Below are positions 1 through 38,634 of a stretch of 38,634 bases of DNA, piece after piece. The notes beneath the pieces were generated by a model, which saw only the letters and a program-made list of their open reading frames with translations, did not search any database and was not told the origin of the DNA. The translations under genes were made by a program, and so were the position numbers. The stretch's first letter is position 1; each line of letters starts with the position of its first letter. The stretch lies in IMG/VR virus record IMGVR_UViG_3300044470_000387, positions 1 through 38,634 of that record. One strand, 5' to 3'. Origin of the DNA: a virus.

Positions 1-33
1 CAGCTCCACATCGCATGTAATCGTGTCGCTCAT
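1..33 (-). CDS. 5' end of an unidentified gene (partial)
   Basis: An ATG at 33-31 on the minus strand opens a frame of 11 codons (MSDTITCDVEL) that runs off the left edge. It continues the direction of the lysis/surface module and is preceded by the inverted-repeat element at 43-111, which is where a gene start would be expected. Too little is visible to name a product, and the call depends on the frame staying open beyond the window. Confidence 0.4.
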   Translation of the reverse strand, partial: MSDTITCDVEL

Positions 34-42
34 TTATTTTGA

Positions 43-111
43 ACAGGAGCAAACAGAGAAAACAGAGAGCGGGCCGGCTCGTCCCCCTCCGTTCCCTCCG
101 TTATCTCCTGT
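43..111. repeat. ACAGGAG...CTCCTGT inverted-repeat element
   Basis: The element starts with ACAGGAG followed by repeated AACAGAG words and ends with repeated CTCCGTT words and CTCCTGT, so its two halves are imperfect complements. A second copy lies at 28205-28249. It fills the gap between the partial gene at the left edge and the papain-fold hydrolase. It may form a hairpin and act as a terminator, but no clear T-run follows, so I call it a dispersed repeat. Confidence 0.6.
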
Positions 112-122
112 AAAGTTTTGGT

Positions 123-644
123 TCATCGCGTCACCTCATGTCCCGCGCTCTTCAGCAGCGGGCTGCGCGGGATGTCCCGCGGCGGCATCTCCCACGCCGC
201 GCACCGTTCCAGCAGGTTCCGGCCCGCCGTCAGGCACGCCTCAAACACCAGTTCGCTGCAAAACCACCGACTCTTTTGCCACCGGTTCACCGGCTCCCGC
301 GTTATGAACCGGACAATGGCCAGGTAATCGTAGCCCTTGCCCAACTGCCGCACGAGAAAGCGCGCCACTGCCTGCTCTTCCGTAGCCGTGAGCGGCGCCG
401 CAAACTCAAACAAATCCACCCGCGTGCCCGGCGTGTGCGATGTGCTGATATTGCCGGCCAGGCGCACCCCGCCTTCCCACGCCTCGATCACGTTGCCCGC
501 GTGGACATATTTCTCGCTGTCGCCCAGCTTCACCCATTTATCCGCCGTGAACCGCGTTGCGATGTGTGAATACCGCGAGCGCGTCTGCCAGCGTATCAGC
601 CGGCTGATCAGCGACGTTCCCTGGTATGCGCATATTTGAATCAT
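123..644 (-). CDS. Permuted papain-fold (NlpC/P60, YiiX-like) hydrolase, possible endolysin
   Basis: This 173-residue protein has the plan of circularly permuted NlpC/P60 (YiiX/YebB-like) enzymes. An early His occurs in YSHIA (His27) and a later nucleophile in WFCSEL (Cys129), with a conserved IEAWEGGV strand between them. These enzymes cleave amide bonds in peptidoglycan peptides or lipoproteins. In a phage surface/lysis block a cell-wall role is the simplest reading, but the substrate cannot be told. I chose the ATG at 644, where the conserved IQICAYQG strand begins. An in-frame ATG at 680 would add 12 residues encoded by the palindrome at 653-678, which I regard as intergenic. No signal peptide is visible, so export would need a holin or the host. 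Confidence 0.7.
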   Translation of the reverse strand: MIQICAYQGTSLISRLIRWQTRSRYSHIATRFTADKWVKLGDSEKYVHAGNVIEAWEGGVRLAGNISTSHTPGTRVDLFEFAAPLTATEEQAVARFLVRQLGKGYDYLAIVRFITREPVNRWQKSRWFCSELVFEACLTAGRNLLERCAAWEMPPRDIPRSPLLKSAGHEVTR

Positions 645-652
645 TGTTATCC

Positions 653-678
653 GGGTAGGGCGGTGCTGCCGCGCCGCC
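653..678 (+). repeat. GTAGGGCGG palindromic repeat (copy 1)
   Basis: GGGTAGGGCGG, a short loop (TGCTGCCG) and CGCCGCC form a hairpin between the outer-membrane-like gene and the hydrolase gene. It is one of eight copies of the family in this window; the others are at 6877, 6904 (inverted), 26616, 27797, 28006, 35972 and 36835. Confidence 0.8.
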
Positions 679-683
679 ATTCT

Positions 684-1322
684 TTAAAAATCCCGGTCTT
701 GCTGCCGCATGGCGTATTTCGTCCGCAGGTCAATAGCCGCCATGCTCGCCCCGCCATCGCCCCATCTCACGGCAATGTCCACGCCGGCCCAGTTCCCGTC
801 ATACTTGCCGGTGCCCGTCTGATTGCCGTAGAAACCACCGGCAGACACTTCCAGCGGGTTCTTGTTGATCGTCCAGGTGTAAATGGGAATGTTCGCCCCG
901 GCCCGATTGGCGTTCATCAGGTTCCCGCCGTTGTCGCCATTTACCGGCGTGCCCACGGCCGTCACGCCAAAGGGCACGATATAAAAGTTCGTAAACCCAA
1001 AAGCATGGAGCGGATAAACCCTCAATTGAAGCTGGATGCCGCCGGAGATGTTGTAAGTGGATCCGGCCTGGCCCCTGGCCCACTGATGGTTGATGCCGCC
1101 GATGATGGCAAAGTTATTATTGAAGTTGAAAGCCCCGATCAGGCCAGCGGAATCCGCGTTGCCGGTCAGCTTGCGTTCGGCGAACCCCGCATAGACCATA
1201 TTGCTCGACCCGAGCGTATCTTTCCACAGGTTATTCAGGTCATCTTGAAACGTCTGTGCCCGCGCATTGCCGCCCGTGGCCAGCATGGCCGCCACGCCGA
1301 TGATTGAGAGTAGTTTCTTCAT
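684..1322 (-). CDS. Secreted, outer-membrane-beta-barrel-like protein
   Basis: This 212-residue protein starts with a clear Sec signal peptide (MKKLLSIIGVAAMLATGG, then an ARA-Q cleavage region). The rest has many short alternating strands rich in Gly, Asn and aromatic residues (NFNNNFAIIGGI, FTNFYIVPFG, DIAVRWGDGG), as in small outer-membrane beta-barrels. No family is recognised with certainty. Its start overlaps the stop of the upstream small membrane protein at 1319-1322, so the two are probably translationally coupled. Phage-encoded outer-membrane proteins such as Lom alter the lysogen surface or exclude other phages. That role is only inferred from position beside the spike and lysis genes. 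Confidence 0.6.
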   Translation of the reverse strand: MKKLLSIIGVAAMLATGGNARAQTFQDDLNNLWKDTLGSSNMVYAGFAERKLTGNADSAGLIGAFNFNNNFAIIGGINHQWARGQAGSTYNISGGIQLQLRVYPLHAFGFTNFYIVPFGVTAVGTPVNGDNGGNLMNANRAGANIPIYTWTINKNPLEVSAGGFYGNQTGTGKYDGNWAGVDIAVRWGDGGASMAAIDLRTKYAMRQQDRDF

Positions 1323-1561
1323 GGTTTGATTTCCGTTGGTTGTGCCGGGGTCGCCGGCGGTTTAGGTTTGCCGACAAACAAATGGAAAAGAAACGGGATT
1401 GCCCCGCCCGTTCTGGTGTCACAATAAGTTTGGACGGTTGACCAGTTAACATGCGTGATGTAGGTGATGAGGATGGCGACTGCCGGCCAGTGCAGTTGAA
1501 TTGCGGCAGGCATTGCATTGCCGATTTGGTTCAAGATGGGAATTGCGTTTGTCGGTTCCAT
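1319..1561 (-). CDS. Small hydrophobic protein, holin candidate
   Basis: An 80-residue protein with a hydrophobic span at about residues 18-37 (AAIQLHWPAVAILITYITHV) and a second weaker one near residues 54-62 (AIPFLFHLF), ending in a Pro-rich hydrophilic tail. Size, hydrophobicity and position between a coiled-coil membrane protein and a cell-wall hydrolase fit a holin or a pinholin partner. Holins have no conserved sequence signature, so this is a contextual call. It is followed by the secreted barrel-like protein with a 4-base overlap. Confidence 0.45.
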   Translation of the reverse strand: MEPTNAIPILNQIGNAMPAAIQLHWPAVAILITYITHVNWSTVQTYCDTRTGGAIPFLFHLFVGKPKPPATPAQPTEIKP

Positions 1562-1570
1562 AATTTCAAC

Positions 1571-1807
1571 CTATTTTTTATTAATCAGAAAGTCAAGCAA
1601 CCAGACTACCCCGGCGACAAAGGAAGTTGCCCCGACAACCCTGACCGCAAGTTTGCCGATTGACCTCCGCACGTTCTTGAATTCCTCATCATGAGCGTCG
1701 AGCCGGGTTTCGTGTTTTGCAACCAATGGCAATATGTCATCGAGTTTTTGCTCAACGCGCGCCAGGGTTGCCGGAACAGGTTCGTATTGTTTTGGCATCT
1801 TGTCCAT
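1571..1807 (-). CDS. Coiled-coil protein with C-terminal membrane anchor (XhlA-like architecture)
   Basis: This 78-residue protein has a heptad-like helix at about residues 15-50 (VEQKLDDILPLVAKHETRLD) and one C-terminal membrane segment (VVGATSFVAGVVWLLDFLI) followed by NKK. The coiled coil plus C-terminal anchor is the layout of XhlA-type haemolysin/holin accessory proteins found in phage lysis cassettes. A functional link is inferred from layout and neighbours only. A second ATG three codons in (1798) is an alternative start. Confidence 0.55.
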   Translation of the reverse strand: MDKMPKQYEPVPATLARVEQKLDDILPLVAKHETRLDAHDEEFKNVRRSIGKLAVRVVGATSFVAGVVWLLDFLINKK

Positions 1808-1827
1808 TCACCCTTTCGTTGGTTGTT

Positions 1828-2037
1828 TCATGCGAGTGTAGCCAGTTGCATCCAAATGGCAAACCGCATCAGTTCGGCTACACAGGCGCAGCCAGTCTTG
1901 CGTAGGATTCGGGCGCGGTGTTCCTCGACGGTCTTTTCGCTGATGCCGAGGTCGGCAGCGATGGCAACCCCCTTTTTGCCAGCCAACATGCCATTAGCCA
2001 CTTGCACTTGTCGTTGGGTTAAAAATGGGCGTCTCAT
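1828..2037 (-). CDS. Stand-alone LuxR/GerE-type helix-turn-helix protein
   Basis: The 69 residues are almost entirely a GerE domain: LTQRQVQVANGMLAGKKG, then IAADLGISEKTVEEHR and ILRKTGC, matching the usual LTxRE...IAxxLxISxxTVxxHxxxIxxK pattern. There is no receiver or ligand-binding domain. The start overlaps the stop of the lipoprotein gene (ATGA at 2037-2034), so it is made from the same transcript as the surface genes. It could tune late or lysogenic surface expression. Its target is unknown. Stand-alone GerE domains occur in phages and mobile elements. Confidence 0.8.
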   Translation of the reverse strand: MRRPFLTQRQVQVANGMLAGKKGVAIAADLGISEKTVEEHRARILRKTGCACVAELMRFAIWMQLATLA

Positions 2038-2597
2038 TTTGACACCGGATTGACCTGGTAAAACCTCTGCCAGTTCGTCACCGAGTCGGTGAAGGTAAGG
2101 TTCGTGATGGACGGCCCAAAATTGTTCCAGCCGGACAGAATGTTGGTTCTGTATTGCGGTTGAAAATGAATTCCTGTGAAGTGCGAACTATCATCGTATT
2201 GAGCCAGTTGTGTATAGAATTTTGAGGCGTCAAACGCCCACGTCCGGGTGGTCACAAACGGCTTTGGGCAACTGATGTTTGATTGCCAGTAAATGCCGTT
2301 CGTCGTGATGAAGTCCAACTTGCACCCGTTGGTCAGGTTTATCCACCACACGACGAGTTTGTTGGTCTTGACGATTGTGGCCTGAACGCCCGCGGCGGCC
2401 AGCGGCACCGTAACAATACTGGTGACGTTGGTTGGTAGCGAGCTTCGCGCTGGCGGCAGCAGGGCTTCCAGTTGGTCTTGCAGCATCACCCGCCGGTCAG
2501 CCCACCCCTGCAACTGTGCCGCTGTAGGCTTTGGCACGGGCCTGGTCGCGCAGCCAGCCAGCAACAGGCAAACCAAGATTGAGAAGATGCATTTCAT
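2034..2597 (-). CDS. Lipoprotein of unknown function
   Basis: The N-terminus MKCIFSILVCLLLAGC is a type II signal peptide with the lipobox LAGC, so Cys16 should be lipidated. The mature 172 residues carry a short helical region (LQGWADRRVMLQDQLEALLP) and then an Asn/Thr-rich beta region ending in WQRFYQVNPVSK. It shares an ATGA overlap with the membrane protein upstream, and AAAGGAG lies just before the start, one of the few good Shine-Dalgarno sequences in the window. Superinfection exclusion or an outer spanin-like role are possible, but nothing in the sequence proves either. Confidence 0.65.
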   Translation of the reverse strand: MKCIFSILVCLLLAGCATRPVPKPTAAQLQGWADRRVMLQDQLEALLPPARSSLPTNVTSIVTVPLAAAGVQATIVKTNKLVVWWINLTNGCKLDFITTNGIYWQSNISCPKPFVTTRTWAFDASKFYTQLAQYDDSSHFTGIHFQPQYRTNILSGWNNFGPSITNLTFTDSVTNWQRFYQVNPVSK

Positions 2598-3640
2598 GGT
2601 GCTTCTCCTTTCTGGAAATCACTCAACTGCATCAGGCCCAAGGGCAGCAATTCGTAAAAGCACCGGAACTCAATTAAGTTACCCGCAAAAATTTGACCAG
2701 CCACAAAGACAAACGCCACCAGTTTAAGGGCCACGCGGCCCGGCAGTATCAGCATCATAAAGAGCAGTCCGCAGTTCGTGAATAATGGGCTGTTCAGGTG
2801 AAATGAAAAGAGTTCGCCTAAATTATATTTTACGTGCTGCAATCCCAGGGTGATGACGCTGGCGGTGTCATTGGCTTCATTGAATGGAAGCAGGATGGTG
2901 GTTGCTCCGCTGGCATACATGAGGAATTTACGGCAGATAACAAAAGAGAGCACGAGGGCGGCGAAACCGAGCAGCCGCTTTCTCCATGACCACGGCCCAA
3001 ACAAAATAAGTAAGGCGCAGACGAGTCCGGTTTCTTTGAATAAGGAGGCCAAGAAAACTACAGCCATCAATGGCCGGTATTCACCTTTCAGGAACACGAG
3101 AACAGCCCAAGTGAATAAACACAGGCTGGGCATGTCCCACGGCAGCCACCAACTTCCGGCTGGAACCGTCAGGTTATACATCAATCCGGCGAAGGTGCCG
3201 AACATCAGGAAAACAGCATCGGGCCGGTAATAGATAAACAGCCCAAAGAGCAGCGCGACCCATCCGGTTTGATAGAGGCCAAAGGAAATCTGCAACGGGT
3301 TAAAAGCATAACCATTCCACCAGACAAGAACAGGCCGTCCTTGCTGCAATAGCTTTTGAGCACGGGAAAAGGTCATGTCCCATATCTTGCCGGAAACAAA
3401 CTGGGGAGCTACACGGGTGGTGAAAATGGGGAATTCCCGTTCATAGTTCTCACCTTTGAAATTGAGGGGGTGGTGACTGAGGCGGGTAAAGAGGTAAACG
3501 TTCGTGCAACTAAAATCGTAGCCGCGGGGCATGATTACCGGAAGCATCAAAAAAAAGAAATAGACGCAAAGGGACAAGCCGATGAACACCTTTAAGGCGG
3601 TCAGACGAGTCCGCTTCAAAATGGATAGGCTGCGGGTCAT
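2594..3640 (-). CDS. Polytopic membrane protein, GT-C glycosyltransferase-like
   Basis: This 348-residue protein has about nine hydrophobic spans, the first at residues 17-38 (FIGLSLCVYFFFLMLPVIM). A soluble loop of about 70 residues follows, holding charged residues (GYDFSCTN, NYEREFP). The layout resembles GT-C glycosyltransferases and serotype-converting membrane proteins, but no diagnostic catalytic motif is certain. Its ATG overlaps the stop of the spike gene (ATGA at 3640-3637), so it is coupled to a protein carrying an esterase domain. Together they suggest modification of surface glycans. A host-derived membrane protein of another kind remains possible. Confidence 0.55.
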   Translation of the reverse strand: MTRSLSILKRTRLTALKVFIGLSLCVYFFFLMLPVIMPRGYDFSCTNVYLFTRLSHHPLNFKGENYEREFPIFTTRVAPQFVSGKIWDMTFSRAQKLLQQGRPVLVWWNGYAFNPLQISFGLYQTGWVALLFGLFIYYRPDAVFLMFGTFAGLMYNLTVPAGSWWLPWDMPSLCLFTWAVLVFLKGEYRPLMAVVFLASLFKETGLVCALLILFGPWSWRKRLLGFAALVLSFVICRKFLMYASGATTILLPFNEANDTASVITLGLQHVKYNLGELFSFHLNSPLFTNCGLLFMMLILPGRVALKLVAFVFVAGQIFAGNLIEFRCFYELLPLGLMQLSDFQKGEAP

Positions 3641-6600
3641 TGTAATTTATGCGCATGAAGGTGGGCGCTGTTGACCGAAAATGGCGCACCCCCTCCGGCC
3701 AAAACCCTCAAATCAATTTTTGTTCCTGCCGGAAGAAACATAGGCTGTTCCCCCTCAACAAGAATAACAGTTGCCGAACTGCTTATCGCCGATGAATCAT
3801 CGTTGGGACAGCCAACAGAAGCCTGCACGTCATTGGTGCAAACGGCGGAGAAAAATATTCCGTTGTCTCCCCCATCTTCAACATCTAAGGTGTAAGGAAT
3901 TGAAAAGATTCCAGCAGATAAGTTAGTCAATACCCCGAGCACCGCATTGCCGGAAAATCCATTCGTTGAAATACTTGACCAATTCGTAATAACTAAAGCA
4001 GCGGAACTGCCGTAACTGCCGTATATTTCCGATTTGTTGGTGTGGCTCAAGTTGCCCCAAGAATTAAGATTCGTCAGCCCGGAGCCGTTGCCGGTGAAGT
4101 TGGTAGAATATACGTTGTCGCTGTAAGTTGCGCTGACAGGATAAGAGGGAGCGCCCAATGTCTGCTCGGCTCCAGTGTATTGATTTCGGAAATACACCAC
4201 ACCGCCACCGGAGAAGATAGCTATATTGTCGTCAGCAGCATCCATTATGTTTCCACCATAAATATCTGATGAAGCAGCCTTTACTCTAATGTATGGCGTA
4301 TAAATAGTATTTGGGGTAACACCCCCGATATATGGTGGATTCGCAAGGGCTTGGCCTATCAACAAACGAACCTTCCCCTCCGTGACGACTTTCTGATTTT
4401 GGCCTAAAAACGGAGTCGTCAAAATTCCCTCTGCGACCAATTCGTAACCGGCAGCATTCAGATGGATGCCGTCGGAATGTAACGAGGTCGCTATGGTATC
4501 GTTTGCAAAAGCCCAGGCATCCCAGGCATTGTTTGTGTTTGCGGCATTTACCAGATACTTTCGCACGTCAAAATACTTATTGGAATAGAGGACGGACAAG
4601 TAGGTGTTGAGATTTGTAATCTGGTTATAGGTTGCAGTCCCCGCCGATTCATTAGTTTCGTTGATGACCGACAAAATTAAATAGTTGGTGTTCCCCACCA
4701 GGTCCAAGTTTGTCGTCATCGCATTGATGTCGGACAGGACGGTGTTGCTCGACGGATAATTGTTTCTGCCCGACCAGATAATTGTCGGATACACCCACAG
4801 AGAAGGCTTCGTCAAAAAGTTTGTCTTGATGTCTGTTGAACCGGCCCCGCCCACTCCTTGGTTTATTGTTGCCGTGCGCAACATCACACCCAGCACAACC
4901 GGATAACCTAACGCGAACGGGTTTGCATCACTACTGGAACCAGTACCGGCAGTCAACGAATCGCCCCAATAGACATTTGTATTAGACGGCGGCGGGACGC
5001 CGTTGTTTGTAACCAAGCCAACCAAAGTGGCCGCGGCTCCAGAGATGTTGCCGGCGATGCTGCTGCCGGGAATGTTGGTCCGGGTGACACCATCTGACGA
5101 TTCGTCGTCAATCACGCTGTAACAGGCGTAGGCGGCCACGCTGTCGCCGCTGGGTATGCCGGTGGATTTGTGGAACGTGGCCTTGGGCCACGAGTCCAGG
5201 GACGATCCGCCGACGGTGTAGAGAATGAGATTGCCGCTATTGACGTTGTTCGTGACCCAGTAACCGGTGACCGGTTCAATCCATTTGTTTGAACTTACCA
5301 CCCATACATAATTCATGGAGATGGCCAGCGCATCGCCGGAACTTAAAATGCAAATGCGGTTGGTATTCAGCCGATAAACCGGGTTGGTGCCGACCATAAT
5401 ATTAGTGACGATGTTGCCGAACTGGGCGACGGTGCTGTTGTAAAGTGTTATCAATGAGACTCCGGTCTGGGCGGCGGTAGTGCCAATCAGGGCGACGAGG
5501 GTTTGATTGGTGGCCGCCAGTGCGGCCAGCGTCTGCGCGTTCGTGGCGATGGTGGCGCCCACGGCCGCGTTCGTGCCGGCGGCGATCTGCGCCACCAGGC
5601 TGGCGTTGGTAGCCGCCAGCGCGGCCAGCGTCTGCGCGTTCGTGACGATGGTCGCGCCCACAGCCGCGTTCGTGCCGGCGGCGATCTGCGCCACCAGGCT
5701 GGCGTTGGTGGCCGCCAGCGCGGCCAGCGTCTGCGCGTTCGTGGCGATGGTGGTGCCAACGGCCGCGTTCGTGCCGGCGGCGATCTGCGCCACCAGGCTG
5801 GCGTTGGTGGCCGCCAGCGCGGCCAGCGTCTGCGCGTTCGTGGAGATTGTCGCGCCCATGGCCGCGTTCGTGCCGGCGGCGATCTGCGCCACCAGGCTGG
5901 CGTTGGTGGCCGCCAGCGCGGCCAGCGTCTGCGCGTTCGTGGTTATGGTCGCGCCCACAGCCGCGTTCGTGCCGGCCGTAAGTTGAACGGGTGAAACCCC
6001 GCCGGCGGCGATCTGCACCTGCAGCATGTTGCTAGATGAGTTTAAATCCGCCAGAATTTGAGTATTGGTGGCAATGAGCGCGCCAATGGCTGCGTTTGTG
6101 CCGTTGGCCAGCGCCGCCAACGTCTGGGTGTTCGTGGTTATTACCGCCCCGATGGCCGCGTTCGTTCCGGCGGCCAGCATCGCGACCAGGTTCGCGTTGG
6201 TCGCCACCAGCGCCGCCCGGATGAGCGTATTCGTGCCCACCGTAGCGCCGATCGCCGCGTTCGTGCCGTCAGCGAGCATCGCCGCCAGATTCGCATTGGT
6301 GGCGTTGATTTGGGCCACCAGGTTGGTAGTCACCGCATTTGTGCCCCGGTCAAAGCTGTTAGTGGTCGTATAGCCGGACCCGCTTAGAGTGGAATTGATA
6401 AGCGCGGTCAGATTGGTGGTAACATCATTTGTGGCTGAGGCTGGCGGCGGCACATACCCCAGCGCATTCGTCACCTGGTTGAAACTGACGACCGCATTGC
6501 TGCCGCCGGGAATTATTTGGGTCAGATAGACTCCGGGACCGGACCTTAAAACGCCTGGCTGGGTGAAAAAATAGACTGTCGGCCCGGCATCATCAGGTGC

Positions 6601-7077
6601 CCTGAAACAAATTGCCTGGGCCAGATTTGAATTGGTGGCATAATAATCTCCCGGCTCAAACCAATTCGTAGCCCGCCCATCGGCGGCGGGGGTAATGCGC
6701 TTGGGAATGTCCTGGGGCACGGGCGTACCATCAGCCAGCAACGAATCCTGAATCTTGACCACCTTGAAATCATTGGTAATCGGCACACCCGAATAGTTGG
6801 TCCAGGCAAACGAGATGTAAGCTGCAAAAGCGGTTGAGGGTTGAAGGATGAGAGTTGAGAGTAAAAAGGCCAATATGGGTAGGGCGGTGCTGCTGCGCCG
6901 CCAGGCGCCGGGGCACCGGCGCCCTACCGGAAAACCCTCAGCCCTCAACCAACAATTCTTAACCACTGAAGATGCCGCCGCGCGGCCGGGGAGGATCCGC
7001 CGCGCGACGGCTGGAACGGCGTATGGGGAAAGGTTCAATAACCCCACCGCCCGGAGAAAGTTAAAAATCAAATTCAT
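3637..7077 (-). CDS. Tail spike/fibre with repeat stalk and SGNH/GDSL esterase domain
   Basis: This 1,146-residue protein has four visible parts. Residues 1-86 include a hydrophobic stretch ending in AFAA that looks like a signal peptide. Residues about 200-360 hold diverged TNAAIGA/ATNANL repeats. Residues about 364-529 are five near-perfect 33-residue repeats (ATNASLVAQIAAGTNAA). An SGNH hydrolase domain follows at about 700-880: WGDSLTAGTG (Ser block), GVGGAG (Gly block), WSGRNN (Asn block) and SDGIHLNAAG (Asp/His block). A C-terminal beta-rich part follows. Such enzymes deacetylate capsule or O-antigen sugars during adsorption. The gene lies after the head module and is coupled to a polytopic membrane protein. 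The long N-terminus contains dispersed repeats, so the original start may have lain elsewhere. Confidence 0.75.
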   Translation of the reverse strand: MNLIFNFLRAVGLLNLSPYAVPAVARRILPGRAAASSVVKNCWLRAEGFPVGRRCPGAWRRSSTALPILAFLLSTLILQPSTAFAAYISFAWTNYSGVPITNDFKVVKIQDSLLADGTPVPQDIPKRITPAADGRATNWFEPGDYYATNSNLAQAICFRAPDDAGPTVYFFTQPGVLRSGPGVYLTQIIPGGSNAVVSFNQVTNALGYVPPPASATNDVTTNLTALINSTLSGSGYTTTNSFDRGTNAVTTNLVAQINATNANLAAMLADGTNAAIGATVGTNTLIRAALVATNANLVAMLAAGTNAAIGAVITTNTQTLAALANGTNAAIGALIATNTQILADLNSSSNMLQVQIAAGGVSPVQLTAGTNAAVGATITTNAQTLAALAATNASLVAQIAAGTNAAMGATISTNAQTLAALAATNASLVAQIAAGTNAAVGTTIATNAQTLAALAATNASLVAQIAAGTNAAVGATIVTNAQTLAALAATNASLVAQIAAGTNAAVGATIATNAQTLAALAATNQTLVALIGTTAAQTGVSLITLYNSTVAQFGNIVTNIMVGTNPVYRLNTNRICILSSGDALAISMNYVWVVSSNKWIEPVTGYWVTNNVNSGNLILYTVGGSSLDSWPKATFHKSTGIPSGDSVAAYACYSVIDDESSDGVTRTNIPGSSIAGNISGAAATLVGLVTNNGVPPPSNTNVYWGDSLTAGTGSSSDANPFALGYPVVLGVMLRTATINQGVGGAGSTDIKTNFLTKPSLWVYPTIIWSGRNNYPSSNTVLSDINAMTTNLDLVGNTNYLILSVINETNESAGTATYNQITNLNTYLSVLYSNKYFDVRKYLVNAANTNNAWDAWAFANDTIATSLHSDGIHLNAAGYELVAEGILTTPFLGQNQKVVTEGKVRLLIGQALANPPYIGGVTPNTIYTPYIRVKAASSDIYGGNIMDAADDNIAIFSGGGVVYFRNQYTGAEQTLGAPSYPVSATYSDNVYSTNFTGNGSGLTNLNSWGNLSHTNKSEIYGSYGSSAALVITNWSSISTNGFSGNAVLGVLTNLSAGIFSIPYTLDVEDGGDNGIFFSAVCTNDVQASVGCPNDDSSAISSSATVILVEGEQPMFLPAGTKIDLRVLAGGGAPFSVNSAHLHAHKLQ
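5490..5985 (-). repeat. 99-bp coding minisatellite (about five units)
   Basis: Five tandem units of 99 bases encode the 33-residue spike stalk repeat. The units are almost identical at DNA level (recurring CTGCGCGTTCGTGG and GCCACCAGGCTGGCGTTGG), differing mainly at one codon and a few third positions. The flanking repeats toward 6350 are more diverged. This points to recent expansion or homogenisation, which could change stalk length. Confidence 0.9.
6834..6952. repeat. TTGAGGG-type heptamer repeats flanking a palindrome pair
   Basis: Degenerate heptamers lie on both sides of the palindromic pair at 6877-6928: GTTGAGGGTTGAAGGATG on one side and CCCTCAGCCCTCAACC on the other. All are within the spike N-terminal coding region, where the minus strand reads STLILQPSTA. 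Other TTGAGNG loci are at 13978, 14469, 27079, 28487 and 37372. Confidence 0.75.
6877..6928. repeat. Paired inverted GTAGGGCGG palindromes (copies 2 and 3)
   Basis: One palindrome (6877-6902, GGGTAGGG...CGCCGCC) is followed one base later by an inverted copy (6904-6928, ending GCGCCCTACC). This is the head-to-head arrangement seen in BIME-like repeat pairs. The pair lies inside the spike ORF and is translated as the region around FPVGRRCPGAWRR. Confidence 0.8.
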
Positions 7078-7264
7078 GTAAATAAATCCCTGTTGCGCGG
7101 CCCGCCACTTTCCGCCTCCGTCGTTTTACGCAACCCGCCGCGTGTGGGCTCCAGCCCTTATACGCGGGTCATTCGTAATTGAGGGCAGAAGGATGGTGGT
7201 TGAAATTAAAGCGGCGCAAAGCGCCAGCGTGTATTTTGTTTTCATTTTGTATTTTGTTTCAGGG

Positions 7265-7591
7265 TCAGTTGTCTTTTACCGTCAGTTGCATGGCCAAATA
7301 TTTCAGATGCAAACTGGCCGCATTGTCCGGCGCGGCAGCCGGCAGTATTTTGAACCGGGCGCCAAGGGCCGTAACTTCATCGCCCGCCGCCATGTCCACC
7401 GTCCGGTCCAGAATGTGGAACCAGTGGCTGGCCCTCGGATCACGCCCCAGCTCGGTATTCAGTTCCAGGTCGGCCAGCGGCTCAATTTTGGCGCGGAATG
7501 TTTTGCCCGTGCGGAGGTTCTTTGCATCGTCCTCCTCAAAGACGGCGGTGGCGGTCTGGCCCGCCATCGCCATGTCTCGCGCCATGCTCAT
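7265..7591 (-). CDS. Head-tail joining protein candidate
   Basis: This 108-residue protein has a short alpha-helical start and a beta-rich remainder (FRAKIEPLADLELNTELGRD, HILDRTVDMAAGDEVTALG, YLAMQLTVKD). The size and beta-barrel-like pattern suit a head-tail stopper or adaptor, and it is the last gene of the head module before the spike. It follows the signal-peptide protein after only 3 bases. No family motif is diagnostic, so the role is inferred from size and order. The stretch 7078-7264 downstream has no supported gene. Confidence 0.5.
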   Translation of the reverse strand: MSMARDMAMAGQTATAVFEEDDAKNLRTGKTFRAKIEPLADLELNTELGRDPRASHWFHILDRTVDMAAGDEVTALGARFKILPAAAPDNAASLHLKYLAMQLTVKDN

Positions 7592-7594
7592 GAA

Positions 7595-8161
7595 TTACCA
7601 GACGTAACGCTTGGTGGCCCATTTCAAGTAATTATTCGTCCAACTGGCCGCCGCGGCCGTCCATTGAATTGAGATCAGACGCACGGTGCCAAAACCTCCG
7701 TTCCAGAAAGCCGGCAGATTGGTGCTGGCCTGCCCGGCCCCGGCGGCCGGCTGGTTGATGGTCAGGCTGAAGGTGGCGTTGGTGTCCACGCTGGTTGAAT
7801 CCAGTCCGTGCCCGAACGTAAACACATTCGTGCCAATGCCGGCAGTTTCAGAAATGACAATGGCCAGCTCGTCTTGCATCTGCATACTCATGTCCGCATA
7901 CAGCGTGTTCGTGTAATACCCGATGGTGGTATTGGTCACAAATGTGGTATTACTGAACGTGATGCTGCTGTTCGTGTATGATCCGATGCTCGACCAACCC
8001 GACCCAAAATTGGTCGTGACATTGGCCGCCAGCGTGCTTACGGGCAGCGTCAGCGTGTTCGCGGTATAACTGCCGCTCGGCGGTATGCCCTGACTGAATG
8101 CGGTCAGCGCCGCCGCGCCCAGCGCGGTGATGGTAAGAAGAATTTTTTGTGTGAATTTCAT
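7595..8161 (-). CDS. Secreted Asn/Thr-rich protein inside the head module
   Basis: This 188-residue protein begins with a Sec signal peptide (MKFTQKILLTITALGAAALT followed by AFSQG). The mature part is rich in Asn, Thr and Ser (SIGSYTNSSITFSNTTFVTN) with predicted beta structure. It lies between the capsid genes and the head-tail joining candidate, where decoration or connector proteins are usually found. A cytoplasmic virion component would not be expected to carry a Sec signal. Its leader on the minus strand contains CAACCAACAAAATCCAACC instead of a Shine-Dalgarno sequence. The function is unknown. Confidence 0.6.
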   Translation of the reverse strand: MKFTQKILLTITALGAAALTAFSQGIPPSGSYTANTLTLPVSTLAANVTTNFGSGWSSIGSYTNSSITFSNTTFVTNTTIGYYTNTLYADMSMQMQDELAIVISETAGIGTNVFTFGHGLDSTSVDTNATFSLTINQPAAGAGQASTNLPAFWNGGFGTVRLISIQWTAAAASWTNNYLKWATKRYVW

Positions 8162-8229
8162 TTTGATGATTGGTTGGATTTTGTTGGTTGATTTTTGTTT
8201 GGCCCCGCCGCGTGACGGCGCCAGCCGTT

Positions 8230-8529
8230 TTACGCGGTTTTGGCCCCGGTTAATTCGATTTGCGCCGCTTTCGGTTTGGCCGCCTCGGCCAGTTCCATCC
8301 GGCGCTTGTGCGCCGCAATCTGATCGGGATGGTCCGTGGTGTCGTGAACGACGTTTTGCAATGGTACAAGCAGCGGATTTGCGATGCTGAAAAACTTCGC
8401 ATCCTCATTCTTGACCATCAGTTTGGTGTGGGCGGCGCGGAGCGCGGCGCCATCGGACCCGCAGTAGAAAACTTCCACCTTGGGCTGGGCGCCCTTGACG
8501 GGCGTCTGTTTGATTCCGATTTGAATCAT
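8230..8529 (-). CDS. Small conserved-looking head-module protein
   Basis: A 99-residue protein with an N-terminal strand-rich part (IQIGIKQ, PKVEVFYCGSDGAALRAAH) and a charged helical C-terminus (IAAHKRRMELAEAAKPKAAQ). It is the first gene after the major capsid gene, separated by the hairpin at 8562-8603. I do not recognise its family. A decoration or minor capsid role is possible from position alone. Confidence 0.5.
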   Translation of the reverse strand: MIQIGIKQTPVKGAQPKVEVFYCGSDGAALRAAHTKLMVKNEDAKFFSIANPLLVPLQNVVHDTTDHPDQIAAHKRRMELAEAAKPKAAQIELTGAKTA

Positions 8530-8561
8530 AAATGTTATGGTTGAATTTTTCCCGGTCCCTT

Positions 8562-8603
8562 CCCTCGCCCCGCCAAAGCGGGGAGAGGGTCGGGGAGAGG
8601 GGA
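8562..8603. repeat. CCCTC/GAGGG hairpin repeat between capsid gene and next gene
   Basis: CCCTCGCCCCGC, the loop CAAA and GCGGGGAGAGGG form a strong stem with one mismatch, followed by a further GGGGAGAGGGG. This is the style of a widespread bacterial GGGGAGAGGG intergenic repeat. It sits just after the major capsid stop and could reduce read-through into the next gene. There is no T-run on the minus side, so intrinsic termination is not supported. Confidence 0.65.
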
Positions 8604-8609
8604 ATTTGA

Positions 8610-9725
8610 TTACACGTCGTTTCCGCTGGTCACCACGCGCACGCCAGCGCGGTCGGTAATGGTATTGGCAGCGCCGCCCTGGTTTCCGCCGGCCACGCCA
8701 AACAGGATGCCGATGCTGATATACAGATCGCCCGTGCCCGGGTCCTGCCAGCCAACCGCCACGAATGGCAGGCCGGTTTCCTGGTCAACCATCGGGGTGA
8801 ACGACATGATCTTGGGAATGCCCAGTGCCTCGGGCGAGACCTGCGCGAAGTCAATCGGGCGCACGGCCACAATAATGCCGCGCCGGTCGCCAAAGTAGCC
8901 GCTCAGATTGGCGGCGGACGGCATGTCCGGGTATTCGTAAATGTTGGCGAACCCGGCCAGGTTCTTGTAGCGGCGATACGCCGTGTCGCCATTCAGCATG
9001 TTGTAAAACAGGCTGGACCCGACCCGTTGATCGGCCTGGAGCGCGCCGGCAAAAGCCGTGCTCACGATGCCAAACCGGCCAAACGGCGCGGCCTTTTGCG
9101 TGTTCAACTTGCTGCGCAAGGCTTCCACGCTGTCCAGGTTCACGTTGGCCGGATCGACGGCCTTTTGATACGTGAAATTCGCCGGCAGAATGACGCCCAG
9201 CGCCGTGTCAATGAGCAGTTTGCGCAGCGCATAGCCCTGCTCCATCAACGCGACGGACAGGTTGATTTTGCTGCTCAACTGCGTGAGCCATTTAATGCGG
9301 ATGGGCACGTGCTTGAAGTAACTCAGGGTCACCGGCACGTCCTGCAACAGATCGGTGGAATCCTGTACGCCGCTGGCAAAACCGACTCCCGGTGTGGGAT
9401 CATAGTTTTGCGCCGTTGGAACCTGGCCGATGTGAGATGTAATTTTGTCATTCAAGCGCGCGGTCTTGCTCTCGATGTCCAGTGCAAACCCGCCCGGCTC
9501 GAATAATTCCGGCGTTTGAATCTTGAATGCCTCCAGCACGAGCTGCGATAGCTCCGGCACGCTCAAGGTAACACGCAGGCATCCCGCCGGCCGCGTGAAG
9601 CCCGCGTTGATGAATGCCGTGGCAATCAGCAGCAGGGCGAACGCGGCCAAACTGTGTTGCAACAGCCCAATGACAGCGGCCAAAAGTATTGCCGCCCAGA
9701 TGAATGTGAATTTGATGTTTTTCAT
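8610..9725 (-). CDS. Major capsid protein (lambda gpE-like position) with hydrophobic N-terminus
   Basis: This 371-residue protein follows portal and protease/scaffold, the lambda order for the major capsid gene. Residues from about 60 onward read like HK97-fold capsid proteins of the gpE type (LYISIGILFGVAG near the end; a P-domain-like DFAQVSPEALGIPKIMSFTP with substrate-like Asp/Gly turns). Unusually, residues 5-42 form one or two hydrophobic helices (FTFIWAAILLAAVIGLLQHS, then LAAFALLLIATAFI). I chose MKNIKF at 9725, since an AACCAAAAACCAAA leader precedes it. A longer frame to 9773 is less likely. The protein has no obvious long coiled-coil delta domain, which fits a separate scaffold. 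Confidence 0.7.
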   Translation of the reverse strand: MKNIKFTFIWAAILLAAVIGLLQHSLAAFALLLIATAFINAGFTRPAGCLRVTLSVPELSQLVLEAFKIQTPELFEPGGFALDIESKTARLNDKITSHIGQVPTAQNYDPTPGVGFASGVQDSTDLLQDVPVTLSYFKHVPIRIKWLTQLSSKINLSVALMEQGYALRKLLIDTALGVILPANFTYQKAVDPANVNLDSVEALRSKLNTQKAAPFGRFGIVSTAFAGALQADQRVGSSLFYNMLNGDTAYRRYKNLAGFANIYEYPDMPSAANLSGYFGDRRGIIVAVRPIDFAQVSPEALGIPKIMSFTPMVDQETGLPFVAVGWQDPGTGDLYISIGILFGVAGGNQGGAANTITDRAGVRVVTSGNDV

Positions 9726-9774
9726 TTTGGTTTTTGGTTGAATTATTTGTTGATTCAATTCGCCTGGCGGCAAA

Positions 9775-10287
9775 TCAGTTGCGGGTTGTCGGCTCGGCGG
9801 TTTGTTTTTTGAACAAGCCGTCCAGGCCGCGCAGCTTGAGCGAGTTCATGGCCAGTGCCCCGCGCTGTTCAGCGGTCGTGTCCTTGCCGTCCATCTGCTC
9901 CACGAGCCCTTCAATCTGCCCGTCCACGTCGGCCGGATCCGCTTCGCCGGGCCGGCGGGCGGGGGGCGCGCCGCGGGGCGCTTTGGCGGCGTGCGCTGCG
10001 CGTAAATCGGCAATCTGCGCGGTTACTTCGGTTTCGCCATTGGCGCTGGCCGTGCCAATAGCCAGCAGGCCGGTCTTGCGGGTCTCGGCAATGACCTTTT
10101 CGGTCACGGCCGCGTCCAGCAGCGCTGTCACGCGCGTCTTGCGGGCGTCCAGGTGCTTGGTGATTTCCACCTGGAAATTCGAGCGCTCGCTGATGAGCGT
10201 TTGAATATGAGGCAGAATTTGGTTTTCGTCGGCGTCGGCGGGGATGGAAAATCCAGCCGCCACCAACGCAGTGATGATGTTTTTCAT
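9775..10287 (-). CDS. Nested in-frame scaffold (Nu3-like internal start)
   Basis: An internal ATG at 10287-10285, in frame with the protease, starts MKNIITALVAAGFSIPADAD. It is preceded by CCCAACCAAAGACAAAAAGC, which resembles the leaders of other genes here, including the capsid gene. This would give a separate 170-residue scaffold, as Nu3 is made from within gene C of lambda. Internal initiation is inferred from the leader and from the known arrangement. Confidence 0.5.
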   Translation of the reverse strand: MKNIITALVAAGFSIPADADENQILPHIQTLISERSNFQVEITKHLDARKTRVTALLDAAVTEKVIAETRKTGLLAIGTASANGETEVTAQIADLRAAHAAKAPRGAPPARRPGEADPADVDGQIEGLVEQMDGKDTTAEQRGALAMNSLKLRGLDGLFKKQTAEPTTRN

Positions 10288-11028
10288 GCTTTTTGTCTTT
10301 GGTTGGGGGTTTGGTGTTGGTGGCCGCGGCGGTGTCGCCGTTGCCTGTGCGCGCACGGAGAGCCGTGAACGCAAATCCTGTAAAATCTGGGGCGGGTTTT
10401 TGAATGCGGAAATCACTTCCAGTTCCTGCCGGGCTTCGGCATCATCCAGTTCCTGCTCCGGCTCGGTTTCGCCGCTCGCCTCGTCGCACATGCCGAGTTC
10501 CTTGGCCTTGTCGCCGGACATGAAGGTTTCCGCCTTGAGCAGGGCCAGCGTGTCCTCTTTGGATTTGCCCATGCGCTTGGAATAAACTGCCACCTGCGTC
10601 TCATCGCAGACCTTGAGAAAATCTGCCACCTTCAGCTTGTCATCGGCGTTGCCGTAATCGGCACAAGCAGCCATGTGAATCATCGTCACGGAAGCTGCCG
10701 GGCAGACCACGCGAGCGCCGGCGCAAAGCACGAGGGAGGCCCCGGAGCAACAATAACCCTCGTTATATGTGGTGACGTCGGGCTGCCGGCGCACAAGCGC
10801 GTTGTAGATGCCGAGCGACATTCCGTGGTCGCCGCCTTTGCTGTTGATTCGGACGTTGATTTTTTTTCCGGCCGGGATTTGGGCGAGTTCATTGAGCACC
10901 TCGGTTTCAACATCGGTGATGGACCAATCCGGGTTCATGCGCAGGCCGATGATCCCGCGAATGGATATTTCCGCCGGGTCATCTCCGGCCTGGCACCGGA
11001 CATCAAAATTGAAGGGCAGTTTTTTCAT
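9775..11028 (-). CDS. ClpP-type (S14-like) prohead protease fused to scaffold domain
   Basis: Residues about 20-170 form a ClpP-fold protease: NVRINSKGGD, then GYCCSGAS (nucleophile Ser95), then VTMIHMA (His118), with Asp142 in CDETQVAVYSKRMG a candidate third residue. A linker at about residues 220-247 is Pro-rich. The C-terminal 170 residues are helical (VEITKHLDARKTRVTALLDA) and resemble scaffold domains that carry an ADADEN-like repeat near their start. Its ATG overlaps the portal stop (ATGA). In lambda the same gene pair (C and nested Nu3) cuts and shapes the prohead. This protein should do the same for the capsid gene downstream. Confidence 0.8.
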   Translation of the reverse strand: MKKLPFNFDVRCQAGDDPAEISIRGIIGLRMNPDWSITDVETEVLNELAQIPAGKKINVRINSKGGDHGMSLGIYNALVRRQPDVTTYNEGYCCSGASLVLCAGARVVCPAASVTMIHMAACADYGNADDKLKVADFLKVCDETQVAVYSKRMGKSKEDTLALLKAETFMSGDKAKELGMCDEASGETEPEQELDDAEARQELEVISAFKNPPQILQDLRSRLSVRAQATATPPRPPTPNPQPKTKSMKNIITALVAAGFSIPADADENQILPHIQTLISERSNFQVEITKHLDARKTRVTALLDAAVTEKVIAETRKTGLLAIGTASANGETEVTAQIADLRAAHAAKAPRGAPPARRPGEADPADVDGQIEGLVEQMDGKDTTAEQRGALAMNSLKLRGLDGLFKKQTAEPTTRN

Positions 11029-12713
11029 GCGTTTTGCGGTTGGAGTTGGCGGTTTTTGTTTTTGCCCGGCGCGGGTTCGCCGACGGCGCCGGCGTCATCA
11101 TCCGGCGAGGGTGAAGTTTCGCGGAAACTTACCGCGCTGGTCACGGCCAGGTTCAGGAATTGTTTGAATTCCACCGCGCTTTTAAACGGTTCACTTTCAG
11201 CAATATCGGTAATCAGGAAGCGCCGGTGTTTGGCTTCCTTCACGATCAAGGCCATTTGCTCATCGCCATCCAGCGCCATCTCGCCAAAGTATTCGTCCGT
11301 GGAAAGCAGCCCGTCCTGTACGGCCGCGCGCCGGTCGGCATCCCGGTTGCGGTCCACCGTAAGGCTCCCGGTGAAATGCCATTCCAGATTGTCCCAATCC
11401 TCCGGCACTTTGGATTTGAATACCCGGTCCTCGATGCCGCCCTGGATGAAGTATTCCGCTATGGTCTGCAGGTCGCCCGCGAAATCATCCTGCAAAATGG
11501 CCACCACCCGCTGCGCAATTTGCAAATCGCGCCGGATGTCAGTGCCGCCAACATCTATCGGCAGCACCATGCTGGGCGGCAGGCCGGTGGTAAGCACCAC
11601 CAGGTTGGACAGATACGCCATGAACCCGCTCCAGGCCGAGCCGGGCCGGGCGGGCACATAAGGCGTGTATTTGTCTCCCGTGCGGAGCACCACTGGCGCG
11701 CCCTGGAATTTCGTATTGTAATAAGCCGTTTTGTTCGAGTCGTCTTTGGGCAATGACATCGGCGTGGGGAAATTTCCCTGCCCGGCGCCGAACGGCAGCT
11801 TGAGCATGCTTTCCGGGTCGAGATCGCCGGAGAGCGTCTGAATGATGTCCTGTTTGGCGCTGGCGTCCTTTACCGCAGCCTTTTCCAGATCAATGATGTC
11901 TTTGATGTCATGCGCGGTGTTGATGGCCGCCGCCAGAATGGTCTCGCCCCGCACCTGCTCGTCGCGCTCGATAATGGCGTGATGGACCACCAGATTTTCA
12001 GGCACCGGCTGGTCCATGCCGGTGAAATTGTATTGCCGGGGATAACCGGTCGGGAAAAAATCTATACCATCGCCGCCGGAGGTGGCATCCGATGGTTTGG
12101 TGTTGAACGCATCCGCGCTGCCATAAACCAACGACTTGTTTTTTTGCGGCAGGCCGGGAGAGGTGGGCAGCGTGCCGCCGCAGCGGTGCCACTCAAATCC
12201 CTGCAATTTGTCCTCGCCCGTGCGTTCATCGTGGACAAATACGGTAAAGCTCTCGCCGTGCTTGCACATGCCGGTCATCTTCACGCGCTGATAATTTCCA
12301 AAACCCTTTTTGTTGTCAACGCAGGGACAGCGGAATTTGCGGCGCAGAAAAGTTTTTAGTTCCGCGTTGAATTCCTTGCTGGCTGATTTGGGCGTAGGAA
12401 ATGCGCCCACGCCAATGATGAGCGTCACCAGCCGTTTGATGACGCCGCGGATGATGGGTGAATTTTTCCAGAGCGCCTCGGCCCGCTTGTTCAGCTCGTA
12501 CCGCGTGAAGCGGTCCAGATCCTTTTTGGCGTCCTGCACCGGATACCAGATCCATGAGCGGTTCGGCGACCACCGGCTGGAGTCGTACCATTGCGCCTGC
12601 GCATCGCCGCGCGAGCGCTGCCGCGGCGCGGTCATGCCGCGAATTTCAACCAACTCGTGCTGCGTCAGCAGCGGAGCTCGGCGGCCCTGGATAATGGGGT
12701 TGGCGCGGCTCAT
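11025..12713 (-). CDS. Portal protein (lambda gpB family)
   Basis: This 562-residue protein has the features of lambda-type portals: an N-terminal RWSPNRSWIWYPVQDAKKDL, then LVTLIIGVGAFP and RVKMTGMCKHGESFTVFV. The FTGMDQPVPENLVVHHAIIE strand matches the position of the RADQxRG region, here read as RDEQVRGETILAAAINT. A late LTTGLPPSMVLPIDVGGTDI segment and an acidic, Pro-rich tail follow. Portals form the dodecameric ring at the packaging vertex and bind terminase. It overlaps its neighbours by 4 bases on both sides, as expected for a coupled head operon. Confidence 0.9.
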   Translation of the reverse strand: MSRANPIIQGRRAPLLTQHELVEIRGMTAPRQRSRGDAQAQWYDSSRWSPNRSWIWYPVQDAKKDLDRFTRYELNKRAEALWKNSPIIRGVIKRLVTLIIGVGAFPTPKSASKEFNAELKTFLRRKFRCPCVDNKKGFGNYQRVKMTGMCKHGESFTVFVHDERTGEDKLQGFEWHRCGGTLPTSPGLPQKNKSLVYGSADAFNTKPSDATSGGDGIDFFPTGYPRQYNFTGMDQPVPENLVVHHAIIERDEQVRGETILAAAINTAHDIKDIIDLEKAAVKDASAKQDIIQTLSGDLDPESMLKLPFGAGQGNFPTPMSLPKDDSNKTAYYNTKFQGAPVVLRTGDKYTPYVPARPGSAWSGFMAYLSNLVVLTTGLPPSMVLPIDVGGTDIRRDLQIAQRVVAILQDDFAGDLQTIAEYFIQGGIEDRVFKSKVPEDWDNLEWHFTGSLTVDRNRDADRRAAVQDGLLSTDEYFGEMALDGDEQMALIVKEAKHRRFLITDIAESEPFKSAVEFKQFLNLAVTSAVSFRETSPSPDDDAGAVGEPAPGKNKNRQLQPQNA

Positions 12714-13126
12714 GCGTTCAGGTACATCCAGTTATTGGTCGTGCCTTTGAGCGTCGGGAAATTTGCCCAGAGCGCGGCTACAAATGTGGATTGCGTGGCG
12801 TCGCAATCCTGATCTTCCTTGATTCCGGCCGCCGCTACCTGTCCGTAGTATTCAAGAATTTGTTCGAACAATTCCTGCAGCGATTGCGGCGTGATGTTAT
12901 TGGGATCTCCCGGGCTGGATGGAATATGGAAGCTGGTCGCGTAACCGGCGCCGCTGGAAGATTGCACCGTCCAGCCGGTGCCCACGTTTTTCCACTGGCC
13001 GGTCTGGCAGATGTTCAGCGCCTCAAGAAAAGTATCCGCCCCGGCCGGCGCCTGGTTCCAAATGAGCCGGATGACGGAGCGAATAAATCGCTGGCTGAAT
13101 TGTGCCACGCCATAAGCGTCACACAA
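12710..13126 (-). CDS. Small protein upstream of portal (gpW-position, unknown)
   Basis: This 138-residue frame opens with a TTG at 13126 (or a GTG at 13108); there is no ATG. It has a helical, Trp-containing start (FIRSVIRLIWNQAPAGAD) and a second helix (LQELFEQILEYYGQVAAAGI) before the C-terminus. Its stop overlaps the portal start (ATGA), the place of head-tail connector gpW in lambda, but it is longer than gpW and I see no gpW motif. The real start could lie elsewhere, because the region just upstream is repeat-rich. Confidence 0.55.
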   Translation of the reverse strand: MCDAYGVAQFSQRFIRSVIRLIWNQAPAGADTFLEALNICQTGQWKNVGTGWTVQSSSGAGYATSFHIPSSPGDPNNITPQSLQELFEQILEYYGQVAAAGIKEDQDCDATQSTFVAALWANFPTLKGTTNNWMYLNA

Positions 13127-13141
13127 TTAGTGGTAGTACCG

Positions 13142-13225
13142 TGAATGACTTTAATGGACTTTAGTGGACTTTACCTGACTTTTTGCCGCAGAAAACTCAA
13201 AGAGCATTCTTTGCGTTCTCTGCGT
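13142..13225. repeat. Short repeats: TGGACTTTA decamers and TTTGCGTTCTCTGCG element
   Basis: Four imperfect ten-base units (TGACTTTAA, TGGACTTTAG, TGGACTTTAC, CTGACTTTT) are followed by ATTCTTTGCGTTCTCTGCG. A related TTTTGCGTTCTTTGCATTCTC lies at 33640-33660. This region between two genes holds no ORF I can support. Confidence 0.6.
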
Positions 13226-13447
13226 TTAATCCTCATCGTCATGCTGGCGGCTGCGAAAGCGGGTCGGGTGAGGGTGGCGTTGAAGAAAATGTTCCGCCTG
13301 TGAGAGTCGGCAAGGCATCCTGAACCCGCCGCGCTGCATGTCTGAAACGAAGCGCGGGTTCGTGCCCAGCCGCCGCGCCAGCTCCTTATTTTTAGTGATG
13401 ATTTCGTCCGTCATTTGAACCGCCGCCAGATTAAGCAATTTCGGCAT
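13226..13447 (-). CDS. Small helix-turn-helix DNA-binding protein
   Basis: A 73-residue protein. ITKNKELARRLGTNPRFVSD followed by MQRGGFRMPCR reads as a helix-turn-helix with a wing-like turn. This pattern (ELARRLG...VSxxxRxGFxxP) is common in small phage DNA-binding proteins and some terminase small subunits. The tail is basic (RHPHPTRFRSRQH) and then acidic (DDED). The ATG at 13447 is preferred over an upstream frame to 13504, which overlaps the radical SAM gene. Its target is unknown. Confidence 0.55.
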   Translation of the reverse strand: MPKLLNLAAVQMTDEIITKNKELARRLGTNPRFVSDMQRGGFRMPCRLSQAEHFLQRHPHPTRFRSRQHDDED

Positions 13448-13464
13448 AAAGGACAAGGGTATTT

Positions 13465-14520
13465 TTACAGCATAATTGCGCCCTGATTCTGCCGCGCGGA
13501 CCACCAGGGGCGAGTGGCGGTGGTGACGTATTGCAGAAAACGGAGCTTGGGACCGCCTGAAGGCGGGACATCAAACTGAGAGCAGACTTCGGCGTGGACG
13601 GTGAAGGTGCGGCGGGCGTATTCTTCCCAGGCTTCTTTATCGCGTGAGACGTGCGCGAATTCGTATTCTTCCCAGTGAAAATCGGCTTTGCTCAACGCGG
13701 AAAGTGTCCGACTGAATGATTCGCCGCGGGCGTTGAGGACTTCGGCCCAGACGTGTTCGCATTTTTCGTAACGCAGGGCGTTGGCCATCTCGCGGGCGAA
13801 TTTGTCGTAATCATTTTGAGGCAGGGACGGGCAGACCATGGCGAAGGTGCGAAATCCGTTGTCCTGGAGCCAGTGCAGGCTGGCGAGGCGTTTGCTAACG
13901 AGGGGTGTGCCGTGCTCGAAGGCGGAGGCGAGCCGGTCGTCGAGGGTGCCGGTGCTGACGCCGTAGATTACCCGCCGTTGAGGGTTGAGGGTTGAGGGTT
14001 GAGCAAGACCTTCCGCGATTTTGGGGAGCAGATTCGATTTGGATAGCAAACGGATATCCCATTTCGTGAGTTCGAGAATCACCTTGCACATTTCGACGGT
14101 TTCGCGGACGAGTTCCATATTTCCGGCCACGTCCACGGCCGGGCTGGCGTAGATGGTGAGTGGTTTGTCCCAGAGCGCGCGGGCTTTTGGCGCGTGCAGT
14201 TGCCGGTCCAGAACGTCCACGGCGCCCTCGCGCCGGATCACGATGTCTTCATGCCGGCCCTGGACGCCGTGCGCTTCAAGGAATTCGCGTTGTTTTCGGA
14301 AGATGTCCGGCACGTAGCAAAACGAGCAGGAGTAAACGCAGGCCGTTCCGGCGCTGAAGGTGGGGCCGGAACAAAGCCGCTTGTGCTTGAAACCGCTGTC
14401 GAGGTTCAGGACGGTCTTGGTCGGGATGGTAAACACGGGCTTGCCGTTCATTTTTTCCCGCTGCTTGGTTAAGGGTTGAGGGTTGAGGGTTGAGGGAGGT
14501 AAAAGTTCGGTGGTGATCAT
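13465..14520 (-). CDS. Radical SAM protein (SPL-like CX3CX2C)
   Basis: This 351-residue protein has the radical SAM cluster motif CVYSCSFC (Cys61, Cys65, Cys68), preceded by GPTFSAGTA and followed by a TIM-barrel-like series: KPLTIYASPAVDV, WDIRLLSKSNLLP, VIYGVSTGTL, FRTFAMVCPSLP. The aromatic Tyr after the third Cys and the DIRLLSKS strand recall the spore-photoproduct-lyase-like subgroup. The substrate is unknown. Three dispersed repeats lie inside the ORF: STLNPQ at residues 10-15, a second STLNPQ near residue 178, and VPPSGG near residue 320. The start overlaps the upstream stop (ATGA), though Met24 may be the original start. Confidence 0.75.
   Translation of the reverse strand: MITTELLPPSTLNPQPLTKQREKMNGKPVFTIPTKTVLNLDSGFKHKRLCSGPTFSAGTACVYSCSFCYVPDIFRKQREFLEAHGVQGRHEDIVIRREGAVDVLDRQLHAPKARALWDKPLTIYASPAVDVAGNMELVRETVEMCKVILELTKWDIRLLSKSNLLPKIAEGLAQPSTLNPQRRVIYGVSTGTLDDRLASAFEHGTPLVSKRLASLHWLQDNGFRTFAMVCPSLPQNDYDKFAREMANALRYEKCEHVWAEVLNARGESFSRTLSALSKADFHWEEYEFAHVSRDKEAWEEYARRTFTVHAEVCSQFDVPPSGGPKLRFLQYVTTATRPWWSARQNQGAIML
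13549..13569. repeat. GGGACCGCC/GGCGGGAC palindrome inside radical SAM gene
   Basis: GGGACCGCC, TGAA and GGCGGGAC form a 21-base hairpin in frame within the radical SAM gene, encoding VPPSGGP. It is a different family from the GTAGGGCGG palindromes. Its presence near the C-terminus suggests a tolerated insertion. Confidence 0.6.
13978..14003. repeat. TTGAGGG heptamer repeat in radical SAM gene
   Basis: About three and a half copies of TTGAGGG occur in frame and are translated on the minus strand as AQPSTLNPQR. Because 7 is not a multiple of 3, each copy number change shifts the frame, so the retained ORF implies selection or a recent event. Confidence 0.8.
14469..14497. repeat. TTGAGGG heptamer repeat at radical SAM gene start
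   Basis: Four TTGAGGG-type copies between the ATG at 14520 and Met24, encoding PPSTLNPQPLTK. They make it possible that the original gene began at Met24 (MNGKPVF, 14451). Confidence 0.8.
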
Positions 14521-14810
14521 GGTTTTTTAGATTTTCGGAGTTTTATTTTTTCCGCAAGGGCCGCTGCTGAAAGTGCGGCGGGCGAGCGCCGGCCGGATTG
14601 CCAGTCTTCAAAAGTGCGCAGCGGAACACCGATGAACTCCGCCGCCGCCTCGTTGGTGAGGCCGCGCGCCTTGCGCCAGCGGCGGAGTTTGGAGCTTTTG
14701 CCGCGCTGCTCGCGTTCGGGCTTATTTTCGGTTGAACTCATCAGGAGCGCGGCAACGCTTTCTTGCGTGCCGCGCCGTTCGCGTTCGGATTTATAGTCAG
14801 CCGGATTCAT
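14517..14810 (-). CDS. Helix-turn-helix regulator (XRE-like)
   Basis: The 97-residue protein has a basic N-terminal half with repeated ERERRG/EREQRG words and then a helix-turn-helix: LRRWRKARGLTNEAAAEFIG followed by VPLRTFEDWQSGRRSP, as in XRE-like and antitoxin-type regulators. The ATG at 14810 overlaps the upstream stop (ATGA) and is preferred to a frame extending to 14915. It may regulate the 15572-13465 gene set downstream of the tandem promoters. Confidence 0.7.
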   Translation of the reverse strand: MNPADYKSERERRGTQESVAALLMSSTENKPEREQRGKSSKLRRWRKARGLTNEAAAEFIGVPLRTFEDWQSGRRSPAALSAAALAEKIKLRKSKKP

Positions 14811-15217
14811 GGGAGACGGGGAGCAATTTCCGGCGCGGTGTAGTCGTTCGGGGAAAGTGCGTAGCGGAGAAGTGCTTTTGGTACGTTGAATTTCTTTGCC
14901 ACGGCCTGAACCCAACCGGGCGAAAGGGACGACGGACTCATTCCCATTTCACGAGCCAACGCTACCAGCATCTTACTGGCTCGGCTTTGAATTTTCCGCG
15001 CCATTGGAACTGGATGCCATTTGCTTTCGCGGAGCATTTTGTCGAAATGCTTTTCGTGCCATTGGTCGCAAAAAACCGAACATTCCCCTTCGTAACCAAG
15101 CAGATGAAGTGTTCCGATTTTCTTTTCGGCGCGGCGAAAAGCTGCGTCGAAGTTCGAGAGGTTTTGGTCAATTTTTACAATTTGACCCTGCGGAGTGTTG
15201 ATGATTTTTGTTTTCAT
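14807..15217 (-). CDS. Unknown cytosolic protein
   Basis: A 136-residue protein, mainly helical, with two short motifs of note: FCDQWHEKHFDKMLR and MGMSPSSLSPGWVQAVAKKF near the C-terminus, which may be a DNA-binding helical pair. I do not recognise a family. The ATG at 15217 (KTKIINTPQG) follows an A-rich leader. It overlaps the upstream gene's 3' end by about 50 bases in another frame, which is unusual and may mean that one stop has shifted. Confidence 0.5.
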   Translation of the reverse strand: MKTKIINTPQGQIVKIDQNLSNFDAAFRRAEKKIGTLHLLGYEGECSVFCDQWHEKHFDKMLRESKWHPVPMARKIQSRASKMLVALAREMGMSPSSLSPGWVQAVAKKFNVPKALLRYALSPNDYTAPEIAPRLP

Positions 15218-15572
15218 TTTTATTAGAGGCTGCCTTACTGGGGCCGCTCTCATTAAAGGTTATCACCCAACCAGCGTCACAATTCTCATTACCATCAAAC
15301 CAATAGATTTCGTATTGGATTCCACCATTCAGCCGCTCGATTTTTAGCAGGTTTCGGATTTGCTTGCGCGAAGGAAGGGAAATTCCCATTGTGCTGTTAA
15401 TCGGGGAGCGTTCCCCGCCCGACCCTAAAGCACACACGTCGCTGGTCGGCATTCCATGTCGCAGTAATCGGATTTGATCGGCGCGGGAACAATGGTAGGT
15501 AATCCATGTATTACTGAATCCATTATCGATGCTACTGCGGTACGAGTTTATAGCGATGTAATTTTTTTTCAT
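15168..15572 (-). CDS. Unknown protein, first gene after tandem promoters
   Basis: A 134-residue protein with mixed composition (WITYHCSRADQIRLLRHGMP, then IKIERLNGG-like strands and YEIYWFDGNE) and a low-complexity Asn/Lys/Ser tail. No family is recognised. It is the first gene behind the two tandem promoters at 15589-15671, so it is likely an early or immune-phase gene. The last 50 bases overlap the next gene in a different frame. Confidence 0.5.
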   Translation of the reverse strand: MKKNYIAINSYRSSIDNGFSNTWITYHCSRADQIRLLRHGMPTSDVCALGSGGERSPINSTMGISLPSRKQIRNLLKIERLNGGIQYEIYWFDGNENCDAGWVITFNESGPSKAASNKNENKNHQHSAGSNCKN

Positions 15573-15588
15573 TTTTACTCACCGACTT

Positions 15589-15617
15589 TTACAACCTGGT
15601 TCCGGTTGATTTGTCAA
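15589..15617 (-). promoter_or_regulatory. Promoter P2 (TTGACA-17-TTGTAA)
   Basis: On the minus strand TTGACA (15617-15612) is 17 bases from TTGTAA (15594-15589), placing a start about ten bases before the ATG at 15572. The spacer contains AACCGGAACCAGGTT, whose AACC/GGTT ends are inverted. It is the better-spaced of two tandem promoters in the 15573-15699 gap. Confidence 0.6.
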
Positions 15618-15641
15618 AAGATTGATTTCTTTCGATGATTT

Positions 15642-15671
15642 AATTTACCACGCAATGCGTGGTTTGGTCAA
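15642..15671 (-). promoter_or_regulatory. Promoter P1 with a perfect operator palindrome in its spacer
   Basis: TTGACC (15671-15666) and TAAATT (15647-15642) are 18 bases apart on the minus strand. The spacer and first -10 base are ACCACGCAATGCGTGGT (15647-15663), a perfect 8-1-8 palindrome and so a likely repressor site. It lies upstream of P2 and downstream of the methyltransferase-like gene. Confidence 0.6.
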
Positions 15672-15699
15672 GTTTTTTCTGATTTTTTTGAAGTTATTT

Positions 15700-16470
15700 T
15701 TAGGCTGGAAAATCGCCATTTTTCAGGGTTTTTACCGGTTGGTGATCGCACGGGGTTGACTTATGGGCTGCTTTGATTTCCGGGGCGGGTGTTTGGATGG
15801 TCTTTTGGGCCGCGGATTTTGCGTTTAAACGGCTTATGGGGCGTCGGGGTGGTTTTGCGCCGGCCGGCACGTTTTTTGGAAAATCACCCGTGTTCGCCCC
15901 TGGAGCGCGTGGGAGCGCGGTTAATCGCACGCCGATGTAACGCGCATTGCCACCGGAATTAAGGGCTTCGAGGGACCGGGTGATGGTGAATTTCTTCAGG
16001 GCGGCGGCCAAAACGTGTTCCGTGATGATGCCGGCTAAGGCCGCGTGGAGGCCGATGGGGATTTTAAATGTGATGCCGAGCGCTGCAAGGGCTTCGCTTT
16101 GCTGGTTGCGAAACATGGTATTGCCGATGGTCAAAAAAACGAGGCAGCTCTGTTCGCGGCGCAGGACTTCAAACCAGTGGCGCCAGGGCGAGCCGTAGGC
16201 GTCGAGATCAATCACGTCGTGCTGCCAGATTTGATTTTGCAGGTAACGGAGCGAATCTAATTTGAGCCGGTTGGGTTTGGCCTTCACGTCGAGGGCCAGA
16301 TATTCGCCGACGTTGAATTCGCGGCGGAGTTGTGTCCAGATGGCTTCGGTTTCGCCGGAAAAACAATCGCAAACGGACAGGGATTTCGCGCGCGGGAAGT
16401 CGCGGAGCATGGTGCGGCGGAGTTCAAGCTTGGCTCGGAGATTGTGGTTGTCAGTCTTGGTCTCCTTCAT
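15700..16470 (-). CDS. Class I methyltransferase-fold protein (Trm1-like DxDxYGSPW)
   Basis: The first 180 residues of this 256-residue protein look like a class I SAM-binding fold. The first strand and glycine loop are SVCDCFSGE (residues 32-40). The acidic end of strand 2 is YLALDVKAK. A catalytic-strand-like DLDAYGSPW (88-96) resembles DxDPYGSP of Trm1-type tRNA guanine methyltransferases, followed by CLVFLTIG. The C-terminal 75 residues are Pro/Ala/Lys-rich and probably disordered. Its ATG lies 20 bases inside the ParB-like gene, so the two are coupled. DNA modification is as likely as RNA modification here. The motif I glycines are weak, so activity is not certain. Confidence 0.6.
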   Translation of the reverse strand: MKETKTDNHNLRAKLELRRTMLRDFPRAKSLSVCDCFSGETEAIWTQLRREFNVGEYLALDVKAKPNRLKLDSLRYLQNQIWQHDVIDLDAYGSPWRHWFEVLRREQSCLVFLTIGNTMFRNQQSEALAALGITFKIPIGLHAALAGIITEHVLAAALKKFTITRSLEALNSGGNARYIGVRLTALPRAPGANTGDFPKNVPAGAKPPRRPISRLNAKSAAQKTIQTPAPEIKAAHKSTPCDHQPVKTLKNGDFPA

Positions 16471-17062
16471 TGTCGTTTGCTGTGGTGTGGACCTGGGCGG
16501 CCTCCGGGAGTTGATCGATCAATGCCTGGACGGCGGCGAAGTGTTGAATGGGAATGCCGATTAAAGTCCAGGCCATCTTCGGCGGCGGCTGGATGGCAAG
16601 GGGTTGCAGGATCGGCGCGGTCAAGTCTATTTGCGGGAACGGCAGGCCGGCGGTTTCGTTTTTGAGTTGGGCCGCTTCGATCAGGTTGATGGTGAGAAAT
16701 TCGCCGAGGCTGGATACGGTCATCTGGCCGTATTGGGAATTGCAGAGCAGGATTTTTTCCCGCGCCTCGCGTTCGTCGCGCGCTTCAATCCAAGCCACGG
16801 GCACGGGCGGTATGGTCCAGCCTTCGGCGCCCAACCGTTGCAGAACTTTGTCGCGCTGATGGGCATCTATGATGAAATATTTGCCGCGTTTTCGCCACAC
16901 GAAGAATGGGAAGGTGATGCCGTGCTTGAGTATGCTGGTGCGCAGTCGTGCGTGGTTTTCCTCGGGCAAGGCTTTGAGGGTGCCTTGCAACGGCAGGAGC
17001 CTATCGAGCGTCACTGTGGCCGCGGCCTGGCAGGTGATGCGGATGGTTTTGGACATTTTCAT
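16451..17062 (-). CDS. ParB/sulfiredoxin-fold protein
   Basis: This 203-residue protein has a ParB N-terminal-type fold: LLPLQGTLKALPEENHARLR, ILKHGITFPFFVW, then YFIIDAHQRDKVLQRLG, where DAHQR (66-70) takes the place of the usual GHQR/GNRR motif. In phages such domains often accompany DNA methyltransferases and act as nuclease, NTPase or DNA-recognition partners. The overlap with the methyltransferase-like gene supports a shared job. It follows the large terminase by 3 bases. The C-terminal half (PILQPLAIQPPPKMAW, then helical) is not recognised. Confidence 0.7.
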   Translation of the reverse strand: MKMSKTIRITCQAAATVTLDRLLPLQGTLKALPEENHARLRTSILKHGITFPFFVWRKRGKYFIIDAHQRDKVLQRLGAEGWTIPPVPVAWIEARDEREAREKILLCNSQYGQMTVSSLGEFLTINLIEAAQLKNETAGLPFPQIDLTAPILQPLAIQPPPKMAWTLIGIPIQHFAAVQALIDQLPEAAQVHTTANDNEGDQD

Positions 17063-17065
17063 TGT

Positions 17066-19537
17066 TTACAAGGTTTTTTCACTGTTTTTTGCGTCTTTTT
17101 CGTACCTGAAAACACCCTTCCAAACCGCCAGCGCAATCATGTTTTTTATGCAGTCGTACAGGTGGTTGGGGTGCAGTCGGCTTTGTGACCCGCCATGCTT
17201 GGCCGGGCTGTCCCAGCAACTGTTCCGGTCGTCCCAAAAATAACCCTTCATGTGGTGGTCAAATTCCTTGCGGTCCACCGGCCGCATCTCGGCATTGAGA
17301 CCGAAAAACTTTACCTCGGGCGAGAGCCCAAAGGCATACCGCTTGCGCACCCGGGCCATTTCACTCAACGCCCATTGGGCGTCAAATTGAAAAACGTATT
17401 GGAAATATTGCCGCGCCTCCATCTTGCCGCTGAAGGGATCGTTTATCACCTGCCCGTAAGGCAGCCGGATTTTGTCCTTGCTCGGCCACGCCTTGTGTTC
17501 GGGAAACCCCATGCAGGGCGTCCAGCCGCCCAGGGCAAAAGGTTTCAGGCCCGGAATTGGCCCCTGCGAAAACTTGTTGCTCATGCCCAGCGGCGTCTGG
17601 ATGGGCGAATAATAAATGAACCCGGCCGGCGGACAGCGCCGGAAACATTCCGCGTAGACTTCCGCATTGTCCATGGACCCAAATCGCGCATCCACCATCA
17701 CGTCCGGGTTGGAGATATTGTGCCGCCGCTGCACTTCATCCAGTTCTTCCCATGAATCCGCCGAGCCGATCTCCAGCCCCTGGCTGTCGCCCTGTTTTCC
17801 CAGCGGCACATTCACCTCCGGCTGGCGGGCAATAAATTCGAGCAGGCGGATCAGGTCGGTCTGAAATTCCACCTGGAAGAATTCCACCAGTCGTTTCCCG
17901 GTAAGCCCGTTGGCAATAAGCCAGTCGGCCAGGCGAGGCCAGTGGTCCGTGCGCTGGATTTGTTCCAGAATCGAAAATGGCGAATAAAGTGTGGCCGGCG
18001 CTGGCGGCAGCAGTGAGCCGCAGATTTTTTCAACCAGTTCTTTTTCTTCCGCGGGTAATTCCTTGAGAAAGGCAATTTGTTGTTCGGCGGTGCGCGCCGG
18101 GCGCAGGATGGAAAAGACAAATTCCCAAACCACGTACCAGAAGCCGGGATATTTTTCCTGCCGATCGCCGGACAACATTTTCAGGCGCAAGACGGAATCG
18201 GCGCGCGGTTGTTGGTTCAAAATCTCCACCTCGGCGCTCGCCGCGTGTTCCTGCCCCATCTCCGGCAGGCCGAGAATGGAGTTGATGAAGTTGCGGATGG
18301 CTTCGCCACCCTCTTCCACCGCGTTCAGAAATGCCACCGCCCGGCCGCCCCAGGTGCTTTCCTCATTTATCACCGGCGCGTAAAGCGAGCTGATCAGATA
18401 ACCCACATGGCCGGGCTCGCTGGGCTTGACGCAGATCCAACAGCCATTGGTGTCCATCCAGAGCTTGAGGGTGGCCAGCATCCGACCGGCGGCCATATTA
18501 TCGGCGGCCACGTCGCGGATGGCCTTGCGGCAGTGTGGGCAGATGAAATGCGCGTTTTGTTTGGCGCGCTGCACGTTCCAGGCGCCATCGCGGCCCTTGG
18601 CGTCGTTTACCGGGTTTTCTTTGGTGCTGTTCTCCGCAAACCGGAACTGCAAAAATGCGGTGGGGATTTCCCGCCCGTTTAAAGCGGTGTCCGCGCCAAT
18701 GAATTTGCGCGGCAGTCCGGCGGCAAATTGTTCGCTCCAGGCTAGTATCAGCCAGCCGGCAAAATTCTTTGACTTGGCCTCAATTACGCGTTCTTCCTCA
18801 GTCTTGCCGTGCAATCCACCGTTGCAATGCGGGCAGGGCATGAAGCGCAGATGCAGGTTGCTGCGCATCACGTCCTGCCAGATAAGCCCGTTCTCGATGC
18901 TCGGGGTGCTGGTGTTGAATATCTGGTATTCCGCCACGCCTTCGGTGCTGCCTTTGATGAGATTGGCCGTGCCCGCCTCGTTTCCGAGCCGCATTCTGAA
19001 TTTTTCTTTTTCATCCATGCGGATGTCACCCAGCCGGTTGCCCACCACTTGCCCGGCTGAATTGCTGCCCACAAAACCAAAGTGCGCCCCGCCAATGCGC
19101 GCGTGCTGGTTGTTGATCGCAAACCGGATCTGACCGCGGGGCAGCAAGGTGACTACTGGCGCCGTTGCTTCCAGGTCTGGAATCAGCCGCGTAGAGACAA
19201 AATTGCGCGAGCCGCCTTCGCCGTTCGTTGATGGAAACACCATGAGCCCGCGCACCGGCGCAAATACGATTTTGAACAGGATGCCGATTATTTGGGAGAT
19301 GGTTTTGCCGCAGCCGCGCCCGAAAACCAGCGTCTGCTCGCGCACTTTGGGGTTATTGTTGTCGCGGATGGGACGGCGCAGATAATTGCGCCCGGTAAAA
19401 TCACACCGGCCTTTTATTTGTTCTTCGTTGAAGTTTACGACGCGCTCGGCCCACTCATCTGGTTCTTCCGATGGCGGCGGAGCAAAAAACCTCCTCAATT
19501 GCACCAGGCAATGATTGAAATCGTGCGTGGAAATCAT
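17066..19537 (-). CDS. Terminase large subunit (GpA family)
   Basis: The packaging motor and nuclease, 823 residues, longer than lambda gpA (641). The Walker A motif is VFGRGCGKT (71-79) and a Walker-B-like IRMDE sits at 172-176. Two CPHC zinc-knuckle-like pairs (Cys235/238 and Cys333/336) occur where GpA-type enzymes carry cysteines. The nuclease half includes DVMVDARFGSMD, which gives the first acidic metal ligand, and the C-terminus HPNHLYDCIKNM. A stretch at about residues 470-590 (WEFVFSILRPARTAEQQIAF, then a helical part) is the likely source of the extra length. Its start overlaps the putative small terminase stop (ATGA). Confidence 0.9.
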   Translation of the reverse strand: MISTHDFNHCLVQLRRFFAPPPSEEPDEWAERVVNFNEEQIKGRCDFTGRNYLRRPIRDNNNPKVREQTLVFGRGCGKTISQIIGILFKIVFAPVRGLMVFPSTNGEGGSRNFVSTRLIPDLEATAPVVTLLPRGQIRFAINNQHARIGGAHFGFVGSNSAGQVVGNRLGDIRMDEKEKFRMRLGNEAGTANLIKGSTEGVAEYQIFNTSTPSIENGLIWQDVMRSNLHLRFMPCPHCNGGLHGKTEEERVIEAKSKNFAGWLILAWSEQFAAGLPRKFIGADTALNGREIPTAFLQFRFAENSTKENPVNDAKGRDGAWNVQRAKQNAHFICPHCRKAIRDVAADNMAAGRMLATLKLWMDTNGCWICVKPSEPGHVGYLISSLYAPVINEESTWGGRAVAFLNAVEEGGEAIRNFINSILGLPEMGQEHAASAEVEILNQQPRADSVLRLKMLSGDRQEKYPGFWYVVWEFVFSILRPARTAEQQIAFLKELPAEEKELVEKICGSLLPPAPATLYSPFSILEQIQRTDHWPRLADWLIANGLTGKRLVEFFQVEFQTDLIRLLEFIARQPEVNVPLGKQGDSQGLEIGSADSWEELDEVQRRHNISNPDVMVDARFGSMDNAEVYAECFRRCPPAGFIYYSPIQTPLGMSNKFSQGPIPGLKPFALGGWTPCMGFPEHKAWPSKDKIRLPYGQVINDPFSGKMEARQYFQYVFQFDAQWALSEMARVRKRYAFGLSPEVKFFGLNAEMRPVDRKEFDHHMKGYFWDDRNSCWDSPAKHGGSQSRLHPNHLYDCIKNMIALAVWKGVFRYEKDAKNSEKTL

Positions 19538-20298
19538 GCGTTCACCAGTTCCTTTTCCTTGGCCGCAGATTTTTTTCTATCAAGCGGCAAGTGTTTCAAA
19601 TGGTCGGAAAAAAGTTTTAGCAGTTCGCTCTTCCAGCCATGTTTTTTGGCCATAGCAAACAAGTCTTTTTTGAATCCAGATAGCAGGCCGCCAATCGTCT
19701 CGTCAATCTCCATGCGCCGTTGGGACTTCAATTTCTCGTCCAGATCGGCGTTTAACCGTTCCTGTTCCTCGGCCCGGGCGCGCTTCAACCGTTTATCTTC
19801 GTAGTCACCATCGATGAAATCAATTTTTTCCATTCCCTGCGCCGCAATGCCTTCGAGGAAACGCCGAAAATTCACACGGCTGCCGGGCTCGATGCAGGCA
19901 AATCCTTTTTTACGAATGAAATCCAGCATTTCGGTTGTGAAAGGCGTCTGCGCCGCGAAATCCGACTTGGATGCGAATATTTCTGGAAACCCATTTGGAT
20001 GTTCCATCTTCTGCCTCATCCACGCTCCCCAGCCTACCAAGGTCTCCACGATAGGCCATTGCCCGCGCACCGGCTTGGGGATCCATGCCTGTCCGGTGGC
20101 CGGGTTGGGGTTATTTTCGTTGTTGAGACGTCGCAGCGCGGCATCATCCAGCCCCGTAATGGGTTTAAGCTGCAATGCCGTCGCCCAGCCTTCGCTCATA
20201 GGCTTGGTCCCCGCCGGCGGCGCAATCAAGTCCGGTTGCGCCGCTGTAGGCGCCGAGGTAACGAGGCGGGATCTGGGTTTTTTAGCGGTTTTGGCCAT
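19534..20298 (-). CDS. Putative terminase small subunit
   Basis: This 254-residue protein immediately precedes and overlaps the large terminase, the usual place of the small subunit. After a basic N-terminus, a PVRGQWPIVETLVGWGAWMR helix pair may be DNA-binding. A long charged helix (RLKRARAEEQERLNADLDEK) could form a coiled-coil oligomerisation region, followed by KKHGWKSELLKLFSDHLKHL. There is no diagnostic Nu1 motif, so the call rests on context, size and architecture. Confidence 0.6.
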   Translation of the reverse strand: MAKTAKKPRSRLVTSAPTAAQPDLIAPPAGTKPMSEGWATALQLKPITGLDDAALRRLNNENNPNPATGQAWIPKPVRGQWPIVETLVGWGAWMRQKMEHPNGFPEIFASKSDFAAQTPFTTEMLDFIRKKGFACIEPGSRVNFRRFLEGIAAQGMEKIDFIDGDYEDKRLKRARAEEQERLNADLDEKLKSQRRMEIDETIGGLLSGFKKDLFAMAKKHGWKSELLKLFSDHLKHLPLDRKKSAAKEKELVNA

Positions 20299-20300
20299 GA

Positions 20301-20960
20301 TTAACGGAATTCCTTCCAGATTTGTTCGGCATAACGGGCCGGGGTGGTTTTGATGCGGTGTTCCTTAACCGCGTTTTGGACTTCCTCAAATACCCGGCGC
20401 ACCCGGCCGGGATGAGCAATGACCTGGCGCTCAGGGCAACCAGTAATGCGATTGAGCCATTTGCGCGAGTCGTTGGACCATTCACCCTTCATGGTGGATT
20501 CAGCCAGGCCGGCTATCTCCAGTTCTGCCGGCGTCATTTGCCGGCAGGCGCCGGAAGCGCGGCGCGGTGGCGGTTCCCCCTTGACAATCCCCCTTTTAAG
20601 TTTCAAGGGAATATCTTCAAGACTTGAAGCTAAGTCTTTCTTAAGACTTAAGGGGCCGGCCCGGGATGATTCGCGCTTCATGCGCCGGTTGATCAGGGTA
20701 ATAATGCCATTTCGCTCAGAAATGTTGCAAACCCGGTGGCGGGCGAGAGATTTCAAGGTAACGTCCATCTGAACGGCAGAGCAACGACCGGCCCGGGCGA
20801 GTTCTTCGCGCGTTCCAGTGATAACGCCACTGCGATTATGCAGTCGGAGATAACCAAGTATGTCCCGGTAAATGCCACGTTCCTCGGGGGTCAACATTTC
20901 CGTGTCGAGCCGAAAGGCAGCTTCGTCCCAGTTCCAGTTATTGTGCGGGTTCGGTATCAA
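20301..20960 (-). CDS. Phage replication or DNA-binding protein with winged-helix N-terminus
   Basis: This 219-residue protein opens with a TTG at 20960 (no ATG fits). The N-terminal NWNWDEAAFRLDTEMLTPEE with RGIYRDILGYLRLHNRSGVI, then REELARAGRCSAVQMDVTLK, resembles the winged-helix part of phage replication initiators (DUF1376-like). The remainder is basic and Arg-rich, ending in RYAEQIWKEFR. It lies 30 bases from the truncated attC end at 20990-20996, so the cassette array may have replaced its original upstream region and start codon. Confidence 0.55.
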   Translation of the reverse strand: MIPNPHNNWNWDEAAFRLDTEMLTPEERGIYRDILGYLRLHNRSGVITGTREELARAGRCSAVQMDVTLKSLARHRVCNISERNGIITLINRRMKRESSRAGPLSLKKDLASSLEDIPLKLKRGIVKGEPPPRRASGACRQMTPAELEIAGLAESTMKGEWSNDSRKWLNRITGCPERQVIAHPGRVRRVFEEVQNAVKEHRIKTTPARYAEQIWKEFR

Positions 20961-20989
20961 TTGGGTTTGGTCATGGTTGGATAATCATT

Positions 20990-20996
20990 GTTAGCC
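20990..20996 (-). other. attC half site at array end (GGCTAAC)
   Basis: GGCTAAC follows the last cassette ORF directly, exactly as the R" box does in the other units, and ACGGCTAAC matches the R' end of the site at 21224. I found no complementary arm within the following 110 bases, so the array looks truncated here at the junction with the replication gene. Confidence 0.5.
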
Positions 20997-21296
20997 GTGT
21001 AATTCATAAGCGGTGATTTTTGTTTTTAAGCTGCCCGGCACGGCGCACTCGAAGTATTTTTCGTCATAGCATGATGCCTCGAATGTGGGGATATATTTTT
21101 CTGCTTTTTTGCGGCTTCTAAAGGTGTGGCGACTTTGCATTGAGAATTTCCACCCATTTTGACTATCGCCTTCCGTTGAGAGGCCGTAGATTATCCGGTC
21201 GCCACAGAGCCAGCGGACGACACGGCTAACAAGCGCATGAAGACCGATGCGGGGTGTTCCCGTAGGCGAACGCTGGTTGGTCAAATCGTTGCTCAT
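20991..21296 (-). CDS. Cassette ORF of unknown function
   Basis: This 101-residue frame begins (MSNDLTNQRSPTGTPRIGLH) inside the loop and 3' arm of the attC at 21224-21333. The part encoded outside the site starts near VVRWLCGDR and reads like a small folded domain (IIYGLSTEGDSQNGWKFSMQ, KKAEKYIPTFEASCYDEKYF). I do not recognise it. It is the last cassette of the array, and its stop overlaps the half site. Confidence 0.55.
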   Translation of the reverse strand: MSNDLTNQRSPTGTPRIGLHALVSRVVRWLCGDRIIYGLSTEGDSQNGWKFSMQSRHTFRSRKKAEKYIPTFEASCYDEKYFECAVPGSLKTKITAYELHG

Positions 21297-21333
21297 ACTT
21301 CAATCGCCGCACGGCTTATGCGCGGCGTTCGCT
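21224..21333 (-). other. attC site (110 bp)
   Basis: On the plus strand the ends are GGCTAAC and GTTCGCT. The arms GCGCAT[G]AAGACCG[A]TG and the complement of GCGCATAAGCCGTGCGG pair with G and A bulged, plus one further bulge. The upstream ORF ends inside the 5' arm (AANAAHKPCGD) and the downstream ORF starts inside the loop. Confidence 0.75.
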
Positions 21334-21725
21334 GCTATGACCGTGAGGGCGATTTTCACCCAGTCCGTGAGGTATCTTTCTGCGGCTGACTTCGCGTTTT
21401 CGATGGCCCACTTTTCTCCCCTCTCCTCATCGTCTGGCACGAACGCGCCATGAAGGAACACTTCGCCCTGTGGGTTGGCTGGCGTGATTAAAAATAGGTT
21501 GGCTGGCGTGATTAAAAATAGCGTCGTTTCGGGATGGCCGATAAGATGGGCGCTCTGGTATTCACCATCTTGCTTCCACACAAGCAGCGAACCAGGCGCT
21601 GCTGCCAATGTGGCTACGCCCTCCGCCAGCACGGCAGCGGTTTGGAGTTCCTGATGTGCTTTTGTTGAGTCGCCCGATTTTAATGCGGCGTTGAATCCGT
21701 CCAGTTGATGTCCTCGTAATCTCAT
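21300..21725 (-). CDS. Cassette ORF of unknown function with internal 8-residue duplication
   Basis: A 141-residue, mostly helical protein (FNAALKSGDSTKAHQELQTA at the start; WAIENAKSAAERYLTDWVKI near the end). LFLITPAN occurs twice in a row because of the exact 24-base tandem repeat at 21473-21520. It overlaps the upstream cassette ORF (ATGA at 21725-21722), so the two share one cassette and are coupled. No family is recognised. Confidence 0.6.
   Translation of the reverse strand: MRLRGHQLDGFNAALKSGDSTKAHQELQTAAVLAEGVATLAAAPGSLLVWKQDGEYQSAHLIGHPETTLFLITPANLFLITPANPQGEVFLHGAFVPDDEERGEKWAIENAKSAAERYLTDWVKIALTVIAANAAHKPCGD
21473..21520. repeat. 24-bp perfect tandem duplication within a cassette ORF
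   Basis: Two identical 24-base units, GGTTGGCTGGCGTG then ATTAAAAATA, keep the reading frame and duplicate LFLITPAN. Their identity suggests recent slippage. Confidence 0.9.
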
Positions 21726-22042
21726 AGGTTTTTCGCTTCGGTTGTTGGTTGGTTTTTCTCCGCCACATAGCAGAGCTTGGTGTTCTGTTTCACTACACCC
21801 ACGAAAACTCTACCGTTGCAATCGGCATCCACAGTATAGGCTATGAAGCACGGCCTCCCGTCCTCGTATGTCAGGGGGCATTCGTTCGTGAATGGGCGCA
21901 GGAAGTCGCGCAGTTCTTGGATGGTGGTTACAGTTCGACGCGATACAGAACAAGCCGGTGCAGCCAATGGAGGCTGCGTTATCGGTTTGCCATCGGTTCC
22001 AGTAATCGTTTCTTCCTCTTTCCAGCCATTACTTGGTTTCAT
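21722..22042 (-). CDS. Cassette ORF of unknown function
   Basis: A 106-residue frame whose first about 32 residues (MKPSNGWKEEETITGTDGKP...) are encoded by the attC at 21945-22075. The conserved-looking part is TIQELRDFLRPFTNECPLTY, then EDGRPCFIAYTVDADCNGRV, resembling small proteins that start with a helix, a loop and a Gly-rich strand. No ATG follows the site, so translation starts in the attC loop or at a non-ATG codon. It is coupled to the next ORF by an ATGA overlap. Confidence 0.55.
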   Translation of the reverse strand: MKPSNGWKEEETITGTDGKPITQPPLAAPACSVSRRTVTTIQELRDFLRPFTNECPLTYEDGRPCFIAYTVDADCNGRVFVGVVKQNTKLCYVAEKNQPTTEAKNL

Positions 22043-22075
22043 TTGACGCCTCCATTGCCGACCTTGATGTTAGGA
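21945..22075 (-). other. attC site (131 bp)
   Basis: Plus-strand ends are ACAGAAC and GTTAGGA. The arm GGT[G]CAGC[C]AATGGAGGC pairs with the complement of GGTCGGCAATGGAGGC, with two extrahelical bases. The long GGAGGC/GCCTCC ends make a stable stem. The upstream ORF stop (22072-22070) is in the R" box. Confidence 0.8.
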
Positions 22076-22282
22076 GGCATCGGCTTCCTTGCGGAGTTCT
22101 TTGATTGCCTCGGTTATCGGTTTCTTTGGACCAAATCCTGCCAGCGATATTTCGCGGCGGATGTCGTCCAGTTCTTTTTGGAGCTTCTGTTTTTCGAGAG
22201 CCAAGCAAATCGGACATGCCCTTAGTCCGCCAGATGCCAAAGCCGCTGACATACTGTGCCGATGGTTGATTGCTTCAGGCAT
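22070..22282 (-). CDS. Cassette ORF, small protein with CPIC motif
   Basis: A 70-residue protein. The ATG at 22282 lies ten bases after the R' end of the attC at 22292. ACPICLALEKQKLQKEL holds a CxxC pair followed by a long charged helix (DIRREISLAG, ITEAIKELRKEADAS). It could be a half zinc-binding or redox motif. No family is recognised. The cassette contains this single gene. Confidence 0.6.
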   Translation of the reverse strand: MPEAINHRHSMSAALASGGLRACPICLALEKQKLQKELDDIRREISLAGFGPKKPITEAIKELRKEADAS

Positions 22283-22291
22283 AACGAAGCC

Positions 22292-22396
22292 TCCTAACCA
22301 CTCCGTGCGGGCGATGGCGAGTGTTCCCGCCAGCCGACCGCTCACTAATTTTTTGAGTCCTCATAAATTTAGCCACGCCTGATGTCGGTGTTCGGC
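22292..22396 (-). other. attC site (105 bp)
   Basis: Plus-strand ends are TCCTAAC and GTTCGGC. The arm CGT[G]CGGGCG[A]TGGC pairs with the complement of CATCAGGCGTGGC, with two mismatches and the same two bulges as its relatives. A GGCG/CGCC mini-stem lies in the loop. Confidence 0.7.
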
Positions 22397-22398
22397 CA

Positions 22399-22596
22399 CT
22401 AAGACCACACACCATCTGGATGCTCTTTTTTTAGAGCATTCAGGTTTCGGCGGATGTAGTCAGCAACCGGACATTGGCTGTCGTCTTTCTTGCCATTCGA
22501 CCATAGCCAGTGCAGGTAACTTGCTGGCACGTCTTGCATCGGCTCTCCCTTATATCTTCCGAAGGGAATCGGGTCAGTGTCTGTCAGAGTTTTCAT
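22399..22596 (-). CDS. DUF3820-like small protein
   Basis: A 65-residue protein, MKTLTDTDPIPFGRYKGEPM followed by QDVPASYLHWLWS. It matches the DUF3820 pattern (TDxxxMPFGKYKGxxLxDVPxxYLxWL), a family seen in phages and once labelled a quorum-sensing-regulated virulence factor; the biochemical role is unknown. The ATG at 22596 lies 23 bases after the attC at 22619. A longer frame to 22788 reads back through that attC and is probably not the native start. It ends in HPDGVWS just before the next R" box. Confidence 0.8.
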   Translation of the reverse strand: MKTLTDTDPIPFGRYKGEPMQDVPASYLHWLWSNGKKDDSQCPVADYIRRNLNALKKEHPDGVWS

Positions 22597-22618
22597 ATCG
22601 TTGTTTTGCCGTCGAGTG

Positions 22619-22746
22619 GCCGAACAAGGCGTTGCAGATAATTCGCTTTGTCCCTCTCGTCCGGCTGTCTCTTGTTCTTTCATGGCCTCTTGTTCCCACC
22701 ACGCCTCTGTACTGTCATCGCTCATACCTGAACTTTCTCGTTGGGC
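22619..22746 (-). other. attC site (128 bp)
   Basis: Plus-strand ends are GCCGAAC and GTTGGGC. GTT[G]CAGATA pairs with the complement of GTTCAGGTA, with G bulged as in its relatives; the outer arm pairs less well. The upstream ORF ends RRPNEKVQV within the 5' arm. Confidence 0.7.
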
Positions 22747-22889
22747 CGCCGGGCGGCGTGTTTGGGTTTGCGGCCGGTTTTTGACCATCGCGCTTTCGCC
22801 AGCGCTGACATTTCGAGGTGGCGCTCCTCGGCGGTTTTGCCGCTCCAGCGGGCCTTGGCGGAGCGGCGTTGCATTTCGCGGGAGGTCAT
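22722..22889 (-). CDS. Cassette ORF with two AKARW repeats
   Basis: A 55-residue basic protein in which SAKARWSGKTAEERHLEM is followed by SALAKARWSKTGRKPKH. The repeated AKARW/EERxxEM motif recalls the small NUMOD3-like or DNA-contacting repeats of phage proteins. The C-terminus RRPNEKVQV is encoded by the attC at 22619-22746. The ATG at 22889 falls 4 bases after the stop of the other ORF in the cassette. Confidence 0.65.
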   Translation of the reverse strand: MTSREMQRRSAKARWSGKTAEERHLEMSALAKARWSKTGRKPKHAARRPNEKVQV

Positions 22890-22893
22890 ACTT

Positions 22894-23091
22894 TCAGTCG
22901 TAGCAGCCAGAGTAACCCGCCGCATCGTAGCGACTGTCGCGGTAGTTGTCCTCGTCCATGCCCAGCACGCGGCGCTCGAAGTTGTCGCTCTCTGAGGCCT
23001 GAGTTTCCGTGAGTCCGTTTTGCACATCCGCCGCGTGATTCGCCGCGATGATGGCCTCCTGTTTTTGAGTTTCGATGTCGGTTGATTTCAT
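22894..23091 (-). CDS. Cassette ORF of unknown function
   Basis: A 65-residue acidic protein (ETQKQEAIIAANHAADVQNG, then NFERRVLGMDEDNYRDSRYD) ending in GYSGCYD. No family is recognised. It is the first ORF of a two-gene cassette. It has its own promoter in the 23092-23227 gap, not present in most of the other cassettes. Confidence 0.6.
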   Translation of the reverse strand: MKSTDIETQKQEAIIAANHAADVQNGLTETQASESDNFERRVLGMDEDNYRDSRYDAAGYSGCYD

Positions 23092-23138
23092 ATTTTTTCG
23101 AGCGGCTTGGCTTACTGGGCCTCACTCACTCTGAGACA

Positions 23139-23166
23139 AATATACATTATGCGTAGCGTTGTGTAA
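23139..23166 (-). promoter_or_regulatory. Cassette-borne promoter (TTACAC-16-TATATT)
   Basis: On the minus strand TTACAC (23166-23161) is 16 bases from TATATT (23144-23139), about 40 bases before the ATG at 23091. The -35 lies in TTGTGTTACACAA, a perfect 6-1-6 palindrome (23159-23171), so a repressor could bind there. Confidence 0.5.
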
Positions 23167-23189
23167 CACAAATCTTCATTTATTTTCAC

Positions 23190-23227
23190 ACCGAAAAATT
23201 ATTGATTTTATTGGCTCAAACCGGCCC
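23190..23227 (-). repeat. Conserved cassette 5' leader (copy 1)
   Basis: On the minus strand, after the attC R' end, GGCCGGTTTGAGCCAATAAA then ATCAAT is nearly identical to the leader at 24689-24727. Two different cassettes therefore begin with the same sequence of about 38 bases, which may hold a shared expression signal. Confidence 0.7.
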
Positions 23228-23328
23228 GCCCAACAACTGCATGGAGCCAATGAGAGCCGCGCCGGGCGTTTTGGGGGAAATTTAGGCGTCATACTCGCGG
23301 CTCTCAAGGCTCATGCAGAGCGTTCGGC
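23228..23328 (-). other. attC site (101 bp), best paired of the array
   Basis: Plus-strand ends are GCCCAAC and GTTCGGC. CTGCAT[G]GAGCC[A] then GAGAGCCGCG pairs with the complement of CTGCATGAGCC then GAGAGCCGCG, with two extrahelical bases. The upstream ORF ends WPNALHEP inside the 5' arm. Confidence 0.85.
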
Positions 23329-23945
23329 CAAACGGATAGCCTCGCCGTTTCGACGAGCCATTCGGCAAATTGTCGCGGAGTCCGCTCTCGCTGATTCTTG
23401 CTGCTCATCAGTTGCCAGATGCGCCGGTCGCCGCCGTCCGGTTTGAGTCGAAGCGGGATTGTCGGCAGCTCCATTGACGGGATTCCGTAGAACCATAGCC
23501 ACGTTGCTTTCTCGCGGGCATCACCCCACCAGAATTGCGAGACTTCGATTGAGAAGCCGACCTCTGGCGCATTGTAATACCAATTCGCAGACGGCTTCGG
23601 CAGGCCGCATTTATCCCACAAACGCGAGTGCGCCGGTTGTTCCAGGACTCCGCCACATCGCCGAACCTGCTCTACACAGAATACGCCAAGGGCGCGCTCG
23701 GCTTCAGGGTCATCGGACTTTGCCTGGTGCGAGCAGAATGCCGACCACAGCCGGCAGGGAGGGTGCGCGACGACCGGCATTCCGCCTCCGAATGTTCGTG
23801 CGTCTCTTTTTTGGTCGTAGCATTCGACGCCAGGCAGTTCGTGATACACAGAGTTCTTGGCGCAGCAAAGGACAGCGATTGGCCGAACCAAGCGGTGCAG
23901 CGAATCCTCGCCACGCTCTTCCGTTTCGATTTTTTCAGGAGTCAT
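23304..23945 (-). CDS. Cassette ORF, HPPC-containing phage-type protein
   Basis: A 213-residue protein. The recognisable part starts at PIAVLCCAKNSVYHELPGVE, then MPVVAHPPCRLWSAFC, EQVRRCGGVLEQPAHSRLWD, FWWGDAREKATWLWFYG and RRIWQLMSSKNQRERTP. These blocks occur together in a phage family of unknown function. HPPC recalls the PPC motif IV of cytosine-C5 methyltransferases, but other methyltransferase motifs are not seen. The ATG at 23945 is inside the attC at 23882-24005, so the first 20 or so residues (PEKIETEERGEDSLHRLV) come from the attC arm and loop. The family's native start was probably near IAVLCC. Confidence 0.7.
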   Translation of the reverse strand: MTPEKIETEERGEDSLHRLVRPIAVLCCAKNSVYHELPGVECYDQKRDARTFGGGMPVVAHPPCRLWSAFCSHQAKSDDPEAERALGVFCVEQVRRCGGVLEQPAHSRLWDKCGLPKPSANWYYNAPEVGFSIEVSQFWWGDAREKATWLWFYGIPSMELPTIPLRLKPDGGDRRIWQLMSSKNQRERTPRQFAEWLVETARLSVWPNALHEP

Positions 23946-24005
23946 AAAGTTTTTGGTGTCGGCCAGTGTCACGCCCGGCGCGGATCGCTGACCTTATCGT
24001 TGGGC
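23882..24005 (-). other. attC site (124 bp)
   Basis: Plus-strand ends are GCCGAAC and GTTGGGC. GGT[G]CAGCGA[A]TCC pairs with the complement of GGTCAGCGATCC, perfect but for two extrahelical bases. The upstream ORF ends RRPNDKVSDPRRA in the 5' arm and the downstream ORF starts in the loop. Confidence 0.85.
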
Positions 24006-24160
24006 CGCCGGGCGGGGCGTTTTAGTTTTTCGTGTCGCTTCTTCCGAACCGCGTCCAGTTGTCCTGCGCGGAATTTCCGCTGCGCTTGCGTCAAAGTTTT
24101 TGGGACACCTTTGGCGAGCCGACCGAGTGCTTGGGCTGCGCGGTTCATTTTGTCCTCCAT
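23969..24160 (-). CDS. Small basic cassette ORF
   Basis: A 63-residue protein, very basic (MNRAAQALGRLAKGVPKTLT, QRKFRAGQLDAVRKKRHEKL) with an attC-encoded tail RRPNDKVSDPRRA. It overlaps the upstream ORF by 16 bases. The ATG at 24160 is used; a longer frame to 24394 overlaps two better ORFs. DNA binding is plausible from charge only. Confidence 0.5.
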   Translation of the reverse strand: MEDKMNRAAQALGRLAKGVPKTLTQAQRKFRAGQLDAVRKKRHEKLKRPARRPNDKVSDPRRA

Positions 24161-24372
24161 ACTTGGAGTTTTCCGGGGCTGTGATAGCGAGTCATCGCAA
24201 CCTGTCCGTTCCGAAACGCCGCGACTTTCAGGCTGGAACGCTCGCGGGCGTGGATAATTATCGAGTCCCCCACTTTCCATTGTCCCAGAATCAGCGACCA
24301 AACCCCTCGAATATTGTTCCCCTTTGGGGGAAGCTTTGCTCCCCGAATGATCTTGTTGTAGTGCTTTTTCAT
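24145..24372 (-). CDS. Small cassette ORF, beta-rich
   Basis: A 75-residue protein, mostly short strands (WSLILGQWKVGDSIIIHARE, LKVAAFRNGQVAMTRYHS). This resembles small phage proteins with a KVGDS turn and a final VxR strand, but no family is named. It overlaps the upstream ORF by 4 bases (ATGA) and the next by 16. Confidence 0.6.
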   Translation of the reverse strand: MKKHYNKIIRGAKLPPKGNNIRGVWSLILGQWKVGDSIIIHARERSSLKVAAFRNGQVAMTRYHSPGKLQVWRTK

Positions 24373-24593
24373 TCAGCCTCAATGATTTGGTCACGAGCGA
24401 CTTGGAAGCCGCTCTCGGAGTCCCAGCAGGGGTCGCCGTTGGTTTCGATTACTTCCTGCCCCGTCCGTGCTCGATAGAGTGTCATCTTGCTGTCGCCGCT
24501 GCCGGTGCTGCCGAGGATTTCCAGTTCCATATTCGCTCCGAAATGTTTGCGGATTCCGATGCTCGCCACGTTTTTGCTCATTACAGTTTTCAT
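24369..24593 (-). CDS. First ORF of a three-gene cassette
   Basis: A 74-residue protein of mixed strand and helix (MELEILGSTGSGDSKMTLYR, ARTGQEVIETNGD), ending in an acidic helix. Unknown family. It is first in the largest cassette by gene number and sits 134 bases after the attC at 24728; the gap holds the shared cassette leader. Confidence 0.6.
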   Translation of the reverse strand: MKTVMSKNVASIGIRKHFGANMELEILGSTGSGDSKMTLYRARTGQEVIETNGDPCWDSESGFQVARDQIIEAE

Positions 24594-24688
24594 TTTTTTG
24601 TTCTGGTCTCTGGATTCTTCACCCTCGACCTGTGAAGAGTTTGACAGGAGATCGGTTTCCTATCAAAAATTATTTCATCTTTTTTTAC

Positions 24689-24727
24689 AGTCACAAAACC
24701 ATTGATTTTATTGACTCAAACCGGCCT
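24689..24727 (-). repeat. Conserved cassette 5' leader (copy 2)
   Basis: GGCCGGTTTGAGTCAATAAA then ATCAATGGTTTT on the minus strand, matching 23190-23227 with few differences. It lies directly after the R' end of the attC at 24728. The rest of the gap up to the ATG at 24593 shows no ORF. Confidence 0.7.
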
Positions 24728-24817
24728 GCCCAACAATTCCATGCAGTCAACGCCGGTTAGACGCCTCATTTTCAATCCGGCCGCCCCGGCCCGGCGTGCC
24801 TGATGTCAGCGTTAGGC
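24728..24817 (-). other. attC site (90 bp)
   Basis: Plus-strand ends are GCCCAAC and GTTAGGC. CAT[G]CAGTC[A]ACGCCGG pairs with the complement of CATCAGGCACGCCGG. The upstream ORF ends RSPNADIRHAG in the 5' arm. This is the shortest site of the array. Confidence 0.85.
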
Positions 24818-25080
24818 GACCTACGCTCATTTACTTCTGCGATGGCTTCGCGGAAGGCGTAGATGATCGCGGTGAGAGTGTCAGACGCCGATTTGATAAA
24901 CAGAAACCAAGCCAGCCATTTTATGTTATCGTGCCACGCCAGCAGCGCAGCTATCAGCCAGAGAGCCGCGATGATTTCTTCGCGGATGGATTTTGACCAT
25001 ATCCGGTCGCCTAACAAGACGCCGGAGCCAACCGTGTTTGGCGCTGTCAGTTTTTCCGCAGGAGTCGTTGGTTGTTTCAT
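24772..25080 (-). CDS. Cassette ORF, membrane protein with two spans
   Basis: A 102-residue protein with two hydrophobic segments, IIAALWLIAALLAW and IKWLAWFLFIKSASDTLTAI (the latter amphipathic in part). Its first about 25 residues (MKQPTTPAEKLTAPNTVGSG...) are read from the attC at 25009-25119, and the C-terminus RSPNADIRHAGPGRPD from the attC at 24728. No ATG lies between, so a start in the attC loop is the only ATG choice. Unknown function. Confidence 0.55.
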   Translation of the reverse strand: MKQPTTPAEKLTAPNTVGSGVLLGDRIWSKSIREEIIAALWLIAALLAWHDNIKWLAWFLFIKSASDTLTAIIYAFREAIAEVNERRSPNADIRHAGPGRPD

Positions 25081-25119
25081 AGATTTAGTTCCACGGTGGC
25101 TCAGCTTTTTTCGTTGGAC
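25009..25119 (-). other. attC site (111 bp)
   Basis: Plus-strand ends are GCCTAAC and GTTGGAC, both canonical. GCC[G]GAGCC[A]ACCGTG pairs with the complement of GCTGAGCCACCGTG, with one mismatch and the two typical bulges. Confidence 0.85.
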
Positions 25120-25412
25120 GGAAAAGGCCCACGAGATTTATATTTGTGGGCGCACTCTGCACAGCACGGAGTCACCCAGTTGTCTGTTGATTTTTCCACC
25201 TCGTAGATGAACCAATTGGCGGGCCGATTTATTCCGCACATTTTACACCGATACCCGACTTTTGGATTTTCGAGTCTTGCGATTCGTGCCTCAAGCTCAT
25301 CAATCCGCCCAACCAATTGGTGCAGAGAATGAGCACCTGCGCCCCCAGTTTTAGGCTGGGCTTGCAGCTTCTGGCTGTCGGCCATAGTCGGATGTTTATT
25401 TCCGGTGCTCAT
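25101..25412 (-). CDS. Cassette ORF, CxxC zinc-ribbon-like
   Basis: A 103-residue protein. After an attC-encoded N-terminus, a helix HQLVGRIDELEARIARLE leads into YRCKMCGINRPANWF and then CCAECAHKYKS. The two cysteine pairs could bind one zinc ion as in zinc ribbons. The ATG at 25412 is inside the attC at 25307-25432, with an in-frame ATG nine codons on (MADSQKL). The product could be a small nucleic-acid-binding or assembly factor. Unknown family. Confidence 0.6.
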   Translation of the reverse strand: MSTGNKHPTMADSQKLQAQPKTGGAGAHSLHQLVGRIDELEARIARLENPKVGYRCKMCGINRPANWFIYEVEKSTDNWVTPCCAECAHKYKSRGPFPSNEKS

Positions 25413-25432
25413 CTCTGACCTCGCTGTTTCTC
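25307..25432 (-). other. attC site (126 bp)
   Basis: The plus-strand ends are GCCCAAC and a degenerate GTTTCTC. GGT[G]CAGAG[A]ATGAGCACC pairs with the complement of GGTCAGAGATGAGCACC, perfect but for the two extrahelical bases. The upstream ORF stop falls 2 bases before it. Confidence 0.8.
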
Positions 25433-25434
25433 CA

Positions 25435-25728
25435 TCAGTTGAATCCTTCGATGAATTTTCGCATTTCGTCAGGGGTGCTGTTGTGGCCTCCCCTCAGGAG
25501 CATCATGCCCAGTTCCAGCGCAGGATGATTTTCGGTTGCGGGGTCTTTTCGCATATCACTGACCATGCTTGCCCAGGCTTGTCTGACATCTCCCATGTCG
25601 CAGTATTCCAGTGCCCGTTTCTTACACCATGAGAGGTGTTGTGCGCGTGGTGATGGAGAACCAGCCGGTGCAGCCAATCCTGACTGCACCCCCGGTTTGG
25701 CGGATGTTGTTTGATTTTCGTTTATCAT
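25435..25728 (-). CDS. Cassette ORF, conserved phage protein of unknown function
   Basis: A 97-residue protein. RALEYCDMGDVRQAWASMVS, then DMRKDPATENHPALELGMML and TPDEMRKFIEGFN, is a pattern found in many phage hypothetical proteins (ALEYxDxGD...ELGMMLLxGGH...FIEGFN). The first 30 residues (ENQTTSAKPGVQSGLAAPAG) are from the attC at 25655-25792. Function is unknown. Its presence suggests cassettes captured from phage gene pools. Confidence 0.75.
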   Translation of the reverse strand: MINENQTTSAKPGVQSGLAAPAGSPSPRAQHLSWCKKRALEYCDMGDVRQAWASMVSDMRKDPATENHPALELGMMLLRGGHNSTPDEMRKFIEGFN

Positions 25729-25831
25729 ATTTCCTTTTGGTTGCGCTCCACCACTGCCGCCCCCGGCTGTGGGTGAGCTTGATTCGTTCAGCTTCGACGG
25801 TGAATCTCATTGTCGAACGTTTGTTTTTCAT
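25622..25831 (-). CDS. Short ORF reading through an attC
   Basis: A 69-residue frame starting MKNKRSTMRFTVEAERIKLT at an ATGA overlap with the stop of the preceding cassette ORF, then running through the attC at 25655-25792. Only the first dozen codons lie outside the site, so this may be a chance frame. It is kept because of the coupling. Confidence 0.3.
   Translation of the reverse strand: MKNKRSTMRFTVEAERIKLTHSRGRQWWSATKRKYDKRKSNNIRQTGGAVRIGCTGWFSITTRTTPLMV
25655..25792 (-). other. attC site (138 bp), one arm weak
   Basis: Plus-strand ends are GGAGAAC and GTTCAGC. The plus-side arm AGCCGGTGCAGCCAAT is the same as in the site at 21945, and the other half AATCAAGCT resembles that of the site at 25009. 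The arms pair only partly, so it may be a chimeric or decayed site. Confidence 0.55.
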
Positions 25832-26118
25832 GTTCGGTTTGCCCCCTTCGGGGTTGCTTTTCTCGTCGCGTTCGGCCTCGCTTCGGGGTGTCGAAATCCC
25901 CAGCGACGACCAGCCTCCCATGCGAGCCAAAGTTCTTTCAGTTTTTTGCGGTGGTCCTCGATGTCACGATCATATCCGACGTGAATCACCATCGGACCAA
26001 AGCGTTTTTGAAATGCCCGGCATGATGCCGAACAAGGCGCTGGACCTGACGCAGATTGGCCGCTCCAGTTTTCGCCAGGTTTCAGTTGAGACAAGCGTGG
26101 TTCAAATTTGGTGGTCAT
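25828..26118 (-). CDS. Cassette ORF of unknown function
   Basis: A 96-residue protein. The N-terminal third is from the degenerate attC at 26027-26106. The middle FQKRFGPMVIHVGYDRDIED then HRKKLKELWLAWEAGRRWGF looks like a small alpha/beta domain. The tail ARPNATRKATPKGANRT again carries an RPN, as in other cassette C-termini. No family is recognised. Confidence 0.5.
   Translation of the reverse strand: MTTKFEPRLSQLKPGENWSGQSASGPAPCSASCRAFQKRFGPMVIHVGYDRDIEDHRKKLKELWLAWEAGRRWGFRHPEARPNATRKATPKGANRT
26027..26106 (-). other. Degenerate attC-like site
   Basis: GCCGAACAAGGCGCTGGAC begins on the plus strand exactly as in the site at 22619, and CT[G]GACCTG[A]CG pairs loosely with the complement of CTGAAACCTGGCG. 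The other end lacks a good RYYYAAC at the right spacing (GTTCAAA at 26100 is the best). It is taken as a partial or decayed site at the array start. Confidence 0.4.
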
Positions 26119-26226
26119 TTTGTGCGCGGTTCAGCTTTTTCATTCGGCAACTTGATTTCAAAAGCATGCGAACAGCCGCTGCCCCTTCAGTTTTTGATTG
26201 GTCATTTTGCATGTGCGATTTGTCGT

Positions 26227-26604
26227 TCACGGTTTTAGTAGGTGCGTATGCCTGAACTCAGCGGCGGCAGTTTTTCCAATTGTGTTTTTTGAAATTATTT
26301 CTCCACATGGGTATTGGCTGAAATGTTGATTTACCTTGTAAACACTTAACCCAAAGGAGACTTCCTTGAAATTTATGGATCTAAGAGTGATGACTGCGTG
26401 CATCTTTGCTTGCTTGAAAAGCGGCTTGATGAATATCTTGCGGCTGCCCGCCGGCACGCCCAGCATCGTCCTGGCCGCGCCGATCTTGGTCCGGCCCATG
26501 CCCAGCGCCAGCCCCAGCACCTCCGCCGTCGCCATGCGCTTATTAGACGCAATCTCGGCCCCATGCAGCCGATACTCCCGTTCCGCCCGCGTTTCCTTTT
26601 CCAT
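26227..26604 (-). CDS. Small protein with helix-turn-helix-like start
   Basis: A 125-residue protein. REYRLHGAEIASNKRMATAE then VLGLALGMGRTKIGAARTML could be a helical DNA-binding domain. From about residue 60 (KQAKMHAVITLRSINFKEVS) the composition changes, becoming AT-rich at DNA level, and the C-terminus (IGKTAAAEFRHTHLLKP) looks unlike the start. It may be a gene fused at its 3' end to foreign DNA next to the cassette array. The ATG at 26604 is chosen because a palindrome (26616-26640) lies just upstream. Confidence 0.45.
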   Translation of the reverse strand: MEKETRAEREYRLHGAEIASNKRMATAEVLGLALGMGRTKIGAARTMLGVPAGSRKIFIKPLFKQAKMHAVITLRSINFKEVSFGLSVYKVNQHFSQYPCGEIISKNTIGKTAAAEFRHTHLLKP

Positions 26605-26615
26605 AAATCCGTTTT

Positions 26616-26640
26616 GGTAGGGCGGCGCTGCTGCGCCGCC
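26616..26640. repeat. GTAGGGCGG palindromic repeat (copy 4)
   Basis: GGTAGGGCGGCGCTGCTGCG then CCGCC, between two genes. A longer frame in this region reads it as EPGGAAAPPY. Confidence 0.8.
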
Positions 26641-26644
26641 TGGT

Positions 26645-27340
26645 TCAGACCAACTGTTCCTGACCGCGCCGCTTTTCCTGTTCATCCGCCCAGGCTGCTT
26701 CCTTGAGCTCAATCTCCTCCAGCGTGAATAGCCCGTAATGCGAATGCAGCGCGCCGGTAGGCCCATACGGCCGCATCTCATTCCAGAGCCCGAACCCGAG
26801 CGGCTTGAAATGCCGGCGCAGATCAATCGCCCGATTATTCATCCGTTGCGCGCCGGATATTTCCTGTAAATAAACCATCGGCCACATCTTGCCATGCGTC
26901 CTGGGATCACTGAAAAACTCGATGAGCTTGGCATTCTGGTTTGCCGCCGCCCCGCTCGCCTCAAAATCCGCCTGGCTCGGACTCACCGTTTCCACATGCG
27001 TCCCCGGCGTTCCATCAGCCGCATCCGGCCCCTGCACCGACCGCCGCGGCAATGGAGCCTCCGGCGGGCACGAACTGCGTTGAGCATTGAGCGTTGAGCG
27101 TTGAGCGTGGCCGCCTCGCGCCCGGCGCCGTTCCAGGCGCCGATTTCGCCGTGTTTCATCCGCCCGGGCATTCTCCGCCACCACCGCCGCGCAATCCTCT
27201 CGTCCGCAAGCCTGCTGTTCCATCTGCCCGGCCCGGAACGCCGCTGCGACCTCCCCAAACGACACGCTCACCACCTCGCCATCCACGAAATAACGCCGGC
27301 AGTTGAGGCACTGGGAAATGGTGGTCCCTTGCCGGTTCAT
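26645..27340 (-). CDS. Protein with Cys cluster and heptamer-encoded linker
   Basis: A 231-residue protein. QCLNCRRYFVDGEVVSV then QACGREDCAAVVAENARADE holds four cysteines (CxxC and CxxxxC) that could bind zinc. The middle contains AQRSTLNAQRSS, encoded by TTGAGCG heptamers at 27079, then Pro/Ser-rich linker. The C-terminal half is helical (KLIEFFSDPRTHGKMWPM, IELKEAAWADEQEKRRGQ). It overlaps the DnaA-like gene upstream by 4 bases (ATGA). Function unknown; a role near DNA replication is inferred from the neighbour. Confidence 0.5.
   Translation of the reverse strand: MNRQGTTISQCLNCRRYFVDGEVVSVSFGEVAAAFRAGQMEQQACGREDCAAVVAENARADETRRNRRLERRRARGGHAQRSTLNAQRSSCPPEAPLPRRSVQGPDAADGTPGTHVETVSPSQADFEASGAAANQNAKLIEFFSDPRTHGKMWPMVYLQEISGAQRMNNRAIDLRRHFKPLGFGLWNEMRPYGPTGALHSHYGLFTLEEIELKEAAWADEQEKRRGQEQLV
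27079..27110. repeat. TTGAGCG heptamer repeat inside ORF
   Basis: GTTGAGCATTGAGCGTTGAG then CGTTGAGCGTGG, four heptamers in frame, translated on the minus strand as RSTLNAQRSS. Confidence 0.8.
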
Positions 27341-27759
27341 GCCGGAACCTCCGGCTTGGCAATTTCCAGACTGGCCACCGGCCGGCCCAGCGCCATTTTT
27401 GCCCGGCGCGATACCTCGAAAAAATTAAGCGACCAATAATTCCCACACACCCCGCCGGACTCGCACAATGCCTTGAATGACATGATGGAGTGTGTCACAT
27501 CCGAATGGTCGCGATTGAATGCCAGCCCGATTGTTCCGCGCGTAGCCGGCGTGAGCTCGCAGCAGAGCAACATGGCCAGGTGCCGGATCGTCACCAGCGG
27601 TCGCACCCGGCGGCGGATATTGAAGTTGGTTTCCGCAATGCCAAAATAATCCGCCACCACCCGCCGAATAATTGATATTTGTTCCTGCTCCACCCTCGGC
27701 CAAATCATCTGATCCGCTGAATTTGAAGCATCCATTTCCATCAAGGCGCTGGTATTCAT
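27337..27759 (-). CDS. Free-standing DnaA domain IV-like protein
   Basis: A 140-residue protein. Residues about 28-95 read IIRRVVADYFGIAETNFNIR, RRVRPLVTIRHLAMLLCCEL then TPATRGTIGLAFNRDHSDVT HS. This matches DnaA domain IV: the helix with VxxYF, the basic RxRxxVxxRxxAMYLxRE segment, and the GxxFxRDHSTVxHA signature, here with Asp for Thr. Domain IV binds DnaA boxes. With no AAA+ domain it may recruit host DnaA, occupy its boxes or act as a phage replication regulator. It is coupled to the next gene by an ATGA overlap. Confidence 0.85.
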   Translation of the reverse strand: MNTSALMEMDASNSADQMIWPRVEQEQISIIRRVVADYFGIAETNFNIRRRVRPLVTIRHLAMLLCCELTPATRGTIGLAFNRDHSDVTHSIMSFKALCESGGVCGNYWSLNFFEVSRRAKMALGRPVASLEIAKPEVPA

Positions 27760-27796
27760 AAAATTCGAGTATTACGAACCACTTTCCAACTTTCCC

Positions 27797-27822
27797 GGGT
27801 AGGGCGGAGGTGCTCCTCCGCC
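27797..27822. repeat. GTAGGGCGG palindromic repeat (copy 5)
   Basis: GGGTAGGGCGGAGG, TGCT and CCTCCGCC, a variant arm of the family, in the 27760-27828 gap between the DnaA-like gene and the gene upstream. Confidence 0.8.
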
Positions 27823-27828
27823 TCATCG

Positions 27829-28266
27829 CTATGTGGACACCATGTGCATTTCCCGTTCCAGCCTGGCATCCTCGGCCGCCGAGTGTTCCGGCCAATAACC
27901 GTGTGAGACTTTGAACCCCTGCCCGGCCAGCTCCCGCGCCGCCGCCTTGAGTGCCGGGTCTTTGTCACAAATCGCGCAGCAACAACCGAAAATTATCAGT
28001 TCTGTGGTAGGGCGGAGCTGCCGCTCCGCCGGGCCTGTATTCACGCCCAGCTCATGCCCGATCACCTCCATCACCTCCGCCTCGCTATGCCCAAAATCAT
28101 GTTCCGCCAGCACATCATGCCAGGCGTTATCGAGGAACCGGAAGAAACAGTGCTCTTTGCTCCCGCGAAAAATCTTGTAACCAAACCGGGGATCCAATTT
28201 TTTTACAGGAGGCAACAGAGGTAACCGAGTTTTCTCCGTTCTCTCCTGTTTAAGTTTTGCATTCAT
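27829..28266 (-). CDS. Protein of unknown function with repeat-derived inserts
   Basis: A 145-residue protein. The core reads KIFRGSKEHCFFRFLDNAWH then DVLAEHDFGHSEAEVMEVIG, with a second part IIFGCCCAICDKDPALKAAA. Two segments come from dispersed repeats: the N-terminus QERTEKTRLPLLPPVKK (ACAGGAG element at 28205) and AERQLRPTT in the middle (palindrome at 28006). The family is not recognised. The reading frame has survived both insertions, and the true start may be downstream of the first. Confidence 0.5.
   Translation of the reverse strand: MNAKLKQERTEKTRLPLLPPVKKLDPRFGYKIFRGSKEHCFFRFLDNAWHDVLAEHDFGHSEAEVMEVIGHELGVNTGPAERQLRPTTELIIFGCCCAICDKDPALKAAARELAGQGFKVSHGYWPEHSAAEDARLEREMHMVST
28006..28030. 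repeat. GTAGGGCGG palindromic repeat (copy 6), inside an ORF
   Basis: GGTAGGGCGGAGC, TGCC and GCTCCGCC in frame within the gene at 27829-28266, encoding AERQLRPTT. Confidence 0.8.
28205..28249. repeat. ACAGGAG...CTCCTGT inverted-repeat element (copy 2)
   Basis: ACAGGAGGCAACAGAGGTAA and TTCTCCGTTCTCTCCTGT form the two arms, as at 43-111. It overlaps the start of the gene at 27829-28266 and is followed by CCGTGTTAATTCGTG (28267), a second small repeat also present at 33672. Confidence 0.7.
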
Positions 28267-28271
28267 CCGTG

Positions 28272-28583
28272 TTAATTCGTGAAATCCGTGTCTAAAACCG
28301 TTTTTGTCCCCTCCGCCGGCCCGCTGAAATGCATCTGCCGTTCAAGCGCAAACGCCAGCGCCGCCGCCTTGGCCGCCTCGCTCCCGGCCAGCCGCCCCGC
28401 GTTGAGCAGCAGGATCCGCTGCACATCCACCTCATTATGTGCGTAATCAATGAGTTTCCGGAAACGCCATACCGGCATTTCCGGAGTTGAGAGTTGAGAG
28501 TTGAGGGTTGAAGGTCGGGATGTGGCACAGACCTCCGGTCTGTGAGTTCTGGGCGACATTGGCAAATGGTGGAGAGTAGTCAT
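28272..28583 (-). CDS. Small helical protein with repeat-rich N-terminus
   Basis: A 103-residue protein. The ATG at 28583 overlaps the stop of the ribbon-helix-helix gene (ATGA). The first half (HRPEVCATSRPSTLNSQLST) is read from the palindrome at 28526 and the TTGAG heptamers at 28487. The second half, MPVWRFRKLIDYAHNEVDVQ then RILLLNAGRLAGSEAAKAAA, is a helical domain with its own Met that may be the original start (28478). Function unknown. Confidence 0.5.
   Translation of the reverse strand: MTTLHHLPMSPRTHRPEVCATSRPSTLNSQLSTPEMPVWRFRKLIDYAHNEVDVQRILLLNAGRLAGSEAAKAAALAFALERQMHFSGPAEGTKTVLDTDFTN
28487..28544. repeat. TTGAGAG heptamers and CACAGACC/GGTCTGTG palindrome
   Basis: TTGAGAG heptamers (28487-28512) are followed by CACAGACCTCCGGTCTGTG (28526-28544), a perfect 8-3-8 palindrome of a third family. 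Both lie in the 5' coding region of the gene at 28272-28583. Confidence 0.8.
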
Positions 28584-28843
28584 TTCACGCCTTCCCGCCC
28601 TTGAGCGCCTCGGCCACCGGACAACACGGCGCCGGTTTGCGACCATTCAATCCGAGACAATCCCAGAACCAGCGCTTTTTCATGGATCAACGTCTCGACC
28701 AGATTTGAAATACTTGGCCGAAACATCGCTTTTTGGAGCCTCACAGCCATCCTTTTTGCGCCTTTTGAGAGAGTCAGGTTGGTGGGCCGCCGGATGTTTT
28801 TACCCGCATGGCCATTGGAGTTTTTCGCAATCCGCGCTTTCAT
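28580..28843 (-). CDS. Ribbon-helix-helix (CopG/Arc-like) regulator, leaderless
   Basis: An 87-residue protein. NIRRPTNLTLSKGAKRMAVR then LQKAMFRPSISNLVETLIHE has the ribbon-helix-helix pattern: a strand with alternating residues (TNLTLS), a helix, and a second helix starting RPSISNLVE, as RxxSxSxLV in CopG/ParD/Arc proteins. These bind operators as dimers. The ATG at 28843 comes within a base or so of the predicted transcript start, so the mRNA may be leaderless. The palindrome on its own -10 suggests autoregulation. Confidence 0.7.
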   Translation of the reverse strand: MKARIAKNSNGHAGKNIRRPTNLTLSKGAKRMAVRLQKAMFRPSISNLVETLIHEKALVLGLSRIEWSQTGAVLSGGRGAQGREGVK

Positions 28844-28850
28844 TGTGCGT

Positions 28851-28879
28851 AATATGCGTATTAAGCGCGCACTTGTCAA
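28851..28879 (-). promoter_or_regulatory. Promoter TTGACA-17-CATATT with TAATA-TGCG-TATTA palindrome
   Basis: On the minus strand TTGACA (28879-28874) is 17 bases from CATATT (28856-28851). The palindrome TAATATGCGTATTA (28850-28863) covers the -10. A similar ATAATGCGTTAT is at 38039-38050. Start is predicted near 28844, next to the ATG at 28843. Confidence 0.6.
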
Positions 28880-28889
28880 CAACAAATTT

Positions 28890-29067
28890 TAACTTTCTTG
28901 AAAATAATTTCCTTGCTGCGGATGCCGCCGCCAAAGCTGCCATTGAAGCCCGCAGAGCCGCACTGCTTAATGGCCCTAATGCGAGAGCAGCCATAGAACA
29001 AGGCAAAGCTGACGCTATAAAAGCAGCCGCCGAAGATGCAGCCAGAAAGACACTTGAAAGCCAATAA
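28890..29067 (+). pseudogene. Possible plus-strand gene remnant (Ala-rich C-terminus)
   Basis: The plus-strand frame reads ADAAAKAAIEARRAALLNGP, NARAAIEQGKADAIKAAAED and AARKTLESQ with a stop at 29067. It looks like the C-terminal amphipathic helix of a real protein rather than a shadow frame, but no start codon precedes it in frame except one far upstream inside the opposite-strand gene. It is in the 28844-29109 gap, which otherwise holds only the promoter. Confidence 0.35.
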
Positions 29068-29109
29068 ATCTCTTGCCGTGCGCGGCGCGGTGGATGGGGT
29101 GGCGGAGGT

Positions 29110-29496
29110 TCATGGCGGCAATTCCTTCCACGGCCCCCACTTCGGGGGCGTCAAAGGGCAGGTTTCAAACACGGCCTGCACCTTGTAGTCAATATTGCGA
29201 CCGCCACAGTGCGGGCACTTGGCGCAGAGTCCATTTTGATTGTGCTCGCAATTCGCGCAGATTGACAGCCGCTCCACACGAACCGAGTCGGGCAGCTTGT
29301 TGCCGGTTGTTTGCGGCGCGGGCATCGGCGGCTGGAACGGCCAGTCCTGCGTCGGGACGGTTTCCGGGCAATCTTTCAGCCGTGTCGCCAGCACATCGTC
29401 AAGCACCAGCTCACCGCCGCGCAGCGTGCCGAGCGGAATCAGTTCGTGCCACAACTGAGGACAGCGCATCAGGTCGGAAATCAAAACGGCTTTCAT
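29110..29496 (-). CDS. Small Cys4 (zinc-binding) protein at tail module end
   Basis: A 128-residue protein. The C-terminal SICANCEHNQNGLCAKCPHC then GGRNIDYKVQAVFETCPL is a CxxC...CxxCxxC...C cluster that matches small phage proteins with CxxC...CxxCxC and a final CPxxxW. It lies after the long tail protein gene with a 4-base overlap. Zinc binding is very likely and function unknown. The N-terminal half (VLISDLMRCPQLWHELIPLG) is not recognised. Confidence 0.7.
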   Translation of the reverse strand: MKAVLISDLMRCPQLWHELIPLGTLRGGELVLDDVLATRLKDCPETVPTQDWPFQPPMPAPQTTGNKLPDSVRVERLSICANCEHNQNGLCAKCPHCGGRNIDYKVQAVFETCPLTPPKWGPWKELPP

Positions 29497-32400
29497 GCGG
29501 CGGGAACGGCCATGCCGGCGGCGAAGGTGTTATTGATCGGGAAAGTGATCAGGTTTGCATTGGCGGCGGCGCAGGTGATGAGCGTTTCTGGACCGAGAGC
29601 GCCGGAGCCATCAATGAGGATCACCTGCGGCGCGGCTGCTTCCTGGGAATTGTCGGCGACCAGCGTGCCACCGCTGTAGTAGGCGAAGTTTCGCGGCAGG
29701 ACGACGGCGCAGATTGAGGCGACGCCTTCGGCCAGGATGGACACCACTTGGAGATGGTTCGATAATAGCGGAGTCCCGACCGGCAAAAATCCGCCTGGCA
29801 ACGCGAAAGTTGGATCGTAAGTGGTGGTGGTATCCGTCACATGAAAGACAGGAAAATCGCCGCCGGCATAGGAGGCATTAAACAGATAGGAGAAATTGTG
29901 GTATGCGGTTTGTGATGTTGAACCGGGCGACAAATCATAAGGCCAGACCGGCGACGATAATGAGGCATTGTTCGTGAGCGCCTGGCCCTCGAAACCGCAC
30001 GCCCAATTGCCATTTGAATCAGCCAGAAATATAACCAGAATTTGAGAGACATCGCCAAGGCCACCGCCGCCAAAGTTTGCGGGCGGAACTGGATTGGGAG
30101 TGACTGTGTGCGGCGGCCCGATGTATGGGTTCGAGGGATCGTAATCGAATCCCATTCCCCACAGGGCATCATGGACATGGTCGGAAGTGGTTGGCGCGCC
30201 GTCAGTGACGATCTGAGTCAGGAATTTGAGGGGCACGTTCGTCGCGCTCAATACGAAGGGGATGTTGAACTTGGCGTAAAGCGTGCGGGCGTCGTCAATG
30301 GTAATCCAGCGCCAGGTTTGCACCTGCGCTTGAAACGCGGGAGTGAAGCCTTGAGCATAATCCCTGAGTTGCTGCACGACGCTGCCATCACTCTGCTCGA
30401 CATATTGGTAAATTGGGATCGGCGTGCCGTAACCGTCGGGCACGGCTGTTTGAATCGGCACGCCAATGCTGGCAAAATAATCAGACACCGGATCAGCGCC
30501 GCCCGGGGTGGCACCCCACCACGAGTAGAAACAATTTCGTGGGAAGAAAGTATGGGTATTGCCGTGAGCCACTCCGACCGTGGGCTGATTTTGGCCATCC
30601 ACCGGGACCGGCACGCCGCCGGGCGCGTAGCCTGGGATGAATGAGCAGCCGGCGTAACTGCCGCTGGCCACGTCGAACGTCGCGCCCTGGCCGGTGCCGT
30701 AAGAAGCGGGGAACGGCCGTGACGGTGGATACTGCGCATTGATGGTGATGATGTTGTTGACCGTTGGCGGCACGATGCCGGTGATCTCGCCGTTTGGTCC
30801 CACCGATGTGACCGTGATGTAAAACGTGTTGTGAAGGAGAGTGAACGCATTCGGCCCGACGGTGTAGCCGGTGCCGCCGTTGACGATGAAGAGCGTGCTG
30901 AAATCCAGCGTGCAATTGCCGTTACCAAGCGGTGCCAGACTTTTCTTTGCCGGCGTGACGGGAACGCCGTTGATTTGCGATGCGAGCGCGTTGTAATGCT
31001 CGACCGAGCAGAGCAAAGATTCAGCGGCGTTGGCGGGCACGGTCGAGCCGTCGAGCGGTCCCAGGTAGCTCGCGCCGTCGGGCCTGATCAAGACGGGTTG
31101 AGCTTGAGCGGCGGCCAACGGTGCTTCAGTGCCGAGCGGTTGCGACTCAAAAAACCGTTTGAGTTGCGGCGGCTCGTAGGTGGTATAAGCGCCGGTGTTC
31201 GTCTGCCACGGTTCATTCGCGCCGGTGTGGACGACTGCGCGCTTGGCCTGGTACACACGGCCCTTGCGCGGGAAGTGAATCTGTGAGAGCGGCGGCGTGA
31301 TTGGGAGGAAGAAGTTCTGGAATGAACCAACCAGGAGGAAGGTCCGATAAATAATGACGTTGGTTCCAACCACACTGACCGGCGGCGCGACGATGACGCC
31401 GGAAATGCCGAGCTGTGCCGGATCGAAATTCTTGTTGATGGGATAAGACTCCTCCCAATAGAGGACCGGGCCGAATGGCGTCAGCAAAATCTGGACGTTC
31501 TGCACGCTAATGAGCGCGCAGACCATCGCATTGATACAGTCAATGAGTTTCTGGACTGTGTCGGCGATGGTGTAGCTGATGTTTTGCAGTGCCCAAGTGT
31601 CGGTGGGATCGTAGGCCGCGCCGGCATTGTGGACGACGACTCCGCCGCCGTAATCGGTATCGGCGATGGTGGCGATGAGACGGTTCCGGCGGCTGAAACC
31701 GCTGGCGATGGACAGGTCGGCAACGTAATTCGTGCCGAAGCTGATGGAGTGGACAGGCGGGTTGGAAGTGGCTGTGAGCATCTTGACCAGGTTGCTGCCG
31801 AGGTCCACAAGTATCTGGCCGTTCGTCGGAGACGTGATGGTAGCTTTCTTAGTGGTGGAATTGTAGCTCCAGGTATAGCCAGCCAGCGCGAACATGGCGG
31901 CGAGGTTTGACCATCCGGTAAAAGAAAGCGGCGGTGGAAAAGTCAGGTTGAATAAAGCGCCAGTGCCGGCGACGAACGTGACGCCGACGGGATTCGTGGG
32001 AAGGGTTGTGTAATTTCCGACATTGGCGATGGAAGCGGAAATGACCTTGCCCGCGCCATCGGTCGTCAAGAACAGGTACGCTTGATAAGTTCCAATACCA
32101 GCGCCGCCGACACACTGGGCATAAGCACCCTGGCTGTAACCGCTGCCACCCGCCACAACAGTGACTCCTATGGCCGAGCGGGCGGAGACGGCACCAAAGC
32201 CGCACAGCAGATCGAAGATGACGGACGATGCCTGTGGCGGCGCAAGCAGCGTGGTGTAGAGCGCGGACATCTCCCAATACCTCGACGCATTGAGATTGGT
32301 GAACAGGCCAATCGTGGCGATGAGCGCGGCAGCGTTGAAGGGGCAAAGCTGGTTCGACGTGTTTTGCGACAGCGCCCAAAAGCGCGGGTCGCCGCTGACC

Positions 32401-33188
32401 ATCTTTTGAAAGTAGTTGTAACCGACGGTGTAGGTGCTGCCGACGCGACGGATGCAACCGCAACCGCCTGGCGGGACTGTCACCGAACCGCCGGGAAAGC
32501 TGACCGTGGCGGCCGCATTGCCGAGGTTATGAACACGGAAGGCGTTGTATTTGTTCCACGATGCGTCGAACGCCTGGCTGCCAATGACGATGAGTTCAAT
32601 CGCATCGTAGTTGTGGACGATCTCGACCTCGCCGGTATTGGTGAAGCCATTGGCCGAACCTGAAGGGACGGCGGTAGCAACGCCCAGGGTTATGGTATTG
32701 CCGGCGCGCGTCAGAATTGACAGGCAGATGTCGAGATTGATGCTGCCGTAATAGTAGGCGTCGTTGGTGCCGTAACCATTTTCCGGGAAAATGGCAGCGT
32801 GCCAGGCAGCCGTCGTGGGAGCAGCCAGGCGCGTGACTTTGAAGGCGGCGTTGGTGGCCGCCGGGGTGCCGGTGGCCACGGCCAGGCCGTCCACGAGGGA
32901 TGTGATGGCGCCATGATTATATTGACGCCAGTAACCGAAGCCGACGATGCCGGTGTTAGGGTTGGCGGCTTGCGCGAGCCACGACGCGGCGAGCGGATGC
33001 AGGCCGGTAGTCGGCGGCACGACGGGGTTGAAAAAGAAGAACTTTCGCGGGTCGCCTTTTTCACCGAAGAACAGCGGCGAGAGGCCGCCGAGATAATTCG
33101 TCAGAATGGCATCAGCCGCCGCGAAGATGGTGTTCCACTCGTCAGCGGTCAGTGAATCGCCGGCGGCCTTGTAGGGGATTAGAGCCAT
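29493..33188 (-). CDS. Large tail protein (fibre/baseplate), 1,231 residues
   Basis: The start MALIPYKAAGDSLTADEWNT is preferred to a longer frame. The motif SLTADEWN is typical of the N-terminus of phage tail fibre and baseplate proteins that attach to the tail tip. The rest is beta-rich, Gly/Ala/Thr-rich and repetitive without strict repeats (VNGGTGYTVGPNAFTLLHN, VAGGSGYSQGAYAQCVGG). It is the largest gene in the window and the best candidate for a host-contacting fibre besides the spike. There is no chaperone or carbohydrate-binding motif I can name. Confidence 0.7.
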   Translation of the reverse strand: MALIPYKAAGDSLTADEWNTIFAAADAILTNYLGGLSPLFFGEKGDPRKFFFFNPVVPPTTGLHPLAASWLAQAANPNTGIVGFGYWRQYNHGAITSLVDGLAVATGTPAATNAAFKVTRLAAPTTAAWHAAIFPENGYGTNDAYYYGSINLDICLSILTRAGNTITLGVATAVPSGSANGFTNTGEVEIVHNYDAIELIVIGSQAFDASWNKYNAFRVHNLGNAAATVSFPGGSVTVPPGGCGCIRRVGSTYTVGYNYFQKMVSGDPRFWALSQNTSNQLCPFNAAALIATIGLFTNLNASRYWEMSALYTTLLAPPQASSVIFDLLCGFGAVSARSAIGVTVVAGGSGYSQGAYAQCVGGAGIGTYQAYLFLTTDGAGKVISASIANVGNYTTLPTNPVGVTFVAGTGALFNLTFPPPLSFTGWSNLAAMFALAGYTWSYNSTTKKATITSPTNGQILVDLGSNLVKMLTATSNPPVHSISFGTNYVADLSIASGFSRRNRLIATIADTDYGGGVVVHNAGAAYDPTDTWALQNISYTIADTVQKLIDCINAMVCALISVQNVQILLTPFGPVLYWEESYPINKNFDPAQLGISGVIVAPPVSVVGTNVIIYRTFLLVGSFQNFFLPITPPLSQIHFPRKGRVYQAKRAVVHTGANEPWQTNTGAYTTYEPPQLKRFFESQPLGTEAPLAAAQAQPVLIRPDGASYLGPLDGSTVPANAAESLLCSVEHYNALASQINGVPVTPAKKSLAPLGNGNCTLDFSTLFIVNGGTGYTVGPNAFTLLHNTFYITVTSVGPNGEITGIVPPTVNNIITINAQYPPSRPFPASYGTGQGATFDVASGSYAGCSFIPGYAPGGVPVPVDGQNQPTVGVAHGNTHTFFPRNCFYSWWGATPGGADPVSDYFASIGVPIQTAVPDGYGTPIPIYQYVEQSDGSVVQQLRDYAQGFTPAFQAQVQTWRWITIDDARTLYAKFNIPFVLSATNVPLKFLTQIVTDGAPTTSDHVHDALWGMGFDYDPSNPYIGPPHTVTPNPVPPANFGGGGLGDVSQILVIFLADSNGNWACGFEGQALTNNASLSSPVWPYDLSPGSTSQTAYHNFSYLFNASYAGGDFPVFHVTDTTTTYDPTFALPGGFLPVGTPLLSNHLQVVSILAEGVASICAVVLPRNFAYYSGGTLVADNSQEAAAPQVILIDGSGALGPETLITCAAANANLITFPINNTFAAGMAVPAA

Positions 33189-33640
33189 ACACTGCTGCCA
33201 CCTCCGCCACTGCTGCCGCCGCTTATCTGTGCCCAGGTGCTGGTGGCGCTCGTCCCTGCCGTCGTGCAAACCCAAAGGGTTTTAGTATTCAAATTGACAT
33301 AGAGGCTTGGGGTCGGCCCGGCAACGTAATTGCCTGCCGCTAATCCTCCGGGCGGGTCAGTTGTTCCGCTGAAAGGCACGTTACTCGAACTTGAAGCTCC
33401 AGCTGCGGCCATGCGCGGTAAAACAATCATCACCCCGTTGCGCCCCATCACAATCTTCGCATCCTGCGGCGTGGCCACACCCTTGCTATCCACCACCATC
33501 GCTGTAATCTTAAAGTTCTGCAGCATCGTCAGCTTCTGGCAGATCAGCGCCCGCCAATGCTTGCCTATCCACGTGCCCGGGCCGTCCGGCGGCGTTATCA
33601 TCTGCCCCAGCGGATTGTCTTGGTCTGGCGGATTATTCAT
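33179..33640 (-). CDS. Tail protein with Gly/Ser-rich C-terminus
   Basis: A 153-residue protein with a folded N-terminal part (WIGKHWRALICQKLTMLQNF, VATPQDAKIVMGRNGVMIVL) and a Gly/Ser-rich tail (ISGGSSGGGGSSVWL) typical of a fibre head or linker. It overlaps the large tail protein by 10 bases. Unknown family. Confidence 0.5.
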   Translation of the reverse strand: MNNPPDQDNPLGQMITPPDGPGTWIGKHWRALICQKLTMLQNFKITAMVVDSKGVATPQDAKIVMGRNGVMIVLPRMAAAGASSSSNVPFSGTTDPPGGLAAGNYVAGPTPSLYVNLNTKTLWVCTTAGTSATSTWAQISGGSSGGGGSSVWL

Positions 33641-33702
33641 TTTTGCGTTCTTTGCATTCTCTGAGGTTAAAAATCCGTGTTAATTCGTGTAAGCCGTGTC
33701 TC
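33640..33702. repeat. Small repeats: TTTGCGTTCTTTGC and CCGTGTTAATTCGTG
   Basis: TTTTGCGTTCTTTGCATTC (33640) and AATCCGTGTTAATTCGTG then GCCGTGTCTC (33672) fill the gap between two tail genes. Counterparts are at 13188 and 28267. Confidence 0.65.
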
Positions 33703-34586
33703 TATTTCGGCATCGCATACGGCGTCACACGCGCCACTATGTTCCCCGCGTAATCCTCCAGCCGCGAATCATCCAGCCGATATTGGCCACTCAACACATC
33801 CGTTGCATCGACACCGTTCCAGAGCGGCGGATGCGTGGCATCCCACACCGTGCCGCCCGCCACAAACGCCGTAGCCACCGCACACCAGAGCCGATACTGC
33901 TCAATGCTCGGCAACGTCGGGTAATACGTGCTATCGATTATCAACCCCGCCGCTGGCACCAGCGCCTTGGCCTCCGCGTAAAGAATCGCAGTCCAGGGTG
34001 CCATGCCATTGGCCGACCACAGCTCCAGCCAGGGCGTCTTGGGCAGAATCGGGATCTGCCCCTTGGCCGCCACGCGCGTAAGGGCCGCCCCGCCGCTATC
34101 CAGCACCGCTGCTGCCACATTGTTTGGGTCAATCAAAAAATAATCCCGATGCAATCGCACCGTTACCGTTTTGGGCAGAGCATCCCGGAACCCGGCCGCG
34201 CCCGTAGCCACATTCAGCCAGCCCGGAAAATTCACCACCTGAGTAAGAAAATCGTCCCACGAGGCGGGCACAATGGCAAAAGACCCCGTATATTCCAGCA
34301 GTGCCGCGCCCTTGTCCGCGGGCTGGCTTACCGCCGTGAGAATGGCATTAGCCGAGGTCTGGGTGGCGCTGGGCGGCGTGAACGTGGCAATGCCAAACGC
34401 GGCGTTGGTGGACGGCGTATTACGCGGCGCGGGCGGAAACCCGGCGGCGGCAATAGACAACTCCTGCTCAAACGCATATGCCGCAAACTGGCCCGGCGCC
34501 GATTGCGGCAGCGGATACCGCACCCTGGCCTGGCCCCTTGGCTGGCCGGGAAATGTCGAGCTGCGATATGATATGGCTGGAGTCAT
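33702..34586 (-). CDS. Distal tail protein candidate
   Basis: A 294-residue protein. The start (PAISYRSSTFPGQPRGQARV) is followed by beta-rich segments (VRLHRDYFLIDPNN, AAVLDSGGAALTRVAAKGQ) and a helical C-terminal half (AILYAEAKALVPAAGLIIDS). It lies just after the tape measure, the usual place of a distal tail or hub protein. No diagnostic motif was seen. The C-terminus YAMPK ends within a dispersed repeat. Confidence 0.5.
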   Translation of the reverse strand: MTPAISYRSSTFPGQPRGQARVRYPLPQSAPGQFAAYAFEQELSIAAAGFPPAPRNTPSTNAAFGIATFTPPSATQTSANAILTAVSQPADKGAALLEYTGSFAIVPASWDDFLTQVVNFPGWLNVATGAAGFRDALPKTVTVRLHRDYFLIDPNNVAAAVLDSGGAALTRVAAKGQIPILPKTPWLELWSANGMAPWTAILYAEAKALVPAAGLIIDSTYYPTLPSIEQYRLWCAVATAFVAGGTVWDATHPPLWNGVDATDVLSGQYRLDDSRLEDYAGNIVARVTPYAMPK

Positions 34587-34589
34587 AAA

Positions 34590-35957
34590 TTATTCGTCCA
34601 CTATTTTGGTTTTTATTACCGCGCCGCCCTTCACCAGTTCATCCAGGCGCGCGCTCATGGCATCCGTATTCTCGCGCATTTTTTCCCATTGCAATTCCGG
34701 TTTGGCCACCCCGGCGCCGATCAGTTTATCCCGGTCGGCAATCATCCGTGCCCGGTCTTTCTCGGCCATGTCCCGGTTGCCGTAGGTCAAATCCCACACC
34801 TGCTGTTTCTGGGCCAGCTCGTAATCCCGAGCCGTGGCGCCCAGCGGCCCGTTGCCCCGGCCCAAATCAAACCGCCCGCCCCGACCATATTGCCGGTTCA
34901 AGCGCGCCGTATATCCGCGCCCGGCCAGATTTTCCATGGTCGGATACTCCCGCTCCCGCTGGTCCAGCTCGCGCTCATTTTGTGTAATGCGGACGTTTAG
35001 CCGGGTCGCCTCGGCATTTTTGGCCGTCATGTCTTTGGGCACCGTCATTCCCTGGGTCAGCATCCCGTACAGCGCCTCGTAAATGAGCTGTTTCCCCTCC
35101 TGCGGGGTCGGTTCTCCGGCCTTCCAGCCCCGCCGCATGAATGGGCTGATCGTGCCCGGGCCGGCGGCGTGTTTCTTGGCGTCCTCCTGCTGCCGTCTCA
35201 AATCCTCTTGATGCCGGGTAATTTCATCCCGCTCCGTGCCACTCATAGAATCCGTTGCGCGGTTCCAGGCCCGGATGGCCGGCGTAATCGGCCCCACGGC
35301 AAGTTTGGCGCTTATCAGCATGACATAATTCCAAATCTCGCCCCAAAAGTTTTTTGACTTTTGCAGCACATCCAGATCCTCCTTGGAAATAATCGGCGCC
35401 CGATTCGCTATTTTATCAAGTTCCGCATTGCTCGCCGTCAATAGCGGCAGCAGTTCCCGACCACCGCGCCCGAATATCTCCATGGCCATGGCCACCCGCT
35501 GCGCCGGATCCACCATGCCCGCGATTTTGTTTTTTATTTCGTCAAAAATCTCCCCGTTGCTTTTGCCCGTGGTTGAGATGCCCCAACGCGCGAATATCTG
35601 CACTGCCTTTTCCTCGCCCTCGGCCGCCTGGCCGATCAATTCGTTCATCTTGCCCAGCCCCACCTTGCCGGACTGCACCTCAATATTCATGTGCTGCAGT
35701 TGGAAGTTGAACCGTTGAATCCGGTCGGTGTCAAAACCTGTCTGGCTCGCCTCGTTTCTTATCTCCCCCACCCGGTTGAGCACGGACCTCAGCGCCATGC
35801 CCATGGTGCCAATCGTAAACAGCCCCGCCGCCTTGGACCAGATGCTGGAGAAATCTGCCGACGCCGAGCGCTGCGCGCTCATCATGGCCGCCGTCCCGCG
35901 CTGCACCGCCTCGGCGTTAAACCCCATCCGCAAAAGAATCTCTTCTTGTGAAGTCAT
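34590..35957 (-). CDS. Tail tape measure protein (short)
   Basis: This 455-residue, helix-rich protein has a hydrophobic patch near residues 43-60 (AAGLFTIGTMGMALRSVLN) and the motif AMEIFGRGGRELLPLL around residue 160, a hallmark of tape measure proteins. A long charged helical part follows (RRQQEDAKKHAAGP, TQNERELDQREREYPTMENL). At about 1.5 angstrom per residue this corresponds to a tail of roughly 65-70 nm, so a small non-contractile tail is suggested. It overlaps neither neighbour and follows the protein at 35961 by 3 bases. Confidence 0.8.
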   Translation of the reverse strand: MTSQEEILLRMGFNAEAVQRGTAAMMSAQRSASADFSSIWSKAAGLFTIGTMGMALRSVLNRVGEIRNEASQTGFDTDRIQRFNFQLQHMNIEVQSGKVGLGKMNELIGQAAEGEEKAVQIFARWGISTTGKSNGEIFDEIKNKIAGMVDPAQRVAMAMEIFGRGGRELLPLLTASNAELDKIANRAPIISKEDLDVLQKSKNFWGEIWNYVMLISAKLAVGPITPAIRAWNRATDSMSGTERDEITRHQEDLRRQQEDAKKHAAGPGTISPFMRRGWKAGEPTPQEGKQLIYEALYGMLTQGMTVPKDMTAKNAEATRLNVRITQNERELDQREREYPTMENLAGRGYTARLNRQYGRGGRFDLGRGNGPLGATARDYELAQKQQVWDLTYGNRDMAEKDRARMIADRDKLIGAGVAKPELQWEKMRENTDAMSARLDELVKGGAVIKTKIVDE

Positions 35958-35960
35958 TGG

Positions 35961-36830
35961 TCAGTTTTCGTGGTAGGGCGGTGCTGCTGCGCCGCCTTCA
36001 TAATCCCAATACCCTCCGCGCCCGCCATTCATCACCGGCGCCGGCTGTTTGCCAAGGTCCGCTTCATATTCACGCACCCGGCGGCTGCGCGCATTCATCG
36101 CCTCCAGCCCGGCGCTTATAAACCGTTCGCTGCTGTTGCTCACCGTCCGGCCCCGCTTCTGGTCGCGGCACTTGCGGAATTGAAACACCAGCTTGAGCGG
36201 CACATGGACCGGGTTTAAATCACGCACCGGCCCCAGCCAGAATTTCCATTTGGGAACGCGAACCTCGCGCCAGAAATCCACCCGGTAGCCGTAGTGCTCA
36301 TGCAATTCATCGGCAATGGACACCTCGAACTCGTAATAATTCTTATCGCCGCGGCCCGGTTCGCCCGCGTCAAGATACGCTTCGTCCACGTACTCCAGAA
36401 TTTCCCGGCACACCGTATCAATGCGCTGCTTCAGGATCGGCGCAAAAATGCGGTTGAATTTGTCCCGCGCATTCTCCAGCCTTAACCACCTGCGCAACCG
36501 CCACTTGACACTTGACACCCACCACGTACCACTTGCCACCTGACACTTGACACCCGGTTCGAACATCGGCGATACCACCCAAAGGAACTTCATCACGTCG
36601 CCCAGGATGTCCGGCTTTTCGGCCAGCACCTCGGCGGATACTTTCAGCAGAAACGGGCTATGGTTGAGCACCAGCCAGCGCACGTGATAAGCCATGAGCG
36701 GCTTTACCTCCAGCCCGCAGATCTTCTCATTCAGCCCCAGGCACGCCGCGCTGCGAACCAGATGCTCGCGCGCGACGGCCTCCGCATAACCCGGAAAATC
36801 CGCATCCGTAAATGGAAGCGCTCCAGACAT
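35961..36830 (-). CDS. Tail assembly region protein with repeat insertions
   Basis: A 289-residue protein between tail tube and tape measure, the position of tail assembly chaperones, but longer than they usually are. PLMAYHVRWLVLNHSPFLL then ILGDVMKFLWVVSPMF reads as a helical domain, and KQRIDTVCREILEYVDEAYL as another. The stretch CQVASGTWWVSSVKWRLRRW is encoded by ACTTGACACTT-type repeats (36502-36555), and the C-terminus GGAAAPPYHEN by the palindrome at 35972. Both are likely later insertions. Confidence 0.55.
   Translation of the reverse strand: MSGALPFTDADFPGYAEAVAREHLVRSAACLGLNEKICGLEVKPLMAYHVRWLVLNHSPFLLKVSAEVLAEKPDILGDVMKFLWVVSPMFEPGVKCQVASGTWWVSSVKWRLRRWLRLENARDKFNRIFAPILKQRIDTVCREILEYVDEAYLDAGEPGRGDKNYYEFEVSIADELHEHYGYRVDFWREVRVPKWKFWLGPVRDLNPVHVPLKLVFQFRKCRDQKRGRTVSNSSERFISAGLEAMNARSRRVREYEADLGKQPAPVMNGGRGGYWDYEGGAAAPPYHEN
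35972..35996. repeat. GTAGGGCGG palindromic repeat (copy 7), encodes a C-terminus
   Basis: GGTAGGGCGGTGCTGCTGCG then CCGCC, in frame at the end of the gene at 35961-36830, encoding GGAAAPPY. Confidence 0.8.
36502..36555. repeat. CTTGACA/CCACTTG-type short repeats inside ORF
   Basis: CACTTGACACTTGACACCCA, CCACGTACCACTTGCCACC and TGACACTTGACACCC form a tandem of 7-base words (CTTGACA and relatives) in frame within the gene at 35961-36830. Confidence 0.75.
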
Positions 36831-36834
36831 ATTC

Positions 36835-36859
36835 GGTAGGGCGGCGCTGCCACGCCGCC
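36835..36859. repeat. GTAGGGCGG palindromic repeat (copy 8)
   Basis: GGTAGGGCGGCGC, TGCC and ACGCCGCC in the gap between the tail tube candidate and the gene downstream. Confidence 0.8.
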
Positions 36860-36866
36860 GGGCCTT

Positions 36867-37367
36867 TTAAAATTCCGTAATCGCTCCGCTGTTCTGGCGG
36901 TCGAACTGCAATTTCAAGGCAAACTTGTTCGCCTGATTCTGGTTCATGCTGATGCTGTCGCCATCCAGGAACCAGCGCGAGGTCGCAATCGGCACCAGGA
37001 CTGTCGGCGTGGATGTCTTCTGCATCCCGATTGCTATCTCGCAATAATCACCGGGGCACAGCGTCGGCGTGCCCGCGCCGGCCATTTGCGCCGTCATGTT
37101 CAGCGTGGGCGATTTGCGCACCAGCGCCTTGTCGCCGTCCTCGCCATAAGCGCCGTTGCGCTCCACCAGTGTGCCGGGCAGGTCCAGCGTGAGGTCTTCA
37201 ATTACAAAGGCCCCGAGGTCCGTGGTTAATACTCCGGCCGCCATTACGGCGGCCACATTGCTGGCAGGCGTGAGTCCATCGCTTGCGTTTGTGGGGCGGT
37301 AGAAGTGGACCACCGCCCGCGTGCCAATCGGCATTCCTGCCGACGTATAAAGAATTACTGGTGTCAT
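36867..37367 (-). CDS. Major tail (tube) protein candidate
   Basis: A 166-residue beta-rich protein (TSAGMPIGTRAVVHFYRPTN, FVIEDLTLDLPGTLVERNGA, GDYCEIAIGMQKTSTPTVLV, FALKLQFDRQNSGAITEF). The ATG at 37367 follows AACCAACT; an upstream frame to 37433 reads through the heptamer repeat. Size, beta content and place two genes before the tape measure fit a tail tube protein. The final strand FALKLQFD is typical of the tube hairpin fold. No family motif is decisive. Confidence 0.55.
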   Translation of the reverse strand: MTPVILYTSAGMPIGTRAVVHFYRPTNASDGLTPASNVAAVMAAGVLTTDLGAFVIEDLTLDLPGTLVERNGAYGEDGDKALVRKSPTLNMTAQMAGAGTPTLCPGDYCEIAIGMQKTSTPTVLVPIATSRWFLDGDSISMNQNQANKFALKLQFDRQNSGAITEF

Positions 37368-37371
37368 AGTT

Positions 37372-37402
37372 GGTTGAGTGTTGAGTGTTGAGTGTTGAGT
37401 GT
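37372..37402. repeat. TTGAGTG heptamer repeat
   Basis: TTGAGTGTTGAGTGTTGAGT then GTTGAGTG, four heptamers between two tail genes. A longer frame here reads TQHSTLNTQPT. Confidence 0.85.
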
Positions 37403-38001
37403 CAGGCGTTTTGTATTCCCCCCGGCCACGCACTCGCGCGTACGGAGAAAGTGATGTTCACGTTGATGGGTGAATTGTAATTGCCGTCCTCGGGCGTTAT
37501 GTGCGTGCTGGCATCCGCCAGCGCAAACAACCCCACCTCGTGATACTGCAGAAACTTGTTCACACCGCCCTGGGCAATGCCGCTCCCATCCGGCGTGGGC
37601 AGCGGCTGGAGCTGTGGGATAATGGCCAGCACCGTCGAGCACAACGCCGTGTGCAGCACGTAATTGGGCTCCGTGATAATGCCAAACTTCAGCGCCGCCT
37701 TCCATGCGCTCGATCGCAGCACGCCATTGGCGTCAATGATTTTAGCCGAGGGATATTCCGTGATGTTGTTCAGGCCAATAAAGACCCGGGGCCGGCATTT
37801 GGTAAACGTGAGCGCCTGGAACGCCGTGTAAAAGGCAATCCCATCCGCGCCCGCCGTCCATTTTTCACGATCTGGATCATCATCATCCTTGGGCGCCACA
37901 AATGGCGCATCCAGCGCATCCGAGCAGAAAAACGCCTGCACGGCCTTCTCGACCAGGCTGAAGTCGTAAAGCGGCGCAAAATCGTTGAAAGTTGGATTCA
38001 T
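37402..38001 (-). CDS. Tail terminator/completion protein candidate
   Basis: A 199-residue protein that opens the tail module. PTFNDFAPLYDFSLVEKAVQ then AFFCSDALDAPFVAPKDDDD, FYTAFQALTFTKCRPRVFIG, KFGIITEPNYVLHTALCSTV and INVNITFSVRASAWPG suggest an alpha/beta fold with a C-terminal pair of strands, as in tail-completion proteins. Position at the start of the tail genes supports this, but no family motif is certain. Transcription probably starts in the 38002-38262 gap. Confidence 0.5.
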   Translation of the reverse strand: MNPTFNDFAPLYDFSLVEKAVQAFFCSDALDAPFVAPKDDDDPDREKWTAGADGIAFYTAFQALTFTKCRPRVFIGLNNITEYPSAKIIDANGVLRSSAWKAALKFGIITEPNYVLHTALCSTVLAIIPQLQPLPTPDGSGIAQGGVNKFLQYHEVGLFALADASTHITPEDGNYNSPINVNITFSVRASAWPGGIQNA

Positions 38002-38037
38002 GCGGTTTTATTGGTAAAATGCGAATATTCTTGCGCG

Positions 38038-38050
38038 TATAATGCGTTAT
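38038..38050. promoter_or_regulatory. TATAAT -10 overlapped by ATAA-TGCG-TTAT palindrome
   Basis: A perfect TATAAT (38038-38043, plus strand) lies in the gap between the divergent tail and ligase genes, overlapped by ATAATGCGTTAT (38039-38050). The palindrome has the same TGCG centre as the one at 28850. A good -35 at normal spacing is not clear for either direction. Confidence 0.4.
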
Positions 38051-38262
38051 GGCGCGTTTTTATTTTGCCCGCGTATGTTTTGCATGGTCCGCGCAAGGTC
38101 ACTTTTCGCGCCAGGATTCGATATAAGCCATCGGCCCGCTTTCAGGCAGATTGGGACGTTTTGGGCAAAGTCGCCGCAGGGCGGCAATGGTGCGCAAGGC
38201 GCGGGTGTATATTGCGTGTCCTGCCATCCGCTGTTTTTCAAATTTCCCGCCATTTGATTTTC

Positions 38263-38634
38263 ATGCTTGACATTCAAATCGAAGAAGCCGATACTGACTG
38301 TGTGATTGATGAAAACCAAATGACTCTGGCCGTGGACCTGCGCGGCCAATGCAGCGTAGTGGGCTGGCTGGCCAGCGAGAAACTGAATGGCTGCCGCGCC
38401 TATTGGGATGGCCGCCGGTTCTGGACCCGCGGCGGCAATATCATCGCCGCGCCCAAGTGGTTCACGCGCAACCTGCCGGGCGTGCCGTTGGATGGAGAAA
38501 TTCATTGCGGCCGGGATGGCCATCGGGGCAAGGCCAGTTTTCAGGTCGCGCGCGTTGCGGTGCAAAATGGCGGCCCTTGGTTCGAGGAAGTTTCGCCACT
38601 CAGCGCCACGCCGCTCCAATTTGCCGTGTTCGAT
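38263..38634 (+). CDS. ATP-dependent DNA ligase (partial, 3' end off the window)
   Basis: An ATG at 38263 starts an open frame of 124 codons to the right edge. Motif I is ASEKLNGCRAYWDG (lysine nucleophile, here KLNG for the usual KLDG/KYDG). RRFWTRGGN then APKWFTRNLPGVPLDGE carries motif III-like LDGEIHCGR, and QFAVFD ends with the motif IIIa-like FxxFD. The sequence is closest in style to small LigE-like ligases and joins nicked DNA using ATP. It is the only convincing plus-strand gene, divergent from the tail genes; a minus frame at 38047-38619 is its shadow. It may be phage or flanking host DNA. Confidence 0.85.
   Translation, partial: MLDIQIEEADTDCVIDENQMTLAVDLRGQCSVVGWLASEKLNGCRAYWDGRRFWTRGGNIIAAPKWFTRNLPGVPLDGEIHCGRDGHRGKASFQVARVAVQNGGPWFEEVSPLSATPLQFAVFD

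Follow-up and report, generated by a model that had tools for sequence, protein, structure and literature searches.

The window analysed here, the whole 38,634-nucleotide stretch of the IMG/VR virus record IMGVR_UViG_3300044470_000387, holds a phage head gene cluster in the order terminase, portal, ClpP-type protease and major capsid protein (MCP). The MCP gene (9725-8610, minus strand) begins with an ATG and encodes 371 amino acids. The features of the cluster are as follows.

7595-8161, minus strand: protein with a signal-peptide-like N-terminus and a beta-sandwich, downstream of the MCP gene and before the head-tail genes
8230-8529, minus strand: small conserved gene 3' of the MCP gene, syntenic, 51-52% identical in the relatives L002 and L003
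8613-9569, minus strand: HK97-fold capsid core of the MCP, residues 53-371, a structural match to the P22 procapsid coat
9570-9725, minus strand: N-terminal extension of the MCP (predicted hydrophobic hairpin plus linker), residues 1-52, with 13 homologues having such an extension and 21 without
9660-9710, minus strand: hydrophobic helix 1, residues 6-22 (FTFIWAAILLAAVIGLL), uncharged (KD17 2.57, hydrophobic moment 0.00)
9600-9650, minus strand: hydrophobic helix 2, residues 26-42 (LAAFALLLIATAFINAG), uncharged (KD17 2.12)
9570-9599, minus strand: linker, residues 43-52 (FTRPAGCLRV), positively charged, with model pLDDT under 50 at residues 46-53
9775-11028, minus strand: ClpP-type (S14) prohead protease with a scaffold-like C-terminal half (PF00574, E 2.7e-19; PHROG head maturation protease, E 2.4e-40)
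11025-12713, minus strand: portal, lambda family (PF05136, E 2e-22)
17066-19537, minus strand: terminase large subunit, GpA type (PF05876, E 1.3e-14)

The succession of portal, protease and MCP is kept in relatives where it was found. Between the packaging and head genes lies a Radical-SAM-like protein (13465-14520, minus strand) that falls under the Pfam cut-off.

Identity of the major capsid protein

The fold, the head gene order and the PHROG family hits together identify the gene as an HK97-fold MCP, as the sequence-only reading had proposed. The model core (residues 49-369) aligns in VIA-align with the P22 procapsid coat 8i1v_G over 275 residues (Z 17.6, rmsd 3.8), many further HK97-fold chains score above Z 13, and Foldseek matches the core to the capsid of mycobacteriophage Douge (E 6e-12). 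The window MCP alone gives a weak match to the PHROG "major head protein" annotation (E 0.026), and two PHROG families of that name, 267 and 283, are matched by 25 and 24 of the 34 homologues, with best E values of 1.9e-17 and 8.4e-18, respectively. Pfam and NCBIfam returned nothing for the window MCP, a sequence-profile search of the PDB gave no significant match, and tblastn against 50,697 phage and 72,556 plasmid records produced no matches. Its HK97-fold core also sets the protein apart from the double jelly-roll MCPs of internal-membrane phages of the PRD1 and PM2 type. Separately, the capsid cores of L053 (4809-6227), L054 (4809-6239) and L050/L051 (4995-6191) contain some 80 inserted residues (alignment columns 313-399); tail-fibre and baseplate-wedge PHROGs are matched by members of the capsid set, and this insertion is the presumed cause.

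The closest cultured point of comparison is the siphovirus P8625, a Verrucomicrobia phage (PMC4642752) and the sole named relative of the window portal in the phage collection. Like the window, P8625 (NC_029047) has a GpA terminase, a small gene, a portal, a Clp protease and an MCP in the same order, and its P22-coat-like MCP, gp11, is homologous to the window MCP family (hhalign probability 98.6%, E 1.2e-15). Unlike the window MCP, gp11 starts MATNTIAGVNLAQIAEES and has no hydrophobic extension. From this one weak portal match, the hosts of the hairpin phages are probably Verrucomicrobia; among 396 Acidobacteriota genomes only two members of the family were found, both hairpin-less.

A predicted membrane-type hairpin and its distribution

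According to prediction, the MCP extension folds into a membrane-type hairpin of two helices; a short linker, flexible and positively charged, connects it to the HK97-fold core. No other gene of the window head cluster has such an N-terminus. In 19-residue Kyte-Doolittle averages the extension shows two peaks, 2.33 starting at residue 4 and 2.01 starting at residue 26, while the core reaches at most 1.17. The two helices are joined by a QHS turn and flanked by K2 and K5 before helix 1 and by R45 and R51 after helix 2. Structure prediction, which the sequence-only reading had named as a check, upheld the hairpin: AlphaFold2, run on the window MCP with an input of 34 sequences (mean pLDDT 79), places helices at residues 2-23 and 26-43 (pLDDT about 79), followed by the low-confidence linker and the HK97 core. 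Since positively charged flanks stay cytoplasmic under the positive-inside rule, the positive ends and short turn predict that both ends of the hairpin lie in the cytoplasm, which would keep the capsid domain where the terminase works.

Relatives of the window MCP were collected from IMG/VR and from genome contigs, and 12 other distinct MCPs turned out to carry the same kind of extension, of 49-70 residues with two segments (L002, L003, L008-L011, L016, L022, L024, L025, L053 and L054). By hydropathy thresholds, as distinct from a trained topology predictor, all 13 extensions contain two 17-residue stretches with a mean Kyte-Doolittle value of at least 1.66 and hydrophobic moments of at most 0.28, and they have K or R at both outer ends with few charges between. 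Another 21 homologues have no extension and start two or three residues ahead of the equivalent of window T53, most of them with M-[AS]-(x)-TLS. The expectation that capsid proteins avoid such segments thus holds for these 21 homologues, which is as far as it can be taken here, and the idea that homologues would start after the hydrophobic region is true of the same, more distant proteins and false for the closest ones, which keep the extension. One MCP gene was present per virus record searched, the two matches in the L053 record and likewise in L054 being pieces of a single gene, so that every subunit should be made with the hairpin.

Sequence divergence is concentrated in the extension. Among close relatives it is 29-40% identical, compared with 78-87% for the core; between the window and L002 or L003, core identity is 87% or 81% and extension identity 29% or 39%, and across these three sequences dN is 0.62-0.77 in the extension versus 0.09-0.16 in the core. 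Within the extension codons, change is least at the second position, the one that mostly determines hydrophobicity. When the window extension was simulated under neutrality at matching divergence, an open frame and two hydrophobic segments were kept in 0.6-2% of runs. Judged by these substitution patterns, the extension is translated and is selected for a hydrophobic hairpin instead of for a fixed sequence.

The frame is open 5' of the gene as far as a TTG at 9773, and ATG 9725 is taken as the start because its A-rich context is shared with relatives, in agreement with the earlier view that the gene has no other likely start. That translation really begins near residue 54, with the upstream frame open by chance, is hardly credible. 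An in-frame TTG (9566-9564, residue 54) and GTG (9560-9558, residue 56) do lie at the core boundary, at the point where hairpin-less homologues start. Against this, the open frame and double hydrophobic pattern recur in 13 homologues, change is least at second codon positions, and neither codon is conserved: near the boundary, L008 and L016 lack any start-like codon and L002 has only one, in a different place. An internal start was therefore rejected, and the proposal of a true start near residue 45 is left unsupported. Because it recurs in 13 MCPs, is rarely kept by neutral simulation and has no conserved internal start beside it, the hairpin is best described, from comparative sequence evidence, as a real lineage-specific domain and not an annotation artefact.

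Ten hairpin-bearing members form one clade in the MCP tree (support 100/100), and L016 and L053/L054 fall outside it on long branches. The hairpin requires two changes on this tree, yet the AU test does not reject a constraint to one clade (p 0.13); with L053/L054 removed, it gives a borderline result (p 0.057). A single origin and two origins are both compatible with the tree, the placement of L016 and L053/L054 being uncertain on account of their long branches.

As far as the literature searched extends, the core is that of an ordinary HK97-fold MCP and the hairpin extension is a previously undescribed variant. No HK97-fold MCP with membrane helices was found in that literature, a weak absence since most subscription papers were outside its coverage.

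Possible roles of the hairpin in head assembly

N-terminal pieces of MCPs are removed in other phages, and the hairpin appears to correspond to them in position, while in type it would be a membrane anchor. In T4, 65 N-terminal residues of gp23 are removed by the prohead protease, and proheads begin on the inner membrane at a membrane-bound portal (PMC9958956). T4 gp23 thus resembles the window MCP in its HK97 fold and in having an N-terminal piece that, at 65 aa, is about as long, but in T4 it is gp20, the portal, and gp40 that provide the membrane link, instead of the MCP. In HK97, the N-terminal scaffold (delta) domain of gp5 is cut off at K103/S104 by the phage protease (PMC10275583). Like this domain, which is attached to the N-arm of the core, residues 1-52 of the window MCP precede the core and end at T53, where hairpin-less homologues start; the delta domain, however, consists of about 100 residues in coiled-coil helices of the amphipathic kind, whereas the extensions of the window group are 49-70 residues long, apolar and of low hydrophobic moment. 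The major capsid protein pVIII of filamentous phages offers a further parallel in being held in the membrane before assembly (PMC3185693), although its fold and assembly are unrelated and its single membrane helix is retained in the virion. According to a 2011 review, membrane association of proheads during assembly had not been demonstrated beyond T4 (PMC3185693).

The presence of the hairpin in this lineage, and its absence from related phages, points to head assembly that begins at the cell membrane. Perhaps the hairpin is a transient anchor: it would bring MCP subunits together on the cytoplasmic membrane while proheads assemble, until the prohead protease cuts it off at the linker, a reading that is tentative but quite plausible. 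The hairpin would insert into the membrane as the MCP emerges, with both ends cytoplasmic and the capsid domain facing the cytoplasm; the MCP would be concentrated there with portal, scaffold and protease, and prohead assembly would begin at this site. The protease would then cut the linker near residues 45-53, so that the mature MCP begins at a point equivalent to the start of hairpin-less relatives and the shell is released for packaging. Fast divergence with hydrophobicity retained is the pattern of membrane anchors and cleaved leaders. All three roles offered in the sequence-only reading (cleavage by the ClpP-type protease, lining of an internal membrane, tethering of proheads) are compatible with the sequence. 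A transient, cleavable tether is favoured because the extension is hypervariable yet hydrophobic, both its ends are predicted to be cytoplasmic and the linker sits exactly at the hairpin-less start. The adjacency of the protease and MCP genes also supports cleavage, making the ClpP-type protease (9775-11028) a candidate for hairpin removal and the linker a candidate protease site. The linker junction CAVTLSVPE is invariant in six relatives (L008-L010, L022, L024 and L025), and no clear recognition site is conserved across the group, with CAV before TLS in one subclade and CLRV, ALQV or VLRL in that of the window.

In HK97 procapsids the N-terminal scaffold faces inward (PMC10275583), and with N-terminal segments so placed it is geometrically awkward to tether a completed prohead simply from the outside. 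Three options follow: the tether acts before closure, the shell is curved around a membrane, or the hairpins serve as an internal hydrophobic scaffold. Tethering a closed shell to a planar membrane would be hard unless the tether acted before closure, and in the transient-anchor model the tether would indeed act before the shell closes. That an HK97-fold tailed-phage shell assembles around or on a bilayer by way of its MCP hairpins, so that at least the prohead has an internal membrane, is improbable. If the transient anchor is real, the membrane would be a direct platform for HK97-fold shell assembly, with a hairpin on every major capsid subunit. It would also pose a testable topology problem, as the N-termini of the HK97 fold face the inside of the procapsid, and the hairpin-bearing and hairpin-less families would provide a natural comparison.

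Alternatively, neighbouring hairpins could bundle inside the procapsid, steer assembly and then be degraded, with no membrane involved, as a kind of "greasy delta domain". This is unlikely, if still to be taken seriously: the hairpin would sit on the N-arm inside the procapsid, where HK97 has its scaffold domain with N-terminal coiled-coil helices (PMC10275583), phage scaffolds commonly have helix-loop-helix motifs (PMC3185693) and the AlphaFold model shows a hairpin, but the helices are uniformly apolar with a low hydrophobic moment, unlike amphipathic coiled coils, and the extension is hypervariable. The thought that the hairpin replaces a scaffold is weakened further by the scaffold-like half already included in the window protease gene. 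Retained hairpins might instead line an internal lipid membrane, the HK97-fold shell enclosing a vesicle. A hairpin on every subunit with both ends shell-side would suit such a lining, as would N-terminal segments that point to the procapsid interior (PMC10275583). Packaged DNA fills that interior, however, a prohead protease is present for removing such parts, and no dedicated set of internal-membrane proteins was seen in the window. To our knowledge, no virus with a portal and an HK97 shell has an internal membrane, and the lining is accordingly a doubtful proposition.

The segment could also be an export signal on the MCP, in keeping with the signal-peptide-like starts that recur in structural-region neighbours of the same phages, namely the 7595-8161 gene and fibre-like genes. 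This seems very doubtful, for there are two hydrophobic segments instead of one, the second is trailed by positive charges, an A-x-A site is not consistently present, and head filling by the terminase requires a cytoplasmic shell. The S21 pinholin has two membrane helices with both ends inside, and a peptide of 49-70 residues with the same layout, released at maturation, might act on the membrane in a similar way and tie lysis to head maturation. Such a link is more far-fetched still, given that the peptide would be hidden if released inside proheads and that the window has a small holin-like gene elsewhere (1571-1807), with a single membrane segment.

Neighbouring genes with signal-like starts

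The model of the 7595-8161 protein shows a beta-sandwich after a signal-like segment (mean pLDDT about 80). Homologues, all signal-like at the start, occur at 10 of the 12 other hairpin-bearing loci (L002, L003, L008-L011, L016, L022, L024 and L025). The hairpin and this neighbour are only partly coupled: L034, L035 and L039 have the neighbour without the hairpin, and L053/L054 the reverse. It would be unusual for a head cluster to encode an exported protein. Past the homologue in the L022 phage come three large genes of 1436, 362 and 1202 codons (L057 coordinates 8246-12556, 7156-8244 and 3629-7237, minus strand), probably for tail fibres, which also start signal-like. The fibre-like gene of the window (3637-7077, minus strand) has a signal-like segment near residue 68; its protein contains TNAAxGAxxxTN repeats and, at residues 705-880, matches GDSL lipases weakly. 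The signal-like starts in hairpin phages hint that virion proteins may be linked with the cell envelope more broadly, with no single mechanism supported.

Two further window genes have starts of a related kind. The one at 684-1322 (minus strand) has a signal-like start (MKKLLSIIGVAAMLATGGNARA) and the look of an outer-membrane barrel, with no PHROG or Pfam match, and that at 2034-2597 (minus strand) has a lipobox-like start (MKCIFSILVCLLLAGC), making it a candidate phage lipoprotein. The window also contains the repeats TTGAGGGTTGA (five copies) and GAGTTGAGAGT (two copies), a short element read as STLNPQ or STLNSQ in several frames, which we take to be one that occurs in Verrucomicrobia genomes.
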